A model generated the notes under the pieces. It ran no database searches and was not told the DNA's origin. It was given only the letters and a program-made list of their open reading frames with translations. Made by a program: the position numbers and the translations under genes. This document shows, one piece after another, positions 1 through 64,000 of a stretch of DNA of 64,000 nt (its first letter is position 1; the number at the start of each line of letters is the position of its first letter). Origin of the DNA: Maribacter polysiphoniae (GTDB lineage: Bacteria > Bacteroidota > Bacteroidia > Flavobacteriales > Flavobacteriaceae); contig NZ_QGGQ01000008.1 of the NCBI RefSeq assembly GCF_003148665.1, positions 64,566 to 128,565 on the forward strand, given 5' to 3'.

Positions 1-275
1 ATGATAGGGTTAAACTGGTAAAGACATTGGCGATTGCCAAAAGTGCCATTAGACACAACATGTCCAAGGATTTACCCAAGATGAATACCCCGACATGCAT
101 AATTTGGGGAGAGAACGATTCCGTAACCCCTCCCAATGTCGCTAAGGAATTTCATGAACTGCTGCCCGACTCCGATCTTTTCTGGATCAAGAAATGCGGC
201 CATGCCCCTATGATGGAACATCCCGACCAATTTAACGACATTCTCGATGCTTGGTTAGAGAAACGGAATTTCTAA
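1..275 (+). CDS. alpha/beta hydrolase, C-terminal fragment (5' end outside window)
   Basis: The reading frame is open from the first bases of the window (frame starting at base 3) and ends with TAA at 273-275, so only the last 90 or so residues are visible. They hold two hallmarks of the alpha/beta hydrolase fold: the acid loop WGENDSVTPP (catalytic Asp of the triad) followed by the GHAPMMEHP block with the catalytic His. The nucleophile elbow lies upstream of the window. The substrate cannot be told from this part. The gene ends 12 bp before engB on the same strand, so the two are probably co-transcribed. The family call is safe; the specific function is unknown. Confidence 0.8.
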   Translation, partial: DRVKLVKTLAIAKSAIRHNMSKDLPKMNTPTCIIWGENDSVTPPNVAKEFHELLPDSDLFWIKKCGHAPMMEHPDQFNDILDAWLEKRNF

Positions 276-287
276 ACCCCATACCCC

Positions 288-902
288 ATGAAAATCAAGT
301 CGGCCGACTTCGTTATGAGCAATTCAGATGTTGCGAAATGTCCGAATGAACCCCTACCCGAATATGCGTTCATTGGGAGGTCCAACGTTGGCAAGTCATC
401 CTTGATCAATATGTTGACCGAACGCAAAAGTTTGGCCAAAACTTCCGGTAGGCCAGGAAAAACACAACTCATCAACCATTTTAAAATCAATGGGAATTGG
501 TTTTTAGTTGATTTACCCGGATATGGCTATGCCCGTGTATCCAAAAGGGACAAAAAAACTTTTCAAAAATACATTACCGATTATTTTTTAAAGCGGGAAC
601 AATTGGTGAGTGCCTTTGTATTGGTTGATATTCGTCATTCACCCCAGAACATCGACATGGAGTTTATGGAATACTTGGGCGGGAATATGGTTCCTTTCAG
701 TATTGTATTCACCAAAGCCGATAAATTGAAACCTGCGATTATTGAAAAAAACGTAGCCAACTATTTAAAAGAATTGACGGCTGGGGCTTGGGAAGAAGCC
801 CCGAACCATTTTGTAACCTCATCCTCTAAAAACATCGGTCGTGATGAGCTCCTTATATACATCGACGAAATTAACGAACAGTACTTCAAGGAAACCAAAT
901 AA
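288..902 (+). CDS. engB: ribosome biogenesis GTPase EngB/YsxC
   Basis: A 204-residue TRAFAC-class GTPase of the EngB (YihA/YsxC) family, needed for assembly of the large ribosomal subunit. Visible motifs are the P-loop GRSNVGKS (residues 30-37), the switch region SGRPGKTQ (53-60), the G3 box DLPG followed by YGYA (75-82), G4 TKAD (142-145) and a G5-like TSSSK (177-181). The length is normal for this family and the ATG lies 12 bp after the preceding stop. The protein is cytoplasmic and binds the 50S precursor when GTP-loaded. Nothing is missing or fused. Confidence 0.96.
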   Translation: MKIKSADFVMSNSDVAKCPNEPLPEYAFIGRSNVGKSSLINMLTERKSLAKTSGRPGKTQLINHFKINGNWFLVDLPGYGYARVSKRDKKTFQKYITDYFLKREQLVSAFVLVDIRHSPQNIDMEFMEYLGGNMVPFSIVFTKADKLKPAIIEKNVANYLKELTAGAWEEAPNHFVTSSSKNIGRDELLIYIDEINEQYFKETK

Positions 903-907
903 CGGCC

Positions 908-1297
908 TTATATTCTAGCCGTAATCAAGTGCATTAATCCTTCGGGACTTTCTAGTTTATCCAATTCATCCTTCGAAACAAGAACCTCGAAGCCACCTTT
1001 TGAGCCAATCAATATCACAGGGAAATCGAACTTATACCCAAACTTCGATGCATATAATGCCTTAAATTCGTCTTTGTGCAGAAACTCCATTTGCAATGGG
1101 GAATTCTCCCTGAATTCCTTCCACGCCTTCTTTTCCGAGAATACCCCATAGGTAATATCGCAAAGATTACATGCATACGTATCCGGGCTGAAAATTTTAT
1201 GGGCACTATCGAATATCTTATTGCGAATACCTGAATCCGCATTATAGATAAAAATCAATCTTTCTTGATCTGACACTCCCTTGTTTTTTGACTCCAT
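908..1297 (-). CDS. conserved hypothetical protein with CxxC motif
   Basis: A 129-residue protein with no signal peptide or membrane segment. It begins with a short charged tail and then RLIFIYNADSG, a strand that resembles the opening of small thioredoxin-like or DCC-type domains. A CNLC pair follows near residue 43 and a second hydrophobic strand, FPVILIG, near residue 93. The shape (beta strand, CxxC helix start, later strands) is compatible with a thiol-redox fold, but I do not recognise the family with certainty and would not assign an activity. It converges on engB, the two stops being 5 bp apart. The ATG at 1297 is followed by a plausible coding frame throughout. Confidence 0.65.
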   Translation of the reverse strand: MESKNKGVSDQERLIFIYNADSGIRNKIFDSAHKIFSPDTYACNLCDITYGVFSEKKAWKEFRENSPLQMEFLHKDEFKALYASKFGYKFDFPVILIGSKGGFEVLVSKDELDKLESPEGLMHLITARI

Positions 1298-1412
1298 AGG
1301 CTTATTGCTGTACCTTTTAGGTCTCTAAAAACCAAAAAAACTTACAGCCTAAAAAAATAGGAAGCCGACCGACCCAACAACAACATCCCCCTACGAAAAG
1401 ACAACTTAGGTA

Positions 1413-2741
1413 TTATCGCATTTCAAAGGGTTGCCCGGTACTTTCAAGGGCCGCAAACCAGAAACCACCTTCCATGTTGATTTTCTTCCTTGTGGTGGTA
1501 ACCGCAGAAATAGGAAGGTAAACATATTGATTGTTCACCCTACCCACTACGAATTTTGTTTTACCAGCCATGGCACCATGCAAAGCATGATAGGCCAAAC
1601 CACTACAAAATACACTATCCCCAGGGTTGGCAGGAGCACTTCTGATAATATAGCTAGGATCGATATATTTAATGGTCACCTCATAATCCAATTTCTTGAA
1701 GAAGGCTGAAATTTCACTTTTCAGTAAGAGCCCAATATCATCATGTTGCACATTTCCGGAAGCATCGGTAACTTTATCCTTCCCGTCCTTATTGAATAAA
1801 TTCTGACCCGCACCTTCTGCCACAACGATAACCGCATGTTGTTTGGTGTCCAATCTTCTTTTGAGGGTTTCCAAAAAGCCATTCTCCCCTTCCAATTCAA
1901 AATGCATTTCGGGCACAAGAACAAAATTGACGACAGGCATTGAAATTGTCGCCGATGCAGCGATAAACCCACTGTCGCGCCCCATAAGTTTTACAATGGC
2001 GATACCATTGTAAGCACCTGTTGCCTCATTATGCGCATCCCTGATAATCGGGTTTGCCACATGATATGCGGTTTCAAAACCAAATGTCTTGTCTATGATA
2101 CTGACATCATTGTCAATAGTCTTGGGAATACCGATGATTGAAATATTCAATCCCCGCTTGGCAATTTCCTCGCCAATGGCATTGGCACCTTTCAACGTAC
2201 CGTCACCCCCAATGGCGAACAACATGTCTATTCCATTATCATATAGGGTGTCTACCATGGCACTTACGTCCTGACCCCCTCTTGAAGAACCCAAGATGGT
2301 TCCCCCGAACTGATGTATATCTTTTACGTATTCCGGAGTTAAATCAACAAAACCATGACCATAAGAAGGAATCAAACCTTCATAACCATAACGTACCCCT
2401 AGTATTTCCTTAACCTCATAAAAATAATGCAATCCCATAACCAAACTACGTATCACATTATTGATCCCAGGACACAAACCACCACAGGTAACGATGGCTG
2501 CTTTGGTTTTTTTAGTATTGAAGTATATTTTTTCCCTAGGACCTGCTTTCTCAAGAGCAACAGGCTCCTGTTCACCCTTGATACAATTATTGTGGTCATT
2601 TAAAGAGATGTATCGTAAAACCCTATCCTTATCGGTAACAAAGTTAAAGATATCATCACCCTTCCTTTTACTTAATCCCAAAGGCGATTCATATTGTGCT
2701 TCGCCTAAAACATCGATATCAAATTTCTCTACGTCTTCCAT
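1413..2741 (-). CDS. pfkA: ATP-dependent 6-phosphofructokinase
   Basis: Catalyses phosphorylation of fructose 6-phosphate to the 1,6-bisphosphate in glycolysis. Residues are numbered from the ATG at 2741 (442 aa). CGGLCPG (86-92) binds nucleotide, GGDGTLKGA (178-186) carries the Gly-Asp-Gly expected of ATP-using enzymes rather than the Gly-Asp-Asp of pyrophosphate-using ones, and PKTIDNDV (206-213) holds the catalytic Asp. The long N-terminal extension and the GGDGT-KGA form resemble the plant/spirochaete-type long PFKs. The frame is open to a TTG at 2780, but a -7 promoter element (2778-2785) overlaps that codon, so the internal ATG is preferred. Single gene, not obviously in an operon. Confidence 0.9.
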   Translation of the reverse strand: MEDVEKFDIDVLGEAQYESPLGLSKRKGDDIFNFVTDKDRVLRYISLNDHNNCIKGEQEPVALEKAGPREKIYFNTKKTKAAIVTCGGLCPGINNVIRSLVMGLHYFYEVKEILGVRYGYEGLIPSYGHGFVDLTPEYVKDIHQFGGTILGSSRGGQDVSAMVDTLYDNGIDMLFAIGGDGTLKGANAIGEEIAKRGLNISIIGIPKTIDNDVSIIDKTFGFETAYHVANPIIRDAHNEATGAYNGIAIVKLMGRDSGFIAASATISMPVVNFVLVPEMHFELEGENGFLETLKRRLDTKQHAVIVVAEGAGQNLFNKDGKDKVTDASGNVQHDDIGLLLKSEISAFFKKLDYEVTIKYIDPSYIIRSAPANPGDSVFCSGLAYHALHGAMAGKTKFVVGRVNNQYVYLPISAVTTTRKKINMEGGFWFAALESTGQPFEMR

Positions 2742-2777
2742 ATTTCGATAGTTTATTGTTGTAACTAAAACAAGCTT

Positions 2778-2785
2778 CAAAAGTA
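2778..2785 (-). promoter_or_regulatory. candidate -7 promoter element for pfkA
   Basis: Minus-strand TACTTTTG fits the Bacteroidota -7 consensus TAnnTTTG. It lies 37 bp upstream of the chosen pfkA ATG. No well-spaced TTG at -33 is visible, so the call is tentative. Confidence 0.35.
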
Positions 2786-2936
2786 CTACAATTGCTTAAA
2801 ATTCTCGCACTGAATCAAATCAATCTTATACTAAATTTTGCTTTTTTTTGAGGTTTTTGGGTATATAGGATATATATAACTAAAACGCATTAGCACAATA
2901 CGACTACCCTTCCTAAATCCCCATTAGCCAAACGCT

Positions 2937-3272
2937 TTATTTGTTCAATTCCAGTTTTTCGGCAAAATATTCGCAAAAATCCTTCATGGTAGCCGTCATT
3001 TTTTCGTCCTGGGTGGCTTTCATAAAGCTATCGGACATGGACACCAGCGTTTGATGAAAAAAGACCTTCATCTCATCTACCGGCATATCTTTGGTCCAAA
3101 GATCGATTTTCAGGGATTCCTGATTCTTGCTATCCCAAACAGAAAGCATCATCGCCTTGGCCTCTTCATTGTCTATTCCGCCGTCCTCTGCGGACCACGT
3201 AAGCGTTTCGGGGACCCGATTCTCATCCAATCCCACTTTTAAACGTATCTCTGATGTATGTAATTTTGCCAT
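2937..3272 (-). CDS. gldC: gliding motility protein GldC
   Basis: A 111-residue soluble protein matching GldC of gliding flavobacteria: an N-terminal ETLTWSAEDGG segment, a central DSKNQESLKIDLWTKDMPV stretch and a C-terminal helix ending in FCEYFAEKLELNK. GldC is part of the conserved gld set; its exact role is not known. The stop codon of gldB is directly followed by the gldC ATG, so the two are translationally adjacent and surely co-transcribed. Length is typical. There is no signal peptide, consistent with a cytoplasmic location. Confidence 0.93.
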   Translation of the reverse strand: MAKLHTSEIRLKVGLDENRVPETLTWSAEDGGIDNEEAKAMMLSVWDSKNQESLKIDLWTKDMPVDEMKVFFHQTLVSMSDSFMKATQDEKMTATMKDFCEYFAEKLELNK

Positions 3273-4229
3273 TTATTTATTTGGTTTGTAATTGGATTTT
3301 TTAAATATATCCTCTGCAGGAAGGTTCATGAGTTGTTGCAAAGACACCTCGTTTTTATTCATAAAGGACCGCACAATCCGCCAACCTACATAACGACCCA
3401 ATCGCCCTGGGGATTCATTATCCAACTCCAATCCGAATTTTGAAAAAGGCGCTGGATCCAAGAATCGCAAGGTTAATTTATTATCGGTACTATAGAGTAA
3501 TTCCCGTTCAATGAAATGCCTCCACATAGGTTCTTCATTGGCCATTGCCCAAGCCAATTCATCTTCGGAATAATTGATCTTCTGCCCATCGGTTTGAAAA
3601 GGCATTATTTTATCCTTAAGGTACAAGATCTTACCGTAGTAGATCATACGATCTAAAAAAGTACGCCCTTGCAATCGAGGAACGATCTTCTGGGCATAAG
3701 CATTGGCTATATCACTAACGATATACTTCCGATCCATGCCAGCAGCGATATATTTCTGTATTCCGGTATAGTATCTATGATCCGCCCCCAAATAATTATC
3801 CAATCCTACCAACAAAAGAGTATCTGTCAAAATTATCCGGTTCTCATGATCAACGTCATTGGTCACCGTTATTATCTTAGGTGCGGAATACTTTGGAAAG
3901 TAATATTTTATATACTTAAAAAGCAATTCAATATCTGCAACCTCGTTTTCGAAATCACTGAATTCATCCATGACCTCGCCCCGCAATTCAATTTGAAGGG
4001 AATCCTGCAATTTTGCCACCCACACACTATCCGGTGCAGGAAAGAAATAAGGATATTCCTTTCTTAGTTTGGGAATATCGGATGGTGTCGCTTTTGCAAA
4101 TTCGTTATCGAATCGTGAAACCTGGACAACCAAGGGTATTTTTTTTACTTCTGCCTCAATTTTATCCTCATTTTTACAACCCATGACGACAAACGTTAAC
4201 AATACCAGTAAATAAAACGACTTTTTCAT
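3273..4229 (-). CDS. gldB: gliding motility lipoprotein GldB
   Basis: A 318-residue lipoprotein. The first 18 residues form a type II signal peptide with a lipobox ending at Cys18 (VVMGC). The body contains the features I associate with GldB, including DVDHENRIILTDTLLLVGLDNYLG and the C-terminal RLGRYVGWRIVRSFM. In flavobacteria GldB is essential for gliding; it probably sits in the cell envelope as part of, or in support of, the gliding/type IX secretion apparatus. It overlaps nothing and leads straight into gldC. The divergent neighbour nadE starts 145 bp away. No truncation is seen. Confidence 0.93.
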   Translation of the reverse strand: MKKSFYLLVLLTFVVMGCKNEDKIEAEVKKIPLVVQVSRFDNEFAKATPSDIPKLRKEYPYFFPAPDSVWVAKLQDSLQIELRGEVMDEFSDFENEVADIELLFKYIKYYFPKYSAPKIITVTNDVDHENRIILTDTLLLVGLDNYLGADHRYYTGIQKYIAAGMDRKYIVSDIANAYAQKIVPRLQGRTFLDRMIYYGKILYLKDKIMPFQTDGQKINYSEDELAWAMANEEPMWRHFIERELLYSTDNKLTLRFLDPAPFSKFGLELDNESPGRLGRYVGWRIVRSFMNKNEVSLQQLMNLPAEDIFKKSNYKPNK

Positions 4230-4374
4230 TTAATTGAAATTTTGATTTTTTCTTTTAACGAACAAAAAATGGTTTGTACCATTTCAAAGAAAGATCTTTT
4301 AAATTTTAATCTTAACCTGTAAGGCTTTATTTTTATCGGGCAAAGTTAGTTGTTTTAACCAAATAAAATATTTC

Positions 4375-5163
4375 ATGAAAACCGAAAAAGTAATCGACCA
4401 TATTGTTGACTGGCTTAAGGATTATGCAGACAAAGCCGGAATCAAAGGATTCATCATCGGTATATCAGGAGGAATAGACTCCGCGGTCACTTCTACACTT
4501 TGTGCCAAAACGGGGCTGGACCTGCTTTGTCTGGAGATGCCCATACACCAAGCCGAAAGTCAAGAAACCAGAGCTTCACACCACATAGATTGGCTAATTG
4601 GCAATTTTGAAAACGTAAAACGTCAGGCGGTTGACCTCACCCCTGTTTTCGATAGCCTTATTGCTGCACTACCAGCCGTGGAAAATGAAGAAGACCGTTT
4701 TATGTCACTCGCCAATACAAGGGCCAGGTTACGCATGGCCACTTTATACTATTTTGCCGCTTTAAACGGTTATTTGGTCGCCGGTACAGGAAATAAGGTC
4801 GAGGATTTTGGGGTTGGTTTCTATACCAAATATGGTGATGGCGGGGTAGACCTATCCCCTATTGCGGACCTTATGAAAACCGAAGTATATGATATCGCCC
4901 GTTTTTTGGGTGTCAACCAAGATATTGTAGTTGCACCGCCAACCGACGGACTTTGGGGGGATGACCGTACCGACGAAGATCAAATCGGGGCCTCTTACCC
5001 TGAATTGGAATGGGCCATGAAAATGAATGACGAAGGAAGGACTGTCTCTGAATTTTCTGACAGAAAAAAACAAGTCTTCAGTATTTTCAAAAGATTGAAC
5101 GCAGCCAATCAACATAAAATGCAACCCATACCAGTTTGCACTATACCGAATGACCTGAAATAA
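4375..5163 (+). CDS. nadE: NH3-dependent NAD+ synthetase
   Basis: Last step of NAD biosynthesis: amidation of deamido-NAD+ with ammonia and ATP. The 262-residue protein has the N-type pyrophosphatase P-loop SGGIDS at residues 31-36, the NTRARLRM adenine/substrate loop, AGTGNKVEDFGVGFYTKYGDGGVDLSPI around residues 140-165, and PPTDGLWGDDRTDEDQIGASY near residue 190. There is no N-terminal nitrilase-type glutaminase domain, so free ammonia is the nitrogen source. It is transcribed divergently from gldBC and is followed 158 bp later by a response regulator gene on the same strand. Confidence 0.95.
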   Translation: MKTEKVIDHIVDWLKDYADKAGIKGFIIGISGGIDSAVTSTLCAKTGLDLLCLEMPIHQAESQETRASHHIDWLIGNFENVKRQAVDLTPVFDSLIAALPAVENEEDRFMSLANTRARLRMATLYYFAALNGYLVAGTGNKVEDFGVGFYTKYGDGGVDLSPIADLMKTEVYDIARFLGVNQDIVVAPPTDGLWGDDRTDEDQIGASYPELEWAMKMNDEGRTVSEFSDRKKQVFSIFKRLNAANQHKMQPIPVCTIPNDLK

Positions 5164-5321
5164 CCGATTAACTAAAAATCAAGCACATAAGACGAGTATA
5201 ATGCATTGTTTCATTAAATAAATTGAAATTTGCCTATTAAATTAGAGAAATTACCACTACATTACGTGTCAGTATTTAAACACAACCAACTTGGTAAAAT
5301 TTCTAGAAAAAATTTAACAAA

Positions 5322-5951
5322 ATGATTAAAGTGCTAATTGCGGATAACCATCCTATTATTAGAATGGGTGTTAAACAAGTATTGAACAATGCAAGTGGAT
5401 TTGAGGTTATAGATGATGTTTCAACTACTTCGGAGCTTTTTAACAAGCTTGAAACAACCTCCCCTGATGTGGTAATGTTAGAAATGGACATTCCTGAAAT
5501 CAATGGTATCGCCACTTTAAGAAGGATGAAAAAAGAATATCCTGATGTAAAAGTATTAATGTACAGTGGACAATCTGAGGATGTTTATGCCCTCAGTACC
5601 ATTAGGGCTGGTGCATTCGGCTACCTTTCCAAGGCTTCTGACGTAGACTACATCATTTCAGCCGTTAAGAAGGTCAGTGAAGGAAACATGTTCATCACCA
5701 ATGAACTTGCACAACGTCTGGCTTTTGATGAAGGAACCCAAAAACCCCGTAGATTCTTTAGAAAATTATCTACAAGAGAGGTTGAGGTCCTTAAATTATT
5801 AGCGAGTGGAAAACGTAACAAGGATGTTGCCCTAGGACTTAATCTTAATGAAAAAACGGTAAGTACCTATAAAGCCCGACTAATGAAAAAATTGAATGTA
5901 GATAACATGGTCGACTTATTACAACAAGCCAAAGCATTGGAATTGTACTAG
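5322..5951 (+). CDS. NarL/FixJ-type regulator with Glu at the phosphoacceptor position
   Basis: A 209-residue receiver plus LuxR-type helix-turn-helix protein. The receiver spans about residues 1-118 and the DNA-binding domain about 149-205 (LSTREVEVLKLL ... NEKTVSTYKARLMKKL). The acidic pocket is unusual: D8-N9 replaces the usual Asp pair. The phosphoacceptor, which sits four residues before the Pro of the DxxMP motif, is Glu54 (LEMDIP) rather than Asp. Ser82 and Lys104 of the switch are kept. A Glu there often mimics the phosphorylated state, so this regulator may be constitutively active or tuned by protein level instead of a kinase. No histidine kinase is adjacent. A terminator follows at 5980. 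Confidence 0.88.
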   Translation: MIKVLIADNHPIIRMGVKQVLNNASGFEVIDDVSTTSELFNKLETTSPDVVMLEMDIPEINGIATLRRMKKEYPDVKVLMYSGQSEDVYALSTIRAGAFGYLSKASDVDYIISAVKKVSEGNMFITNELAQRLAFDEGTQKPRRFFRKLSTREVEVLKLLASGKRNKDVALGLNLNEKTVSTYKARLMKKLNVDNMVDLLQQAKALELY

Positions 5952-5979
5952 GTACTAACGGTTAAAATATGTAAGAAAT

Positions 5980-6007
5980 CCCTGACTGACCGGTCGGGGC
6001 TTTTTTG
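5980..6007 (+). terminator. intrinsic terminator after the response regulator
   Basis: CCCTGAC (5980-5986) pairs with GTCGGGG (5993-5999), one G-U pair, six-base loop, followed by CTTTTTTG. It also lies 35 bp before the dnaG stop on the other strand. Confidence 0.8.
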
Positions 6008-6041
6008 TTTATTGGGACTACATTCAACCCATAGTCCGAAA

Positions 6042-8021
6042 TCAGGAAAGGACCCTATTCAATTTTTTATTCAATAACTTGTTCAGTTGCAAATAGTTCA
6101 TGATTTCCTCTAGGGTTTCCCTATTGTCTATCGTGCTATCCTCAGTACTATTTTGCAAAGCCTCCATTCTTTTTTTGATCAGATAACAACGCAGTGTCAA
6201 AATCGTCTCGCTAACCAATTGGGCTACCCCGATTTTCTTATCCTTGGGATAAATATCCTTACTTTCCCAATTATGTAGGGTGTACTTTTCCTCTTCCATT
6301 AAAATGGATGAGATCTCGGCGACCATTTCTTGATCCAAATCAGCAATAAACGTATTGATTGCGAAATCCTCCGTCCGGTTCAAAGCTTCAATCAACTGGT
6401 AATAAATATTTTTGAATTGTGGATTGGTCAACTCAATTTCGTCATCCTGAAGGTCTAAATATATTTTTTCAAAGACTTTGGATTCAAGTGATTCCGGTTC
6501 CAAAACCAAATCACCTTCCTCATTCTCCTTCAAGATCAAATCCTCAAATTTCTCTTGCCGATTGCCATAAAGCAACAACAACTCAATAATCTTACGTTCC
6601 AGTTCGTACTGTACATCGACCTTTTGGGGCAAAGGCTCGTTTTTGACGACATCGAATGCCTTATGTTCCTGCTTTACTTTTTTTGAGGCATCGGCAATAT
6701 CCTTTTTACTGATCTGCGCCAGCGTATTGAACAAGACGGCCTCCGAAATGTTCATGATCTGTGCACATTCCTGTATATAGATCTCTTTTTGTATTCGATC
6801 TGGAATCTTGGATATACTATGTACAATATCCCTTACGGTATCTGCCCTTTTTATAGGGTCATTGGCCGTTTCCTTGACCAATAAGGAAGCCTTGAATTGG
6901 ATAAAGTCCTTTGAATTCCCCTCAAGGTATTGGGTAATTTCCTCCAATTCGTTGTTCTTCGCAAAACTATCGGGGTCTTCCCCTTCCGGAAACGTACAAA
7001 CCTTTACGTTCATGCCCTGCTCCAGAATCAAATCAATACCTCGGAGCGATGCCCGTAAGCCCGCCGCATCTCCATCGAACAGTACCGTTATATTCTTGGT
7101 CAACCGGTTAATAAGGCGAATCTGCTCAGGGGTTAGTGCTGTTCCACTGGAAGCCACAACATTGTGTATTCCCCTTTGATGGAACTGGACCACATCGGTA
7201 TACCCCTCAACCAAATAACAGTTGTCCTCTTTAGCTATGGACTGTTTGGCATAATAGATCCCGTAGAGGACTTTACTCTTGTGGTAAATATCACTTTCTG
7301 GGGAATTTAGATATTTGGCAGCCCTTTTATCATTGGTCAAAATTCGACCCCCGAAACCCAACACCCTTCCACTCATGGAATGGATTGGGAACATGACCCT
7401 GCCTTTAAAACGATCGAATTTCTTAGGGCTATTCGGATTATTGGCATCCTCTTTTACAATGGTAAGTCCGGTTTTTTCAAGATATTTGAGCTTATACCCC
7501 TTGTCCAGGGCAGCATTGGTAAACCCATCCCATTGATCCAAACAATACCCTAAACCAAATTTCCTTATGGTCTCATCAGTAAAACCCCTTTCCTTAAAAT
7601 AGGTAAGTCCAATAGCCTTTCCCAATTCCGACTCCCACAACATTTGGGCAAAATGGGCCTGGGCAAATTCAGAAACCAGATACATACTCTCACGTTCATT
7701 GGCCTCCTGCTTTTGTTCATCGGTACGCTCGGTCTCCTCTATCTCAATATTGTATTTTTTTGCCAAAAACTTAATTGCCTCCGGGTAGGTAAAATGCTCA
7801 TGCTCCATAAGGAAGGCCACGACATTACCCCCTTTACCACTACTGAAATCCTTCCAGATTTGCTTTACCGGTGACACCATGAAACTCGGTGTCCGCTCAT
7901 CGGAAAACGGACTTAGGCCCTTAAAATTGGAGCCTGACTTTTTCAATTGCACAAAATCACCGATAACCTCTTCCAAACGGGCGGTTTCATATACTTTATC
8001 TATGGTCGATTTTGAAATCAT
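6042..8021 (-). CDS. dnaG: DNA primase, zinc ligands lost
   Basis: Synthesises RNA primers at the replication fork with DnaB. Numbering is from the ATG at 8021 (659 aa); an upstream in-frame extension (MTIFIGYFIKP) lacks homology to primases, so MISKSTIDKV is taken as the start. The N-terminal CHC2 domain is clear (LKKSGSNFKGLSPF ... TPSF ... GKGGNVV), but all four metal ligands are replaced: S37, S40, D58 and S61 stand where Cys-His-Cys-Cys should be, with identical spacing. The TOPRIM core is intact (VEGYTDV; DGDAAGLRA). The C-terminal region is the longer helicase-binding part. Divergent from the zinc-ribbon gene at 8089. Confidence 0.95.
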   Translation of the reverse strand: MISKSTIDKVYETARLEEVIGDFVQLKKSGSNFKGLSPFSDERTPSFMVSPVKQIWKDFSSGKGGNVVAFLMEHEHFTYPEAIKFLAKKYNIEIEETERTDEQKQEANERESMYLVSEFAQAHFAQMLWESELGKAIGLTYFKERGFTDETIRKFGLGYCLDQWDGFTNAALDKGYKLKYLEKTGLTIVKEDANNPNSPKKFDRFKGRVMFPIHSMSGRVLGFGGRILTNDKRAAKYLNSPESDIYHKSKVLYGIYYAKQSIAKEDNCYLVEGYTDVVQFHQRGIHNVVASSGTALTPEQIRLINRLTKNITVLFDGDAAGLRASLRGIDLILEQGMNVKVCTFPEGEDPDSFAKNNELEEITQYLEGNSKDFIQFKASLLVKETANDPIKRADTVRDIVHSISKIPDRIQKEIYIQECAQIMNISEAVLFNTLAQISKKDIADASKKVKQEHKAFDVVKNEPLPQKVDVQYELERKIIELLLLYGNRQEKFEDLILKENEEGDLVLEPESLESKVFEKIYLDLQDDEIELTNPQFKNIYYQLIEALNRTEDFAINTFIADLDQEMVAEISSILMEEEKYTLHNWESKDIYPKDKKIGVAQLVSETILTLRCYLIKKRMEALQNSTEDSTIDNRETLEEIMNYLQLNKLLNKKLNRVLS

Positions 8022-8088
8022 TGGTTTTATAAAATAGCCAATAAAAATAGTCAATTTTAGCTTATCTTAGCCCATCTATTCTAAGCAG

Positions 8089-8346
8089 ATGATACTATTC
8101 TTTGGTACACGCCCCGGAAAGGAGAAAATACGAAAACTACACAACTTAAAATGTAGTTTTTGTGGACAGGTCAATACACTTACCGCATACATCCGATCGA
8201 ATTACTTTCACCTATTTTGGATCAAGCTTTTTAAAATATCGACTAGTGAGGTGATTGAATGTTCCCATTGTAAACGAGTATATTACAAGGATGAGTTTAC
8301 AGAAGCAATGAAAGAGGTTTTAAAACAGAAAGACCCCATAGCATAA
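8089..8346 (+). CDS. small zinc-ribbon protein of unknown function
   Basis: An 85-residue protein with two CxxC knuckles, C22/C25 (LKCSFCGQ) and C58/C61 (IECSHCKR), separated by about 32 residues that include an aromatic, hydrophobic stretch (YFHLFWIKLFKIST). This is the layout of a zinc ribbon followed by a short C-terminal helix. It has no signal peptide. It is the only gene between dnaG and the bidirectional terminator at 8377, so it is probably transcribed alone from the dnaG divergent region. I do not know a function. Confidence 0.7.
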   Translation: MILFFGTRPGKEKIRKLHNLKCSFCGQVNTLTAYIRSNYFHLFWIKLFKISTSEVIECSHCKRVYYKDEFTEAMKEVLKQKDPIA

Positions 8347-8376
8347 AACACCCCCTAAAACGGAAACGAAAAACAG

Positions 8377-8410
8377 AAGAACCCTTGAAGCTTATGCCAC
8401 AAGGGTTCTT
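8377..8410. terminator. bidirectional terminator
   Basis: AAGAACCCTTG (8377-8387) and CAAGGGTTCTT (8400-8410) form a perfect 11-bp stem with a 12-base loop, followed by TTTTC on the plus strand. It separates two convergent genes. Confidence 0.8.
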
Positions 8411-8415
8411 TTTCA

Positions 8416-9501
8416 TTAAAGATCGAACCGAAGGCCAAGGGAGATGTTATGCTGATCCACCAAGGCATCCTTAAAGATGGGATTAAGATCATATTTGGCA
8501 TATAATAATACCCCTTCTACCCCAACATAAGCACTTAAACCGTATACAAGTTCATTGGTATTGTACCCTCTTTTAAGTTTATCCTTCACATGATCTCCAT
8601 TGCGATTATATTTCAATTTTTGACGGGTTCCCAAATTAAACCCTCCATAAGCACCAATACCCAAACGGAATTGATTCCTTAAAGAATATCGAATGGTTTT
8701 ATCTGTTTTATGAAGTTTAGAAGGACCAAATTCCAAATGGACCGGAAATACCAGATTATCCATTCTCAACTTGGATTTCTTTAATTCGTACTCAAATTCC
8801 TGTAATTCAACCTGACCATTTTCAGCAACAAAATATTGATTGTCTTTAGGCTTTAGCCCGTTGAACTGAAAAGAAAATCCATAATTCAATCGTACAAAAT
8901 TGGTATTCTCAAAAATCCTGGTTCTCCAAGACCAGCCCATTTCAAAAAACCGGCTACCTCCAATCCTATAAGGTGAATCGTTTATCGACTGCCCATCGAT
9001 CAGGGCATTGTTGAGACCAATTGCCAACACAAAATCAGAATAGGTTCGCCTATCATATTTCAATTCTTTTTTCTTTCGTCTTAGCTTCTCCCAATTAAAG
9101 GAAGACCCATCTCCCCTTGTCAGGTCCAATCTTATTGCCAAACCTGTATTCCCTGTACTATCAATGGTTTCAGCCTCTAGAACATCCCCATCATTTCGCT
9201 CCAATAGGAGAATTTCGTTATCCACGATCGCCATCCGGTTTTCTATATTCAAGGCTCTCTTTTTGGCTGCGGATTCCTTAAGTATCCTGGCTTCTTCATC
9301 GCTTATTTGATTTTTCTCGTATCGTTTGTTGATTTCCTCAACCTCAATTTTCAATGCTTCCTTTTCCTGTTTGCCAATCAGCTCTTTTTTGGCTTTTAGC
9401 ATTTCAATCTTGTGTTGATAATCCCCATTTTCCTGAGCAGCGACTTTCTGAACTGCAAAAGCGGCAAACCACACTACTAAATAGATAATAATAACTCTCA
9501 T
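8416..9501 (-). CDS. predicted outer-membrane beta-barrel protein with N-terminal coiled coil
   Basis: A 361-residue secreted protein, last gene of a sigma factor operon. From the ATG at 9501 it has a signal peptide (MRVIIIYLVVWFAAFAVQKVAAQ). A Lys/Glu-rich segment of about 60 residues predicted to be coiled coil follows (IEMLKAKKELIGKQEKEALKIE onwards), and then a region of alternating hydrophobic strands ending in LGLRFDL. The terminal Phe-x-Leu strand is typical of beta-barrel proteins recognised by BamA. The upstream in-frame start at 9540 would put charged residues before the signal peptide and is rejected. Its specific family is not recognised; it may be the envelope component watched by the upstream regulators. 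Confidence 0.7.
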   Translation of the reverse strand: MRVIIIYLVVWFAAFAVQKVAAQENGDYQHKIEMLKAKKELIGKQEKEALKIEVEEINKRYEKNQISDEEARILKESAAKKRALNIENRMAIVDNEILLLERNDGDVLEAETIDSTGNTGLAIRLDLTRGDGSSFNWEKLRRKKKELKYDRRTYSDFVLAIGLNNALIDGQSINDSPYRIGGSRFFEMGWSWRTRIFENTNFVRLNYGFSFQFNGLKPKDNQYFVAENGQVELQEFEYELKKSKLRMDNLVFPVHLEFGPSKLHKTDKTIRYSLRNQFRLGIGAYGGFNLGTRQKLKYNRNGDHVKDKLKRGYNTNELVYGLSAYVGVEGVLLYAKYDLNPIFKDALVDQHNISLGLRFDL

Positions 9502-9585
9502 ACTGATTTTGATTTTTGGACCTTCCTCTCCTGCCCCCATGGATAGAGGGCAGGCTAAAGAAGATCGTTGATTGATTGATGAATA

Positions 9586-10326
9586 TTAATTGTTACGATC
9601 GGCGACCGCTGTTCTTACTTTAAGGAATCCTGTTTTCAAGGATTCGAAAATCTGCTCCCTGAATGTTTGGTCGAGTTCATTTTCAACCTCATCCAACAAT
9701 GCCATGGCATCGACCTTACCCCCTTTTTGAAAGATTTTATCGGCTAAGATTTCCCTTTGGGCCATCCGTAGCAAGGAATCTACCTCCGCATCCGTCACTT
9801 GAAGATCAGAACCTTCCAAAAGTCCAACCTGCGTTGCCAATTCCGCGATTTTCGCATCTATAAGTTCTTCGGTTTTTGTTTTTAATACATTCGAGTCTTC
9901 ACCGACAACTTCTTCCTTTTCAACTAAGGCGAATTGGGTTTCATCGTTAATCCTTGTTTTTGGCGGGATTGCGACAAGGGTTTTTTCTTTTTGGATTACT
10001 TCCTTTTTTACCCCAACCAACTTATCATCTTCTTTTATCGGCACCATCAGATTCTCTTCCTTTTTAGGGACATTGATTTCCTGGGGCGTTTCAACAACTT
10101 GAATTTGTGTTTCCGAAGGTGTTTGGCTTCTTTTGAAATAAAGTGTTGACATGATCAATACCCCAATAAAAACGGCCGCTACACTATACCAGATAAATGT
10201 ATTCTTTTTCTTGGGAGCAACTACTGGTAGTTGTTCCGACAAGGTATTCCACGCACTTTCTGAAGGGGTAATTTCCCTTTCTTTCAGATGCCTTTTTATG
10301 TGTTTTTCAAACTTATCGACTTCCAT
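9586..10326 (-). CDS. single-pass membrane protein, probable anti-sigma-like regulator
   Basis: A 246-residue protein whose gene overlaps the end of the sigma factor gene by 14 bp. A cytoplasmic N-terminus of about 42 residues (FEKHIKRHLKEREITPSESAWNTLSEQL) is followed by one membrane segment (about 43-63, IWYSVAAVFIGVLIMSTLYF) and a long Lys/Glu/Val-rich periplasmic part. The translational coupling and the N-in single-pass topology are those of anti-sigma factors, and the ESAWNTLSEQL stretch is common in flavobacterial proteins at this position. No zinc-anti-sigma HxxxCxxC motif is present, so the assignment rests on context. Confidence 0.65.
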   Translation of the reverse strand: MEVDKFEKHIKRHLKEREITPSESAWNTLSEQLPVVAPKKKNTFIWYSVAAVFIGVLIMSTLYFKRSQTPSETQIQVVETPQEINVPKKEENLMVPIKEDDKLVGVKKEVIQKEKTLVAIPPKTRINDETQFALVEKEEVVGEDSNVLKTKTEELIDAKIAELATQVGLLEGSDLQVTDAEVDSLLRMAQREILADKIFQKGGKVDAMALLDEVENELDQTFREQIFESLKTGFLKVRTAVADRNN

Positions 10327-10876
10327 AACCTATAATATTTTGGTGTTGCAACTGCTCCTGCAACATTTTCCGCGCCTTGAACAACTGCGATTTTGAGGTG
10401 CTTTCCGTAATCTGTAAAAGCTCAGCGATTTCCTGATGTTTGTATCCTTCCACCACATAGAGCACAAAAACCATTTTATACCCTTCCGGCAAGGCATCGA
10501 TAAGCATTTGGATATGCTCAACATCCATATCCGTGGAAATGGTATTGTTCCCAAGCTCGTTCCGCTCGTATAATTCGTCATCATACACCACAAACTGTTG
10601 CTTTCTTATATACGAAATACTTTCCCGTATCATGATCTTGCGAATCCACCCCTCAAAACTCCCTTTGAACCCGAAGGACCCCAAGTTTTTAAAAACCTTA
10701 AGAAAACCACCGATCATCACGTCTTCGGCAAAGTGCAGGTCCTTTACATATTGCCTACAGACCCCCAACATTTTCGGGGCGAACTTTTCATAAAGTCGCT
10801 TCTGCGCTTCCTGATGACCAGCAGCCGCTTTTTTTATGAGTTGTTTCTCGTTGTTATATATTGTAATGATCTTCAA
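10313..10876 (-). CDS. ECF-type RNA polymerase sigma factor
   Basis: A 187-residue sigma-70 family protein with only regions 2 and 4. Region 2 runs from about 27 to 95 (LYEKFAPKMLGVCRQYVKD, then AEDVMIGGFLKVFKNLGSF and WIRKIMIRESISYIRK). Region 4 runs from about 125 to 178 (LPEGYKMVFVLYVVEGYKHQEIAELLQITESTSKSQLFKARKML), ending in a recognition helix. It heads a three-gene operon with a membrane protein and a barrel protein, an arrangement used for envelope signalling. In Bacteroidota such factors recruit RNA polymerase to specialised promoters. No terminator separates the three genes. Confidence 0.92.
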   Translation of the reverse strand: MKIITIYNNEKQLIKKAAAGHQEAQKRLYEKFAPKMLGVCRQYVKDLHFAEDVMIGGFLKVFKNLGSFGFKGSFEGWIRKIMIRESISYIRKQQFVVYDDELYERNELGNNTISTDMDVEHIQMLIDALPEGYKMVFVLYVVEGYKHQEIAELLQITESTSKSQLFKARKMLQEQLQHQNIIGYGSR

Positions 10877-10990
10877 AATGGTTTAATTGGCTTCTATAAA
10901 GATAGACGCAATACAAGGGAAGATAGTTGCCTGGAGAATGAAAAATAAAATTATTAAAACATAATTAACTATGTATAAGCTAATTGCAGT

Positions 10991-11968
10991 TTATTTTTTT
11001 CTGTCAACAACGTAGTTGACCATAAGTTCCAAGGAGTCCCGATAATTCGTTTGAGGATAGGTTAACAGTATATCCAATGCGAGTCGTTTAAATTCGTGCA
11101 TTTTGTTTTCGGCATAATCCAATCCACCCTGGTCTTTTACGAATTGGATCACTTCCCTTACCCGCTTCTTATCACGATTGTGGTTTTTGACCGAATTGAT
11201 CAGCCATTTTTTTTCAGACTTGGAACAGGTATTGAGTACATGGATCAAAGGCAGGGTCATTTTCTGTTCTTTGATATCAATGCCCGTGGGTTTCCCAATT
11301 TGCTGATTGCCATAATCAAAAAGGTCATCCTTGATCTGAAAGGCCATTCCACAATATTCCCCAAATTTTCTGAAAGTTTCCACTTCCTCGGAATCCGGCT
11401 TTACCGAACAGGCCCCCATACTGCAACAGGCGGCGATCAAGGTTGCCGTTTTTTGGCGTATGATATCGTAATACACATCCTCAACGATATCCAGTCTCCG
11501 TGCTTTCTCTATCTGCAACAATTCGCCCTCGCTCATTTCACGTACCGCTACCGAAATAATACGGAGTAGGTCAAAATCGCCATGGTCCAGGGACAACAAC
11601 AACCCTTTTGAGAAAAGGTAATCCCCTACCAAGACCGCTATTTTGTTCTTCCATAAAGCATTTATAGAGAAAAATCCACGCCGTTTGTTACTTTCATCAA
11701 CAACATCATCGTGTACCAGACTAGCGGTATGTATGAGCTCAATAATCGAGGCCCCGCGATACGTACGTTCATTGACCTCCCCATTATTCAACAATTTGGC
11801 CGTCAAGAAAACGAACATGGGACGCATTTGCTTCCCCTTGCGGTTTACGATGTAATAGGTGATTCGATTTAACAAGGCAACCTTTGAGGACATGGATTCA
11901 CGGAACTTGTTTTCAAAAAGTTCCATTTCCAGGATAACAGGGTCTTTTATTTGAGATACTACTTTCAA
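10991..11968 (-). CDS. polyprenyl (octaprenyl-type) diphosphate synthase
   Basis: Elongates farnesyl diphosphate with isopentenyl diphosphate to the long prenyl tail of menaquinone. The 325-residue protein has the substrate-binding GKQMRP (45-50), the first Asp-rich motif HDDVVDE (DD at 87-88) and the second motif KDDLFDYG (DD at 214-215), plus the RQKTATL block near 171. The residues before the first motif (ASL) are small, which agrees with a long-chain product, but chain length cannot be settled by reading. Single gene with AT-rich spacers on both sides; about 185 bp separate it from rlmN. Confidence 0.92.
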   Translation of the reverse strand: MKVVSQIKDPVILEMELFENKFRESMSSKVALLNRITYYIVNRKGKQMRPMFVFLTAKLLNNGEVNERTYRGASIIELIHTASLVHDDVVDESNKRRGFFSINALWKNKIAVLVGDYLFSKGLLLSLDHGDFDLLRIISVAVREMSEGELLQIEKARRLDIVEDVYYDIIRQKTATLIAACCSMGACSVKPDSEEVETFRKFGEYCGMAFQIKDDLFDYGNQQIGKPTGIDIKEQKMTLPLIHVLNTCSKSEKKWLINSVKNHNRDKKRVREVIQFVKDQGGLDYAENKMHEFKRLALDILLTYPQTNYRDSLELMVNYVVDRKK

Positions 11969-12154
11969 GTAAATTTGCTTTATTGTCCCACTTGGTTAGG
12001 TGGTTAAATTTAGGGAAAATTAAAAGGATATGGCGCACGTTTTTGTGACAGGGACACTTTTAACAATAAGTACATCACAATCAATCTGTTACTGACCACA
12101 AAATTTTCGATCTTCTTTTGGCCTACGGGGTTACCCCCCTGTTGAATCCTTCCT

Positions 12155-13201
12155 CTAAATCTTATTTGCCAGTTGGCCACAGGCCGCATCAATATCCTTG
12201 CCACGGGAACGACGTACGGTAACGGTAATCCCTTTACGCTCGAGGGTTGCTACATACATCTCAATGGCCTTGTCGTTTGCTTGTTGAAATTGACCATCAT
12301 CAATAGGGTTGTACTCTATCAAATTTACCTTTGAAGGGGCAAAACGACAGAATTGGACCAAGGCGTCCGCATCTTTTTGACTATCATTTATCCCTTTCCA
12401 GACTACATATTCATAGGTGATCCTGTTTTTGGTCTTGCTGTACCAATATTGTAAGGCTTCCCTAAGATCGGCCAAATTCATGGTCGCATTGAATGGCATT
12501 ATCGAGGTGCGGATTTCATCTATGGCAGAATGTAAAGAAACGGCAAGATTGAATTTTACCTCCTCGTCAGCCATCTTCTTGATCATCTTGGGCACACCGG
12601 AAGTAGAAACAGTGATTCTTTTGGGTGACATCCCCAAACCTTCCGGGGAAGTTATCTTATCAATGGCCTTAAGCACGTTGTTGTAATTCATTAATGGCTC
12701 ACCCATTCCCATAAACACAATATTGCTTAACGGTCGGTCAAAATATAAACGACTTTCATTATCTATGGCTACAACCTGGTCATAAATCTCATCAGGGTTT
12801 AAATTCCGCATACGCTTTAATCTGGATGTGGCGCAAAACTTACAATCCAAACTACACCCGACTTGACTCGATACACAGGCCGTAGTCCTGGATTTTGTGG
12901 GAATAAGTACTGACTCTACCACCAGATCATCATGTAAACGAACCGCATTTTTTATGGTACCGTCCGAGCTACGTTGTATTTGGTCTACCTTAATGTGGTT
13001 GATCACGAAATTGGAAGTCAAAAGATCACGGGTTTCTTTCGAAATATTGGTCATGACATCAAAGGTATGTGCCGATTTTTGCCATAACCATTCATAGACT
13101 TGATTACCCCGAAACGCCTTATCGCCATTATTGACGAAAAATTCGCGCAACTGGTCCAAGGTCAATGCCCTTATATCCTTCTTTTTTACTTTCTCTTCCA
13201 T
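12155..13201 (-). CDS. rlmN: 23S rRNA adenine-C2 methyltransferase (dual-specificity RlmN)
   Basis: Radical-SAM enzyme that methylates C2 of A2503 in 23S rRNA and A37 of some tRNAs. Taking the ATG at 13201 (348 aa), the cluster-binding motif is C116-x3-C120-x2-C123 (GCSLDCKFCATS). MGMGEPLMNY follows, then the SAM-binding ITVSTSGVP. The methyl-carrying Cys lies near the C-terminus (AACGQL) with the substrate loop IEYNP before it. The longer frame to 13249 is an upstream extension without homology that would overlap the terminator hairpin of queA. The gene is monocistronic or follows queA by read-through. Confidence 0.95.
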   Translation of the reverse strand: MEEKVKKKDIRALTLDQLREFFVNNGDKAFRGNQVYEWLWQKSAHTFDVMTNISKETRDLLTSNFVINHIKVDQIQRSSDGTIKNAVRLHDDLVVESVLIPTKSRTTACVSSQVGCSLDCKFCATSRLKRMRNLNPDEIYDQVVAIDNESRLYFDRPLSNIVFMGMGEPLMNYNNVLKAIDKITSPEGLGMSPKRITVSTSGVPKMIKKMADEEVKFNLAVSLHSAIDEIRTSIMPFNATMNLADLREALQYWYSKTKNRITYEYVVWKGINDSQKDADALVQFCRFAPSKVNLIEYNPIDDGQFQQANDKAIEMYVATLERKGITVTVRRSRGKDIDAACGQLANKI

Positions 13202-13221
13202 TTGATTAAGGTAGAAAATAG

Positions 13222-13260
13222 AAAATCCCACATTCAATATACATCGCAAAGTGGGATTTT
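13222..13260 (-). terminator. probable terminator of queA
   Basis: AAAATCCCAC (13222-13231) and GTGGGATTTT (13251-13260) form a perfect 10-bp stem with a 19-base loop; on the minus strand the stem ends in TTTT then CTATTTTC. It lies 50 bp after the queA stop and 20 bp before the rlmN start. Confidence 0.6.
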
Positions 13261-13309
13261 ACTATTCGGTATCTTTTTAATTTCCGCTACTGCGGAAGTG
13301 CTCTCCTGA

Positions 13310-14359
13310 TTATAAAATCAACATGGCATCACCATAAGAATAAAACTTATAGCCTTCCATAATCGCTTCCTTATATGCCTTCTTCATTAAATCGTGACCA
13401 GCAAAAGCAGAAACCATCATCATCAATGTGGATTTTGGCAAGTGGAAATTGGTGATCATACAAGTCGCAATACTGAACTCATAGGGAGGAAAAATAAATT
13501 TGTTCGTCCAACCATTAAAGGTGTTGAGGGTATGTTCCGAAGAAACGGCACTTTCCAAACCACGCATGGCCGTAGTACCAACAGCACACACTTTTCTTTT
13601 ATTGGTTTTTGCGGTATTCACTATTTCAGTTGCTTTTTCGTCGATGATCAGCTCTTCGCTATCCATTTTATGTTTGGAAAGATCTTCAACCTCTACCGGA
13701 TTGAAAGTACCCAGACCAACATGCAAGGTAACCTCGGCAAAATCGATTCCCTTGATTTCCAATCGTTTCAAAAGGTGTTTGGAAAAATGGAGACCTGCTG
13801 TAGGTGCCGCAACGGCTCCTTCATGTTTTGCATAAATGGTTTGGTAACGGTCTTCATCCTCTGGCTCAACATCCCTTTTAATGTACTTTGGCAATGGGGT
13901 TTCACCCAATTCCCTAAGCTTTCTTCTAAAATCGGTGTAGGAACCATCATATAAAAAACGTAAAGTCCTTCCCCTAGAGGTAGTATTATCGATAACTTCC
14001 GCAACCAAACTCTCATCTTCCCCGAAATACAGTTTATTACCGATACGGATTTTACGTGCCGGATCGACCAAAACATCCCAAAGACGTTGTTCTTCGTTCA
14101 ATTCCCTTAAAAGGAATACTTCAATACGCGCACCTGTTTTCTCCTTATTACCATATAATCTTGCAGGAAAAACCTTGGTATTGTTCAATACCATTACATC
14201 CCCTTCATCAAAATAATTAATAAGGTCCTTGAACATTTTATGCTCAATTTTCCCCGTTTCCCGGTGTATGACCATTAGTTTGGATTCGTCCCTGTTTTCA
14301 GAAGGATACTCGGCCAACAATTCTTTTGGAAGTTCAAAATTAAAATGTGATAATTTCAT
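13310..14359 (-). CDS. queA: S-adenosylmethionine:tRNA ribosyltransferase-isomerase
   Basis: Transfers and isomerises the ribosyl moiety of SAM onto preQ1 in tRNA to give epoxyqueuosine. The 349-residue length is normal. Visible blocks are the N-terminal [37 protein letters not shown] near 57, [13 protein letters not shown] near 180 and HVGLGTF near 213. The C-terminal [32 protein letters not shown] is also present. A strong promoter is seen upstream (14400-14431) and a terminator downstream, so it appears to be its own transcription unit. Confidence 0.96.
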
Positions 14360-14399
14360 ATAGTGTACGTATTGTTTTTTTTGGCAATTTTAGCGGCTG

Positions 14400-14431
14400 C
14401 AAATATACGACCTCGAAATAGGGGTTGTCAA
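14400..14431 (-). promoter_or_regulatory. Bacteroidota-type promoter of queA
   Basis: Minus-strand TTGACA (14431-14426) and TATATTTG (14407-14400) are 18 bp apart, a full match to the -33 TTG / -7 TAnnTTTG pattern. Transcription would start near 14393, about 34 bp before the queA ATG. This is the cleanest promoter in the window. Confidence 0.7.
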
Positions 14432-14454
14432 GTAAAACGATGATTAAATGACAA

Positions 14455-15684
14455 TTATAGTTCCCTAGCCTGAAAACCCAGTTTTTTAAGGTCTTTCCAA
14501 AAATCGGGATAGGATTTTGAAACCACTTCGGCATCATTGACCACAAAGGAGGTTTTTAGTGCCAATGGCGCAAAGGCCATTGCCATTCTATGGTCATTAT
14601 AGGTATCTACAGCTACCTCCGATATTAAATCAAAGGAAGGCTGCAACAGGAGTGCCCTATCGGTAACCTCAACTTTAGCTCCAAATTTTGACAATTCGGC
14701 CTTCATGGCCTCTAACCTGTCGGTTTCCTTGATTTTCAGGGTATGCAACCCCGTCAACTCACAGCCCATACCCAATCCCAAACAGGTAACTGCGATCGTT
14801 TGGGCTATATCGGGTGCATTTGCCAAATCGCAGGTAAAGGATTTAAGCCTATGATTCCGTACTTTTTTCAAGACAATTGAATCCACCGTAAACGTTGTTT
14901 CAACCCCGAAGTCGGTATAAATCCCGGCGAGAACACGATCACCCTGCAAACTATCGTTCTTATAAGACCCCAACTGTATTTCGGAACCCACCTTACTTAA
15001 GGCGACAATACTGTAAAAATACGAGGCTGAACTCCAATCCGACTCCACAACCAATTCTATGGGATCTACTTGCTTCATTGGGGAGACTTTTATGGTATTC
15101 CCCTCAAATGAAGTTTGCACACCTATTTGGTTTAACAACCCTAAGGTCATTTTTATATAAGGAACGGAGGTTATCTTACCGATCAACTCCATTTCCAAAC
15201 CATTTTCCAGGCTGGGGGCAATCAACAAAAGGGAAGAAATATATTGGCTGCTGATATCCGCAGGAAGACTCACCTTGCCCGCCGTCAATTTTTTACCCTG
15301 AATCCCAATCGGGGGATATCCTTCTTTTTCGAGGTATTCAATATCGGCACCAAGACTTCCCAAAGCATCGACCAAGATTTTCACCGGTCTTTCCTTCATT
15401 CGCTTGGAACCGGTCAAAACAATATTTTTGCCCTCTTGGGAAGCAAAATAACCGGTTAAAAAACGCATTGCGGTTCCTGCATGGTGTATATCGACCTCCC
15501 CCTTCTCTATAGCAAGTCCCTTTTGCATAACCTCAGCGTCGTCGGAATTGGAACGATTACGGATTGAAATATTCGGATATAAGGCCTGTAACAGCAAAGA
15601 CCTGTTCGACTCACTCTTTGAACCTGTAATCTGGATACTGGATTTTACTATATTCCCTGACGGACCAATTAGGTGTAACTTCAA
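14455..15684 (-). CDS. aroA: 3-phosphoshikimate 1-carboxyvinyltransferase (EPSP synthase)
   Basis: Joins shikimate 3-phosphate and phosphoenolpyruvate in the sixth step of the shikimate pathway. The substrate motif GSKSESNRSLLLQA is close to the N-terminus, followed by HAGTAMRFL, then KMKERP-type residues (GSKRMKERP), ADISSQYISSLLL and, near the C-terminus, KETDRLEAMKAEL and DHRMAMAFAPLAL. The open frame continues upstream to 15792, inside the MazG-like gene, but homology begins at NLKLHLIGPSG. The only start codon there is TTG at 15684, which leaves a 409-residue protein of normal length. No ATG is available, so start choice is uncertain. It follows the MazG-like gene by 37 bp. Confidence 0.9.
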   Translation of the reverse strand: MKLHLIGPSGNIVKSSIQITGSKSESNRSLLLQALYPNISIRNRSNSDDAEVMQKGLAIEKGEVDIHHAGTAMRFLTGYFASQEGKNIVLTGSKRMKERPVKILVDALGSLGADIEYLEKEGYPPIGIQGKKLTAGKVSLPADISSQYISSLLLIAPSLENGLEMELIGKITSVPYIKMTLGLLNQIGVQTSFEGNTIKVSPMKQVDPIELVVESDWSSASYFYSIVALSKVGSEIQLGSYKNDSLQGDRVLAGIYTDFGVETTFTVDSIVLKKVRNHRLKSFTCDLANAPDIAQTIAVTCLGLGMGCELTGLHTLKIKETDRLEAMKAELSKFGAKVEVTDRALLLQPSFDLISEVAVDTYNDHRMAMAFAPLALKTSFVVNDAEVVSKSYPDFWKDLKKLGFQAREL

Positions 15685-15721
15685 GTTGTATGGTTTTTTT
15701 ATAGAAGCCTCAAATATACTA

Positions 15722-16048
15722 TTATTTGAGTTTTTCGTTGTTTTGGTGCCTATCGTGGTCCCGCTTTGTCTTAATATCCATTTTTTTGTCAAAAGCAGCT
15801 TCCAAATCTATCCCCGTTTGGTTGGCCAAACACAGGACCACAAAAAGTACATCGGCCAACTCTTCCCCAAGATCCTTGTCCTTGTCCGATTCCTTTTCGC
15901 TCTGCTCGCCATACCGGCGGGCAATGATACGGGCCACCTCCCCTACTTCCTCTGTAAGTTGGGCCATATTGGTCAGTTCATTAAAATAACGAACACCATG
16001 CTCTTTGATCCAATTATCTACCTCCTGTTGTGCTTTCTGTATTCCCAT
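15722..16048 (-). CDS. MazG-like nucleotide pyrophosphohydrolase
   Basis: A 108-residue all-alpha NTP pyrophosphohydrolase of the MazG/dimeric dUTPase-like superfamily. The metal-binding residues are visible as LTEEVGEVAR (Glu pair of the first helix) and EELADVLFVVL (Glu and Asp of the second). It probably hydrolyses unwanted nucleoside triphosphates. Its first 35 bp overlap the 3' end of the preceding DUF3857 gene, so translation may be coupled. Its substrate cannot be inferred. aroA follows closely. Confidence 0.88.
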   Translation of the reverse strand: MGIQKAQQEVDNWIKEHGVRYFNELTNMAQLTEEVGEVARIIARRYGEQSEKESDKDKDLGEELADVLFVVLCLANQTGIDLEAAFDKKMDIKTKRDHDRHQNNEKLK

Positions 16049-18071
16049 TGCCTTCTTCTTTGGACAAAACTACTTTTTCTAACTGTTTTTCTATAATAGA
16101 TTTATAATAATTCTTGAGAATGGTATAGTTTTTAGCTTGGACAATAGGTACATTCATTTGTTCTTCAACATATAATTGCACGGAATTCGCGTTGGCCCCC
16201 AACTTATAGATGAAACTTGCCTGTTTTTCAGGCATTACCAATCTAATGCCCTCGGGTATATAATCGACCTGATAACCTTCAGGGATATCTATTTTAATCA
16301 TATACTTTTTTTTGACAGGATACGTGAAATCTATAGGATATACCCGTTTCTCCAACTTAAACGGATTTTCTTTCCTGGCAAACCATAATAGTGGGGAGAA
16401 ATAGATCTTATCCCCTATAAACTCAACCAGGTCATCTCCATAAAAATGAAAATTCTCCATTACGGGTTTACCTATATTGAGTTTATCCTTAATCGAATAT
16501 TCAGAAATCTCTATGCCATTATAATTTTCCTCCAACTTCCCTAGATAACTTTCTTCATCCAAGGCCTCGTAAGAATTCCTGAATATGTACGCCGCATAAT
16601 CATCTTCCAAAACCCTTCTTAACGCTCCATTCAATTCACCCGTGTCCGATAATTCGGCATCGAGCATTATCATCTCATTGGCTCCAATTTTAGGCGATAG
16701 GGAGAATTCCTTTGAAGAACCATTTTCATCTACAGCACGACCTAACCAATTTAATGCCCTAGTGGGTAACAGGTTGGGTTTTGCAAATTTATTCGTAGCA
16801 TCGAGAAGAACAATATTACCATTACTATCCAAGGAGGCCGCCACATAATTAAAACCTTCTAATGTAGGAAATAGGGGTATGCCATGGCTTCTAGTGCTGA
16901 TCAAAATAGGATTGACCTTCAATCCAGCTGCGCGAAGCATTCCTACCAAAATCAAGTTGATATCCGCTATATTACCTGTCTTTGAATCATAAGCCTTTTT
17001 TACCCCTTCATCAGAAGTATAACCATAATTTCCATTCCAGTTCATTCTGTTTTTCACATATTGGTAAATGGCTATCATTTTATCTTCATCCGTTGTCTTG
17101 CCCTGAAGCACCGTATTCAGATCATCTTTGAAGTATCTAGACGTATTCAACTGTCCGCCAAAGGTTTCAAAATCATAAATCTTCTTGACAACTTTTTCCC
17201 AATCACTGGTGTAATTCTGAATGGTTGAATTTGGGAATTTGGTATACTGTAGTTCAAATTTGATTGAGCTTCTATAATTGTTGATATTGTTGACATAGGG
17301 TTCTTCCTTCAACGCCGGAACATTATTCATTCTAATCAAAGAAACATTTTCAAAGAAGTCAACCGAAGAACTTGAAATAGAGGTCCCCATGGCATTAAAC
17401 CCTCCGCGTGAAGTCCTATTCGTCGATGTAAAACTTACACTTCCCGACCCTCTGGACTTTTGAATATCGAAAAACAAATACCCCTTGGTACGCTCATTAA
17501 ATACAAAGTACTCAGGTATGGCCACTTCTATCACTTGTTGAACAATAGGAATATCATATTGCAATAGTATTTCATCGATATTGTAGCTAAATGGTGAAGA
17601 AATCCTATATTGATATTCGATAACACTTCCTTCCTTTAAATTGGGCATGGTAAACTTTTTGCGAAGCCTATATTTATTCACTTCCTCACTAAAGACATCC
17701 CTTTTATCCAATTTGGATTTAACAATCTTACCTTTCTCTAAATTATAGGTAACCGCCTTTATTGCCCCAAGTGACTCACGATCGGAACCTGACTGATAGA
17801 GGCTCTCCGAGATTGTGCCATATTCAAAGCCTTCCGCAGAGAATATTTTTATACGTTCGTAAACACTTTTATCCACACGAAAACCAACACCCTTGACGTA
17901 ATTATATGTTATATCCACTTTCCGATAAGTGACCGCCGCCGATGCCGCCGGATCCCTTGCATATTCTTTTTGCTCCAGTTCCTCTTTGGTGATATCACCA
18001 AATTTTGGTTCCTGTGCAAAAATGTTCATTAAAAAAAGACCTGTAACTAATAAAATAAAATTGGTACGCAT
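16014..18071 (-). CDS. secreted DUF3857 protein with degenerate transglutaminase domain
   Basis: A 685-residue exported protein. It has a signal peptide (MRTNFILLVTGLFLMNIFAQ), an N-terminal DUF3857-type region of about 250 residues, a transglutaminase-like domain around 320-430 and a C-terminal beta-rich region (FTYPVKKKYMIKIDIPEGYQVDYIPEG). The transglutaminase core has lost two of its three catalytic residues: Ile368 replaces the nucleophilic Cys (GNIADIN against GDCKGLS in the neighbour), and Tyr replaces His (FNYVAASL). The Asp (LLDATN) is kept. It is therefore unlikely to be a transglutaminase or protease and may bind peptides or act as a scaffold. It lies 20 bp after its paralogue. Confidence 0.85.
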   Translation of the reverse strand: MRTNFILLVTGLFLMNIFAQEPKFGDITKEELEQKEYARDPAASAAVTYRKVDITYNYVKGVGFRVDKSVYERIKIFSAEGFEYGTISESLYQSGSDRESLGAIKAVTYNLEKGKIVKSKLDKRDVFSEEVNKYRLRKKFTMPNLKEGSVIEYQYRISSPFSYNIDEILLQYDIPIVQQVIEVAIPEYFVFNERTKGYLFFDIQKSRGSGSVSFTSTNRTSRGGFNAMGTSISSSSVDFFENVSLIRMNNVPALKEEPYVNNINNYRSSIKFELQYTKFPNSTIQNYTSDWEKVVKKIYDFETFGGQLNTSRYFKDDLNTVLQGKTTDEDKMIAIYQYVKNRMNWNGNYGYTSDEGVKKAYDSKTGNIADINLILVGMLRAAGLKVNPILISTRSHGIPLFPTLEGFNYVAASLDSNGNIVLLDATNKFAKPNLLPTRALNWLGRAVDENGSSKEFSLSPKIGANEMIMLDAELSDTGELNGALRRVLEDDYAAYIFRNSYEALDEESYLGKLEENYNGIEISEYSIKDKLNIGKPVMENFHFYGDDLVEFIGDKIYFSPLLWFARKENPFKLEKRVYPIDFTYPVKKKYMIKIDIPEGYQVDYIPEGIRLVMPEKQASFIYKLGANANSVQLYVEEQMNVPIVQAKNYTILKNYYKSIIEKQLEKVVLSKEEGNGNTESTTGGR

Positions 18072-18090
18072 AATGTAATGTGCTTAATAT

Positions 18091-20007
18091 TCAATCTTGC
18101 CTAATGTTCTTCACCAAAGCGACTCTTGACTTTTCCAACTTGGCTATATTTTTTCTAAACTCCCTATAATCATTATATTTATTAGGTGCATATAACCCAG
18201 ACTTCAATGAAAATGTTCTTCTGTATTGCAAGGTTTCCCCATCGATCACTTTTACGGACATACTATAAGAGCCAAACTCTGAGGCTATTGTTGTAGCCTC
18301 AGGCATTGCTTCAACCTTGTAACCTTTCGGTATTTTCACATCATACACATCCGTATCTTCATATCCCCGGGAAATTTCAAAAGGTCTCTTACGTACACGG
18401 TACCTCTTAGGTATGTAGTCCGATCTATTAAAAGCATTCAACACGAAAATCATGCGTTCTTGACTTAGGGTACCATAACTTTTAGCGTTTAAAACCACAT
18501 TTTCTTGGAAGGAAATCCCTTCTTTGTCATTCGTGAATTCGAATGAATCAATATTCAGGTTATTTATGGTACTCCAATAATTTTTATAGTGTTTTACGAC
18601 ATCCTCATTGGTTTCATCTTCCAAATAAAACCTTCTATCGTATTGCACGCCTTTTGTTTCTATTTTCACTTTGGCATTGATTGCCCCTTGGGAAGACAAT
18701 GAATAGGATGCCGTTGTACTTTGTTTATTCTCTTCATTTAAATATGCGATAGTTTTCACAATTTCGCCACCCCCGGGTTTGACAACCAAAACATTCCTGT
18801 CGTCGGTAAAATCACCTATGAACCCAAAAGGTTGTACCTGCGACGTACAATCGATCCAATAATAATCATCTTGGTATGGTATGGCCAAAATCACATGGTT
18901 ACCTTGTAGCACAGGAAAATCCTTATCAAAATCAAATTTCCCATTACCTGCATGAACGACTGTATAATAAGCCTCAACCCCTACTTCGTTCAGTAGGGCC
19001 TTAGTGTAATTTGACAAACCCTTGCAATCACCGTACTTCACTTTATCGACCTCGATGGCACTAATGGGTTGCCACCCCCCTATTCCAATTTGAACACTGA
19101 TATAACGCGTATTCTCCTGAACATAGTTGTATATGATTTTCGCCCTTTCCAAAGTATCATCGACCCCCTTCACCAAATCCTGCACGATCCTTTTGGTCTC
19201 CATTGACAGTTCATCCCTGCCTTTTAACAAATGACCATCAATCCAGGCCCCTAAATCGTTCCAATCGGTCACATTTGCCTCAATTCCTTTTAAACTGAAG
19301 TTTTTCAACCTCACTTTCAATCTCGGTGCTATATCGGCAAAATTCGGACTTAGCTCTTCATGTTTAAAGGCTGGTATGTTTTCCGCCTCGTAAACAATCT
19401 TACCGGGTGCATTGGTTTTTTTGAAATCAAATCCAGCAAGGTTATACTCCTTGATATCAGGCGCTAAACTTGCATTGGAATAGTTAACCCCATAATAGCT
19501 TTTCTCAACACTAACCCCATATCCATAAATGAAATACCACGGGGGAAAAAAGCCCGTATCACTCGTTTCCACTTCGTAGTTGAACACCAATGTATATGGA
19601 TATTGGATAGGGATATAGTTATAATACAATAATCTATCATCCCTATATAATGAAAAGCCATCCGCTGCACTTAAATCCTGAAAATCCTTCCTTTTAATCC
19701 GCTTTATTTCTTTTCCATTTTTATCATAAATGAAAGCTTCAATACTTTTTATTTTCTTCTCTTTATCATAATTCAATTGGGTATTGGAATAGCTATTCCC
19801 CATTTTATTCAAAACGGTCACAACCTGTTTTACATCGTAAACCATGGAATGGTTGGACAATACCTCGATTTTCATCTCATCCAAACGAACAACCGCATTC
19901 GCATCTTTGGTCAGAAGGGGATTGAGATTTACTGCTTGGTATGTTTTTTCTTGGGAAAAAATAGAAGTAAACGCCAAAAGGGCGCATAGTAGATAAGATA
20001 AGCGCAT
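18091..20007 (-). CDS. secreted DUF3857 / transglutaminase-like protein, triad intact
   Basis: A 638-residue protein with signal peptide MRLSYLLCALLAFTSIFSQ, a DUF3857 domain over about residues 50-210, and a transglutaminase-like domain. The catalytic triad is complete in the latter: Cys328 (YGDCKGLS), His371 (GNHVILAIP) and Asp386 (WIDCTS). A C-terminal DUF3858-like segment follows (YDVKIPKGYKVEAMPEATTI). Location is the periplasm or cell surface. The substrate is unknown; such proteins may cross-link or cleave peptide bonds. It is the first gene of a pair with a degenerate paralogue, and probably the start of an operon running to aroA. Confidence 0.87.
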   Translation of the reverse strand: MRLSYLLCALLAFTSIFSQEKTYQAVNLNPLLTKDANAVVRLDEMKIEVLSNHSMVYDVKQVVTVLNKMGNSYSNTQLNYDKEKKIKSIEAFIYDKNGKEIKRIKRKDFQDLSAADGFSLYRDDRLLYYNYIPIQYPYTLVFNYEVETSDTGFFPPWYFIYGYGVSVEKSYYGVNYSNASLAPDIKEYNLAGFDFKKTNAPGKIVYEAENIPAFKHEELSPNFADIAPRLKVRLKNFSLKGIEANVTDWNDLGAWIDGHLLKGRDELSMETKRIVQDLVKGVDDTLERAKIIYNYVQENTRYISVQIGIGGWQPISAIEVDKVKYGDCKGLSNYTKALLNEVGVEAYYTVVHAGNGKFDFDKDFPVLQGNHVILAIPYQDDYYWIDCTSQVQPFGFIGDFTDDRNVLVVKPGGGEIVKTIAYLNEENKQSTTASYSLSSQGAINAKVKIETKGVQYDRRFYLEDETNEDVVKHYKNYWSTINNLNIDSFEFTNDKEGISFQENVVLNAKSYGTLSQERMIFVLNAFNRSDYIPKRYRVRKRPFEISRGYEDTDVYDVKIPKGYKVEAMPEATTIASEFGSYSMSVKVIDGETLQYRRTFSLKSGLYAPNKYNDYREFRKNIAKLEKSRVALVKNIRQD

Positions 20008-20086
20008 TAGTCAAGTATGGTTGAATTCCTATACCTCTAATTTAAATATTTTTCTTACATTTTTTAAGAAAAATTTAAGAAATTTA

Positions 20087-20539
20087 CTACTCCCGTGATT
20101 TTGTATCGATTATGATGGTGACCGGTCCATCGTTCAATAAGTCCACTTTCATATCGGCCCCAAAGATACCTGTACCTACATCCTTTGCTATATCTATTTG
20201 AAACCTTTGTACGAACTTCTCGTATAAGGGAATGGCGATATCCGGCTTGGCCGCTTTTATGTAAGAAGGCCGATTCCCTTTTTTGGTTGAAGCTTGTAGG
20301 GTAAACTGGCTCACCACAATGGCATCCCCGCCTTGTTCGACCAATGATTTGTTCATGACTCCATCTTCATCATTGAAAATTCGAAGATTTGCGATTTTAC
20401 GGGAAAGCCATGCTATGTCATTTTCGTCATCCCCATAGCCAACACCCAATAAAACAAGTAGTCCATTACCTATTTCGGAAATCGTTTCCCCTTCCACCGA
20501 AACACTTGCGCGCGAAACCCTTTGTATAACAGCCTTCAT
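20087..20539 (-). CDS. dtd: D-aminoacyl-tRNA deacylase
   Basis: Removes D-amino acids (and glycine mischarged on tRNA-Ala) from tRNA. The 150-residue protein has the family's opening MKAVIQRVSRASVSVEGE, the nucleophile-region motif SQFTLQAST (residues 77-85), KGNRPSY (87-93) and the Gly-cisPro-type motif NDGPVT (136-141). It starts 34 bp downstream of rsgA and is likely co-transcribed with it. Length and motifs are complete. Confidence 0.96.
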   Translation of the reverse strand: MKAVIQRVSRASVSVEGETISEIGNGLLVLLGVGYGDDENDIAWLSRKIANLRIFNDEDGVMNKSLVEQGGDAIVVSQFTLQASTKKGNRPSYIKAAKPDIAIPLYEKFVQRFQIDIAKDVGTGIFGADMKVDLLNDGPVTIIIDTKSRE

Positions 20540-20572
20540 GACAACATCATTACCTTTTAGATTGAAATAAAT

Positions 20573-21523
20573 TTACGGTTTCTCAAAAATATCGATTCTG
20601 TAGGTATCATCATCACCTGTTACCATTTGAACATAACTTTTATACCTGCTCCAGGCTACCTCATTATTTTCAAGGGCTTCCTTCACGGCACATTTAGGCT
20701 CATCCAAATGAAGGCAGTTATTGAATTTGCATCCACTTTTAAGTTTAAAAAACTCAGGGAAATAGTCACCGATTTCATCCCTTCCCATGTCGAAGATACC
20801 GAACCCCCTAATCCCAGGGGTATCGATGATCCTGGCATTAAAACTTAAATCGAACATTTCAGCGAAGGTTGTGGTATGCTGCCCCTGTAGGTGTTGTTCC
20901 GATATTTCGGCAGTCTTTATCTGTAACGTCGGCTCCAAAGCATTGATCAAAGTTGATTTGCCCACGCCGGAATTACCGGAGAACATACTGATCTTGCCGA
21001 CCATTAAATCCCTTACCTTATCGACATTCTTACCTGTGGTAGCCGATATACCGATACAGGTATACCCGATTTCCCGATAGAGGGCAGCTAGATACTTAAC
21101 CTCCAACAACTCATCCTCATCGTAGGAATCGATTTTATTAAAGAGTAGAACCGCAGGAATATGATAAGCTTCTGCCGTGACCAAGAAACGATCTATAAAG
21201 ATGGTATAGGTCTTTGGATTTTTAAGGGTCACCAACAAAAACACCTGATCTAGGTTTGCCGCGATTATATGGGTCTGCTTGGAAAGTTTTACCGATTTTC
21301 TGACGATGTAATTTTTCCTATCCTCAATTTCGGTGATGATCCCGATGGTTTCCTCATCCGCATTTTCCACCTCAAAAACAACATGATCCCCTACCGCAAC
21401 GGGATTGGTACTTTTTATTCCCTTAATACGGAATTTACCTTTTATACGACATTCATAAAAATCCCCGTCCACCGATTTTACGGTATACCAACTGCCTGTA
21501 GATTTATAAACAATGCCTCTCAT
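20573..21523 (-). CDS. rsgA: ribosome small-subunit GTPase RsgA
   Basis: Circularly permuted GTPase acting in late maturation of the 30S subunit. An N-terminal OB fold (residues about 1-70, KGKFRIKG ... VGDHVVFE) is followed by the permuted G domain with motifs in order G4 (NKID), G1 (GNSGVGKSTLINAL) and G3 (DTPGIRGFG). A C-terminal zinc site of the form C-x4-C-x-H-x5-C (CKFNNCLHLDEPKC) completes it. The 316-residue length is typical. It is the first gene of a pair with dtd and is divergent from the secreted protein gene at 21630. Confidence 0.95.
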   Translation of the reverse strand: MRGIVYKSTGSWYTVKSVDGDFYECRIKGKFRIKGIKSTNPVAVGDHVVFEVENADEETIGIITEIEDRKNYIVRKSVKLSKQTHIIAANLDQVFLLVTLKNPKTYTIFIDRFLVTAEAYHIPAVLLFNKIDSYDEDELLEVKYLAALYREIGYTCIGISATTGKNVDKVRDLMVGKISMFSGNSGVGKSTLINALEPTLQIKTAEISEQHLQGQHTTTFAEMFDLSFNARIIDTPGIRGFGIFDMGRDEIGDYFPEFFKLKSGCKFNNCLHLDEPKCAVKEALENNEVAWSRYKSYVQMVTGDDDTYRIDIFEKP

Positions 21524-21580
21524 TAATTAACAAATTCCCTTAATTTACAAAGTAACTGTTTTTATTAACATAAAATACTA

Positions 21581-21588
21581 TAAATTTG
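21581..21588 (+). promoter_or_regulatory. candidate -7 element for the secreted protein at 21630
   Basis: TAAATTTG matches TAnnTTTG and lies 41 bp before the ATG at 21630. No exact TTG is found at -33, only a T-rich stretch. Confidence 0.4.
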
Positions 21589-21629
21589 GCGCAGTTCCAT
21601 TAACACAAAATCAAAAAAACAAAGCAAAA

Positions 21630-22442
21630 ATGAATTTAGTAAAGAAAACTTTTTACCTTTTATTATTTACCTTTTCGGGGGTATTGGTCGCTCAAGAAAC
21701 AATTACCAACGAATCTGTTGTACAAATGATGGAACTCGGTTTCGATGATTATATGATCATTGACAAGATCAATACATCAGATGTAAAATTCGATGCCTCC
21801 ATCGCCGCATTGGGCAATTTGAAAAAAGCCGGGGTTTCTTCTGAAGTCATTTCGCTGATTATGGATAAATCCAAACAAAACACCAAATCCAAAACAGGCA
21901 TTTACTATTTGGCTGAAAATGGTGAGGATAAGTTGATCCACCCTAGTGTTTTCTCCGGTTCAAATTCAAATGCCGTAGCCCAAAAATTGGTATCTGGATT
22001 GATCAATTCAAAAAAGAAAGCACAATTACCCGGTATACATTCAAACAATGTTCTTAATACCAATTCACCTGAATTCACTTTTATATTTGACCCTAGTGTT
22101 ACGGAAGTAGACAACATGCAAAACAACCAAGGCGGTGATACCGGTATTTTCAACTGGTGGTTTAGAATGGCCAGCAACCCCAATGAATTTGTCTTGGTGA
22201 AACTGACGGTTAAAGACAGAAAAAATCTAAGGGAAGTTATTACGGGTAAGGATAGTTGGATCACTAGTAGCAGTGGTATCGACCCTAAATACGCCCTTAA
22301 CTTTTCAATGGAAGAGATAGAAGGAAATAAATTCAAAGTGACTCCAGATGCCCTAGAGCCCGGAGAGTATTGCTTTATTTACCAAGGACAAGTACCACAG
22401 GGAAGGGAAAACCAATCGGTTTTTGACTTTTCCGTTCAATAA
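21630..22442 (+). CDS. secreted protein of unknown function
   Basis: A 270-residue exported protein. A signal peptide (MNLVKKTFYLLLFTFSGVLVAQ) precedes a helical segment, SVVQMMELGFDDYMIIDKINTSDVKFDASIAALGNLKKAG, which resembles the small repeat seen in many bacterial secreted proteins that starts NxSVIxMVxAGLsddlI. The rest (about 100-270) is beta-rich and ends EPGEYCFIYQGQVPQG, the kind of ending seen in carrier or surface beta-sandwich proteins. The family is not recognised. It has its own candidate promoter and a strong terminator, so it is a single-gene unit. Confidence 0.75.
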   Translation: MNLVKKTFYLLLFTFSGVLVAQETITNESVVQMMELGFDDYMIIDKINTSDVKFDASIAALGNLKKAGVSSEVISLIMDKSKQNTKSKTGIYYLAENGEDKLIHPSVFSGSNSNAVAQKLVSGLINSKKKAQLPGIHSNNVLNTNSPEFTFIFDPSVTEVDNMQNNQGGDTGIFNWWFRMASNPNEFVLVKLTVKDRKNLREVITGKDSWITSSSGIDPKYALNFSMEEIEGNKFKVTPDALEPGEYCFIYQGQVPQGRENQSVFDFSVQ

Positions 22443-22470
22443 AACTGCATTTAGAATGCGAACTGTTAAA

Positions 22471-22499
22471 AAACCTGGCCTTTTCGCCGGGTTTTTTTA
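22471..22499 (+). terminator. intrinsic terminator
   Basis: AAACCTGGC (22471-22479) pairs with GCCGGGTTT (22486-22494), one T-G pair, six-base loop, followed by TTTTT. It lies 28 bp after the stop of the preceding secreted protein. Confidence 0.85.
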
Positions 22500-22565
22500 T
22501 TCCTTTTTATGATCTTTGGGTACCGCTATATACATGAAACACACATAACTTTAAACTATTATATC

Positions 22566-23006
22566 ATGAAAAAAAACGTTTTACTTTTTTGCCTTCTAGT
22601 CTTAATGTCCTTTGGGTTAAGTGCCCAGGAATATACGGTAATCACTAGTGTAGAGTCTATAGTACCAAGTGGCTTGGGACGTTCGAGACTGATCAGCACC
22701 CTTGAAAAAAAGGATTATCAAGATTTCACCAGTGTGCAATCCGAGGAGGATAAGAGCCGTAATAAATCGAAAAGGGATGAGATTAGGGTAAAGAATTTCG
22801 AGGAGACGAAATTATTGAACTTTTTCAATATTGGGGGAATCCGTTTTCAGAATATTGCTGCAAATGATGCTGTAATCACCTCTAAAATCAATGCAATGGT
22901 TGCTGACGGATGGGAATTGGCATTTGTGACCAGTGCGGTTGAGAGTGATGGCGGAAAAGGGGATGGTCAGGGTATTTTCATTACCCGATACATTTTTAAA
23001 CGATAA
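22566..23006 (+). CDS. small secreted protein of unknown function
   Basis: A 146-residue exported protein when started at the ATG at 22566, where the signal peptide begins (MKKNVLLFCLLVLMSFGLSAQ). The open frame extends upstream to 22509, but that part precedes the signal peptide and is not coding. The mature part contains a Ser/Lys/Arg/Glu-rich stretch (SEEDKSRNKSKRDEIRVK) and ends in MVADGWELAFVTSAVESDG ... IFITRYIFKR. The DGWELAFV ... ITRYIFKR form recalls small DUF4177-like domains, but I would not commit to it. It is bounded by terminators on both sides, so it is monocistronic. Confidence 0.72.
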   Translation: MKKNVLLFCLLVLMSFGLSAQEYTVITSVESIVPSGLGRSRLISTLEKKDYQDFTSVQSEEDKSRNKSKRDEIRVKNFEETKLLNFFNIGGIRFQNIAANDAVITSKINAMVADGWELAFVTSAVESDGGKGDGQGIFITRYIFKR

Positions 23007-23037
23007 AAAAAAGCCGGTTTATAACCGGCTTTTTTTT
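23005..23037. terminator. bidirectional terminator
   Basis: AAGCCGGTT (23011-23019) and AACCGGCTT (23023-23031) form a perfect stem with a three-base loop, flanked by an A-run and a T-run. It serves the convergent genes on both sides. Confidence 0.9.
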
Positions 23038-23040
23038 GAT

Positions 23041-23715
23041 TCAATCTTTTATATGAACCCTGCCACCGGCCAGGGTTTTTTTATTGATGTCCTTGGGGTT
23101 TCCATACACATAGACATCCCCACCTGCCCTTACGTTGATATCGACTTTTTCCGATGCATATACCTCAGCCTCACCTGCTGCGGTTATTTTCACCTCCGTA
23201 TTGGATGTTTTAAGCTCACGCCCTTCAAAGACTCCTCCCGTATTCAATACAATCGATTGGTTTTCCGCTAAACCGGACAACTCAACGATACCTCCTGTTA
23301 CGGCCCTGACCTCCAGATCGACAACATCCAATCCTGCCTTGATTTGGGCCCCTTCCTGTGAACGGATTTCAAGATGGTCTTGCTGAACCAATTCATTACA
23401 GACTATTTTGGCCCCTTCATTACCATCAATCACATCCAAATGTTTGTAAAAGACCTCGATAAAGGTATCCTCACCCGTAAATTTCTTGTCCAATTGCATT
23501 TTCAACTTCAGGGTACCATCCATATTCACCACCTTAATATCATAAACATTCTCGCCTTTGATGGTAATCCTATTTTCATCGGATTTTATGAGATTCACCT
23601 CTATTAGATCAAAAACCTTGATCTTATTGAAGTCTCCCACTTCTTTATCGATCATTCTTTGGGCCGATGCGGTTATGGAACTAATTACCGCCAAAAGGAA
23701 TAGTATTTTTTTCAT
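23041..23715 (-). CDS. secreted DUF2807 (head GIN domain) protein
   Basis: A 224-residue exported protein with signal peptide MKKILFLLAVISSITASAQ and a right-handed beta-helix-like DUF2807 domain: short repeated strands around Gly/Asn turns (FNKIKVFDLIEVNLIKSDENRITIKG, then later EVRAVTGGIVELSG and VKITAAGEAEVYASEKVDINVRAGGDVYVYGNPK). Bacteroidota carry many of these putative surface adhesin or auto-transporter-like proteins; the role is not known. A second member of the family is encoded at 29235. It lies downstream of the aromatic operon but beyond that operon's terminator. Confidence 0.85.
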   Translation of the reverse strand: MKKILFLLAVISSITASAQRMIDKEVGDFNKIKVFDLIEVNLIKSDENRITIKGENVYDIKVVNMDGTLKLKMQLDKKFTGEDTFIEVFYKHLDVIDGNEGAKIVCNELVQQDHLEIRSQEGAQIKAGLDVVDLEVRAVTGGIVELSGLAENQSIVLNTGGVFEGRELKTSNTEVKITAAGEAEVYASEKVDINVRAGGDVYVYGNPKDINKKTLAGGRVHIKD

Positions 23716-23779
23716 CGTTATTCTTTTAGATTTATCTAAAGATGTGATACCGCTGCCAGTGTTACAGTTTTCAAAAAAA

Positions 23780-23808
23780 AATCCCGATTTAAAATCGGGA
23801 TTTTTTTT
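23780..23808 (-). terminator. terminator of the Phe/Tyr operon
   Basis: AATCCCGAT (23780-23788) and ATCGGGATT (23794-23802) form a 9-bp stem with a five-base loop, flanked by A- and T-runs. The stop codon of the DAHP synthase gene lies inside the flanking T-run. Confidence 0.88.
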
Positions 23809-24889
23809 AACCTTGCATTATCTTCTCTTGATGATTGATGGATTCTTGGTGAATGGCTTTAAACATTCTCAGTATAAACTCCTCACTCAATCCTTTTGAC
23901 TCCCCTTCCAAAATCATACTTCCCAAAATCGAGTTCCACCGATTACTTTGAAGGATGGCAACATTCTTTTGCTTCTTAAGGCTCCCTATTCCATCTGAAA
24001 TCTTCATTCGTTTCCCAAGCATATCGATCAATTGGTTATCGATGATATCAATTTGCGTTCTAAGGTTACTCAGCTTGCTATTGAATTCCGCTTCCTCATC
24101 GGTTTCTTTACGTATACGTAAATCCTTCATGATCTGTACCAAGGCCTTTGGAGTCACTTGCTGCGCAGCATCACTCCATGCATTATCGGGATCGAAATGG
24201 GTCTCGACGATAAGTCCGTCAAAATTAAGATCCAATGCGGTTTGTGAAACATCAAAGATCATATCCCTATTACCTGTAATATGCGAAGGATCATTGATCA
24301 ATGGCAAATCCGGGAATTTCGTCTGTAGTTCAATGGCCAACTGCCATTCAGGAATATTTCTATATTTGGATTTTTCATAGGTAGAAAAGCCCCTATGGAT
24401 CACACCCAACTTTTTGATATTCTTACTATATAATCGTTCCACAGCCCCTAACCATAAAGACAAGTCTGGGTTGACTGGGTTTTTGACCAATACAATCTTA
24501 TCAGTACCCTCAAGGGCATCTGCAATTTCCTGTACTATAAATGGACTTACCGTTGAACGTGCTCCAATCCATAATAAATCAATATCATGTTCCAAGGCCA
24601 ATTCCACATGGGCTTTATTGGCAACCTCGGTAGCTGTCTTCAATCCTGTTTCTGCCTTTACCCGCTGTAACCACTTAAGACCCAATGCCCCAACACCCTC
24701 AAAGTTGCCAGGTCGTGTTCTTGGTTTCCAAATACCGGCCCTAAAGTAGTTTACGTCGGTATCCTTAAGTTCGTGGGCTATTTTCAAGACTTGCTCTTCG
24801 GTCTCTGCGCTACATGGTCCTGCAATTACCAAAGGATGATCTAGTCCCAAATCATCCAACCATGTTCTCATTTCTTTTGAATTCTCCAT
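23807..24889 (-). CDS. bifunctional DAHP synthase / chorismate mutase
   Basis: Fusion of 3-deoxy-7-phosphoheptulonate synthase (first step of the shikimate pathway; residues about 1-255) and AroQ-type chorismate mutase (about 265-360). The synthase part carries VIAGPCSAET, RAGIWKPRTRPGNFEGVG, WIGARSTVSPF, KNPVNPD and DPSHITGNRD. The mutase helix bundle shows LRTQIDIIDNQLIDMLGKRMKISDGIG. The mutase probably makes prephenate for the neighbouring dehydratase and dehydrogenase and may give allosteric feedback to the synthase. Last gene of the four-gene Phe/Tyr operon; 13 bp separate it from tyrA. Confidence 0.94.
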   Translation of the reverse strand: MENSKEMRTWLDDLGLDHPLVIAGPCSAETEEQVLKIAHELKDTDVNYFRAGIWKPRTRPGNFEGVGALGLKWLQRVKAETGLKTATEVANKAHVELALEHDIDLLWIGARSTVSPFIVQEIADALEGTDKIVLVKNPVNPDLSLWLGAVERLYSKNIKKLGVIHRGFSTYEKSKYRNIPEWQLAIELQTKFPDLPLINDPSHITGNRDMIFDVSQTALDLNFDGLIVETHFDPDNAWSDAAQQVTPKALVQIMKDLRIRKETDEEAEFNSKLSNLRTQIDIIDNQLIDMLGKRMKISDGIGSLKKQKNVAILQSNRWNSILGSMILEGESKGLSEEFILRMFKAIHQESINHQEKIMQG

Positions 24890-24902
24890 TTTTACTTTCC
24901 TC

Positions 24903-25760
24903 TTATTTGTTCAAAGGTATTCCTTTTAATATTTCCTTTATTTTATTCGTATTGTTCATTTCATCGTAAATGCCTTCATAATTATCATTGAGCAGCAATT
25001 GTTTAAAGGCTTCAAGATTCTCAATGTACTCTTCCAAACTCTCAACCACATTCTCCTTATTCTGCTCAAAAATGGGTGCCCACATCGCTGGTGAACTTTT
25101 CGCCAATCGCACGGTACTTTCAAATCCACTTCCCGCCATGTCAAAGATATCGCGTTCATTTCTTTCCTTATCGATTACAGTCTTACCTAACATAAAAGAA
25201 CTGATGTGTGATAAATGTGATACATAGGCAATATGCTTATCATGTGCCTCAGGATTCATATATCTTATTCTCATGCCAAGCTCCTGAAAAAGTCCCAAGG
25301 CCTTTTCCTGTAATTTAAAAGCTGTTTTTTCAATCTCACAGATAATATTGGTCTTCCCTTGAAACAAATGATCGATAGCTGCGGAAGGACCTGAAAACTC
25401 AGTACCAGCAATAGGGTGGCAAGCTAAGAAATTTCTTCGTTTTGGATGATCCTCCAAAATTTTGCACAACGTCGCTTTTGTTGAACCCGCATCGAAAACC
25501 ACGCAATCATCATCCACGTGATCCAATATCCTTGGCAGCTCGGTCAGCATTGCATTTACCGGGATACCCACTATCACAACGTCTGCCAAATGCAAATCAT
25601 CAAAGTCCGCTATAACATCAATCAATTCAAGGGCCATTGCTTCCTCTAAATGGGAGGCATTGGCATCTATACCATGAATCTTGACTTCGGGGACCAGCCG
25701 TTTAATATCCTTGGCCATACTACCCCCGATCAAACCTACACCAATTACAAATACATTCAT
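24903..25760 (-). CDS. tyrA: prephenate dehydrogenase
   Basis: Oxidative decarboxylation of prephenate to 4-hydroxyphenylpyruvate for tyrosine. The 285-residue protein opens with the Rossmann nucleotide motif VIGVGLIGGSMAKDI (residues 5-19). The signature DAGSTKATLC, HPIAGTEFSGPSAA and HDKHIAYVSHLSHISSFML follow, the last carrying the catalytic His region. There is no chorismate mutase or ACT domain, consistent with the mutase being fused to the DAHP synthase next door. The gene lies 1 bp after the aminotransferase and 13 bp before the DAHP synthase gene. Confidence 0.94.
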   Translation of the reverse strand: MNVFVIGVGLIGGSMAKDIKRLVPEVKIHGIDANASHLEEAMALELIDVIADFDDLHLADVVIVGIPVNAMLTELPRILDHVDDDCVVFDAGSTKATLCKILEDHPKRRNFLACHPIAGTEFSGPSAAIDHLFQGKTNIICEIEKTAFKLQEKALGLFQELGMRIRYMNPEAHDKHIAYVSHLSHISSFMLGKTVIDKERNERDIFDMAGSGFESTVRLAKSSPAMWAPIFEQNKENVVESLEEYIENLEAFKQLLLNDNYEGIYDEMNNTNKIKEILKGIPLNK

Positions 25761-25761
25761 C

Positions 25762-26907
25762 TTAAAACCTTTCTAGTGCTTCTTTTATTTTTTCCTCTTT
25801 CACACAAAGTGAAAATCGAATATAACCCTCACCATTGCTTCCGAAAATCGTACCTGGAGCGATGAATATATTTTTTTCATACAGTACATTATCAATAAAA
25901 TCCTCAGAATCGGAAGCACCATGTGGCAATTTTGCCCAAATGAACATCCCGACCGCATTTTTGTCATAGGTACAATTCAATTTATCAGCCAATTGCAACA
26001 TCAACGCCTTCCTTTTTTGATATACCTTATCCAAAGCCCTATACCAATCCTCACTACTTTTTAAAGCTGCGATGGCTCCTTTTTGAATACCGTAGAACAT
26101 GCCTGAGTCCATATTACTCTTTACCTTTAGAATGGCATTGATATGTTCGGCATTACCCAATACCATACCTACGCGCCAACCGGCCATATTAAAGGTCTTG
26201 CTTAAAGAATTCAATTCCAAGGCTACTTCCTTTGCCCCGTCGATAGCCAAAATACTTGAAGGCTCTTCATTAAGCACAAAACTATATGGATTGTCATTCA
26301 CAAGAAGGATTCCATTGTCCTTTGCAAACTTGATCAATCGTTTCAATTGGTCTTGATTGCCCGAGGCCCCAGTGGGCATATGAGGATAACTGACCCACAT
26401 TAATTTCACTTTGGACAGATCTTGTTGCTGTAAGGTCTCCAAATCGGGGAACCAACCATTTTCCGCATTAAGATCATACTGCTTGGGTACACCTCCGACC
26501 AATTTGGTAACCGAGGTATAGGTAGGATACCCTGGATTAGGTATTAAAACCTCATCACCAGCATTCAAAAAGGCCATACTAATATGCATGATTCCTTCCT
26601 TGGAACCCATAAGGGGCAATATCTCGGTGTTTGGATCTGCAATTACCTTGAATTTCGATGCATAAAAATCCGCAATCGCCTGGCGTAATGCCGGCAACCC
26701 CTGATAACTCTGATACTGATGCGCCCCTGCCTCTGTCACTGAATCCTTTATGGCCGTTAGAACATCCTCGGAGGGGGCTAGATCCGGACTGCCTATTCCC
26801 ATGTTTATTATAGGTTTGCCCTCAGCGATCAACCCACGGACCTCCCTAAGTTTTTTAGAGAAGTAGTACTCCTCCACCGTTTGTAATCTATCCGCAGTAC
26901 GAATCAT
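25762..26907 (-). CDS. PLP-dependent aminotransferase, probably aromatic
   Basis: A 381-residue class I/II aminotransferase. The PLP lysine sits in SLSKTFNMAGWRVGM (Lys about 234); other blocks are GIGSPDLAP, YQSYQGLPALRQAI, PLMGSKEGIMH and NPGYPTYTS. By context it transaminates phenylpyruvate and 4-hydroxyphenylpyruvate to phenylalanine and tyrosine. The sequence alone would also fit LL-diaminopimelate or aspartate aminotransferases, so the substrate is inferred. Its ATG overlaps the stop of prephenate dehydratase by 4 bp (ATGA), so the two are translationally coupled. Confidence 0.9.
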   Translation of the reverse strand: MIRTADRLQTVEEYYFSKKLREVRGLIAEGKPIINMGIGSPDLAPSEDVLTAIKDSVTEAGAHQYQSYQGLPALRQAIADFYASKFKVIADPNTEILPLMGSKEGIMHISMAFLNAGDEVLIPNPGYPTYTSVTKLVGGVPKQYDLNAENGWFPDLETLQQQDLSKVKLMWVSYPHMPTGASGNQDQLKRLIKFAKDNGILLVNDNPYSFVLNEEPSSILAIDGAKEVALELNSLSKTFNMAGWRVGMVLGNAEHINAILKVKSNMDSGMFYGIQKGAIAALKSSEDWYRALDKVYQKRKALMLQLADKLNCTYDKNAVGMFIWAKLPHGASDSEDFIDNVLYEKNIFIAPGTIFGSNGEGYIRFSLCVKEEKIKEALERF

Positions 26908-27731
26908 ATTCTAGCATTTTTATATTCCCCCAAAACCCTAAAGTCATCTGACATGATGTCTAAAAGCGCTTTGGCCTTTGCAAAATTATTATATTCATCG
27001 AAGGTCACATCAACAAAAAAAGCATATTTCCATGGGGTTTCAATAATGGGCAATGACTGTATCTTGGTTAAATTCATATTACAATCGCTCATCACATTCA
27101 ACACTGTCGCGAGACTTCCTCTTTTATGATCGGTCACAAAACGGACCGAAGCCTTGTTTATTTCAGTTATAGGCCATTCCTTATTGGTGGTTTTTACAAT
27201 AATAAATCGGGTCGAATTATTCTTTATCGTTTGAATATCCGAAGCTATGATTTCCAAATCATATAAATCGGCTGCCACTTTAGGGGCAATGGCCGCAACA
27301 CCCTTTAAGTGATTATCATGAATTTGCTTGGCGGTCTCCGCGGTATCAACATCCTCGACCACTTTTATATGGGGATGTGTCTTTAAAAACTCACGACATT
27401 GCAGGAGGGCCATTGGATGGGACCTAACTTCATGGATATCCTCAATCGATTGTCCCTTCAGGGCCATAAGATTATGGTGGATGTTTAAATAATGCTCCCC
27501 TATTATATGTAATTTCTTATCATTAACAAGTGCGTAATTGGGGATGATTGACCCCGCAATCGAATTTTCAATTGCCATTATCCCTTTATCCGCTGTTGCA
27601 TCAAGCAGGCAGTCCACCAAGCCATGAAAGGACATACACTCTACCAAATCAACCTCTTCCTTAAAACAATCCAGGGCCACCTGATGATGGTTAGACCCCT
27701 TGATTCCCTGTATGGCTATCTTTAAACCCAT
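26904..27731 (-). CDS. pheA: prephenate dehydratase
   Basis: Converts prephenate to phenylpyruvate. The 275-residue protein has the periplasmic-binding-fold catalytic part (about 1-185) with GIMAIENSIAGSI and the NNSTRFIIV motif containing the catalytic Thr. An ACT regulatory domain follows (about 195-270, SVRFVTDHKRGSLATVLNVM then IQSLPI), expected to bind phenylalanine. First structural gene of the operon, it lies behind the Phe/Tyr-rich leader and attenuator at 27767-27893. The N-terminal GIKGSNHHQVA departs from the usual GPxGTFSHxAA but keeps the same fold position. Confidence 0.94.
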   Translation of the reverse strand: MGLKIAIQGIKGSNHHQVALDCFKEEVDLVECMSFHGLVDCLLDATADKGIMAIENSIAGSIIPNYALVNDKKLHIIGEHYLNIHHNLMALKGQSIEDIHEVRSHPMALLQCREFLKTHPHIKVVEDVDTAETAKQIHDNHLKGVAAIAPKVAADLYDLEIIASDIQTIKNNSTRFIIVKTTNKEWPITEINKASVRFVTDHKRGSLATVLNVMSDCNMNLTKIQSLPIIETPWKYAFFVDVTFDEYNNFAKAKALLDIMSDDFRVLGEYKNARI

Positions 27732-27766
27732 TTTTATCCGTTATAATAAAACTGATATTTTTCAAC

Positions 27767-27794
27767 AAAAAAAGTCCCGTTTTTCACGGGACTT
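27767..27794 (-). terminator. attenuator terminator of the Phe/Tyr operon
   Basis: On the minus strand AAGTCCCGT (27794-27786), loop GAAAA, ACGGGACTT (27780-27772), then TTTTTG: a perfect 9-bp GC-rich stem with U-run. It lies between the leader peptide and pheA, 36 bp before the pheA start. Its 5' arm can pair instead with the end of the leader peptide coding sequence (27836-27829). Confidence 0.88.
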
Positions 27795-27821
27795 AATGTT
27801 ATATTTAATGTTTGCAATACA

Positions 27822-27893
27822 CTACAACAGTCCCATCTCCCTCTTATAAAAGAAGAAAAAATAAAAACCGTTAAAGAAATACTGCTTTGTCAT
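27822..27893 (-). CDS. Phe/Tyr leader peptide (attenuation)
   Basis: A 23-codon reading frame, ATG at 27893 to TAG at 27822, too short for normal gene calling. Its first 16 residues read MTKQYFFNGFYFFFFY; in all it has seven Phe and three Tyr among 23 residues, then KREMGLL. Codons 20-22 contain AUGGGACU, complementary over 8 bp (one G-U) to AGUCCCGU, the 5' arm of the terminator at 27767-27794. A ribosome stalled at the Phe/Tyr run would leave AUGGGACU free to form the antiterminator. A ribosome reaching the stop would cover it and let the terminator form. This is the classic logic of pheL/trpL leaders. Translation of the frame itself is inferred. Confidence 0.85.
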   Translation of the reverse strand: MTKQYFFNGFYFFFFYKREMGLL

Positions 27894-27894
27894 T

Positions 27895-28016
27895 GTCTTG
27901 TAAATCTTCGACTAAGGTAATTATTAAATTTAAAAAACAAATTCAAAGTCATTCTTTTTTTGATTTTTTCTATAAAAACATATTTAATTGCATATTTTTC
28001 TTTAAAACAGCCTTTT
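27895..28016 (-). promoter_or_regulatory. AT-rich region expected to hold the pheA operon promoter
   Basis: Very AT-rich spacer between the serine hydrolase stop and the leader peptide. No exact TAnnTTTG is present on the minus strand; the nearest is TGACTTTG at 27951-27944 with no well-placed TTG. The promoter must lie here or just upstream, but I cannot place it. Confidence 0.3.
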
Positions 28017-29102
28017 TTATTGGGAATCAGCAAGGAAAATATCGACCGATGCATCCAAGACATCCTGAATTCGAGGGTTTGTACAATTCGTCAGAATGGA
28101 AAAAACCATTTGTTCATTAGGGTAAATAAAGAGATTGGAGTAACCACCCACGCCATTCCCTATATGACCAAAATAGGGTCTTCCCTTTTTATCCTCACTA
28201 ACCTGCCAACCCAAACCATAATAGGTAGCCTTTCCATTTATCTTTTCAGTGGTAATAAATTGGGAAAATACAGCATCGTGCATAATCTCCTTCTTCAGAT
28301 ACGCCTGTCCGAACTTGGCTATATCATCGGAAGTTGACAAATAACCACCGCCAGCCAGTTTATAGGTGTTGTTTACAGGCATCGCTTTATAAAACCCTGA
28401 TTTCCTTCTTGAATAGAAGGTAGCCAAATGGTCGTTATTGCCATCTGTCATTTCAATTGCCCCAGATTCGGAACCCTCGCCAAAAGTATGGGCTAACCCA
28501 AAAGGCTTCAGTACCTTTTCTTGAACATAGTCCCCAAAGGGTACCCCACTGGCTTCTTGCATGGCCAAAGAAACCAACACCCAATCATAACTATTGTAAT
28601 GATAATCAGTACCTGGTTTGAAAAGCAGGTCGTCATTCTTGAATATCCGTAGGCTATCCTTTATGGAGAACGGTTCGTTCAAACCGTATTCCTTTCCTTT
28701 ATACCCACGAATACCCGCTGTATGGCTTGCCAATTGTCGTATGGTAAAATCATATTCCTTCCTTGGAAAATAAGGAACATAGTCATATATCGAAGCATCC
28801 AAGTCAATAACCCCATCCTTAACCATTTGGACCAAGGCGGTCGCTGCAATATTCTTGGAAACACTGGCAATCCTGAAGATAGTTCGTTTCGGATCTACCT
28901 TTATCCGTTTTTCGACATCCGCATAACCATATCCTTTTTGAAATATAACCCCTCCTTTTTTTAGTACCGTGATGGCAAGCCCTGGGATCTTTTTTTCAAT
29001 TATGAGGCCGTTGAGTAGGCCATCCACCCCTGATAATCCTTCCAAGGTACGATGTGGTTGCTTTTCACTTTTGGAAGTGAATAGGTCTTTCAGATATGTC
29101 AT
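28017..29102 (-). CDS. serine hydrolase, class C beta-lactamase family
   Basis: A 361-residue protein of the beta-lactamase/penicillin-binding (AmpC, D-alanyl carboxypeptidase B, esterase EstB) superfamily. The nucleophile motif is SVSK (S-x-x-K, in FRIASVSKNIAATALVQM, near residue 82). The second motif is the Tyr-containing YHYNSYDWV and the third HIG (FGHIGNGVGGYS). It has neither an obvious signal peptide nor a membrane anchor, so it may be cytoplasmic, and resistance is not implied. The frame opens at a GTG (29138), but the ATG at 29102 is preferred. It converges on nothing and precedes the leader of the aromatic operon. Confidence 0.85.
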   Translation of the reverse strand: MTYLKDLFTSKSEKQPHRTLEGLSGVDGLLNGLIIEKKIPGLAITVLKKGGVIFQKGYGYADVEKRIKVDPKRTIFRIASVSKNIAATALVQMVKDGVIDLDASIYDYVPYFPRKEYDFTIRQLASHTAGIRGYKGKEYGLNEPFSIKDSLRIFKNDDLLFKPGTDYHYNSYDWVLVSLAMQEASGVPFGDYVQEKVLKPFGLAHTFGEGSESGAIEMTDGNNDHLATFYSRRKSGFYKAMPVNNTYKLAGGGYLSTSDDIAKFGQAYLKKEIMHDAVFSQFITTEKINGKATYYGLGWQVSEDKKGRPYFGHIGNGVGGYSNLFIYPNEQMVFSILTNCTNPRIQDVLDASVDIFLADSQ

Positions 29103-29234
29103 AAAGGATTTCAATACCGTACAATTTTTTATGCCCACTGATAAAGAATAGAGGGGCCCGATTACCCCTGTCCTAAAAAGACCGGGATTCTTTGTCGTTC
29201 ATACACGTAGGTAGAAAAACAAATTCCTTTTAAT

Positions 29235-30038
29235 TCAATCCTTAAAAATAAGCTTTCCGGTATACAATTCCTCAATATCGATGGTATCCGGTTGATTGTA
29301 ACTAATGACATCACCAGTTCCCCTAATTATCCCGGAAATCGATTCTTGTGGATTTATTTGGATATCATTGGTTCCACGATGATTTAACCGTACCGCATTG
29401 GCCAATAGGTTTTCGGCTTCAATCCTTGAATCCCCAGCTGCGATATCGATGTACAAACTATTTGTAGTTCCTTTTAACTTGAAATAGGCAATACCATTGA
29501 CCGTAATAGACAGACTATTGGTATTCAAATCCAAGTCAAATTCCCCATCCGTGGTTTCCGCTTCTGGATCGGTAAAACTCTCTGAATACAATTTAAGACT
29601 TTCATAACCAAGTACACCGTCACTTGTAATGGGCAACCCCGTACTACTTCTAATTTCGGTAAGGTTCGGTGCCGTTACATACACTTTGGTAACTCCGTAA
29701 TCCCTAAAAAGATTACAGCCATTATCATTGCGCAGCAACAATCGGCCTTCCTGGACTTCTGCCGTAATATTCTTTTGCAAAAATTCACCGGTTTCAATCT
29801 CTACCTTTTGAACATCCCCCTGTTTTAAAACTAGTCCAACCTTTTCAAATACCGTTATTTTAGAGAAACTTGACACCTCTATTTCGGTTCTTACAATCTC
29901 CCCGGCATCCTTAAAACAATCCGGGGCATCCTCACTGTTGCATGAAAAAAGGAAAAATATGAAAACGACCATGAATCCCTTGAATGCCCCAAAGTATATC
30001 TTGTTATCTATGAACTTTGTTTTTTCCATTTCCAACAT
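29235..30038 (-). CDS. DUF2807 (head GIN domain) lipoprotein
   Basis: A 267-residue lipoprotein. A lipobox ends a hydrophobic run at FFLFSC, Cys33 from the first ATG; a second ATG at 30029 is equally possible. The rest is a DUF2807 domain built from short beta strands (ISSFSKITVFEKVGLVLKQGDVQKVEIETG-like start, then LKLYSESFTDPEAETTDGEFDLDLNTNSLSITVNG). Exported and lipid-anchored, function unknown. It follows the PagL-like gene by 8 bp, so the two are probably one operon. Confidence 0.82.
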   Translation of the reverse strand: MLEMEKTKFIDNKIYFGAFKGFMVVFIFFLFSCNSEDAPDCFKDAGEIVRTEIEVSSFSKITVFEKVGLVLKQGDVQKVEIETGEFLQKNITAEVQEGRLLLRNDNGCNLFRDYGVTKVYVTAPNLTEIRSSTGLPITSDGVLGYESLKLYSESFTDPEAETTDGEFDLDLNTNSLSITVNGIAYFKLKGTTNSLYIDIAAGDSRIEAENLLANAVRLNHRGTNDIQINPQESISGIIRGTGDVISYNQPDTIDIEELYTGKLIFKD

Positions 30039-30046
30039 TACATCTT

Positions 30047-31147
30047 TTATAATCTAACCCCAATTCCAAATTCAACGGCTTCAGCCTTTGCCCCATGGGA
30101 CTTTAGGGTTACCGCCCCGAATACCTTATTGCCAAAATAACGTTTCAAACCGACCCTATTGTACATTCGACCTTCAAAATCAAAAGGATAATATACATAG
30201 TAGCCCAATTGGGTTATGACCGACATTCTATTAATGAATAGTTCATGGCCTAAAAAGACCCCTACACGCTTATAGTCATCATCTGCCGATACCCCATTCT
30301 CTGGAAAGGCAATGGACTGAAAACGAATCAATTCCTTTAAAAAACGGGAAAAATAGATATCACCCCCTAATTGGATCGCACTTTTTCTTCCCAATCGTTT
30401 ATCGGCATAGGCTGAGACAATATAAAAAGGGTATTGCCCCATATCTATAACATCGCTTTCATTCAATCCGGCCCGGAAAACCAAATTATATTTAATAGGT
30501 TCTATTATTTTTTCCTTTTCCCGTGTGGGTAAAAAGGCAATTTCCTCCCCTCCGTCCAAATCATAGGTCAAACCCGCATTCAGGGCAAAGGTATTGGTCG
30601 ATGTGTTGGGAGCCCTAAAGTTCGCATTGGAATAATGGATCAACGTAACACCCGCTTTAAAGCCCAACCCTTTGAATATATTTTCCTTATGGTAATTCAA
30701 CATTAAATACGTCGAACTCAACAAACGGGAACCATAGGCATTGTTCCGGAAGTTATCATACTTATCATATGGATTGGTATTGTACGCAATACCCTGCCCA
30801 ATTCGGAACTGCATCAAACGTTTGAAAAAATAGAAATTGTAATGGGCATAAATTCCATAATTATCGCCCAAAGTACTATTGTTCATGTTCTGATAAATGA
30901 ACGAGCCCCCGATATCAGGATAATTAAACGTTTCTTGCCAAGCCTCATCCCCGTAAGTTTTACGATTATAACTAACGATCAACCCGCCCGGATGATTCGA
31001 TATCAAATGGGATATATCTGTATTATGAAGCAGTACCGAGCCATAGAACTGGTTTATGTCAATGGTATATTTCTTGATTTTTCCATTGCTTTGGGAAAAA
31101 CCAATAGTACATACGAATATAAAAATGGGGAGTAACCTTAGGTTCAT
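30047..31147 (-). CDS. acyloxyacyl hydrolase, PagL-like lipid A 3-O-deacylase family
   Basis: A 366-residue outer-membrane barrel protein, from the ATG at 31147 (signal peptide MNLRLLPIFIFVCTIGFSQ). The family's active-site segment is visible as LIHYSNANFRAPN (around residue 180), where His and Ser form the catalytic pair. The C-terminus ends in a barrel strand (AVEFGIGVRL). PagL enzymes remove the 3-O acyl chain of lipid A. This protein is about twice the size of the classical PagL barrel, with an extra N-terminal region (about 1-100). Activity is inferred from the motif only. Confidence 0.75.
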   Translation of the reverse strand: MNLRLLPIFIFVCTIGFSQSNGKIKKYTIDINQFYGSVLLHNTDISHLISNHPGGLIVSYNRKTYGDEAWQETFNYPDIGGSFIYQNMNNSTLGDNYGIYAHYNFYFFKRLMQFRIGQGIAYNTNPYDKYDNFRNNAYGSRLLSSTYLMLNYHKENIFKGLGFKAGVTLIHYSNANFRAPNTSTNTFALNAGLTYDLDGGEEIAFLPTREKEKIIEPIKYNLVFRAGLNESDVIDMGQYPFYIVSAYADKRLGRKSAIQLGGDIYFSRFLKELIRFQSIAFPENGVSADDDYKRVGVFLGHELFINRMSVITQLGYYVYYPFDFEGRMYNRVGLKRYFGNKVFGAVTLKSHGAKAEAVEFGIGVRL

Positions 31148-31249
31148 GAAGTGCAAAAGAAATTTTATGGTGCTTTAGGCACGGCGCGAAGTTAACACAT
31201 TTGTTTTACACCTCGTAATCCCAACGGCCGTTGAATATATTTCAAAAAA

Positions 31250-32203
31250 TCAAAACACCTCTTTTGCGATGGCATGGATATTATCCGATTTACCCATTGA
31301 ATAGTAATGCAAAACCGGAACCCCATATTCCTTCAATTCTTTCGACTGTTGGATGGCCCATTCCACGCCCACTTGGCGAACCGACTTATTATCTGCACAG
31401 GCATCAACGGCATCGATTAAATTCTGGGGTAGGTCTATTCTAAAAACCTGGGGCAACAATTGCAGATGTCTTTTTACCGCAATCGGTTTTATCCCTGGAA
31501 TAATCGGAACGGTAATCCCCATCTTCCTGGCGGCTTCGACAAATTGAAAGAACTTTTGATTATCGAAGAACATCTGCGTTACCACATAATCGGCACCTGC
31601 ATCAACCTTCTCCTTTAATCGCTTTAGATCGGATTGTAAGGAGGGAGCTTCCAAATGCTTTTCAGGATACCCAGCCACGCCAATACAGAAATCCGCATGC
31701 TCATCCTTCTCGATAACTTCATGGAGGTATTTCCCGTGATTCAAATCATTGATCTGCCCCACCAAATCGACGGCAAAGGAATGTCCTCCTTTTGTGGGTT
31801 CAAAATATTTCTGTTCCCTTCGGGCATCACCTCTCAATGCCATCACATTCTCTATACCAAGATAATGGCAATCAATCAGCACATATTCGGTTTCTTCCTT
31901 GGTAAACCCTCCACATAGGATATGTGGAACCGTCTCCACCTGATATTTATGCTGTATCGAAGCGCAAATACCTACCGTACCTGGACGCATACGTGTCAAT
32001 TTCTTATCCAAAAGTCCGTCACGATCAATATAGACATATTCTTCACGAGAGGTCGTAACATCTATAAATGGCGGTTTGAACTCCATCAAGGGGTCTATAT
32101 TATCATATAATTCCTGTATGTTTCTTCCTTTTACAGGCGGAATCAATTCAAAGGAGAACAAAGTCTCTCCTTTGGCATTTTTTATGTGGTCCGTTATTTT
32201 CAT
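31250..32203 (-). CDS. metF: 5,10-methylenetetrahydrofolate reductase
   Basis: Flavoenzyme that reduces methylene-THF to 5-methyl-THF, the methyl donor for MetH. The 317-residue protein has the N-terminal FSFELIPP motif with the catalytic Glu. DVTTSRE-type substrate residues follow, then PHILCGGFTKEE, ENVMALRGD and QMFFDNQKFFQFVEAARKMGI. It is last in the methionine block, 217 bp after metH, and the spacer holds a strong palindrome (32296-32326). No regulatory domain is attached, as expected for the bacterial form. Confidence 0.95.
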   Translation of the reverse strand: MKITDHIKNAKGETLFSFELIPPVKGRNIQELYDNIDPLMEFKPPFIDVTTSREEYVYIDRDGLLDKKLTRMRPGTVGICASIQHKYQVETVPHILCGGFTKEETEYVLIDCHYLGIENVMALRGDARREQKYFEPTKGGHSFAVDLVGQINDLNHGKYLHEVIEKDEHADFCIGVAGYPEKHLEAPSLQSDLKRLKEKVDAGADYVVTQMFFDNQKFFQFVEAARKMGITVPIIPGIKPIAVKRHLQLLPQVFRIDLPQNLIDAVDACADNKSVRQVGVEWAIQQSKELKEYGVPVLHYYSMGKSDNIHAIAKEVF

Positions 32204-32295
32204 ATATGCTGAACTTGTTTCAGTATGTAATATTCATTTTGGGCGTTACCCTATTTATTTGAATTAATTGCCAGATTCCTGCTTTTTTTCTTTAT

Positions 32296-32326
32296 ACCTA
32301 CAAGGTTTTTAAAACCTTGTAGGTAT
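32296..32326. repeat. palindromic element between metH and metF
   Basis: ATACCTACAAGGTTTT, a short centre, and AAAACCTTGTAGGTAT: a near-perfect inverted repeat with arms of about 15 bp. A diverged version (ACCTATGAGATTCC ... GGAATCTTGTAGGAT on the minus strand) lies at 36413-36443. It lacks the U-run of a terminator. Probably a dispersed palindromic repeat. Confidence 0.6.
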
Positions 32327-32420
32327 CTAACCTTGCAGGACCCAAACCTTACAGGGGCAAAAAATGCCGCTACCGACTGCCGTCCCAATCGCAGTCAACG
32401 GCCTTGAGGCATAACGATGC

Positions 32421-35147
32421 TCAATCCTCACTAATATTTGGGGACAACCATTTTTGGGCCTCCTCGATTGGCATTCCCTTTCGTTCGGCAAAATCCCTTA
32501 CCTGATCCTCCTTTATTTTCCCTAATCCAAAATAGCGGGCCTCGGGATTTGCAAAATAGTACCCACTCACACTTGCAGCAGGCCACATGGCCAAGCTCTC
32601 GGTAAGTTCAACACCAATTTTTTCCTTAACCCCCAAAACCTGCCATAGGGTCAATTTTTCCAAATGGTCGGGACAGGCAGGATACCCCGGTGCCGGCCGT
32701 ATACCTTTATAGCTTTCGTTTATCAATTCCTCATTACTCAATTCCTCATCCTTTGCATAGCCCCAATACTTCATACGAACCTCTTTATGCAAATACTCTG
32801 CAAAGGCCTCTGCCAACCGATCGGCCAAAGCCTTGATCATTATGGCGTTGTAATCATCATGGTCCTTTACAAATTCATCGGCCAATTCAGCCGTACCAAA
32901 TCCTGTACTTACACAAAAACATCCGATATAATCCTCTATTCCTTCATCCTTGGGCGCAATAAAATCGGACAAGGCAAAATTAGGCACTCCTTCCCGCTTT
33001 TTCAATTGTTGCCGTAGTGTACGGAAAACAAATTTCTTATCCTCCCCCTCTATTTCAATATCATCCTCTTGGACAGTATTGGCCTTGAACAAACCAAAAA
33101 CCGCTTTTGCTTTCAACAGTTTATTATGCAACACATCCTTCAACATATCCTGGGCATCAGAAAATAGTTCCTTGGCCTGCACACCGACTACCTCATCGGT
33201 TAAGATGGCCGGATACCTTCCGTGGAGCTCCCAACTTCTAAAAAAGGGTGTCCAATCTATAAAGGGCAATAGTTTACCAAGATCTAAGTCTTCGATAACC
33301 TGAATACCCATGGTTGTTGGCTTTACGATATTGGTGTTCTTCCAATCAATCTGGAATTTGTTCGCCCTTGCATCCGCTAATGACCGATACTCTTTATGTT
33401 TCGCTCGGTTCTTGAATTTGTCACGAAACGTTTCATAATCCAACTTTATCGATTGTTTATACGTATCGGAAGTTTCTTTTTGCAACAAATCGCCAACGAC
33501 GGTCACTGCCCTGGAGGCATCGTTTACATGAACCACCGCATTCTGGTATTCGATATCTATTTTCACCGCGGTATGGGCCTTACTCGTGGTCGCCCCTCCT
33601 ATCAGCAAGGGTACATTGAAATTCTGACGCTGCATTTCCTTGGCCAAAAATACCATCTCATCCAACGACGGGGTAATCAGACCACTTAAACCAATGATAT
33701 CTACATTTTCCTTTTTAGCGGCCTCTATGATCTTTTCCGGGGGAACCATTACCCCAAGGTCAATGATCTCATAATTATTACAGGCCAAAACAACACTCAC
33801 AATATTTTTTCCAATGTCGTGTACATCGCCCTTAACAGTTGCCATAAGGATTTTTCCTGCCGCACCCCCAGCAACCGCATCTGGATTGTTTTTTTTCTCC
33901 TCTTCAATATATGGCAAAAGATAGGCCACTGCTTTTTTCATCACCCGGGCCGATTTCACAACTTGTGGCAAGAACATTTTCCCGCTTCCAAACAGGTCAC
34001 CTACTACATTCATACCTGTCATTAAATGTCCCTCAATAACCTCTATGGGTTTGTCGACACTTTTTCTGGCTGTTTCAACATCCTCAACGATATATTGGTC
34101 AATACCTTTTACCAAAGCACGGGTAATCCTATTCTGCAACGGTTCTTCCCGCCAGGATAGATCCACTTTGTTTTCTTTGGCTTTCCCGACTACCGATTCG
34201 GCAAAATCGAGCAATCGTTCTGTGGCATCATCCCTACGATCCAGGATTACATCCTCGACATGTTCCAATAAATCCTTTGGGATATCATCATAAACCTCCA
34301 ACATCGTTGGGTTTACGATTCCCATATTCATCCCTGCTTTTATCGCATGGTACAGAAAAACCGAATGCATGGCCTCCCTAACAGGATTGTTTCCCCGAAA
34401 ACTAAAGGAAACATTACTTATACCCCCACTGACACTACTGTAAGGCAAATTTTCCCGCACCCATTTCGTAGCCTCGATAAAGTCGATTGCATTCCGTCTA
34501 TGTTCATCCATACCCGTCGCCACAGGAAATACATTCAAATCGAAAATAATATCCTCGGGAGCGAATTTCACTTCATTGACCAAAATGTCGTAGGACCGTT
34601 TGGTAATCTCGACCCTGCGTTCAAAAGTATCGGCCTGGCCTACCTCATCAAAAGCCATCACCACGACGGCAGCACCATAACGCCTGATCAGTTTGGCGTG
34701 CTGAACAAATTGTTCCTTACCTTCTTTAAGACTTATGGAGTTTACAACGGATTTTCCCTGAACGACCTGCAACCCTGCCTCGATAATCTCCCATTTGGAA
34801 CTATCGATCATAATGGGTACCCGTGCAATATCGGGTTCTGCCATTAAAAGATTCAGGTACTTTACCATTGCCTCTTTGCCTTCAATCAGGCCATCATCCA
34901 TATTGATATCGATGACCTGGGCACCTCCCTCAACCTGATGACGGGCAACGTCAAGGGCTTCCTCAAATTTCTCTTCTTTGATAAGTCGAAGGAATTTCCT
35001 TGATCCAGCCACATTGGTCCGTTCCCCTACATTAATAAAATTGCTTTCAGGAGTAACTATCAGGGGTTCAAGACCACTAAGTTTAAGGCATCTGTTCCCT
35101 TGATGATTGCCGACCCTTGATTGTATGTTGGCCTCTTCATTTATCAT
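32421..35147 (-). CDS. metH: cobalamin-dependent methionine synthase, folate/B12/activation part
   Basis: C-terminal half of a split MetH (908 aa). It has a pterin-binding domain (about 30-300, [39 protein letters not shown]), a Cap plus B12-binding domain with the cobalt-binding His in [10 protein letters not shown] (near residue 440), and an AdoMet activation domain with [15 protein letters not shown]. It moves the methyl group from methyl-THF to cobalamin; the homocysteine-binding half is the next gene upstream (35314). The halves are separated by 166 bp and each has its own start, so this is a true split and not a frameshift. Confidence 0.95.
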
Positions 35148-35264
35148 CGAATATTGTTTTTATACTAATTGATAAATCCATTTTGCGATTTATTACTCTT
35201 TACCACTTTTCCCATGAGGGATTTATACCTTCCTTTTTCAAAGGATATTGGTCTATTTGGAAAT

Positions 35265-35291
35265 ATAGGGACTCCCTTTTAGCGTCCCTAT
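35265..35291 (-). other. stem-loop between the two metH halves
   Basis: ATAGGGAC (35265-35272) pairs with GTCCCTAT (35284-35291), 11-base loop. No U-run follows on the minus strand, so it is more likely a processing or stability element than a terminator. Confidence 0.35.
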
Positions 35292-35313
35292 CCAAACACC
35301 CCCCAAACCTCAA

Positions 35314-36312
35314 CTATATACTGCCGACCTTTCTCGGTTTATAATCCTTCACCAATGCTGCCATGGCTGAAATATGTTCAGGGGTTGTTCCACAACAACC
35401 ACCCACAATATTCACCAAACCCTTTTCCATATATTCCCTAATTTGGGCTGCCATCTGCCCTGCAGTCTCATCGTATTCCCCAAAGGCATTTGGCAAACCT
35501 GCATTGGGGTGGGCAGACACGGCAAAATCGGTTTTTGCCGCCAAGACTTCTAAATGTGGCACCAATTGACTTGCACCCAAGGCACAATTAAAACCTACCG
35601 AAAGTATCGGAATATGTGATATTGAAATCAAGAATGCCTCTGCGGTTTGTCCGGATAGGGTTCTCCCCGAGGCATCGGTAATCGTACCGCTCACCATCAC
35701 TGGAATATCAAGATTCCGTTCTTCTTTCACCTCTTCAATGGCAAAAAGTGCTGCCTTGGCATTTAAGGTATCAAAAATAGTCTCGACAAGCAACAAATCA
35801 ACACCACCGTCTACCAAAGCCTCTATTTGCTGTTTGTAGGCCAATCGCAAATCATTGAAGGAAACAGCCCTATACCCTGGGTCGTTCACATCTGGGGACA
35901 TACTTGCTGTTTTATTGGTAGGACCTATACTACCCGCAACAAACCTAGGTTTATCGGGTTCTTTGGCCGTGAACTCGTCAGCCACTTTCCGTGCAATTTT
36001 GGCTGCTTCATAGTTAAGTTCATGTACCAGATCCTCCATATGGTAATCGGCCATGGCTATGGTTGTACAGGAAAAGGTGTTGGTCTCGATAATATCGGCA
36101 CCAGCCTCAAGGTATTTTGCATGAATGGCGGCAATGGCCTCTGGTTGCGTCAAGGATAAAAGATCATTATTACCCTGTAACGGACTAGGCCAATCCTTGA
36201 ATCGTTCCCCGCGAAAATCGGCCTCGGTGAATTTATAACGTTGTAGCATGGTACCCATGGCACCATCTAAAATCAAAATTCGCTCCTTTAATATTTTTCT
36301 TATGTCTCTCAT
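35314..36312 (-). CDS. metH: homocysteine S-methyltransferase domain of split MetH
   Basis: N-terminal half of cobalamin-dependent methionine synthase (332 aa from the ATG at 36312). It carries [13 protein letters not shown], the [15 protein letters not shown] block, and the zinc-binding cysteines: one in GFNCALGA and a pair in [11 protein letters not shown]. This unit binds homocysteine and zinc and takes the methyl from the cobalamin carried by the protein encoded at 32421. First gene of the metH-metH-metF unit, it lies 243 bp after the SAM-I riboswitch, so expression should fall when SAM is high. A TTG/ATG a few codons upstream (36327) is less likely. Confidence 0.93.
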
Positions 36313-36412
36313 GCATTCTATTTGCAAAAAATATACTGTATTATTTTCATCTTTAATTGCGTTAGGTACTTCGACTGCGATTGGACCTATTCTTCACAGT
36401 GGCATCTTTTTG

Positions 36413-36443
36413 GAATCCTACAAGATTCCAGGAATCTCATAGG
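36413..36443. repeat. diverged copy of the met-region palindrome
   Basis: On the minus strand ACCTATGAGATTCCTGGAAT followed by CTTGTAGGAT. The outer arms match the element at 32296-32326 while the inner arms differ but keep their own complementarity (AGATTCC/GGAATCT). Confidence 0.5.
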
Positions 36444-36554
36444 TATTACAAAAAAACACATTGCAAAGCCTGGCCATTTACAGGTATGAAAATGGTAACG
36501 CACTACTTTTATTTATCGATCAAGGAAAGGTGTAAGACAGATGTCTTTTTCAGG

Positions 36555-36669
36555 GTTATCTTTCACGCCTTAGCTGTGATAGAATGTAGCACCTTCTTAC
36601 CCCGTTATGCAGTGGGGAAAGGGTTGCCAAGGTTTCATTGGGTCTAGTCCCTCCGCCTTTCTTGATAAC
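36555..36669 (-). ncRNA. SAM-I (S-box) riboswitch upstream of metH
   Basis: The minus strand opens with GTTATCAAGAAAGGCGGAGG and continues through the S-box core (GACC, ATGAAACC, TTGGCAACC, then AAGGTGCTACATTC), closing with GATAAC (36560-36555), which pairs with GTTATC (36669-36664) as P1. P4 is TCAC...GTGA. All conserved SAM-I segments are in order. It controls the split metH and probably metF. Ligand is inferred from the aptamer class. Confidence 0.92.
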
Positions 36670-36696
36670 TTTATCAACATAGTAAAGAACTCGTTG

Positions 36697-36727
36697 CAAA
36701 TAAACGGTACTGATTGTTCAAAAACAA
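36697..36727 (-). promoter_or_regulatory. candidate promoter of the metH operon
   Basis: Minus-strand TTG (36727-36725), 20-bp spacer, TTTATTTG (36704-36697), one mismatch from TAnnTTTG. Transcription would start about 20 bp before the riboswitch. Confidence 0.45.
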
Positions 36728-36750
36728 GGAATAACCTTAGTTTTAGGTTA

Positions 36751-37347
36751 TTACTCGTCAATTTTTTCCTTTGTGGGCAAAAGGCTTTTGGTTACTTCAT
36801 TCATTTTTTCAACCTTCTGTTCAAAGTTCCCCTTTAAGGTCTTCCTAAAAGCATTTAAATTAAGAACCATTTGATTTATATCCTCAGGAATGACTTCCTC
36901 GAAAAACTGACGTAGCCTTTTTGCGGTCGTCGGTGATTTACCATTGGTTGAAATAGCGATCTTGACATTACCTTTTGTTACAATCCCTCCCATATAAAAA
37001 TCGCAATAAGGAGGATTATCGGCTACATTGACCAATTTATCAAGTGCACGGCAATCTTCATATACCTGCACATTAACCTCAGGTTTATCTGTGGTCGCTA
37101 TGACCATGTGTTTACCCTTAAGATACATTTTTTCATACACGTCGGTAATCAACTGCACATTATACTTTTGGGCCAACTCCAAAGTGCCTTTGCCGTATTC
37201 CGGGGAAACCATCATAACATTGGCATCCGGACTTGATTTCGTCAGGAAAGTGAGCTTTTCCTCAGCTACATTACCGCCACCTACAATAAGAATGGACAGA
37301 TTAGAAGTCTTGAGAAAAATTGGGTATAGATTATTTCTTTCCTTCAT
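36751..37347 (-). CDS. precorrin-2 dehydrogenase / sirohydrochlorin ferrochelatase
   Basis: A 198-residue protein of the Met8/SirC/CysG-N family. It has the Rossmann motif LIVGGGNVAEEKL (residues about 19-31), then KHMVIATTDKPEVN, VNVADNPPYCDFYMGG and ISTNGKSPTTAKRLRQFFEE. It oxidises precorrin-2 with NAD+ and, if bifunctional, inserts iron to give siroheme for the sulfite reductase encoded upstream. It follows the methyltransferase gene by 29 bp, so it belongs to the same transcript. No separate ferrochelatase is seen here, which suggests this protein does both steps. Confidence 0.92.
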   Translation of the reverse strand: MKERNNLYPIFLKTSNLSILIVGGGNVAEEKLTFLTKSSPDANVMMVSPEYGKGTLELAQKYNVQLITDVYEKMYLKGKHMVIATTDKPEVNVQVYEDCRALDKLVNVADNPPYCDFYMGGIVTKGNVKIAISTNGKSPTTAKRLRQFFEEVIPEDINQMVLNLNAFRKTLKGNFEQKVEKMNEVTKSLLPTKEKIDE

Positions 37348-37376
37348 AGCCTAATGGTAAACAGACCCTCAAGGGC

Positions 37377-38192
37377 CTAAAGTCCTTTGATGTCTAATTT
37401 ATGATGTTGAACCTTTTTACTCGGATATTCAGGGAGATCGTTTTGCGAATGGTTCTTTTGCAATTCCATAATACGTTCCCGATGTTTTACCACATCGCCA
37501 ATAATAATTATGGCCGGGTTTTTCAATTCCTGTTTTGCTACTTCTTTTTGAATTGTCGTTATGGTACCAACCCCTACTTTTTCATTCTCCCGTGTACCGT
37601 TTTGAATAATGGCAATGGGTGTATCGTCTTTGCCTTCTTGTTTGAAAAGATCTACAATAGCCCCTAATTTACTCATACCCATAAGGATGACGACGGTAGC
37701 ATTGGACTTAGCTGCCAAATGGACATCGGTAGATAATTTATGCTCTTTGGTTGTTCCTGTAATCACCCAAAAACTCTCGGAAGAACCTCTTTTGGTTACA
37801 GGGATATGCTGGGAAGCAGGTACGGACACCGAGGATGAAACCCCAGGAACCATAGCCACTTCAATGCCTTGGGCAGCGGCATACTCCATTTCTTCGGCAC
37901 CCCGTCCAAACACAAAGGGGTCACCACCTTTTAACCGGACCACATGACCATGGCTAAATGCCCTGCTTACAATAAGTTCATTGATTTGATCCTGCTCATA
38001 GGCATAACAACCTCTTCGCTTGCCTACAAAAATATGTTCCGCATTGGGTGCATATTCCAATAGTGTATCATCTACCAAGGCATCGTACAGAATCACATTG
38101 GCGCTTGCCAAGGTCTTAACCCCCTTTATGGTTATTAAGTCGACATCACCGGGACCGGCACCGACTACCGTAAGTTTAGGTTGCTTAAACAT
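37377..38192 (-). CDS. cobA: uroporphyrinogen-III C-methyltransferase
   Basis: Uses two SAM molecules to make precorrin-2 from uroporphyrinogen III for siroheme. Numbered from the ATG at 38192 (271 aa): the N-terminal motif LTVVGAGPGDVDLITIKG (6-23), then LKGGDPFVFGRGAEE, MVPGVSSSVSVPA and VILMGMSKLG. Its first 8 bp overlap the end of the sulfite reductase gene, so translation is likely coupled. The open frame extends to 38225, but this would add residues lacking in the family. The product of this gene feeds the next gene and then the reductase. Confidence 0.94.
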   Translation of the reverse strand: MFKQPKLTVVGAGPGDVDLITIKGVKTLASANVILYDALVDDTLLEYAPNAEHIFVGKRRGCYAYEQDQINELIVSRAFSHGHVVRLKGGDPFVFGRGAEEMEYAAAQGIEVAMVPGVSSSVSVPASQHIPVTKRGSSESFWVITGTTKEHKLSTDVHLAAKSNATVVILMGMSKLGAIVDLFKQEGKDDTPIAIIQNGTRENEKVGVGTITTIQKEVAKQELKNPAIIIIGDVVKHRERIMELQKNHSQNDLPEYPSKKVQHHKLDIKGL

Positions 38193-40278
38193 TTGACAAA
38201 TCCAATTTTCTATATGTTTCAACACTCTCCATAAAGTCCTGTGCTTCCTTTAAATAGCTTTTTGCAAAATCCTCGGTAGGCTCGTTCGATTTTATTTGAA
38301 GTACCATTTCGGAGAAACCACCCTCGACCTGTATTCGATTGGATTGAACGAAAATCTCATCAAAATCCTTGATGATACTGATATGGGTATTCGTTTTCGT
38401 ATTCTCGGAAGTCAACAAAGCTTTAGCCGCATTGACCATTGCCGTATATGAATGATATATACTAGCGGCCCATTTTCCCTCATGGATTGATGAGATCGCA
38501 TTGACGATTTTTTCATCGCTTTCGTACAACAAGGTAGCCACAAGATCAATGACCACTCCGGCACACTCCCCGATACCAATGGCTTTTTGGTATTTTTCTT
38601 CTGATCCCCAGTCAATATAATCGCTTGGTGTTATCGTATCCAAATCACCTAAAGGCTTCAATAGGTCATAGAAATAGGATTTTCCTTTTTCAGCATAATA
38701 CGTAACATAGGAAGCCCCTTTTCCATTGGCTTCAAAATCATTCAATATCAACCGTAGCGCCTCAGGTCCCCGCTTACTGGGCACTTTAAGTACCTTATCG
38801 GCAAACGCACCATTTCCGTCACCTAAGTTACCTCCACCCAATAAAATCTGTAAAGCAGGGGCAACCAATTTGTCCTTGGTTTTTATAGACATTCCCTGAA
38901 AACCTATATTGGCCATATTATGCTGACCACAAGCATTCATACAACCACTTATTTTGATGAGCACATCGGGGTTGTTTATATATTGGGGATATTCAGCCTT
39001 GATGACCCGTTCCAATTCCCTGGCAATACCCGTACTACTTGCAATACCCAAGTTACAGGTATCCGTTCCTGGACAAGAAGTGATATCACCAGCTTTGTTA
39101 TACCCCATATGGGCAAAACCTAATTTTAAGAGTTCGGTATAAAAGAAGGGCACCAATTCTTCCTTGACATAGGGAATCAAAATATTCTGACGCAGGGACA
39201 AACGTAATTCCCCAGCGGCGTATTTCTCAACCAATGTTGCCAACAAACGAGCTTTATCCGTATAGAAATCACCCAATAGTACTTTAATACCTATCGCAAC
39301 ATATCCTTCCTGTTTTTGGGGTACCAAACTTGTTGATTTCCAAGCTTCAAAGGCTTCCTTGTCTGTAATTTCAACGTTTGGGATATTAACAACATTCGCA
39401 ATATCGACCTTTGGATAAGCCTCCGCATCGATAGGATAGCTTTTTATAGGTATTGCTTTTTGTTCTTCTTCAACCAATTGCTTAAACCCATCCAGACCAA
39501 CATCCTTCAACAAGAATTTCAATCTTGCCCTAGACCTGCTCTTACGTTCACCATAACGGTCGAATACCCGAACAACACCTTCCATCAATGGAATGATTTT
39601 GTCTGCCGATAAAAATGGAAACAACAAATCGGCATGTCGTGGTTGTGACCCCAAACCACCTGCTAGCATTACCTTAAATCCACGTACCCCATTTTCCAAT
39701 TTGGCAATAAAGCCCAAATCGTGCATATAGGACAATCCTGTATCCGCATCACTGGCGGAAAAGGATACTTTGAACTTCCTACCCATCTCCTGGCTAATGG
39801 GGTTTCGTAAAAAATACTCAAAAAGAGCATGCGCATAGGGTGAAACATCAAAGGGCTCGTCAACATCGATTCCAGCGGTTTCACTAGCGGTCACATTACG
39901 TACCGTGTTACCACAGGCCTCCCTCAAGGTTATGTCATCTTTTTCCAATTGGGCCCAAAGTTCAGGTGTCCTATCCAAATCCACATAATGTATTTGGATA
40001 TCCTGTCTTGTGGTTATATGCAATCTCCCCGTAGAGTATTCATCAGAAACATCACAGATTCGCCTTAGCTGGTTTGAGGTCACCTTACCGTAGGGTAATT
40101 TAATGCGAATCATCTGTACACCAAACTGGCGTTGCCCGTATATGCCACGCGCCAAACGAAGACTTCGGAATTTTTCCTCATCCAATTCCCCCCCTTTAAA
40201 CTGACGGATCTTGGCATCCAATTCGATGATATCCTTTTCTACTATCGGATTTTCTATTTCTGTTCTAAAACTTCGCAT
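38185..40278 (-). CDS. siroheme sulfite reductase with C-terminal HEPN-like domain
   Basis: A 697-residue nitrite/sulfite reductase. Two ferredoxin-like half domains (GRLHITTRQDIQIHYVD; GELRLSLRQNILIPYVKEE) flank siroheme/[4Fe-4S] domains. The cluster ligands are visible as SCPGTDTCNLG and SGCMNACGQH (Cys-x5-Cys and Cys-x3-Cys). Reductase homology ends near residue 550; the last 140 residues form an all-helical segment (YQKAIGIGECAGVV, HSYTAMVNAAKALL) that matches a HEPN fold and is not part of usual reductases. In this setting, with cysHDN and siroheme genes, sulfite is the likely substrate, reduced to sulfide by six electrons. One operator copy lies 59 bp upstream. Confidence 0.9.
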   Translation of the reverse strand: MRSFRTEIENPIVEKDIIELDAKIRQFKGGELDEEKFRSLRLARGIYGQRQFGVQMIRIKLPYGKVTSNQLRRICDVSDEYSTGRLHITTRQDIQIHYVDLDRTPELWAQLEKDDITLREACGNTVRNVTASETAGIDVDEPFDVSPYAHALFEYFLRNPISQEMGRKFKVSFSASDADTGLSYMHDLGFIAKLENGVRGFKVMLAGGLGSQPRHADLLFPFLSADKIIPLMEGVVRVFDRYGERKSRSRARLKFLLKDVGLDGFKQLVEEEQKAIPIKSYPIDAEAYPKVDIANVVNIPNVEITDKEAFEAWKSTSLVPQKQEGYVAIGIKVLLGDFYTDKARLLATLVEKYAAGELRLSLRQNILIPYVKEELVPFFYTELLKLGFAHMGYNKAGDITSCPGTDTCNLGIASSTGIARELERVIKAEYPQYINNPDVLIKISGCMNACGQHNMANIGFQGMSIKTKDKLVAPALQILLGGGNLGDGNGAFADKVLKVPSKRGPEALRLILNDFEANGKGASYVTYYAEKGKSYFYDLLKPLGDLDTITPSDYIDWGSEEKYQKAIGIGECAGVVIDLVATLLYESDEKIVNAISSIHEGKWAASIYHSYTAMVNAAKALLTSENTKTNTHISIIKDFDEIFVQSNRIQVEGGFSEMVLQIKSNEPTEDFAKSYLKEAQDFMESVETYRKLDLSNV

Positions 40279-40335
40279 ATTCTTTTCTTGAAAAATCTTG
40301 GATTAATGTTTCACTAAAATTATTATTCTATTATA

Positions 40336-40352
40336 CCTATAGTTTTAATAGG
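40336..40352. promoter_or_regulatory. putative sulfur-regulon operator, copy 3 (before sulfite reductase)
   Basis: CCTATAGTTTTAATAGG, matching CCTATNGWTTTRRTAGR, with outer dyad CCTAT/ATAGG. It lies between cysN and the sulfite reductase start (40278). See copies at 43629 and 43709. Confidence 0.55.
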
Positions 40353-40410
40353 TAATTATTGCCGCAAACCAAGGCGTAAACCCTGGTCATTTATCGATCA
40401 ATTCAGGAAA

Positions 40411-41658
40411 TCAATTGATAAACCCTGCGCCTACCGTATTATTCGATTGTGTATCTATTAAAATAAAGGAACCATTTGTTCTATGGTCCTTAAAGGCATC
40501 GAAGAAAATGGGTTTGTTCAATTTAAAGGACACTTTGGCGATATCATTGATCTTAAGGGAATCGACCCCTTCATCAATACCAGAATAATCCGGATTGATT
40601 TTATGATGAATGTTATCCACTTTGGCCAAGACCTTATTTACTCCATGTTGTATGATGTATTTACCACCTGCGTTCAGGTTTTTCGAATCCATCCAAGAAA
40701 TAGTGGCCGTAAACTGCTTATCTATCTTTGGCATATCACCAACCTTGACCAACATATCTCCCCGACTTACATTAATTTCGTCTTCCAGGGTTATGGTTAC
40801 CGACGAGCGTCTCGATGCGGTTTGGTATTTTTTATCGTGAAAATAGATTTCCTTGATTCTGGATTTGGTTTGGGAAGGCAAGGCCACAACCTCATCCCCC
40901 ACACTCAATTCACCTCCATATACTTTGCCTGCGAACCCTCTGAAATCATGGAATTCGTCGGTTTTTGGTCGAATAACATATTGCACAGGAAATCTAGGTG
41001 TACCCGCATTGAATACATCCTTCCTATCCAATTGCTCTAAATGATCCAACAATGTTTGTCCTTTATACCAAGGCAATTTATCCGTCTTATAAACCACATT
41101 GTCCCCCTTAAGGGCACTTACTGGGATAAAGGTGATATTTTGCTCCTGGTAATCACGCTTATCCATTAAGGCCTCAAAATCCTTTTTGATGGCGTTATAG
41201 GTTTCCTCGGAATAGTCGACCAAATCCATTTTATTGATGGCCACGATAACATTTTTAATCCGCAACAGGTTATTGATAAAAAAATGACGGTTGGTCTGTT
41301 CGATAACGCCTTTTCTTGCATCGATCAAAATAATGGCCGCCTGGGATGTTGAAGCTCCCGTAACCATATTCCTGGTATACTCCACATGGCCTGGGGTATC
41401 CGCAATGATATAACTCTTTTTGGGTGTTGAAAAATAGATATGGGCCACATCGATGGTAATCCCCTGTTCCCGTTCAGCTACAAGTCCGTCTGTGGCCAAG
41501 GAGAAATCCAGGTAATCATACCCTTTTTGTTTACTGGTTTTTTCAATGGCTTCCAACTTATCAGTGGTCAATGACTTGGTATCATACAAAATTCTACCTA
41601 TCAAGGTGCTTTTACCATCATCCACACTACCTGCCGTTGCAATTTTTAGTACTTCCAT
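40411..41658 (-). CDS. cysN: sulfate adenylyltransferase subunit 1 (GTPase)
   Basis: GTP-dependent subunit of ATP sulfurylase; GTP hydrolysis drives formation of adenylyl sulfate. The 415-residue protein has GSVDDGKST (10-18), the G3 box ADTPGH, the G4 box NKMD and the EF-Tu-like beta-barrel domains after about residue 220 (QYVIRPKTDEFHDFRG). There is no C-terminal APS kinase (CysC) domain. It lies about 100 bp after cysD in the same direction. The next gene is the sulfite reductase, with a 132-bp spacer holding an operator copy. Confidence 0.95.
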   Translation of the reverse strand: MEVLKIATAGSVDDGKSTLIGRILYDTKSLTTDKLEAIEKTSKQKGYDYLDFSLATDGLVAEREQGITIDVAHIYFSTPKKSYIIADTPGHVEYTRNMVTGASTSQAAIILIDARKGVIEQTNRHFFINNLLRIKNVIVAINKMDLVDYSEETYNAIKKDFEALMDKRDYQEQNITFIPVSALKGDNVVYKTDKLPWYKGQTLLDHLEQLDRKDVFNAGTPRFPVQYVIRPKTDEFHDFRGFAGKVYGGELSVGDEVVALPSQTKSRIKEIYFHDKKYQTASRRSSVTITLEDEINVSRGDMLVKVGDMPKIDKQFTATISWMDSKNLNAGGKYIIQHGVNKVLAKVDNIHHKINPDYSGIDEGVDSLKINDIAKVSFKLNKPIFFDAFKDHRTNGSFILIDTQSNNTVGAGFIN

Positions 41659-41761
41659 CCTGTTTAACTGTTAGCCTTTGACTATTTACCGCCGGCTATT
41701 TTTAATTGATTATTTTGCACTCAAGGCCTATTGCCAAAAGTTGAATTTTCATTGGACAATT

Positions 41762-42670
41762 CTAGAAATATCCTTGTTGTTTTCTTTTTTCCATAGCTGC
41801 CTCTGACCGCTTATCATCTATTCGCGCCCCTCTTTCAGAGATGGTAGACTCACGAATCTCCTGAACGACACTCGCTATATCCGAAGCTTCTGAGAAAACC
41901 GCTGCCGTACAGCTCATATCACCCACTGTCCTAAAACGCACAAGTTCTTCCAATACCTCTTCATCCTCTTCTTGGTATACGTAGTCAGAATGTGACCAAA
42001 TCATCCCATCCCTTAAGAAAACCTTTCTCTTATGGGCGAAATAGATTGATGGAATTTCGATGTTCTCTTTTTCGATATAAGACCACACATCCAATTCTGT
42101 CCAGTTACTGATCGGAAAAACACGTACATTTTGACCTAGGTCGATTTGCCCATTCAACATATCGAATAATTCGGGCCTTTGGTTTTTCTCATCCCATTGA
42201 CCAAAATCGTCCCTTACTGAAAAAATACGCTCTTTGGCCCTAGCCTTTTCCTCATCACGTCTTGCCCCTCCAATACAGGCATCGAACTTGAATTCCTCGA
42301 TTGCATCCAAAAGGGTGGTCGTCTGTAAGGCATTTCTACTGGAATATCTTCCGGTCTCTTCCTTTACCTTTCCTTGGTCTATGGAATCCTGTACATTACG
42401 TACAATCAACTCCAAACCGAGCTCTTTCACCAACCTATCGCGAAATTCGATGGTTTCGGGAAAATTATGCCCCGTATCAATATGCATTAACGGAAAAGGA
42501 ATCTTTGCAGGGTAGAATGCTTTTTGTGCCAATCGTACCAAGGTTATGGAATCCTTACCGCCAGAAAACAATAGAACAGGTTTTTCAAACTGTGCCGCCA
42601 CTTCACGAATAATGTAAATAGCTTCGTTCTCCAGTGGGTTAATGTGTGATGTATCTTTAATCAATGCCAT
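41762..42670 (-). CDS. cysD: sulfate adenylyltransferase subunit 2
   Basis: Catalytic subunit of ATP sulfurylase, an N-type PP-loop enzyme. The P-loop is SGGKDS (36-41), followed by HIDTGHNFPETIEFRDR, then CIGGARRDEEKARAKERIFS and, at the end, GDMSCTAAVFSEA. The 302-residue length is standard. It binds CysN and adenylates sulfate. It follows cysH by 24 bp, so DUF2061-cysH-cysD-cysN is a clear operon. Confidence 0.96.
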   Translation of the reverse strand: MALIKDTSHINPLENEAIYIIREVAAQFEKPVLLFSGGKDSITLVRLAQKAFYPAKIPFPLMHIDTGHNFPETIEFRDRLVKELGLELIVRNVQDSIDQGKVKEETGRYSSRNALQTTTLLDAIEEFKFDACIGGARRDEEKARAKERIFSVRDDFGQWDEKNQRPELFDMLNGQIDLGQNVRVFPISNWTELDVWSYIEKENIEIPSIYFAHKRKVFLRDGMIWSHSDYVYQEEDEEVLEELVRFRTVGDMSCTAAVFSEASDIASVVQEIRESTISERGARIDDKRSEAAMEKRKQQGYF

Positions 42671-42694
42671 GCTTTTACGCTTTTATATGCTTCA

Positions 42695-43318
42695 TTAAAT
42701 GTGCAATCCACACTCCCGGTTCTCAAGCACCTTGGTGGGATCAAAATATTTATGTTCATTCGGTAGGTTTCTTTCCCCCAAATACGTATCCAATTGTTCG
42801 TCTGTCCAGTGATAGAATGGACTAACTTTCAAAACCCCATCCCTACTAAGACTAAAAATATCCAAAGTATCCCTGAGGGCCGTCTGACCTTTCCTTAAAT
42901 TGGTAAACCAAACATCAGGTTTTATCTCGGCCATGGCCCTTTTAAAAGGCTCCAATTTTACCTGTTCGGTAAATTCCGCATGCCTTGGGTCATCGATGCC
43001 TGGAATACCCATAACCACATCGCGATGTGCAGCGGTTTGCCTGGGGACATATAATTTTATGTTCAAATCCAAAGTACCAATCAATTCCTCTGCATGGGCA
43101 TAGGTCTGGGGGGTATTGTACCCCGTATCGCACCATACCACAGGTACATCCTTCCGCACTTGGGTCACCGCATTGAGAATAGCGACCTCGTAGGGTCTGA
43201 AATTCGTGGTGACCACGGCATTTTTGGAATGTCCAATGGCCCATGAAATTATTTCCTCAGGTTGGGCTTCCTTAAATTGGATATTGTATTCTTTGATATT
43301 CTCCTCGGTAAAATCCAT
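42695..43318 (-). CDS. cysH: PAPS/APS reductase family, without [4Fe-4S] cysteines
   Basis: Reduces activated sulfate to sulfite. The 207-residue protein has the PP-loop-derived fold (VVTTNFRPYEVAILNAV, VVWCDTGYNTPQTY) and the catalytic C-terminal ECGLHI, with the redox Cys four residues from the end. It lacks the CC...CxxC cysteines that bind the 4Fe-4S cluster of typical APS reductases, which would point to PAPS as substrate. No APS kinase gene is seen in this cluster. It follows DUF2061 by 25 bp and precedes cysD. Confidence 0.9.
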   Translation of the reverse strand: MDFTEENIKEYNIQFKEAQPEEIISWAIGHSKNAVVTTNFRPYEVAILNAVTQVRKDVPVVWCDTGYNTPQTYAHAEELIGTLDLNIKLYVPRQTAAHRDVVMGIPGIDDPRHAEFTEQVKLEPFKRAMAEIKPDVWFTNLRKGQTALRDTLDIFSLSRDGVLKVSPFYHWTDEQLDTYLGERNLPNEHKYFDPTKVLENRECGLHI

Positions 43319-43343
43319 TGTTCAAATTTTTAAGATCGGTAGT

Positions 43344-43610
43344 CTACTTTTTTCCCCAAGTAACCATATTCCATGCCCTTTCGTGAAAAAAGTAAAGAAT
43401 CATCTTGGTCACAAAATCGATTGAGGCTATAGAAGCCGCTATGGCGATTTTACCCGTTAAGAGGTAAGATATCAATAACGTATCCAACGTCCCAACCACT
43501 CTCCAACTCAACGCTTTTGCGATACTGCGAACTGGACTTTCTGATTTTTTGTCGGTATCAAAATCACTCTTGGCCGTTTTTTTATTTAAAATCAATTGGT
43601 CTGCAATCAT
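43344..43610 (-). CDS. DUF2061 membrane protein
   Basis: An 88-residue protein with two hydrophobic stretches (about 37-52 and 54-72, GTLDTLLISYLLTGKIAIAA and SIASIDFVTKMILYFF) and the DUF2061 pattern SIAKALSWRVVGTLDT and FFHERAWN. The RAWN box near the end is typical. First gene of the cysHDN operon, it may support sulfate or sulfite handling at the membrane, but no function is known. Two copies of the operator motif and a -7 element lie upstream. Confidence 0.85.
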   Translation of the reverse strand: MIADQLILNKKTAKSDFDTDKKSESPVRSIAKALSWRVVGTLDTLLISYLLTGKIAIAASIASIDFVTKMILYFFHERAWNMVTWGKK

Positions 43611-43628
43611 GAAGTTTATATTTATTAT

Positions 43629-43645
43629 CCTATCGATTTGATAGA
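43629..43645. promoter_or_regulatory. putative sulfur-regulon operator, copy 1 (before DUF2061-cysHDN)
   Basis: CCTATCGATTTGATAGA, fitting CCTATNGWTTTRRTAGR. It overlaps or abuts the expected transcription start implied by the -7 element TAAATTTG at 43658-43651, the position of a repressor site. Confidence 0.55.
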
Positions 43646-43650
43646 GTATG

Positions 43651-43658
43651 CAAATTTA
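43651..43658 (-). promoter_or_regulatory. candidate -7 element for the cysHDN operon
   Basis: Minus-strand TAAATTTG, exact TAnnTTTG; about 41 bp before the DUF2061 start. No clear TTG at -33, which would fit a promoter that needs help or is tightly controlled. Confidence 0.45.
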
Positions 43659-43708
43659 GAATTATATATGAAAAACGCATATTAAAAATAAATAAATATT
43701 AGATTTAC

Positions 43709-43725
43709 CCTATTGATTTAGTAGA
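43709..43725. promoter_or_regulatory. putative sulfur-regulon operator, copy 2 (before DUF2061-cysHDN)
   Basis: CCTATTGATTTAGTAGA, fitting the same pattern, exactly 80 bp from copy 1 (start to start). It lies upstream of the promoter in the spacer between the Rrf2 gene and DUF2061. Confidence 0.55.
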
Positions 43726-43835
43726 TTATTAATTTTTAAGTCAATTTTCAATAGAATTATCGATCAATAATTACAATCATTGACGAATCTTTTAAAAAAT
43801 TTGGAAATTGATGTATTCCCCTGAAGTGATGGGGT

Positions 43836-44246
43836 TTACTTGATTAAATCAGCCAAGGTATTATGGCGGTATACGGTCAATGCACTATCCCTAACCTGAA
43901 GCATTAATTTATGTACGGCACAACTGGCCTCATCCGGACAATCCTCACATTTCTCATAAAAATTAAGACTCACACAAGGCACCAAAGCTATGGGACCTTC
44001 AAGAATACGCATTACATCGGTCATTAATATATCCTTGGGATCCTTAATGAGATAATACCCGCCTCCCTTGCCTTTTTTAGAGCCCAAAAGCCCTGATTTT
44101 CTAAGGGTCAAAAGGATACTTTCGAGAAATTTCTGGGAAATATTTTCATGCTTGGCTATTTCAGCGATCTGAACCGGCTGCCGATCTTCCAATGAAGCCA
44201 GGAAGCTCAAAGCCTTTAAACCATATTTTGTTTTCTTGGAAAGCAT
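43836..44246 (-). CDS. Rrf2-family transcriptional regulator with four cysteines
   Basis: A 136-residue winged-helix regulator. The helix-turn-helix region is about 24-60 (PVQIAEIAKHENISQKFLESILLTLRKSGLL), followed by the Rrf2 wing GKGGGYYL. Its effector region holds C91, C100, C103 and C109 (PCVSLNFYEKCEDCPDEASC), plus His112, close to the cysteine layout of the iron-sulfur sensors IscR and NsrR. It could sense Fe-S, sulfide or cysteine status. Sitting between metZ and cysHDN, it is the natural candidate for binding the three repeated operators. Monocistronic or last gene of the metY-hom-metZ unit (50 bp after metZ). Confidence 0.9.
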   Translation of the reverse strand: MLSKKTKYGLKALSFLASLEDRQPVQIAEIAKHENISQKFLESILLTLRKSGLLGSKKGKGGGYYLIKDPKDILMTDVMRILEGPIALVPCVSLNFYEKCEDCPDEASCAVHKLMLQVRDSALTVYRHNTLADLIK

Positions 44247-44296
44247 TTAGCGAATATATGCAAAATCTTAGATTCATTTTGCCTATAACAACAAAA

Positions 44297-45466
44297 CTAA
44301 TCCAAGGCTTGTGCAATATCCTGAATTATGTCCGAAATGTTCTCGAGACCGACTGAAATCCGAACCGAACCATCACTAATGCCCACCGCTTTCCTTTCCT
44401 CTTTGGAAAGTTTACTATGTGTTGTAGATGCAGGATGGGTGACGATACTTCTGGTATCCCCCAAGTTGGCCGATAGCGACAACAATTGGATTGAATCGAA
44501 GAACTTACGCCCCTCTTCCAATCCGCCCTTGACTTCAAAAGCAACGACACAACCCCCGGCTTTCATCTGCTTTTTGGCTATTTCATATTTCGGGTGTGAT
44601 TTTAAAAATGGATACTTAACCCAATTTACCTTTTCATGTTGTTCTAAAAATTCAGCCAACTTCAAGGCATTCTCGCAATGCCGATCAACCCTAATCGCCA
44701 AGGTCTCCAGACTTTTAGACAAGATCCAGGCGTTGAATGGTGACAATGCCGGTCCTGTTATCCTGGAAAAACGATAGATCTTATCAATCAGTTCCGCATT
44801 ACCAACAGTGATGCCTGCCAGTACCCTCCCTTGACCATCCATTAATTTGGTTCCCGAATGGATGACCAAATCGGCCCCAAACTTAATCGGTTGCTGTAAA
44901 TAAGGCGATGCAAAACAATTATCAATAATAAGAATTAAATTGTGCTTTTTGGCAATCTTGCCGAGCTCCTCCAAATCCAAAACATCAACACCTGGGTTGG
45001 TCGGGGTTTCAGCATATAGGATTTTGGTTTGGGGTGTCACCATATCGTCAATGGTATGCAACTCATCAACCTGAAAATAACTATGCGAAATATTCCAATT
45101 GGGGAAAAAATTCATGAACAGGCTATGTGTGGACCCAAAAATACTTCGTGCCGAAACAATATGGTCACCACTACGCAAAAGGGCCCCTAAGGTTGAAAAC
45201 ACGGCTGCCATGCCCGATGCAAAAGCAAAACCATCCTCAGCACCTTCCATCTTACATACCTTTTCCACGAATTCAGAGGAATTCGGATTGGAATAACGGG
45301 AATAAATGTTCCTGTCTTTTTCCTCAGCAAAGGAAGCACGCATATCCTCTGCATCCTCAAACACAAAACTTGAGGTTAAATATAAGGGTGATGAATGCTC
45401 CAAATATTGGGAGCGCTCCATCTGTGTTCTGATGGCTTCTGTTTCGAATTTGTGTTTCTTTTCCAT
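44297..45466 (-). CDS. metZ: O-succinyl/acetylhomoserine sulfhydrylase (trans-sulfuration family)
   Basis: A 389-residue PLP enzyme of the Cys/Met metabolism family. The PLP lysine is in VIHSGTKLMDGQGRVLAG, and SRYSNPNSSEFVEKVCKMEGAEDGFAFASGMAA and ITHPASTTHSKLS are further landmarks. The DGQGR sequence after the lysine is typical of O-succinylhomoserine sulfhydrylases (MetZ). The donor ester available here should be O-acetylhomoserine, made by the MetX domain next door, so exact substrate is uncertain. It makes homocysteine from sulfide. Only 2 bp separate it from the fusion gene. Confidence 0.9.
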   Translation of the reverse strand: MEKKHKFETEAIRTQMERSQYLEHSSPLYLTSSFVFEDAEDMRASFAEEKDRNIYSRYSNPNSSEFVEKVCKMEGAEDGFAFASGMAAVFSTLGALLRSGDHIVSARSIFGSTHSLFMNFFPNWNISHSYFQVDELHTIDDMVTPQTKILYAETPTNPGVDVLDLEELGKIAKKHNLILIIDNCFASPYLQQPIKFGADLVIHSGTKLMDGQGRVLAGITVGNAELIDKIYRFSRITGPALSPFNAWILSKSLETLAIRVDRHCENALKLAEFLEQHEKVNWVKYPFLKSHPKYEIAKKQMKAGGCVVAFEVKGGLEEGRKFFDSIQLLSLSANLGDTRSIVTHPASTTHSKLSKEERKAVGISDGSVRISVGLENISDIIQDIAQALD

Positions 45467-45468
45467 AA

Positions 45469-48400
45469 CTATCCTTTTTCCGCAATTCGTAAAATATCCC
45501 CGAAGACACCCCTGGCAGTAACTGCCGCGCCTGCACCGGCCCCCTGTATGACCAAAGGATGTTCCCCATAGGATTCCGTGTAAATCTCAATAATGGAATC
45601 GGAACCCTTTACCTGCCCTAAGGCACTTTCTTTTGGTACCGATATCAATTTCACTTCCAAAGTCCCTTTTTCCTTGGTTAAATCACCATGCAAATCACCG
45701 ACATATCGCAAAACATGATTCGGTTTTTGGTTTTTCTTCAATACATTAAAGGTATCGTTGAGCACATCCAAATTGCCCAAAAACCCGTCAACAGATTCAT
45801 TCCGCAAATTTTCAGGAATCAAATTTTGAATCTGTATATCAGAAAATTCATTGCTTAGGTCCAGCTCACGGGCAAGGATCAAAAGTTTACGCCCCACATC
45901 ATTACCCGAAAGGTCCTCCCTGGGATCCGGTTCGGTAAAACCTTTGTCCATGGCATCCTTCAGAATGTTCGAGAAAGGGGCATCCACTTCCGAAAACGTA
46001 TTGAATATATAACTCAATGAACCCGAAAACACACCCTTGATACGCGTGATGTTCTCACCCGAAAGATGCAACAGCTTTATCGTATCTATCAATGGTAATC
46101 CGGCACCTACATTGGTCTCGTATAAATATTGTTTTTGTTTTTTATCCAATTCCTCACGTAGTAATTGGTAATAATCAAAACCAAGGGTATTGGCTATTTT
46201 ATTGGATGACACCAAATCGAATCCGTTTTCAACAAAATCGAAATAATTAGCCACAAAATCCTCACTGGCCGTATTATCGACAGCAATCAAGTTTTCAAGG
46301 TGGTTCTTTTTGGCATAATCAAAAATATCCTTTATATGATAGGCGACACCATCCTCCTCAATGGCCGTACGCCAATTCTTTGGTATTCCTTTTTGGTTAA
46401 GGAGGACTTTTCTTGAATTTGCCACCGCAAAGACATTCAAATCGATTCCTTTTCTTTTTTCGATCGTCTTGGAAGATTTCAGGATCTGATCCACCAAGGT
46501 TCCCCCTACATTTCCATGACCAAAAACAACAACGTTCACCTTCTTACTGATTCCGAAAATCTGTCCGTGCATAACATTCAATGCCTTATGCAGGTCGGAC
46601 TTCCTAACGACCAAACTCACATTCTTACCCGTAACCGTATTATTAAAAAGCAAGGGTACTATCTGGTTCTTTATCAAGGAATTGTACGGTTTGTGGAACG
46701 TACTCAAATCCTGGCCCACAATGGATATCACTGACACATCGTTGACCACGGTTATCTGATTGATATCCTTGGATTCAAAGTCATGTGCAAACTCACGTTG
46801 CAAGGCCTTCTTGGCCCTTTGTGCCTTATCGGCATTGACCACCAAACCAATACCGCGTTCCGAAGAGCCTTGGGAAACAATACTTACACTTATATTATTA
46901 TCCCCAAGTGATCTGAATATCCGGGCATCTACACCTACCTTACCCAATAACCCCCTACCTTCAAGATTGATCAAGGCGACATTCTCTATGACCGATAATG
47001 ATTTTATACCTTCCTTGTTCGACTTCGCACTTATCAGTGTTCCCTCATTATCACTATTGAAGGTATTCAATATTCGCAAGGGAATATTCTTCTCGATCAA
47101 TGGAATAATGGTCTTGGCATGTAATATGGTTGCCCCGAAATTAGCCATCTCATTGGCTTCACTATACGACAGTTCCGAAATTCGTTTGGCTTCGGACACA
47201 TAATCGGGATTCGCCGTAAAAATACCATCAACATGGGTATAGTTCTGAAGCTCCTCGGCGTCCAAATAATTGGCTATCATTGCCGCAGAATAGTTGCTTC
47301 CATTTCTACCCAACGTGGTTGTTTCACCTTCCAGGGTAGAAGCGATGAACCCCGTTATCACGGGAACGGTATCATGACTTAATTTGGAAAATTCCCTTAA
47401 TACGTTTTCCTTGGATATGGCCTCTATGACATGTGCATCACCAAAAGTATTATCGGTCTTGATCAATTTTCGGGAATCCATCAATGTAGCCTTGATCCCT
47501 TTACCAATCAATAGTTTGGTGATCAATTTAGCGGAAATAACCTCTCCATAGGCCAAGACTTGATCCCTTATTTTAGGACTGTAATCCCCCAAAAGCGATA
47601 CCCCTTCGAACAATTTAAACAATCCTTCATATTCCTCTGCAAGGTTGACATTCTTAAAAGTATGGGTCTGATATTTTTCGAAAGCCGTAAAATCCTTGGA
47701 ATAATCCTCTCCCCGGGCTGCCTTTTCAAGCATGGTCTCCAATTGATCCGTCGCTTTCTCACGTGCCGAAAGCACAACAGCTATATTTTCACCATTACCC
47801 ACCTTATTGCCGATAATGTCCAACACATAACCCAAACCCTCTCCATTACTCAATGATTTACCTCCGAACTTCAATATTTTGATGCGATCGGACTTTCCGT
47901 TCGTATTGAAAATCCCATTGAGAAGTTTTTGCATTTGTTCAAACTCGATCAAAAAAGCATCATGCCCATGTAACGACTGAACTTCACCATAGGTAACATT
48001 ACTTTTGGCCTGTGCCAATTGTTTGAAGGTTTCCTTATTCTCCTTGGCTGTAAAGAACAGATCTGAATCGACCCCGATAATATGGATATTGGTATTGCTG
48101 TTTTGAAGATCAACAAAGGCAGTTTCCCCAGTACGGGTAATATCGATCGTCTTCAGTAATTGGTTCATCAACTTATAAGCCGAAACCTGAAAACGGTCCT
48201 TCAGTTTTTCTCCATGGTGCATCAACCAACTTTCCACATTAAAAACCTGCAACTCCTCATTGGTACTTCTCTTAAACCGTTCCTTGAACGACTCTGGCGT
48301 TCTATAACACAACATGGCGTGCATACGGGCATCATGAACGGGTTGCTTGGAATTGACCAAGAACTGTTCCTGAATCTGACAATTTGCAATGAGCCAGTCG

Positions 48401-48855
48401 GTAGATTTCCAATCTGAGGCAACCGGGATCAAATGCGTGGTCAAATTAGGGTTCAGGGCAGCCATTTCCCAAGCAATACCACCACCCAACGAACCTCCCA
48501 ACAAAGCAAAGAGTTTATCTATTTTCAATGCTTTTAGTCCCCATAAAAAAATCCGGGCAATATCACCTGCCACAAAATCCTTATAGTTTTCAATAACAAA
48601 ACCGTCATAACCATTTCCGGGTATATTGAATGCTATTATGGTATACTTATCGGTATCAATACATTTGCCTTCCCCAATAAGGGCAGACCACCAACCTTCT
48701 GGTCCCGTGACATTGGAATTCCCAGTAAGAGCATGATTGACCAATACGATAGGCGCCTCATGAAGGGGTCTACCAAAAAGCTGATAGGAAAGTGAAATAT
48801 CTTGGGATACGCCACTTAGGGTTGTGAATTCTTTTATTTCTAATTGATGTAGCAT
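45469..48855 (-). CDS. MetX-like acyltransferase / aspartokinase / homoserine dehydrogenase triple fusion
   Basis: A single 1128-residue frame with three enzyme domains. Residues about 1-318 are an alpha/beta-hydrolase of the homoserine O-acetyltransferase (MetX) family with a complete triad: Ser122 (GGSLGG), Asp264 and His298 (HGHDAFL). Residues about 325-770 are aspartokinase (KFGGKS at 329-334) with its ACT pair. Residues about 775-1128 are homoserine dehydrogenase (VVVFGHGNVGGTLV, then NDVGRKLLILAREL). The polypeptide thus covers aspartate activation, homoserine formation and its acetylation, lacking only aspartate-semialdehyde dehydrogenase. It sits between metY and metZ, which use the acetylhomoserine. 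No stop or frameshift interrupts the joints. Confidence 0.92.
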   Translation of the reverse strand: MLHQLEIKEFTTLSGVSQDISLSYQLFGRPLHEAPIVLVNHALTGNSNVTGPEGWWSALIGEGKCIDTDKYTIIAFNIPGNGYDGFVIENYKDFVAGDIARIFLWGLKALKIDKLFALLGGSLGGGIAWEMAALNPNLTTHLIPVASDWKSTDWLIANCQIQEQFLVNSKQPVHDARMHAMLCYRTPESFKERFKRSTNEELQVFNVESWLMHHGEKLKDRFQVSAYKLMNQLLKTIDITRTGETAFVDLQNSNTNIHIIGVDSDLFFTAKENKETFKQLAQAKSNVTYGEVQSLHGHDAFLIEFEQMQKLLNGIFNTNGKSDRIKILKFGGKSLSNGEGLGYVLDIIGNKVGNGENIAVVLSAREKATDQLETMLEKAARGEDYSKDFTAFEKYQTHTFKNVNLAEEYEGLFKLFEGVSLLGDYSPKIRDQVLAYGEVISAKLITKLLIGKGIKATLMDSRKLIKTDNTFGDAHVIEAISKENVLREFSKLSHDTVPVITGFIASTLEGETTTLGRNGSNYSAAMIANYLDAEELQNYTHVDGIFTANPDYVSEAKRISELSYSEANEMANFGATILHAKTIIPLIEKNIPLRILNTFNSDNEGTLISAKSNKEGIKSLSVIENVALINLEGRGLLGKVGVDARIFRSLGDNNISVSIVSQGSSERGIGLVVNADKAQRAKKALQREFAHDFESKDINQITVVNDVSVISIVGQDLSTFHKPYNSLIKNQIVPLLFNNTVTGKNVSLVVRKSDLHKALNVMHGQIFGISKKVNVVVFGHGNVGGTLVDQILKSSKTIEKRKGIDLNVFAVANSRKVLLNQKGIPKNWRTAIEEDGVAYHIKDIFDYAKKNHLENLIAVDNTASEDFVANYFDFVENGFDLVSSNKIANTLGFDYYQLLREELDKKQKQYLYETNVGAGLPLIDTIKLLHLSGENITRIKGVFSGSLSYIFNTFSEVDAPFSNILKDAMDKGFTEPDPREDLSGNDVGRKLLILARELDLSNEFSDIQIQNLIPENLRNESVDGFLGNLDVLNDTFNVLKKNQKPNHVLRYVGDLHGDLTKEKGTLEVKLISVPKESALGQVKGSDSIIEIYTESYGEHPLVIQGAGAGAAVTARGVFGDILRIAEKG

Positions 48856-48932
48856 TCTTAAAGTTCTGTATTATTCTGAACACTCCCTAACCAAAACGGA
48901 TAAAAAATGTACTAAATTTAAGCTAAAACCGA

Positions 48933-50210
48933 TTACTTGATTGTTTCAAAAGCCTGCTCTAAATCCGCCTTAAGATCTTCCAGATCTTCTAGGCCGACCG
49001 ATAGACGAATCAAATCCTGACCAACACCTGCTGCATCTTGTTGCTCTGCCGTCAATTGTTGGTGTGTTGTACTTGCTGGATGGATGATCAATGATTTTGT
49101 ATCCCCAATATTCGCCAATAAAGAGAATATCTTGGTTGCATCGGTAACTTTTTTGGCCGCTTCAAATCCGCCTTTAAGACCGAATGTCACCACCCCACTT
49201 TGTCCTTTTGGCAAATATTCCTGCGCCAGATCGTAGTACTTACTACTTTTTAAACCTGGGTAATTCACCCATTCCACTTCATCCCTTCTTTCCAACCAAG
49301 TGGCCAAGGCCAAGGCATTTGAACTGTGTTGTTTTATACGTACCGATAATGTCTCCAAACCTTGGATTATCTGGAAGGCGTTAAACGGACTTAGCGCACC
49401 ACCAAAATCACGCAATCCCTCCAAGATCAATTTAAAGGTAAATGCTGCGGCGCCCAATGCCTCGCTATAGACCAAACCGTGATAACCAGCGGAAGGCTCA
49501 GTAAATTCAGGGAATTTTCCATTTGTCCAATCAAAAGTACCTGCATCGATTACGGCTCCGCCCAATGAAGTACCTTGCCCCCCAATATATTTCGTAAGTG
49601 AATGGATCACAAGGTTTGCCCCATGTTCAATTGGGTTCAACAAGGCTGGTGAAGCCACTGTATTATCAACGATGAAAGGTACTTGTGCCGTTTTGGCCTG
49701 TGCTGAGATTGCCTTTAAATCCAAGACATCCAATTTTGGATTCCCTAAGGATTCCACAAAAATGGCCCGCGTATTGTCCTGTACCGCTTTTCCGAAATTT
49801 TCGGGATCGGAAGCATCAACGAACGTAGTGGTAATGCCCAATCTTGGCAAGGTAACATTCAATAGGTTAAAAGTACCCCCATATAAACTGCTCGAAGCCA
49901 CAATATGATCACCTGCTTTTAAAAGCGTCAATAAACTTGTGGAAATCGCAGAGGCCCCCGAAGCAAAAACCACAGCCCCGACACCACCTTCAATGGCTGC
50001 CAATCTATTCTGTAAAATTTCATTGGTGGGGTTGTTCAACCGTGTGTAGATAAAACCCAGTTCAGCCAACGAAAACAAGTTAGCCGCGTGATCCGTATTA
50101 TCGAATACATATGATGAGGTTTGATAAATAGGTACCGCACGTGTCCCTCCTGTTTTGGTTGTGTCGTGACCGGCATGTAATGCGTTTGTAGAAAATTTTT
50201 GATTACCCAT
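48933..50210 (-). CDS. metY: O-acetylhomoserine sulfhydrylase
   Basis: PLP enzyme that makes homocysteine from O-acetylhomoserine and sulfide. The 425-residue length and the insert after the PLP lysine (SLTKYIGGQGTSLGG) are typical of MetY rather than MetZ. Other landmarks are YQTSSYVFDNTDHAANLF, YTRLNNPTN and LIIHPASTTHQQLT. First gene after the SAM-I riboswitch at 50336-50470, so it is expected to be off at high SAM. The triple fusion follows 77 bp downstream. Confidence 0.95.
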   Translation of the reverse strand: MGNQKFSTNALHAGHDTTKTGGTRAVPIYQTSSYVFDNTDHAANLFSLAELGFIYTRLNNPTNEILQNRLAAIEGGVGAVVFASGASAISTSLLTLLKAGDHIVASSSLYGGTFNLLNVTLPRLGITTTFVDASDPENFGKAVQDNTRAIFVESLGNPKLDVLDLKAISAQAKTAQVPFIVDNTVASPALLNPIEHGANLVIHSLTKYIGGQGTSLGGAVIDAGTFDWTNGKFPEFTEPSAGYHGLVYSEALGAAAFTFKLILEGLRDFGGALSPFNAFQIIQGLETLSVRIKQHSSNALALATWLERRDEVEWVNYPGLKSSKYYDLAQEYLPKGQSGVVTFGLKGGFEAAKKVTDATKIFSLLANIGDTKSLIIHPASTTHQQLTAEQQDAAGVGQDLIRLSVGLEDLEDLKADLEQAFETIK

Positions 50211-50335
50211 GATTTTAATTTGTTTATGTTGTTAATAAAATAAATCAAAACACTAGTCCCCTAATCGCGATTAGCAACTAGGAATAATCAAAAAGTTAAA
50301 AAGAAAGAGACAATTACAAAAATGTAATTCGTTTC

Positions 50336-50470
50336 GTTATCTATTCTTGCCTAAATTAAAGGATACTGAAGACATTCAGCCTCAAGATAGAATTTAGCAC
50401 CTTCTTTGCACAGGAGGCAAAGGGTTGCTAAGGCTTCACAGGGTCTATTCCCTCCACCTTTCTTGATAAC
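50336..50470 (-). ncRNA. SAM-I (S-box) riboswitch upstream of metY
   Basis: The minus strand opens GTTATCAAGAAAGGTGGAGG and continues with the core segments GACC, GTGAAGCC, TTAGCAACC and AAGGTGCTAAATTC. P1 closes with GATAAC (50341-50336). P4 is longer than usual: CTATCTTG pairs with CAAGAATAG around an inner stem, GCTGAA/TTCAGT. It shares almost all conserved positions with the copy before metH. Confidence 0.9.
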
Positions 50471-50500
50471 AATTCAATATGTGTTTGAACTTTTGAACGG

Positions 50501-50508
50501 CAAATATA
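50501..50508 (-). promoter_or_regulatory. candidate -7 element for metY
   Basis: Minus-strand TATATTTG, exact TAnnTTTG. The start of transcription would be about 24 bp before the riboswitch. No clear -33 TTG. Confidence 0.45.
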
Positions 50509-50548
50509 AGGCCGTGCGTTTGTTTTTTCCTAATCTTTTTTTAAAAAA

Positions 50549-51805
50549 TCACATTTTAAATGCCTTCTTCACAGCATCTACCATATCCAATTTTTCCCAA
50601 GTGAACAATTCCACTTCCTTTTCAATCCTACCATTGTAGGGAGATTCAAAAATTTTAGTAATCACTTTAGGTTCCTTACCCATATGTCCGTAAGCAGCGG
50701 TTTCCAAATAAATGGGATTACGCAATTTCAATCGTTCCTCAATGGCAAAGGGACGCATATCGAACAATTGTGAAACAACTTTTGCGATTTCACCATCTGA
50801 ATATGAAATCTTCGAAGTGCCATATGTATTCACAAAAATCGAAGTAGGCTCTACCACGCCAATAGCATAGCTAACCTGAACCAAAATCTCATCGGCCACT
50901 CCGGCCGCCACCAAATTCTTGGCTATATGACGGGCCGCATAGGCTGCGCTTCGGTCTACCTTACTAGGGTCTTTACCACTAAAGGCACCACCACCATGTG
51001 CGCCTTTGCCCCCATAGGTATCCACAATGATCTTTCTTCCCGTAAGTCCGGTATCACCATGTGGTCCACCGATTACAAATTTTCCCGTGGGATTGATGTG
51101 GTATTTTATTTGATCATCGAACAATGCCTGGTCACTCTCGGGCAATTGTCCAATTACCCTAGGCATCAAAATTGAAATAATATCTTCCTTGATTTTCGCC
51201 AGCATTTTATCATCGTCGGCATCGAATGCATCATGTTGTGTGGAAACAACGACAGTATCTATACGTTGCGGCACATTATCGTCTGAATATTCAATCGTAA
51301 CCTGAGCTTTGGCATCCGGTCTTAGATATGAAATTTCAGTCCCTTCCCTCCTTATGGCCGCAAGGGTTTGTAAAATCCTATGAGAAATATCCAACGCCAA
51401 AGGCATGTAATTCTCCGTTTCTTTCGTAGCATAACCAAACATCATTCCTTGGTCACCGGCACCTTGTTCTTCCTTTGCCCCACGGTCAACACCTTGATTA
51501 ATATCCTGGGACTGTTCATGGATCAAGGAAATAACCCCACATGAATCACCACTAAATTGATATTCCCCTTTGGTATACCCGATCTTATTAACAACATCCC
51601 TCGCGATATTCTGGACATCCAAATAAGTACCACTTTTCACCTCCCCGGCCAGGATGACCTGTCCCGTGGTGACCATGGTCTCACAAGCTACTTTACTTTC
51701 AGGGTCAAAAGCTAAAAAACTATCCAATAATGCATCACTGATTTGATCGGCCACCTTGTCCGGATGCCCTTCACTAACAGATTCTGAGGTAAATAAATAT
51801 GCCAT
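50549..51805 (-). CDS. metK: S-adenosylmethionine synthetase
   Basis: Makes SAM from methionine and ATP. The 418-residue protein has [23 protein letters not shown] at its start, then [10 protein letters not shown], the phosphate loop [22 protein letters not shown] and [22 protein letters not shown]. It is the end-point of the methionine block and supplies the ligand of the riboswitches around it. It has its own leader with a candidate SAM-II aptamer and a -7 element just before it. It is separated from metY by the metY leader. Confidence 0.97.
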
Positions 51806-51883
51806 TTTTTCAAAAATAAATAGGAGGAAATAAAAAAAAGATTGCGAAAAGGGCGAATATGCTGAATGAAATCAGCTATCACT

Positions 51884-51994
51884 GCTTTAGCATTTTTACA
51901 ATACCGAACTTGTTCAGTATCCAGTTCCCTTAAGAACTAGGCCCTAACGTGAATTTAAGGCTACGAGGTTGCAATCAGTCAAATCTTTCCTCTT
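51884..51994 (-). ncRNA. candidate SAM-II-type riboswitch upstream of metK, with extended loop
   Basis: On the minus strand GAGG (P1), GATTTGACTGATTGCAA, CCTC (P1 partner), then after about 70 bases AAAAATGCTAAAGC. GATTT, TTGCAA and the 3' TGCTAAA correspond to the conserved core of SAM-II, and the gene behind it is metK. The part between is far longer than in known SAM-II and forms two extra hairpins (AGTTC/GAACT and ATACTGAAC/GTTCGGTAT). Class assignment is by eye and tentative. Confidence 0.55.
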
Positions 51995-52005
51995 AAGATT
52001 GGGGA

Positions 52006-52013
52006 CAAAAGTA
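52006..52013 (-). promoter_or_regulatory. candidate -7 element for metK
   Basis: Minus-strand TACTTTTG, exact TAnnTTTG; transcription would begin near 51999, a few bases before the riboswitch P1. No clear -33 TTG. Confidence 0.45.
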
Positions 52014-52265
52014 TAAAAAATGTTTTTCTTATATAAGATAAACCGATTGTAATTTATCAAACATTTTTTTAATGATTTTAATGTGATTGTTTCTAAGGGC
52101 CTGTCTGGATAATATATCAAACTTCATTGTAAAATATCCCCCAACTTCAAAAAACAAGACCCATTGACACTATAACGATTCTATGCCCCGACTTCGTAAA
52201 CCATTAGTTTTCCACGCCCCAGATCCATACGTAAATACACACTACGATTCAAGAAACATAGCTTG

Positions 52266-53063
52266 TTAAGCTATTGAAGCCCTCCTCCTTTTTAGCTTGA
52301 GAATTGCCCCCGTGATAAGTGCGGGAATGCCCATAAGAACGGAAACCTTCAATAATGGCAGTACGTAAACCATCCAACCCATTGGAATTTTATCCGCGTT
52401 TTCACCATTCTGTACATCCGAACCGATTCTAAAAGAGTCGGCCCATGCACTATAGCCAAAACCCCAAATTACCAGTGATAGCATGATACTTATACCAACA
52501 ATGACCATTAGTTGGCGAGCATCCTTTTTTACAATGGTACCGACTTCAGACACATGGTGAAAATCCGATTTGAATTTAAGTTTTCCAAGCGCCCCTACTA
52601 TCCACCTCCAATGCAAAGCGATATGAACCCCCAACATAGCCATAAAAAGGGTAGCGCTAACGTTATGGATTACCGACCAAAACCCATCCGGCGTAAAATG
52701 AATCCCGAAAATAGGCAATGCAGCTTCCGATATTACAATACCGGACACAGTTACCACAAGCATAAAAAAGTACAGTAGCCAGTTAAAAAAATAATCAAAC
52801 ACCGTTTTTTTGAACTGCCTCCCCATTAGTTTTTTAGAGTTCGCAGCTATCCAATTCCAATTGATTATCAGGTGTAACAAAAACGGCATAATCAGAATGA
52901 AACTTGCCCACTCATGAATTGAAATCCCCGTTGTTTGGGGGATTAACACCATTACCATAAGCGTGAACAGGAGAATATCCACATACACCCTTACTTTTGA
53001 TGTTTTCTTTTTGCCCTGAACTTTGACCATTTCTTGTTTATTTGTTCTTTTGTTGTGTTTCAT
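52266..53063 (-). CDS. DUF4405 multi-pass membrane protein
   Basis: A 265-residue inner-membrane protein with about five hydrophobic segments (VDILLFTLMVMVLI, FILIMPFLLHLIINW, YFFMLVVTVSGIVI, LFMAMLGVHIALHWRW, VIVGISIMLSLVIWGF, and a last one near 240). The histidines in HLIINW, IHNVSA and GVHIALHW are spaced as in cytochrome b-type haem ligands, the pattern of DUF4405. It may be a haem-binding electron carrier, which is not provable here. Single gene; the neighbour on the left is the metK leader and on the right the TonB-dependent receptor. Confidence 0.8.
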   Translation of the reverse strand: MKHNKRTNKQEMVKVQGKKKTSKVRVYVDILLFTLMVMVLIPQTTGISIHEWASFILIMPFLLHLIINWNWIAANSKKLMGRQFKKTVFDYFFNWLLYFFMLVVTVSGIVISEAALPIFGIHFTPDGFWSVIHNVSATLFMAMLGVHIALHWRWIVGALGKLKFKSDFHHVSEVGTIVKKDARQLMVIVGISIMLSLVIWGFGYSAWADSFRIGSDVQNGENADKIPMGWMVYVLPLLKVSVLMGIPALITGAILKLKRRRASIA

Positions 53064-53123
53064 GCAACCAATACTTACCGCTAAATGTTGTGCCGTTTAC
53101 GCTATGACCGAGGTTATACCATT

Positions 53124-55802
53124 CTAAATATCATACTTTATCGTAAATAAAACGTACCTCGGTTGCACATAATACGATTGTGTGGAAAAATAAAGCTCAT
53201 TGGTGCTATCCCTATTGAGCGTAGTGGTGTTTAAAAGGTTCGTGCCCTTGATACCAAATTCCCACTTACTGTCTTTCTCTTGGTATGTTAAATCGGATTC
53301 CAAAAAACTATACTTATTACCAATCGTACCCTCTTTGTCAGTATAGTTGTAATAATCGTAGTCAAGCGTTACAATAAAGCTCTTCAAAAATGCTGCGTCA
53401 AACCGGGCATAGGGCCTTTTTGTAAAATAGGTTGTTTCCCGCCCACCGTTGTCATAATTGTTCACGCTATAGCGATACCCTACTTCAAGATTGGGTGCAT
53501 TTTTGAAATTGGTAGATAATGCCCCCCTATAATTTTGGGTAAAGGAATTCGAAGTAAGCTTTGCATTATCGACCAAGTTATTGGTAGTAGACCAAGACAT
53601 ACTACCCCTCACAGAGCCCTTTATTTTTCCAAAAGTACGCTCGTACCTGCCATTCGCCGAAAATGACTCATCTTCAAAGTTGGAATTGATTGTAGTACTG
53701 ATCCGGTTGATCCCCACAATCTCAGCACTACTTTTTAGGGCATCGATTCTTTTCGTATAGGTGACATTACCGAAAATATTGGTGAAATTGAACATATTGA
53801 AACTGAAAAAATTCAGCGAGAGATTATGGTTAAGGGCACTTTCCAAATCCCTATTTCCCTGATAAGCCGAATTGTAATTATTGAGCACATACCCTTGTGC
53901 AAATTTATTGACATCGGTAAAGGAACGTGTCACCCGATAATTAAACCTCAGGTTTTCCGACTTTTTCAGTTGTGCATTAATATATACATCAGGCAACAAG
54001 GATGTTAGGTCGTCTTTTACCACATTCCCCAACTGATCGTTCTTTACATTGAATTGATGCAGGGTAACCCCAGGATTAAAGGTGAAAATTCCTGATATCA
54101 CTTTATAATGAAAACCCAAATACAGATCAGAGACATTGAAGTCCACATCATTCACATAATCAAGACCCTCCATATCCAATGTATTCCCCCCATCCAAAAT
54201 CTGGAAAATCCCCGAATTGAAATTCTGATGGCTTTGGGTAGTACCCAAGGTAAAGTTCAAATTACTTTTAGTCCCCAACACATAATAATAATCGACTTTG
54301 GCATCCACCTTATTGGTAACTACATTCTTGACTTGATTTATATTATAAACATCCTGGTTTTCGTCTACGGGAAAAACATCGACAAAGGCAAACTCGTTAC
54401 GTATTGCCTCATAGAATGGATCCTCATCTTGATACAAATGTTGGGCTTCAACGGCAAAAATATTCTTGTCGTCCAAAGTATAATACAGGTTAAGGTTCTG
54501 GTTTACCGCTAAGGGTTTCTGCCTTTTAACTTCAGAAATCTCATCGGTGATATCGGATATGGAAAGCACATCCACAACCTCATGATCGTCGGATTGCTTT
54601 AAGAGTGCATCATAATCTATCTGGAGGTCAGCATTGGGCTTGTACCTTGCACTCAATTTGGCCAATCCCAGATGAACGGTCTGATCGGTATTCGTGGTTG
54701 CATTCTCAATATCATTACTGGCGATATAGGTTGTGCTTCTTATTGACTTCATCAGGGTACCTGTATAGGAATAAATCCCAAACCCACTCAAATCCAATGA
54801 CTTCGTCGGGGCATAACTGAAATTTACGGCCGCAAACTTGGTATCTATATCGTTTGCCCTATTGTTCTGCCCTGTGGAAAGCCCCAGTCCGTCAGAACCA
54901 ACATCTATCGAACTTCCGCCCCTGGCGTTTATATTCCTGAAGCCACCCGTAAATTTTCGATAATCATTACGGGTAAAGGGGACTTCGCCCAAATTGTTCA
55001 AATCGGTTATTATATTGATGCTATAATCAGGACTGTAATAAAACAGTTTAGGGTGTGCCAGGTATCTGTTATCCGGTCCGTAACCCGCCGTGAGTTCCCC
55101 AAACCAAAATTTCTTTTTACCTTCTTTCAACCGAATATTCAGCGCTACATTATCATCGTCATTCGTTAGGCCCTTCATTTGGGACACCTCATTATAATTT
55201 TTCAGTACCTCAACCTTACTTAGGGCGTTGGCAGGAATATTCTCAACGGCAATTTTGGAATCCCCATCGAAAAAATCCTTTCCTTCTACCATTACCTTGG
55301 TTACGGTCTTTCCTTCAACCTCTATTTGCCCATCATCATCGATTTCAATCCCTGGTAAATTCTCCAGCACATCCTTTAACTTTTTTTCAGTACCCGAAAC
55401 AAAGGAATCGGTATCATAAACAATCGTATCGCCTTTTACGGATACCGGCATTTCATAGGTTACCTCCACCTCATCCAACTGGGCGGCCTGTTCTTGCATT
55501 ACGATATCCTTTACGGCATCAACATCACCAGCGGTAATGGTAAAGGATTCGGTCTTCAGCCCTAAATAACTTACTTTGACCGTATACTGATTCGCCGTTT
55601 TTAATTTCAACTTATACTGTCCGGCGTGATTCGTGATTCCGTAGGATTCAAGACCTTTTGTCTCTGTATTGATAGCTATCACATTCGCCATATCAACACC
55701 GGTTCCTGTACTATCCTTAACGGTACCTGTTAATGCTATTTCCTGTGCCGAACCCAAAAAACCCAAGACTAAGAATACTATAAGCGGTAAAACCTTTTTC
55801 AT
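53124..55802 (-). CDS. TonB-dependent receptor-like outer-membrane protein
   Basis: An 892-residue outer-membrane protein. Signal peptide (MKKVLPLIVFLVLGFLGSAQ), a carboxypeptidase-regulatory-like beta domain (about 22-105, LTGTVKDSTGTGVDMANVIAINTETKG), a plug (about 130-230, DTIVYDTDSFVSGTEKKLKDVLENLPG and NIPANALSKVEVLKNY) and a beta barrel to the C-terminus (YVQPRYVLFTIKYDI). It lacks a SusD partner, and the GLPGLI gene follows, a recurrent pair in Bacteroidota. Substrate unknown; peptide, metal or iron complexes are possible. Confidence 0.9.
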   Translation of the reverse strand: MKKVLPLIVFLVLGFLGSAQEIALTGTVKDSTGTGVDMANVIAINTETKGLESYGITNHAGQYKLKLKTANQYTVKVSYLGLKTESFTITAGDVDAVKDIVMQEQAAQLDEVEVTYEMPVSVKGDTIVYDTDSFVSGTEKKLKDVLENLPGIEIDDDGQIEVEGKTVTKVMVEGKDFFDGDSKIAVENIPANALSKVEVLKNYNEVSQMKGLTNDDDNVALNIRLKEGKKKFWFGELTAGYGPDNRYLAHPKLFYYSPDYSINIITDLNNLGEVPFTRNDYRKFTGGFRNINARGGSSIDVGSDGLGLSTGQNNRANDIDTKFAAVNFSYAPTKSLDLSGFGIYSYTGTLMKSIRSTTYIASNDIENATTNTDQTVHLGLAKLSARYKPNADLQIDYDALLKQSDDHEVVDVLSISDITDEISEVKRQKPLAVNQNLNLYYTLDDKNIFAVEAQHLYQDEDPFYEAIRNEFAFVDVFPVDENQDVYNINQVKNVVTNKVDAKVDYYYVLGTKSNLNFTLGTTQSHQNFNSGIFQILDGGNTLDMEGLDYVNDVDFNVSDLYLGFHYKVISGIFTFNPGVTLHQFNVKNDQLGNVVKDDLTSLLPDVYINAQLKKSENLRFNYRVTRSFTDVNKFAQGYVLNNYNSAYQGNRDLESALNHNLSLNFFSFNMFNFTNIFGNVTYTKRIDALKSSAEIVGINRISTTINSNFEDESFSANGRYERTFGKIKGSVRGSMSWSTTNNLVDNAKLTSNSFTQNYRGALSTNFKNAPNLEVGYRYSVNNYDNGGRETTYFTKRPYARFDAAFLKSFIVTLDYDYYNYTDKEGTIGNKYSFLESDLTYQEKDSKWEFGIKGTNLLNTTTLNRDSTNELYFSTQSYYVQPRYVLFTIKYDI

Positions 55803-55851
55803 TTTAACATTTTTTCAAGAAAGAACTATCAGATAATACTAAAGGTCAATT

Positions 55852-56712
55852 TTAGAATCTAGCACCGCCGCGTCCACCACCTCGACCACCTCGGAAATTC
55901 TCGCGCATCTCTTTCATTTTTTCGCGGGAGATCTCATCGTATTCCGCTTGGGTTACCTTCTTCCCTTTCTTCGGGGCCTTAATTTCGATTTTCTCTTTAG
56001 GGTTCAAAGTGATTTTGGAACAAACAATAGTGGTCACATCGTCGCTAACGGCCAAAATAAGCCCTGGTAACCCCCAATAATCCGCTGGTCCTTGATTTAT
56101 GGGTATTTCCGGTGTATACCACGCTACAATTTCGACCTCCTTCTCTATGAATTCCTCCACTTTTTTTTCTTTCGTGCCTTCCCCATCCTTTCCATCCGTA
56201 TTTCTTCTTCGGAATAAGGCCTGCATATTGGGTCGTTTTACCGTCTTTACCGCTACGGCCTTATAGGCTGTATATTTCCCTATTTGTTTGGTGTCACTTT
56301 CCAGTTTCCAATCCAATTTCTCAAGATCGTCCTCTATCAGGAATATCTTTCCGAAAAGCTCGTTCTTGATCAAGTACCTTCCATCCTCGATATTCTTATA
56401 CAGGTCACCACCTGCACTTCCCATAGCCCTAAAACCCCTGCCCCTGCCACTGTTACCACCAGGTTGCTCCAATTTTTCATCCTCCTCATATAATGATTCC
56501 TTCGCATTGAACACAAGTTCATACGTTTTCTCATTGGCCTTCTTCATACGTTCCATGATTTCCTTCTTTCGGTCTTCCGGAATTTGTCTATTTCCAAAAT
56601 CCATGTTCACCTGCGTTTTACTCTCGTAGGTGGCTTTCCCTTGAAAATCCTGCGAAAAACCACTATACATGGTGAAAAACATGAATAATACCGTTAACAT
56701 TTTACTTTTCAT
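55852..56712 (-). CDS. GLPGLI family protein with Arg-Gly-rich tail
   Basis: A 286-residue exported protein: signal peptide MKSKMLTVLFMFFTMYSGFSQ, then the GLPGLI signature in GPADYWGLPGLILAV (near residue 215). A Lys/Glu-rich mid-region contains a Gly/Arg patch (GGNSGRGRGFRAMG). The C-terminus ends in FRGGRGGGRGGARF, unusual for a periplasmic protein. GLPGLI proteins have no known activity but are found next to TonB-dependent receptors. Here the two genes are 49 bp apart on the same strand, GLPGLI first. Confidence 0.88.
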   Translation of the reverse strand: MKSKMLTVLFMFFTMYSGFSQDFQGKATYESKTQVNMDFGNRQIPEDRKKEIMERMKKANEKTYELVFNAKESLYEEDEKLEQPGGNSGRGRGFRAMGSAGGDLYKNIEDGRYLIKNELFGKIFLIEDDLEKLDWKLESDTKQIGKYTAYKAVAVKTVKRPNMQALFRRRNTDGKDGEGTKEKKVEEFIEKEVEIVAWYTPEIPINQGPADYWGLPGLILAVSDDVTTIVCSKITLNPKEKIEIKAPKKGKKVTQAEYDEISREKMKEMRENFRGGRGGGRGGARF

Positions 56713-56983
56713 CTATCGGACTTTTGATTTAAAAATTGAACCCTTGATTTTTGGCGAATTCCAAAATCCTATTGATCATAAATAGGTTATTGATTGAATA
56801 ATATACCTTTGGACTATATCGAATGCAATAGGTTTAATGGGTGGTTGAAAATAATTAAAATGCCACTTGTACATTTTTTTCCCGATATTGATATAAAGGT
56901 TTTTACTTCCTGTAGTTATCTTGTATATTGTACCCTCCATTAAACTCAGATGAAAAAACACTAATCACAAATCAGAATACCTT

Positions 56984-57598
56984 ATGCATATTGCCGTTGC
57001 AGGAAACATTGGCGCCGGAAAGACCACATTGACAAGACTTCTGGCAAAACACTTCAAGTGGGAAGCCCATTTTGAAGACGTTGTTGACAACCCTTATCTG
57101 GACGATTTTTATAACCAGATGGAACGATGGAGTTTTAATCTTCAGATTTATTTCCTAAACCATCGATACCGCCAAGTCCTTAGTTTTAGGGAAAGTGGCA
57201 AAGACATTATTCAGGACAGGACCATTTATGAGGATGCTTATATATTCGCTCCCAACCTACATGCGATGGGCTTGATGACCAATAGGGACTTTAAGAACTA
57301 TTCGAGTCTTTTCGAATTAATGGAGAGCCTCGTGCAACCGCCAGATCTTCTTATCTATTTGAGAAGTACCATCCCCAATTTGGTAAAGCAGATCCATAAA
57401 CGGGGGCGTGACTATGAGAACACGATTTCAATTGATTACCTAAGTCGATTGAACGAACGCTATGAAGCTTGGATCTATGGTTATGAAAAAGGAAAACTAC
57501 TGATTATCGATGTGGATAACCTGGATTTTGTTGACAACCCAGAAGATCTCGGGGAGATCTTAAACAGGATAGACGCTGAGATCAACGGTTTATTCTAA
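56984..57598 (+). CDS. deoxynucleoside kinase
   Basis: A 204-residue kinase that phosphorylates deoxynucleosides for salvage. The P-loop is GNIGAGKTT (7-15). DRTIYED (about 78-84), a version of the DRS/ERS motif, carries the base, and the lid is RGRDYE near residue 145. IAVAGNIGAGKTTLTRLLA and the C-terminal INRIDAEINGLF complete the fold. Specificity (dA/dG or broad) cannot be set by eye. The peptidase gene follows by 12 bp, so they may be co-transcribed. Confidence 0.92.
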   Translation: MHIAVAGNIGAGKTTLTRLLAKHFKWEAHFEDVVDNPYLDDFYNQMERWSFNLQIYFLNHRYRQVLSFRESGKDIIQDRTIYEDAYIFAPNLHAMGLMTNRDFKNYSSLFELMESLVQPPDLLIYLRSTIPNLVKQIHKRGRDYENTISIDYLSRLNERYEAWIYGYEKGKLLIIDVDNLDFVDNPEDLGEILNRIDAEINGLF

Positions 57599-57610
57599 AA
57601 ACCACCCCGT

Positions 57611-58327
57611 ATGACAAATTGCCTACTTGCCAGTACATCGACAATATTCGGAGGAAACTATTTAGATTATTTGTTTGATGCCTTGGGTGAATTGTACCAA
57701 GACACCGAAGAGGTTCTATTCATCCCTTTTGCAAGACCGGGTGGTATTTCCCATGATGCCTATAGCAAATTAGCCGCTACGGCATTTCAACAGATAGGCA
57801 AAAAATTAGTAGGCCTCCACACTTTTGACGAACCTAAAGCCGCCCTACAATCGGCAAAGGGCATCTTTACCGGGGGCGGCAATTCCTTTGTACTCGTCAA
57901 TAGCCTTTACCACCTTGACGTTATGGACACCCTTAGGCAGGTGATTTTGAACGGGACACCTTATTTAGGCACTAGCGCCGGTAGTAATATTGCCGGGCCC
58001 ACTATCAAGACCACCAATGATATGCCCATAGTCTACCCTCCTAGTTACGACACCCTGGCTATCATTCCAATGAACATCAATCCGCATTATCTTGACCCCG
58101 ACCCTAACTCAACCCATAAAGGGGAAACACGGGAAACACGTATCAAGGAATTCCACGAATTCAATACCACACCCGTTATAGGTCTTCGGGAAGGAAGTTG
58201 GATTCGCGTGCAAAACAAGAAAACAACACTCCATGGAGGCCAACTTAGCGCCCGCATATTCGAGAAAGGAAAGGATGCCTATGAAATACCCGCAGGTGCC
58301 TCGCTGGATTTTTTTAAAAACCAATAA
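57611..58327 (+). CDS. pepE: dipeptidase E (peptidase S51 family)
   Basis: Hydrolyses aspartyl dipeptides. The 238-residue protein has the nucleophile elbow GTSAGSN with Ser122. His159 (NINPHY) and Asp137 (TNDMPI) fit the Ser-His-Asp triad of Salmonella PepE (Ser120, His157, Asp135), shifted by two. GIFTGGGNSFVLV is the oxyanion region. There is no signal peptide, so it is cytoplasmic. It lies 12 bp after the deoxynucleoside kinase gene on the same strand. Confidence 0.92.
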   Translation: MTNCLLASTSTIFGGNYLDYLFDALGELYQDTEEVLFIPFARPGGISHDAYSKLAATAFQQIGKKLVGLHTFDEPKAALQSAKGIFTGGGNSFVLVNSLYHLDVMDTLRQVILNGTPYLGTSAGSNIAGPTIKTTNDMPIVYPPSYDTLAIIPMNINPHYLDPDPNSTHKGETRETRIKEFHEFNTTPVIGLREGSWIRVQNKKTTLHGGQLSARIFEKGKDAYEIPAGASLDFFKNQ

Positions 58328-58570
58328 TTTTTCATTGTTTTAACCCCGTTATTCCGCAATGGGATTATACCAGCCTTTCCCAAAAGGCCATTTTACACAC
58401 TGAACGTTACCTTTCACTCATTACGGATTCCAAATAAATAGGTTAAACCGTAGCTTCATTCAAACATTCAACAAGCCTAAAAACACCTATATCAATTCCG
58501 GATACCGATATAGGGGACTTGTAAACAATTGTATAACCTTGCCTTTCCCAAGAATGGCCAAAACTTTTGA

Positions 58571-59281
58571 ATGATGAAACCAAAAAAGCACCCTAAAAGG
58601 GATTTAAACAAAAACAGCGGACTTTATTTTGTAATCGGATTGATCCTTGTAATGGCCTGTACGTACATGGCCTTTGAGTGGAAAACCTATGACCGACCAA
58701 ATTATTATGGTGAAGCCATAAACATGCCCGATGACCCCCTAGAAGAATTACCACCCATAATTACCCTTGACGTACCACCACCGCCTCCAGAACCAGTCAT
58801 ACCTGATGTCATAGAGATTGTCATAAATGAAGATCCAATTATCGAAACGGTTGTCGCATCTTCGGAAAGTAATCCTGATAAGGAAATCCTGGAAGTAAAG
58901 GACATTGATGTTATCGATGACCCCGTAGACATGCCACCCGTACCCTTTTCGGTCATAGAAGAGGTTCCGGTTTTCCCTGGTTGTGAAAAGGCAGTCGATA
59001 AAAGGGCCTGCTTTCAAGATCAAATGAACAGGCATATTCGAAAAAATTTCAGGTATCCCGAAATTCCCTTGGAAATGGGCATACAAGGCAAGGTGTATAT
59101 GCAGTTTATGATTGAAACCGATGGAAGCATTGGACATATTCAAAAGCGCGGACCGGACAAACACTTAGAGGCCGAAGCCACCCGCATAATCAAGCTGCTT
59201 CCCAAAATGCAGCCTGGAAAGCAACGAGGCACTCCGGTCAAAGTTCCATTTAGCATCCCCATTAACTTTAAACTTCAATAA
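58571..59281 (+). CDS. tonB: energy transducer TonB
   Basis: A 236-residue inner-membrane protein that couples the proton motive force to TonB-dependent receptors. One N-terminal membrane anchor (about 19-37, LYFVIGLILVMACTYMAFEW) is followed by a proline-rich periplasmic spacer (VPPPPPEPVIPD) and an acidic stretch. The C-terminal domain has FRYPEIPLEMGIQGKVYMQFMIETDGSI. A pre-domain PGCE and a Cys pair (C130/C138 region) are typical of Bacteroidota TonB. A 243-bp spacer upstream has an inverted repeat (CCTATATC/GATATAGG, 58486-58514) that might mark regulation. Confidence 0.93.
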   Translation: MMKPKKHPKRDLNKNSGLYFVIGLILVMACTYMAFEWKTYDRPNYYGEAINMPDDPLEELPPIITLDVPPPPPEPVIPDVIEIVINEDPIIETVVASSESNPDKEILEVKDIDVIDDPVDMPPVPFSVIEEVPVFPGCEKAVDKRACFQDQMNRHIRKNFRYPEIPLEMGIQGKVYMQFMIETDGSIGHIQKRGPDKHLEAEATRIIKLLPKMQPGKQRGTPVKVPFSIPINFKLQ

Positions 59282-59317
59282 TCAAAAACCACAAAGGGTT
59301 CACTGATTTGCATAAAA

Positions 59318-59343
59318 AAGCCCTGACCGTTTGGTCAGGGCTT
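59318..59343. terminator. bidirectional terminator
   Basis: AAGCCCTGACC (59318-59328) and GGTCAGGGCTT (59333-59343), a perfect 11-bp stem with a four-base loop, flanked by A and T runs. Between tonB (+) and hppA (-). Confidence 0.92.
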
Positions 59344-59373
59344 TAAAATTATTTGAATGTCCCTAAAAAAGTT

Positions 59374-61782
59374 TTATTCTTTCCCAACAACTTCCCCTAT
59401 AACCTCCTCATCGACAACATCTGCTTTAGAAGCCTTACCCTTGAAGGTTTCGACTTTAGCCATCACGTCTTTCTCCGATCCTGAAAAAACCGCTTCTTCA
59501 ACCGTTTTTTCACCATTATCAGTTGTAGTGGTCGTTACAGTTGCCGTCATTGTAGCATCATCATTCTTTGTCATTTCAACCCTAACCTCTTTTTGAACTT
59601 CCTGGGCCACCAATTCGGTAACAACTTTTTGTTCGTTATAAGCCGTTAAAGTATCCGGTGTCAATGCAATACTTGGTGCGATTACCAAAGCTACCACTGA
59701 CATTAATTTCAATAGGATATTCAATGAAGGACCTGATGTATCCTTGAAGGGATCACCAACGGTATCACCTACTACGGCTGCCTTATGGGCATCAGTACCT
59801 TTTCTTCCATCCGATTCGATCATCTTTTTGGCGTTATCCCATGCACCACCTGCATTTGATTGGAAAATTGCCATCAGCACGCCACAGGTTGTTACCCCTG
59901 CAAGTAGTCCGCCCAACATTTCCGCTCCTCCAATAAAACCAACGGCAACTGGAACCGCTATTGCCAATAAACCTGGCAATACCATTTCCCTAATTGATGC
60001 TTGGGTGGAAATGGCCACACATTTATCATATTCGGCCAACCCATCCGCTTCATCAAAAATCGCCCTTTGTTCAGGCGTTGCTTTTGTCATATCGGAATCT
60101 ACAGCCCGCATAACTTCCAAGGCAGCTTTCAATTGTGGGATATCCCTGAATTGACGTCTAACTTCCTCAATCATGGCCATGGCTGCACGCCCAACCGCAT
60201 TCATCGATAAGGCAGAAAATACAAATGGCAGCATTCCTCCCACTAAAAGTCCAGCCATTATGGTTGGTTTGGAGACATCAATAGAATCTATTTTTGCAAC
60301 TTTCATAAAAGCGGCAAACAAGGCCAGAGCCGTCAAAGCTGCGGAGGCTATTGCAAAACCTTTACCAATGGCTGCAGTTGTATTACCTACGGCATCCAAC
60401 TTATCTGTACGCTCACGAACTTCACTGGGCAATTCTGCCATTTCGGCAATACCACCTGCATTATCGGAAATTGGTCCGTACGCATCCACTGCCAATTGGA
60501 TTCCAGTATTTGCCAACATTCCAACAGCGGCAATGGCTATACCATATAAGCCTGCAAAATGATGTGATATCAAAATAGCGGCAGCGATCAATAATATAGG
60601 AATCATAGTTGACATCATACCAACCCCTAATCCGGCAATAATATTCGTTGCCGCCCCAGTCTCAGATTGACGAACAATCGAGGTTACCGGTTTTGTTCCT
60701 GTTCCTGTATAGTACTCCGTGATTTTCCCAACACCCAAACCAGCAATTAAACCGGCCAAGGTGGCCCAGAAAATACCCATGGCACCACTAGGTAGTCCTT
60801 CAACTGTTTCAGGAATCATTGCCGTAATGATAAAATAAGATGCAACAACCATTAAACCGGCAGAACCAAATTCACCAATATTCAAAGCCGTTTGTGGATT
60901 TCCACCATCCTTAACCTTTACGAAGAATGTTCCGATGATTGACATTATAATACCCACGGCCGCTAAGACCAAAGGCAGATAAACGGCCCCTAAACCAGCA
61001 AAATCCGGAGTGATGATAAAAGCCCCCAACACCATGGTACCGATGATAGACCCTACATAAGACTCAAATAAATCGGCTCCCATACCGGCAACATCACCAA
61101 CATTGTCACCGACATTATCGGCAATAGTGGCAGGGTTCAATGGGTGGTCCTCAGGAATACCCGCTTCAACCTTACCCACCAAGTCAGCACCGACATCAGC
61201 TGCTTTTGTATAAATACCACCACCAACTCTCGCAAACAAGGCTATGGATGATGCACCCAAGGAGAATCCTGATAGCACATTCAGTACCAATGACAAGTTA
61301 TCCGCACCTGGCCAAATATTTTGGTAGATCATAAAAAGACCGCTCAGCCCCAAAACACCAAGTCCGACAACACCAAGTCCCATTACGGCACCACCGGCAA
61401 AAGCAACCTCTAGGGCCTTACCCAATGAGTTTCTAGCTGCCTGTGTTGTTCTTACGTTTGCTTTGGTAGCCACCTTCATTCCGATAAACCCAGCCAAGGC
61501 AGAACAAATAGCCCCAACTATAAAGGAAACAGCAACCATACCATGTGACCCTACCTCATTATTTCCTTTAAAGTAAAGAAGAATCGCCACGGCAATGACG
61601 AAAATTGCCAGTATTTTATATTCCGCTTTTAAAAATGACATTGCCCCATCGGCAATATTCTTGGCAATTCTTGCCATTTTTGCGTCACCAACTTCTTGTT
61701 TTGAAACCCACATGTTTTTAATAAACACGAATATTAGAGCCAAGACACCGAAGGCTGGCAAGAACTTTACGATTAATTCCAT
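59374..61782 (-). CDS. hppA: membrane-bound ion-pumping pyrophosphatase, K+-dependent type
   Basis: A multi-pass membrane protein of 802 residues that hydrolyses pyrophosphate while pumping Na+ or H+. The active-site motif is [20 protein letters not shown] (about 225-245). [18 protein letters not shown] (near 465) has the Ala and Gly that mark K+-dependent enzymes. [14 protein letters not shown] marks the last core helices. After the core, about 70 residues are added (from [13 protein letters not shown] to the end), rich in Lys, Glu and Thr, an extension I do not expect in this family. The soluble pyrophosphatase gene lies just upstream. Confidence 0.95.
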
Positions 61783-61843
61783 TGTTTTTATAGTTATTTA
61801 GTTTTTTTTAATGCCAGCTAAAGTAGTGAAATCAAATAGATAA

Positions 61844-61879
61844 AAAAAGTGGCTTTTCAATATTGAAAAGCCACTTTTT
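61844..61879. terminator. terminator of ppa
   Basis: AAAAAGTGGCTTTTCAA (61844-61860) and TTGAAAAGCCACTTTTT (61863-61879) form a perfect 17-bp stem with a two-base centre, on the minus strand ending in TTTTT. It separates ppa from hppA, so each has its own transcript. Confidence 0.9.
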
Positions 61880-61896
61880 AACCTTTAAACTGAGAT

Positions 61897-62424
61897 TTAA
61901 ATAGTGAATGTGCGTTTTTTCTTGTGTTCGCTTTTATCGTAACGCTCTAGACATTCATGATATATCCTGATGGCTTCTTTGGAATCGCCCCAACCACCTA
62001 CATCAACTTTTTTCTCTTCGAGGTCTTTATATACCTGAAAAAAATGTTCTATTTCTTTTAATCTATGTGGATTTACATCCGAAATATCATTTCTCTTACT
62101 CCAAATAGGATCCGAAATCGGTACGCAGATGATTTTCTCATCCGGACCTTTCTCATCGGTCATATGAAAAACCCCAATAGGCTTTACCTCTACCACTACC
62201 ATGGGAAAGGTTGGCTCAGTACACAAGACCAAAACATCCAAGGGATCCTTATCCAACGCCAAGGTTTCAGGTATAAAACCATAATCACCAGGATACATCA
62301 TCGACGAAAACAAGGTTCGGTCAAACCGTATTTTATGTAAAGTAAAATCGTATTCGTATTTATTTCTACTTCCCTTGGGTATTTCAATAAGTACATCAAA
62401 GGTAAGTCCTGCTTTTTTACTCAT
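61897..62424 (-). CDS. ppa: soluble inorganic pyrophosphatase (family I)
   Basis: Hydrolyses pyrophosphate to two phosphates in the cytoplasm. The 175-residue protein has the family I motifs YDFTLHKIRFDRTL, YPGDYGFIPETLALDKDPLDVLVL (with D-x-D-P-x-D at about 63-68), GVFHMTDEKGPDEKIICVP and HFFQVYKDLEEKKV. Its start ATG lies about 20 bp after a -7 element TATCTTTG (62452-62445). Its neighbour is the membrane pyrophosphatase, so two enzymes for the same substrate sit side by side. Confidence 0.95.
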   Translation of the reverse strand: MSKKAGLTFDVLIEIPKGSRNKYEYDFTLHKIRFDRTLFSSMMYPGDYGFIPETLALDKDPLDVLVLCTEPTFPMVVVEVKPIGVFHMTDEKGPDEKIICVPISDPIWSKRNDISDVNPHRLKEIEHFFQVYKDLEEKKVDVGGWGDSKEAIRIYHECLERYDKSEHKKKRTFTI

Positions 62425-62444
62425 ATTCTAGTTTTTTTCGATTA

Positions 62445-62452
62445 CAAAGATA
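62445..62452 (-). promoter_or_regulatory. candidate -7 element for ppa
   Basis: Minus-strand TATCTTTG, exact TAnnTTTG, about 20 bp before the ppa start. A TTG at 62481-62479 is slightly too far for a good -33. Confidence 0.35.
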
Positions 62453-62494
62453 TTGAAAAGATTGAATTAACATTTCTTCAATCCCTGAAATACC

Positions 62495-64000
62495 TTAAAA
62501 GTGGAAACCAAATTCCCCAGTTACACTAAATCGTCTTGCGTCGGGGTTTTCAAGGTAATTTCCCCTGAAATTAAAATCTATCCTAAAAAATTTCAGAATA
62601 TTACCAACACCTACGGAGTATTCATAATAGATTTTCTTATTTGGGGCTTGCAACGGAATGTTCGTCGGGGCACTTAAGTCCATATTCCCTTGGGACAACT
62701 CACCCCAAACACCCCTTAACCCCACAAACTCCCTTAAATTCAATTTTCGGATCAGTGGTATCCTTGAAAATATTCGGCCATTAAAATTATGTTCAAAATG
62801 AACTGCGGTATACGTGTCTGTGACAAATTCATAAAAATCAAGATTGGGGAATGTGTTATAAATGGTAAACAAGGTCTGGTTCCCAGGTACAACGTTCAAT
62901 AGACTTAAAGGCACCTCCCCAAAGGTCTTGCCCACCTCTACGGTACTTAAAAGCCGACCAAACCCACCCAATTGCCATGGTTGGCTGTACGAAAACTGCA
63001 ACTTGCTATAATTGAAATCACTTTCTAGAAAACCTTCAAACCCATGGATGTAATTCAATAACAAGGTACTGTAGGTGTCATTGATATTTCTTCGCTCAAC
63101 ACCATAACCAATGGTTCTTCTCCCTGGGGTATATACCACCATGGTATTTACATCGAACTGTTTTACCTCGGATGAAATGCCCGTGGGCGACCCTGGATCG
63201 ATATAATCCAAGTTAAACGCATCCGGCAAGGCCGAACTCAAGGTTCTTAACGAACTCCCTACACGCACCCTAAAATTCGTAATTGGTTCAATCTCCAAAT
63301 TGAAGGTACTCAGGTTAATATTGGTCAGTCGATCATTAGAACCTACGGTAAGCACTGAGGAAGACGCTATACTCCTACCAAGCACGTCATTGGTTGACGT
63401 AAGACTAAGACCCAATTGCTCCACATCGCGCCGATTACCCCCTGATATGATCAAACGACTTTTTTTATCGAGCAGCCATTTTGCGGAAAATCCATGTTTT
63501 ACCTTTTTATCCATAAAACCATAGGCCATATAGCCTTCTAAACGCCATGGATCATTTTGACCGAAATAGGTCCTTGCCCCACCTCGAAGTCGAACACCTT
63601 CTGCATCATTATAACCGAATACACTGTAGACATCCCCGAGATCGACATTCCATTTATCAATCTCTACATAGCCTGACCCCAAAATACTGACGATATTATA
63701 GAACGATTTAAACTTGGGGACGGTTTTTAAGGTATCCAATAATTGGTACACTCCTTTTTCATCCTTATTCAGTGCCTCGAGCCGATTATTCTGCCAAAAA
63801 GTACTGTCCCTATTCAAGACCAAGGGATTGAAATCATTACTCTTTGTCCTATAGAATTCCCGGGGCTTGGCCCTATCGAATTGATAATCATCATAAACGG
63901 TCGTACGCTTGCCATACACCCCTTTGGATTCCTCCTTTTTCTTTAAACTGAAATCGGTCAACATATAATCCCTTTGCAAGAGAAAGACCGAATCATTGAC
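62495..64000 (-). CDS. DUF5686 family outer-membrane protein, C-terminal part (5' end outside window)
   Basis: The frame is still open at the end of the window, so the N-terminal part (in this family a carboxypeptidase-regulatory-like domain) is missing. About 500 residues are seen. They are beta-rich with many alternating hydrophobic strands and end in the barrel strand RRFSVTGEFGFHF. Landmarks such as NSxxW-type (FWQNNRLEALNKDEKGVYQLLDTLK), LEGYMAYGFMDKKVKHGFSAKWLL and LNLREFVGLRGVWGELS match what I know of DUF5686. It is expected in the outer membrane; function unknown. The stop lies 70 bp from the ppa start. Confidence 0.85.
   Translation of the reverse strand, partial: VNDSVFLLQRDYMLTDFSLKKKEESKGVYGKRTTVYDDYQFDRAKPREFYRTKSNDFNPLVLNRDSTFWQNNRLEALNKDEKGVYQLLDTLKTVPKFKSFYNIVSILGSGYVEIDKWNVDLGDVYSVFGYNDAEGVRLRGGARTYFGQNDPWRLEGYMAYGFMDKKVKHGFSAKWLLDKKSRLIISGGNRRDVEQLGLSLTSTNDVLGRSIASSSVLTVGSNDRLTNINLSTFNLEIEPITNFRVRVGSSLRTLSSALPDAFNLDYIDPGSPTGISSEVKQFDVNTMVVYTPGRRTIGYGVERRNINDTYSTLLLNYIHGFEGFLESDFNYSKLQFSYSQPWQLGGFGRLLSTVEVGKTFGEVPLSLLNVVPGNQTLFTIYNTFPNLDFYEFVTDTYTAVHFEHNFNGRIFSRIPLIRKLNLREFVGLRGVWGELSQGNMDLSAPTNIPLQAPNKKIYYEYSVGVGNILKFFRIDFNFRGNYLENPDARRFSVTGEFGFHF

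Follow-up and report, generated by a model that had tools for sequence, protein, structure and literature searches.

Upstream of pheA in the marine bacterium Maribacter polysiphoniae lies a short open reading frame rich in Phe and Tyr codons, followed by a predicted terminator whose 5' arm can also pair with the end of the frame. We regard it as very probable, from sequence comparison and folding models, that this element is a ribosome-mediated transcription attenuator of the pheA/tyrA operon that senses the charging of tRNA with Phe and Tyr. Its coding frame, aromatic codons, terminator, antiterminator and shared strand all find support in comparison and folding. Systems of the pheL, trpL and hisL kind combine a leader with a run of codons, a terminator, an antiterminator that shares a strand with it, a 1:2 hairpin and cognate genes downstream; in E. 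coli, the leader peptide encoded by pheL is rich in Phe, and an antiterminator and a terminator that overlap each other precede pheA. The features of the Maribacter element and its operon, in coordinates of the window (the whole stretch of 64,000 nucleotides that was analysed), are as follows.

27912 to 27919, minus strand: -7 promoter box TACCTTAG, of the form TAnnTTnG (consensus TAnnTTTG), 18 nt before the ATG
27894 to 27907, minus strand: predicted 14-nt 5' UTR, with the predicted transcription start an A at 27907
27822 to 27893, minus strand: leader peptide open reading frame, 23 codons plus TAG, with seven Phe and three Tyr
27814 to 27885, minus strand: 1:2 hairpin of the minimum free energy (MFE) structure, with arms 27885-27850 and 27845-27814
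27829 to 27836, minus strand: region 2, AUGGGACU, the predicted antiterminator 5' strand, within the last leader codons
27786 to 27793, minus strand: region 3, AGUCCCGU, the predicted antiterminator 3' strand and part of the terminator 5' arm
27772 to 27794, minus strand: predicted intrinsic terminator hairpin, 9 bp and perfect, with loop GAAAA
27767 to 27771, minus strand: U-run of the terminator
26904 to 27731, minus strand: pheA, prephenate dehydratase (PF00800, E 1.3e-57)
25762 to 26907, minus strand: class I/II aminotransferase (PF00155, E 7.5e-59), with a 4-nt overlap with pheA
24903 to 25760, minus strand: tyrA, prephenate dehydrogenase (PF02153 and PF20463)
23807 to 24889, minus strand: DAHP synthase-chorismate mutase fusion (PF00793 and PF01817)

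The leader, read from 27893 to 27822 on the minus strand, translates as MTKQYFFNGFYFFFFYKREMGLL followed by a stop, and the 23 codons with seven Phe and three Tyr claimed by the original prediction were the same on re-reading. The perfect 9-bp terminator, AAGTCCCGT-gaaaa-ACGGGACTT at 27794-27772 with its T-run onward to 27767, was likewise found in the claimed position and pairing before pheA; its function is predicted from the hairpin and T-run. The 8-bp pairing proposed between the leader end and the terminator 5' arm, AUGGGACU (27836-27829) with AGUCCCGU (27793-27786), also stands, one of its pairs being U-G. Two features were absent from the original prediction, namely the -7 box before the leader and the 1:2 hairpin, which comprises almost the entire leader ORF. 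The MFE of the 181-nt region is -43.9 kcal/mol, whereas shuffles average -28.96 (z -4.55; 0 of 200 shuffles were as low). Leader and terminator lie upstream of the pheA start at 27731, and the operon genes, all on the minus strand, overlap or are separated by short gaps. The leader precedes genes for its cognate amino acids, that is, the dehydratase, aminotransferase, dehydrogenase and DAHP synthase-chorismate mutase. The ACT match of pheA is weak (21.1 bits, under the cut-off of 27).

From at least 571 confirmed relatives of the window pheA locus we took the best 80, and the leader is present in all of these. A simple best-hit rule found it in 78, and the leaders of loci L064 and L067 were recognised by frame reading. 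The nearest named relatives of the window pheA are Maribacter species, with 98% identity to M. aquimaris. The leader has 23 codons in 72 relatives, 22 in seven and 25 in one, and in 80/80 a script search upstream of pheA gave a hairpin with a T-rich run after it. Since the loci share descent, counts of this kind are not independent.

The signals for starting transcription and translation conform to what has been described in Flavobacterium. The consensus of the -7 box, TAnnTTTG, is given in passages of PMC9723704 and PMC6847099, and 76 of the 80 relatives have a TAnnTTnG box in the 75 nt that precede the leader ATG, 49 of them at a distance of exactly 18 nt. A section of PMC6847099 places the last G of the -7 element at -5, and we predict the start at 27907 and the 14-nt 5' UTR because of that position. 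Positive determinants of initiation in F. johnsoniae, according to the same section, are A at -3, -6, -12 and -13; the window leader has A at -3, -6 and -12, and A at -3 is found in 65 of the 80 relatives. The original prediction had remarked that no Shine-Dalgarno sequence is visible upstream of the leader, and this is confirmed in the window sequence. Since Bacteroidia ribosomes do not recognise Shine-Dalgarno sequences, as stated in the part of PMC9976891 cited here, such an absence is ordinary, and the match of promoter box and start context to known Flavobacterium rules explains it.

Evidence that the leader is a coding frame comes from an alignment, A2, of the window with 71 of the 72 loci that have 23-codon leaders (71 rows distinct), in which the window replaces the near-identical L002 and the eight loci of other lengths are omitted. 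The leader frame contains stops in none of the 71 distinct leaders, while the other two frames are closed in 66 and 63 of them. Within the aromatic block, defined as leader codons 5-16, the fraction of single-base codon differences that are synonymous is 0.64 in the leader frame against 0.09 and 0.34 in the others. From this coding conservation we infer that the leader is translated. Loss of the frame or of its aromatic codons in relatives had been named as the observation that would speak against the original prediction; frame and aromatic codons are kept in the relatives' pheA upstream regions. We also applied a leader-plus-terminator test, which asks for at least six aromatic residues in 14 and a terminator no more than 75 nt from the stop, with the loop limited to 8 nt in the detector. 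All 80 close relatives pass.

It could be argued that the terminator serves the upstream gene (28017-29138), which is on the same strand and whose frame ends 123 nt before the leader, and that an AT-rich spacer happens by chance to read as a Phe/Tyr frame, since U-rich DNA easily yields Phe and Tyr codons. We consider this explanation extremely improbable. Of 78 loci tested, 13 have a homologous upstream gene and all have the leader, so that by comparison of loci the leader goes with pheA rather than with its upstream neighbour; moreover, the -7 box stands before the leader in nearly all relatives, and the other frames are mostly closed while substitutions in the leader frame are mostly synonymous. 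Chance would also have to produce a pass of the leader-plus-terminator test, and this happened in only 1 of 1680 dinucleotide-shuffled pheA upstream regions. Among real control windows it happened in 11/2074 (his, trp, ilv and thr loci, some overlapping) and in 0/576 (L128-L151, loci described below).

The amino acids that the attenuator would sense can be judged from the composition of the leaders. Each carries 5-9 Phe and 1-4 Tyr, both residues occur in 71/71 distinct A2 leaders, and this makes joint sensing of Phe and Tyr plausible. A variant within attenuation is that the leader would respond to Phe alone, or to the three aromatic amino acids together, with the Tyr codons tolerated; Phe is indeed the commonest residue, and one Trp is present in 37 of the 71 leaders. 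We think this variant possible though rather unlikely, as every leader keeps at least one Tyr and 69 of the 71 keep at least two, the pairwise differences in codons 5-16 exchange one aromatic residue for another in 3488 cases against 2424 others, and the operon contains tyrA.

The layout is not confined to close relatives. At E<=1e-4 a profile of the Maribacter-like leader (A1) matched 64 of the 299 family genomes and, among 296 phylum genomes, five, all of family-level group f1; one f4 genome matched at 2.2e-4. Of the 58 profile-match loci (L094-L151), L127 and the 33 with the strongest matches (E<=1.5e-10) adjoin pheA, and the weaker 24 (L128-L151) do not. Reading a non-match to this profile as absence of a leader proved wrong, as most such pheA upstream regions carry aromatic leaders. 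We therefore give results of the leader-plus-terminator test for three sets of pheA loci. The first consisted of 30 family genomes, 28 without a profile match and two (G562 and G497) with a weak one; pheA was present in 27, and 24 of these regions pass. The second consisted of 30 genomes of other groups with chance-level profile matches (E 0.04-0.94), 27 of them with pheA, and 10 pass, which are 10 of 13 from the same class (one from the same order) and none of 14 from the same phylum outside the class. The third was drawn from 119 genomes of the class, which we take to be the Bacteroidia (GTDB), by a search with PF00800; 33 matched, 30 loci were taken and 19 pass, seven genomes of this set being also in the first or second. 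Positives fall into 12 family-level groups (f1, f3, f4, f5, f8, f9, f51, f52, f55, f61, f74 and f92).

These positives were selected blind to the pairing of regions 2 and 3. When identical copies are removed from the 53 positives, 48 distinct ones are left, the window's own genome among them. Compared with 300 shuffles each, 40 of the 48 show better pairing between leader end and terminator 5' arm at p<=0.05, and 33 do so at p<=0.01; in the other eight the pairing is no better than in shuffles at 0.05. The combined Fisher p of 7e-46 is overstated because the loci are related. Nine of the 12 groups are supported at p<=0.05, and the positives of f9, f61 and f74 are without pairing support (the sole f9 positive, L311, has p 0.16). 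Within the class, pheA regions that lack such a leader and failed the test are those of f2 (four loci, three genomes), f60 (four loci), f10 (one), two f8 genomes, L243 (f1) and L307 (f68). Three further loci counted as misses are leader-like by eye: L303 and L306 (f11) have very dense aromatic leaders (12/14 and 10/14) before a terminator whose loop is 13 nt long, and L305 (f63) is under the aromatic threshold. At L258, in an f8 genome, pheA directly follows a frame read as aroA. The 400 nt upstream of pheA at L243 (genome G023) hold tandem near-identical units with ATCCCGCC/GGCGGGAT-type hairpins, and no leader.

Compensatory changes, which the original prediction had proposed to look for in both stems, are present in terminator and antiterminator. 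In the terminator helix 99.5% of the A2 cells are paired, against at most 57.6% when the partner is slid by 1-3 columns. Four of its pairs show two-sided changes, a count reached by 3 of 500 column shuffles; further pair types are not in excess (177 of 500 shuffles reach the value). For the antiterminator helix the paired share is 93.8%, and sliding by 1-3 columns brings it to 50.9% or less. It too has four pairs with two-sided changes (reached by 2 of 500 column shuffles); its outermost pair is broken in 24 of 71 rows. On these figures the predicted 1:2 hairpin is the weakest of the three helices, with 79.1% of cells paired versus at most 58.6% when slid, and with no excess over shuffles in two-sided pairs (reached by 104/500) or in pair types (401/500). 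The strand common to terminator and antiterminator corresponds to A2 columns 103-110. In its central C columns, 106-108, 12 cells are not C, and both partners pair in all 12: the terminator partner has switched to A in 11 cases and forms U-G in one, and the antiterminator partner has switched to A in five and forms G-U in seven. L052, L053 and L070 have intact RNA pairing and carry Glu or Arg in place of a conserved Gly, which we read as the possible cost of preserving that pairing.

The same observations bear on whether the nascent chain itself, and not a hungry codon, would arrest the ribosome. Peptide conservation in the Maribacter-like group, where the consensus of 32 aligned leaders (31 of the 80 relatives and the window) is MTKQYFxNGFYFYFFFKRGxGLL, is what such an arrest peptide would predict. 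However, the N-G and G-L-L codons themselves take part in RNA pairing, and the three loci with Glu or Arg alter the peptide and keep the pairing. In other families the peptide changes while the layout stays, with C-terminal ends as different as NEALYV, SRECFC and VVFAKA. Arrest by the peptide is thus very unlikely in our judgement, and stalling at codons for scarce amino acids is the preferred reading.

Folding of partial transcripts is consistent with such a switch. A ribosome stalled near codon 12 was represented by folding the window sequence between nt 50 of the leader and the last nucleotide of region 3, and this piece adopts the antiterminator (-14.6 kcal/mol). With a stall as late as codon 16 there is a 4-bp antiterminator remnant only (-6.1 kcal/mol), with the ribosome at the stop codon the terminator remains, and the full-length RNA without a ribosome folds into 1:2 hairpin and terminator. 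The piece preceding region 4 forms at least six antiterminator pairs in 80/80 relatives. Once region 4 is present and region 2 free, the terminator is still the more stable structure in the window and 63 of the 80 relatives, and not in the other 17. With the terminator as the more stable end state, antitermination would have to win by forming first, and this state is compatible with a decision by the order of folding.

We infer the transcript start, the stalling, the coupling of ribosome and polymerase, the order of folding and the sensing of both amino acids, and the proposed course of events is as follows. The transcript would begin about 14 nt upstream of the leader AUG. If Phe-tRNA and Tyr-tRNA are both charged, the ribosome would reach the UAG and cover region 2, region 3 would pair with region 4, and RNA polymerase would terminate before pheA. 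If Phe or Tyr is scarce, the ribosome would stall in codons 5-16, opening the 1:2 hairpin and freeing region 2, which could then pair with region 3 ahead of the synthesis of region 4 and so allow read-through into an operon predicted to make both Phe and Tyr. Without a ribosome, region 2 would be held in the 1:2 hairpin and the terminator would form.

Sister operons also have leaders with cognate codons. Before hisG, found in 11 of 12 genus genomes, a His leader of the form M(K/R)NxNT(H/Y)HH is present at all 11 loci (own copy L162, G000:C12; others L152-L161), with HHH in 10 and YHH in one. All six hisG regions inspected have a terminator. For the own-genome copy no Rfam family scored at threshold, and its terminator arm is paired in the fold with the end of the leader. 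Before trpE a WWW leader starts from ATG at 10 of 12 genus loci and from GTG at L166, and L170 is too short. The own-genome trpE element (L165) is Bacteroid-trp, RF01692, with 69.7 bits against a gathering score of 49. In six regions (L165, L163, L166-L168 and L174) a TATATTTG box ends 5 nt before the trpE leader start codon, so that an almost leaderless leader mRNA is predicted.

It is difficult to see what, other than attenuation, would have given separate operons leaders with codons of their own. These cognate leaders weigh against the idea that the pheA element is a structured RNA sensing something else, such as a riboswitch-like or protein-bound terminator switch with an incidental ORF. 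The strong and conserved alternative structures would suit such an RNA, but not the coding conservation of the leader, nor an aromatic content that is kept in other families despite divergence of peptide and RNA. Rfam was searched with the window at gathering level and with five loci at E<=1; neither search placed the element in a family at threshold, and the former gave no T-box or riboswitch match at the element. We give a switch of this kind little credence and retain the attenuator as the explanation. Neither NCBIfam nor Pfam gave a match at E<=1 to any of five peptides, of which four were Phe/Tyr leaders and one was the thrA frame described next.

Upstream of thrA (L222-L230) a conserved 30-codon frame ending ..TTPLG lies 74-79 nt before the gene in eight of nine stretches, L227 being cut short. 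With Thr near its end the frame is reminiscent of thrL. A search for a terminator by eye found none evident in L222-L230, and the frame was therefore left out of our count of leaders. At 11 ilvD loci (L183-L193) there is no conserved ATG leader rich in Leu, Ile or Val, and for that reason we do not claim attenuation of the ilvD operon. Upstream of ilvD in L183-L187 and L192, where no leader peptide is obvious, variants of TATTGAATATGGTA and TTGGATTTAGAGC are among the conserved blocks of non-coding DNA; these are perhaps binding sites.

The Maribacter pheA leader is ordinary in principle and partly foreseen in print. It is like E. coli pheL (Phe_leader, RF01859) in having a Phe-rich leader and an overlapping antiterminator and terminator before pheA, but it scores only 30 bits against a gathering score of 55 for that family, its leader is also Tyr-rich and without a Shine-Dalgarno sequence, and its operon holds tyrA and the DAHP synthase-chorismate mutase. 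Bacteroid-trp is likewise a peptide-leader RNA of Bacteroidetes, there before Trp genes, from which the pheA element differs in amino acid, peptide and RNA; RF01692 gave no match to it in the window or in L001. Bacteroid-trp has been on record since 2010 (in the passages cited of PMC2864571) and, in those of PMC6414381, it stands before the trp operon of F. psychrophilum. A 2021 study of Flavobacterium psychrophilum (PMC9723704) reports, in the sections cited, conserved 5' elements before pheA and hisG that occur also in other Flavobacteriaceae and have no Rfam hits, and it speaks of 'strong clues' for leader-peptide attenuation upstream of amino-acid operons. Its pheA element, likened to ours by description and not by sequence, is probably of the same family; unlike the present data, the cited sections of that paper are without sequence, covariation or spread past Flavobacteriaceae. 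Excerpts of PMC7366714 describe sORFs of B. thetaiotaomicron as 'reminiscent of leader peptides'. Leader-peptide systems of Firmicutes hisS/hisZ are described in parts of PMC2965389, whose authors state there that they knew of none earlier outside Proteobacteria and Actinobacteria. These systems also have leader peptides with cognate codons outside those two phyla, whereas the Maribacter element is in another phylum and before other genes. Among open-licence papers searched by title and abstract, no further relevant literature on leader peptides or attenuation in Bacteroidota was found. The remark in the original prediction that the mechanism is little studied in Bacteroidota is therefore fair, but the field is not empty, as Bacteroid-trp is in Rfam and the pheA 5' element in the cited part of PMC9723704. 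What is new, as far as literature searches show, is the anatomy of the sequence, the three-way compensation and the class-wide spread.

Whether Bacteroidia keep an old, shared set of attenuators that respond to tRNA charging (Phe/Tyr, His, Trp and perhaps Thr/Ile), with very short 5' UTRs and no Shine-Dalgarno sequence, is to our mind an evenly balanced question. If they do, the first ribosome would trail RNA polymerase closely on such leaders, and coupled attenuation would be independent of Shine-Dalgarno initiation. The pheA element, a sequence-defined candidate attenuator outside Rfam families at threshold and with a layout found in 12 family-level groups of one class, would explain the control of aromatic amino-acid synthesis in Bacteroidia. 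Its value would be that of a class-wide, testable case of coupled attenuation without a Shine-Dalgarno sequence, and it may serve as a natural reporter of whether ribosome and polymerase are coupled where ribosomes ignore that sequence.

Elsewhere in the window, apart from the pheA element, three riboswitches were matched at the Rfam gathering level, two SAM-I and one SAM-II (36553-36671, 50334-50472 and 51877-51998, minus strand), with two classes within 1.7 kb. With gene names assigned by eye, the SAM-I riboswitches lie before a methionine-synthase-like frame and a frame for a PLP enzyme of the sulfhydrylase/cystathionine type, and the SAM-II riboswitch lies before a SAM synthetase-like frame.
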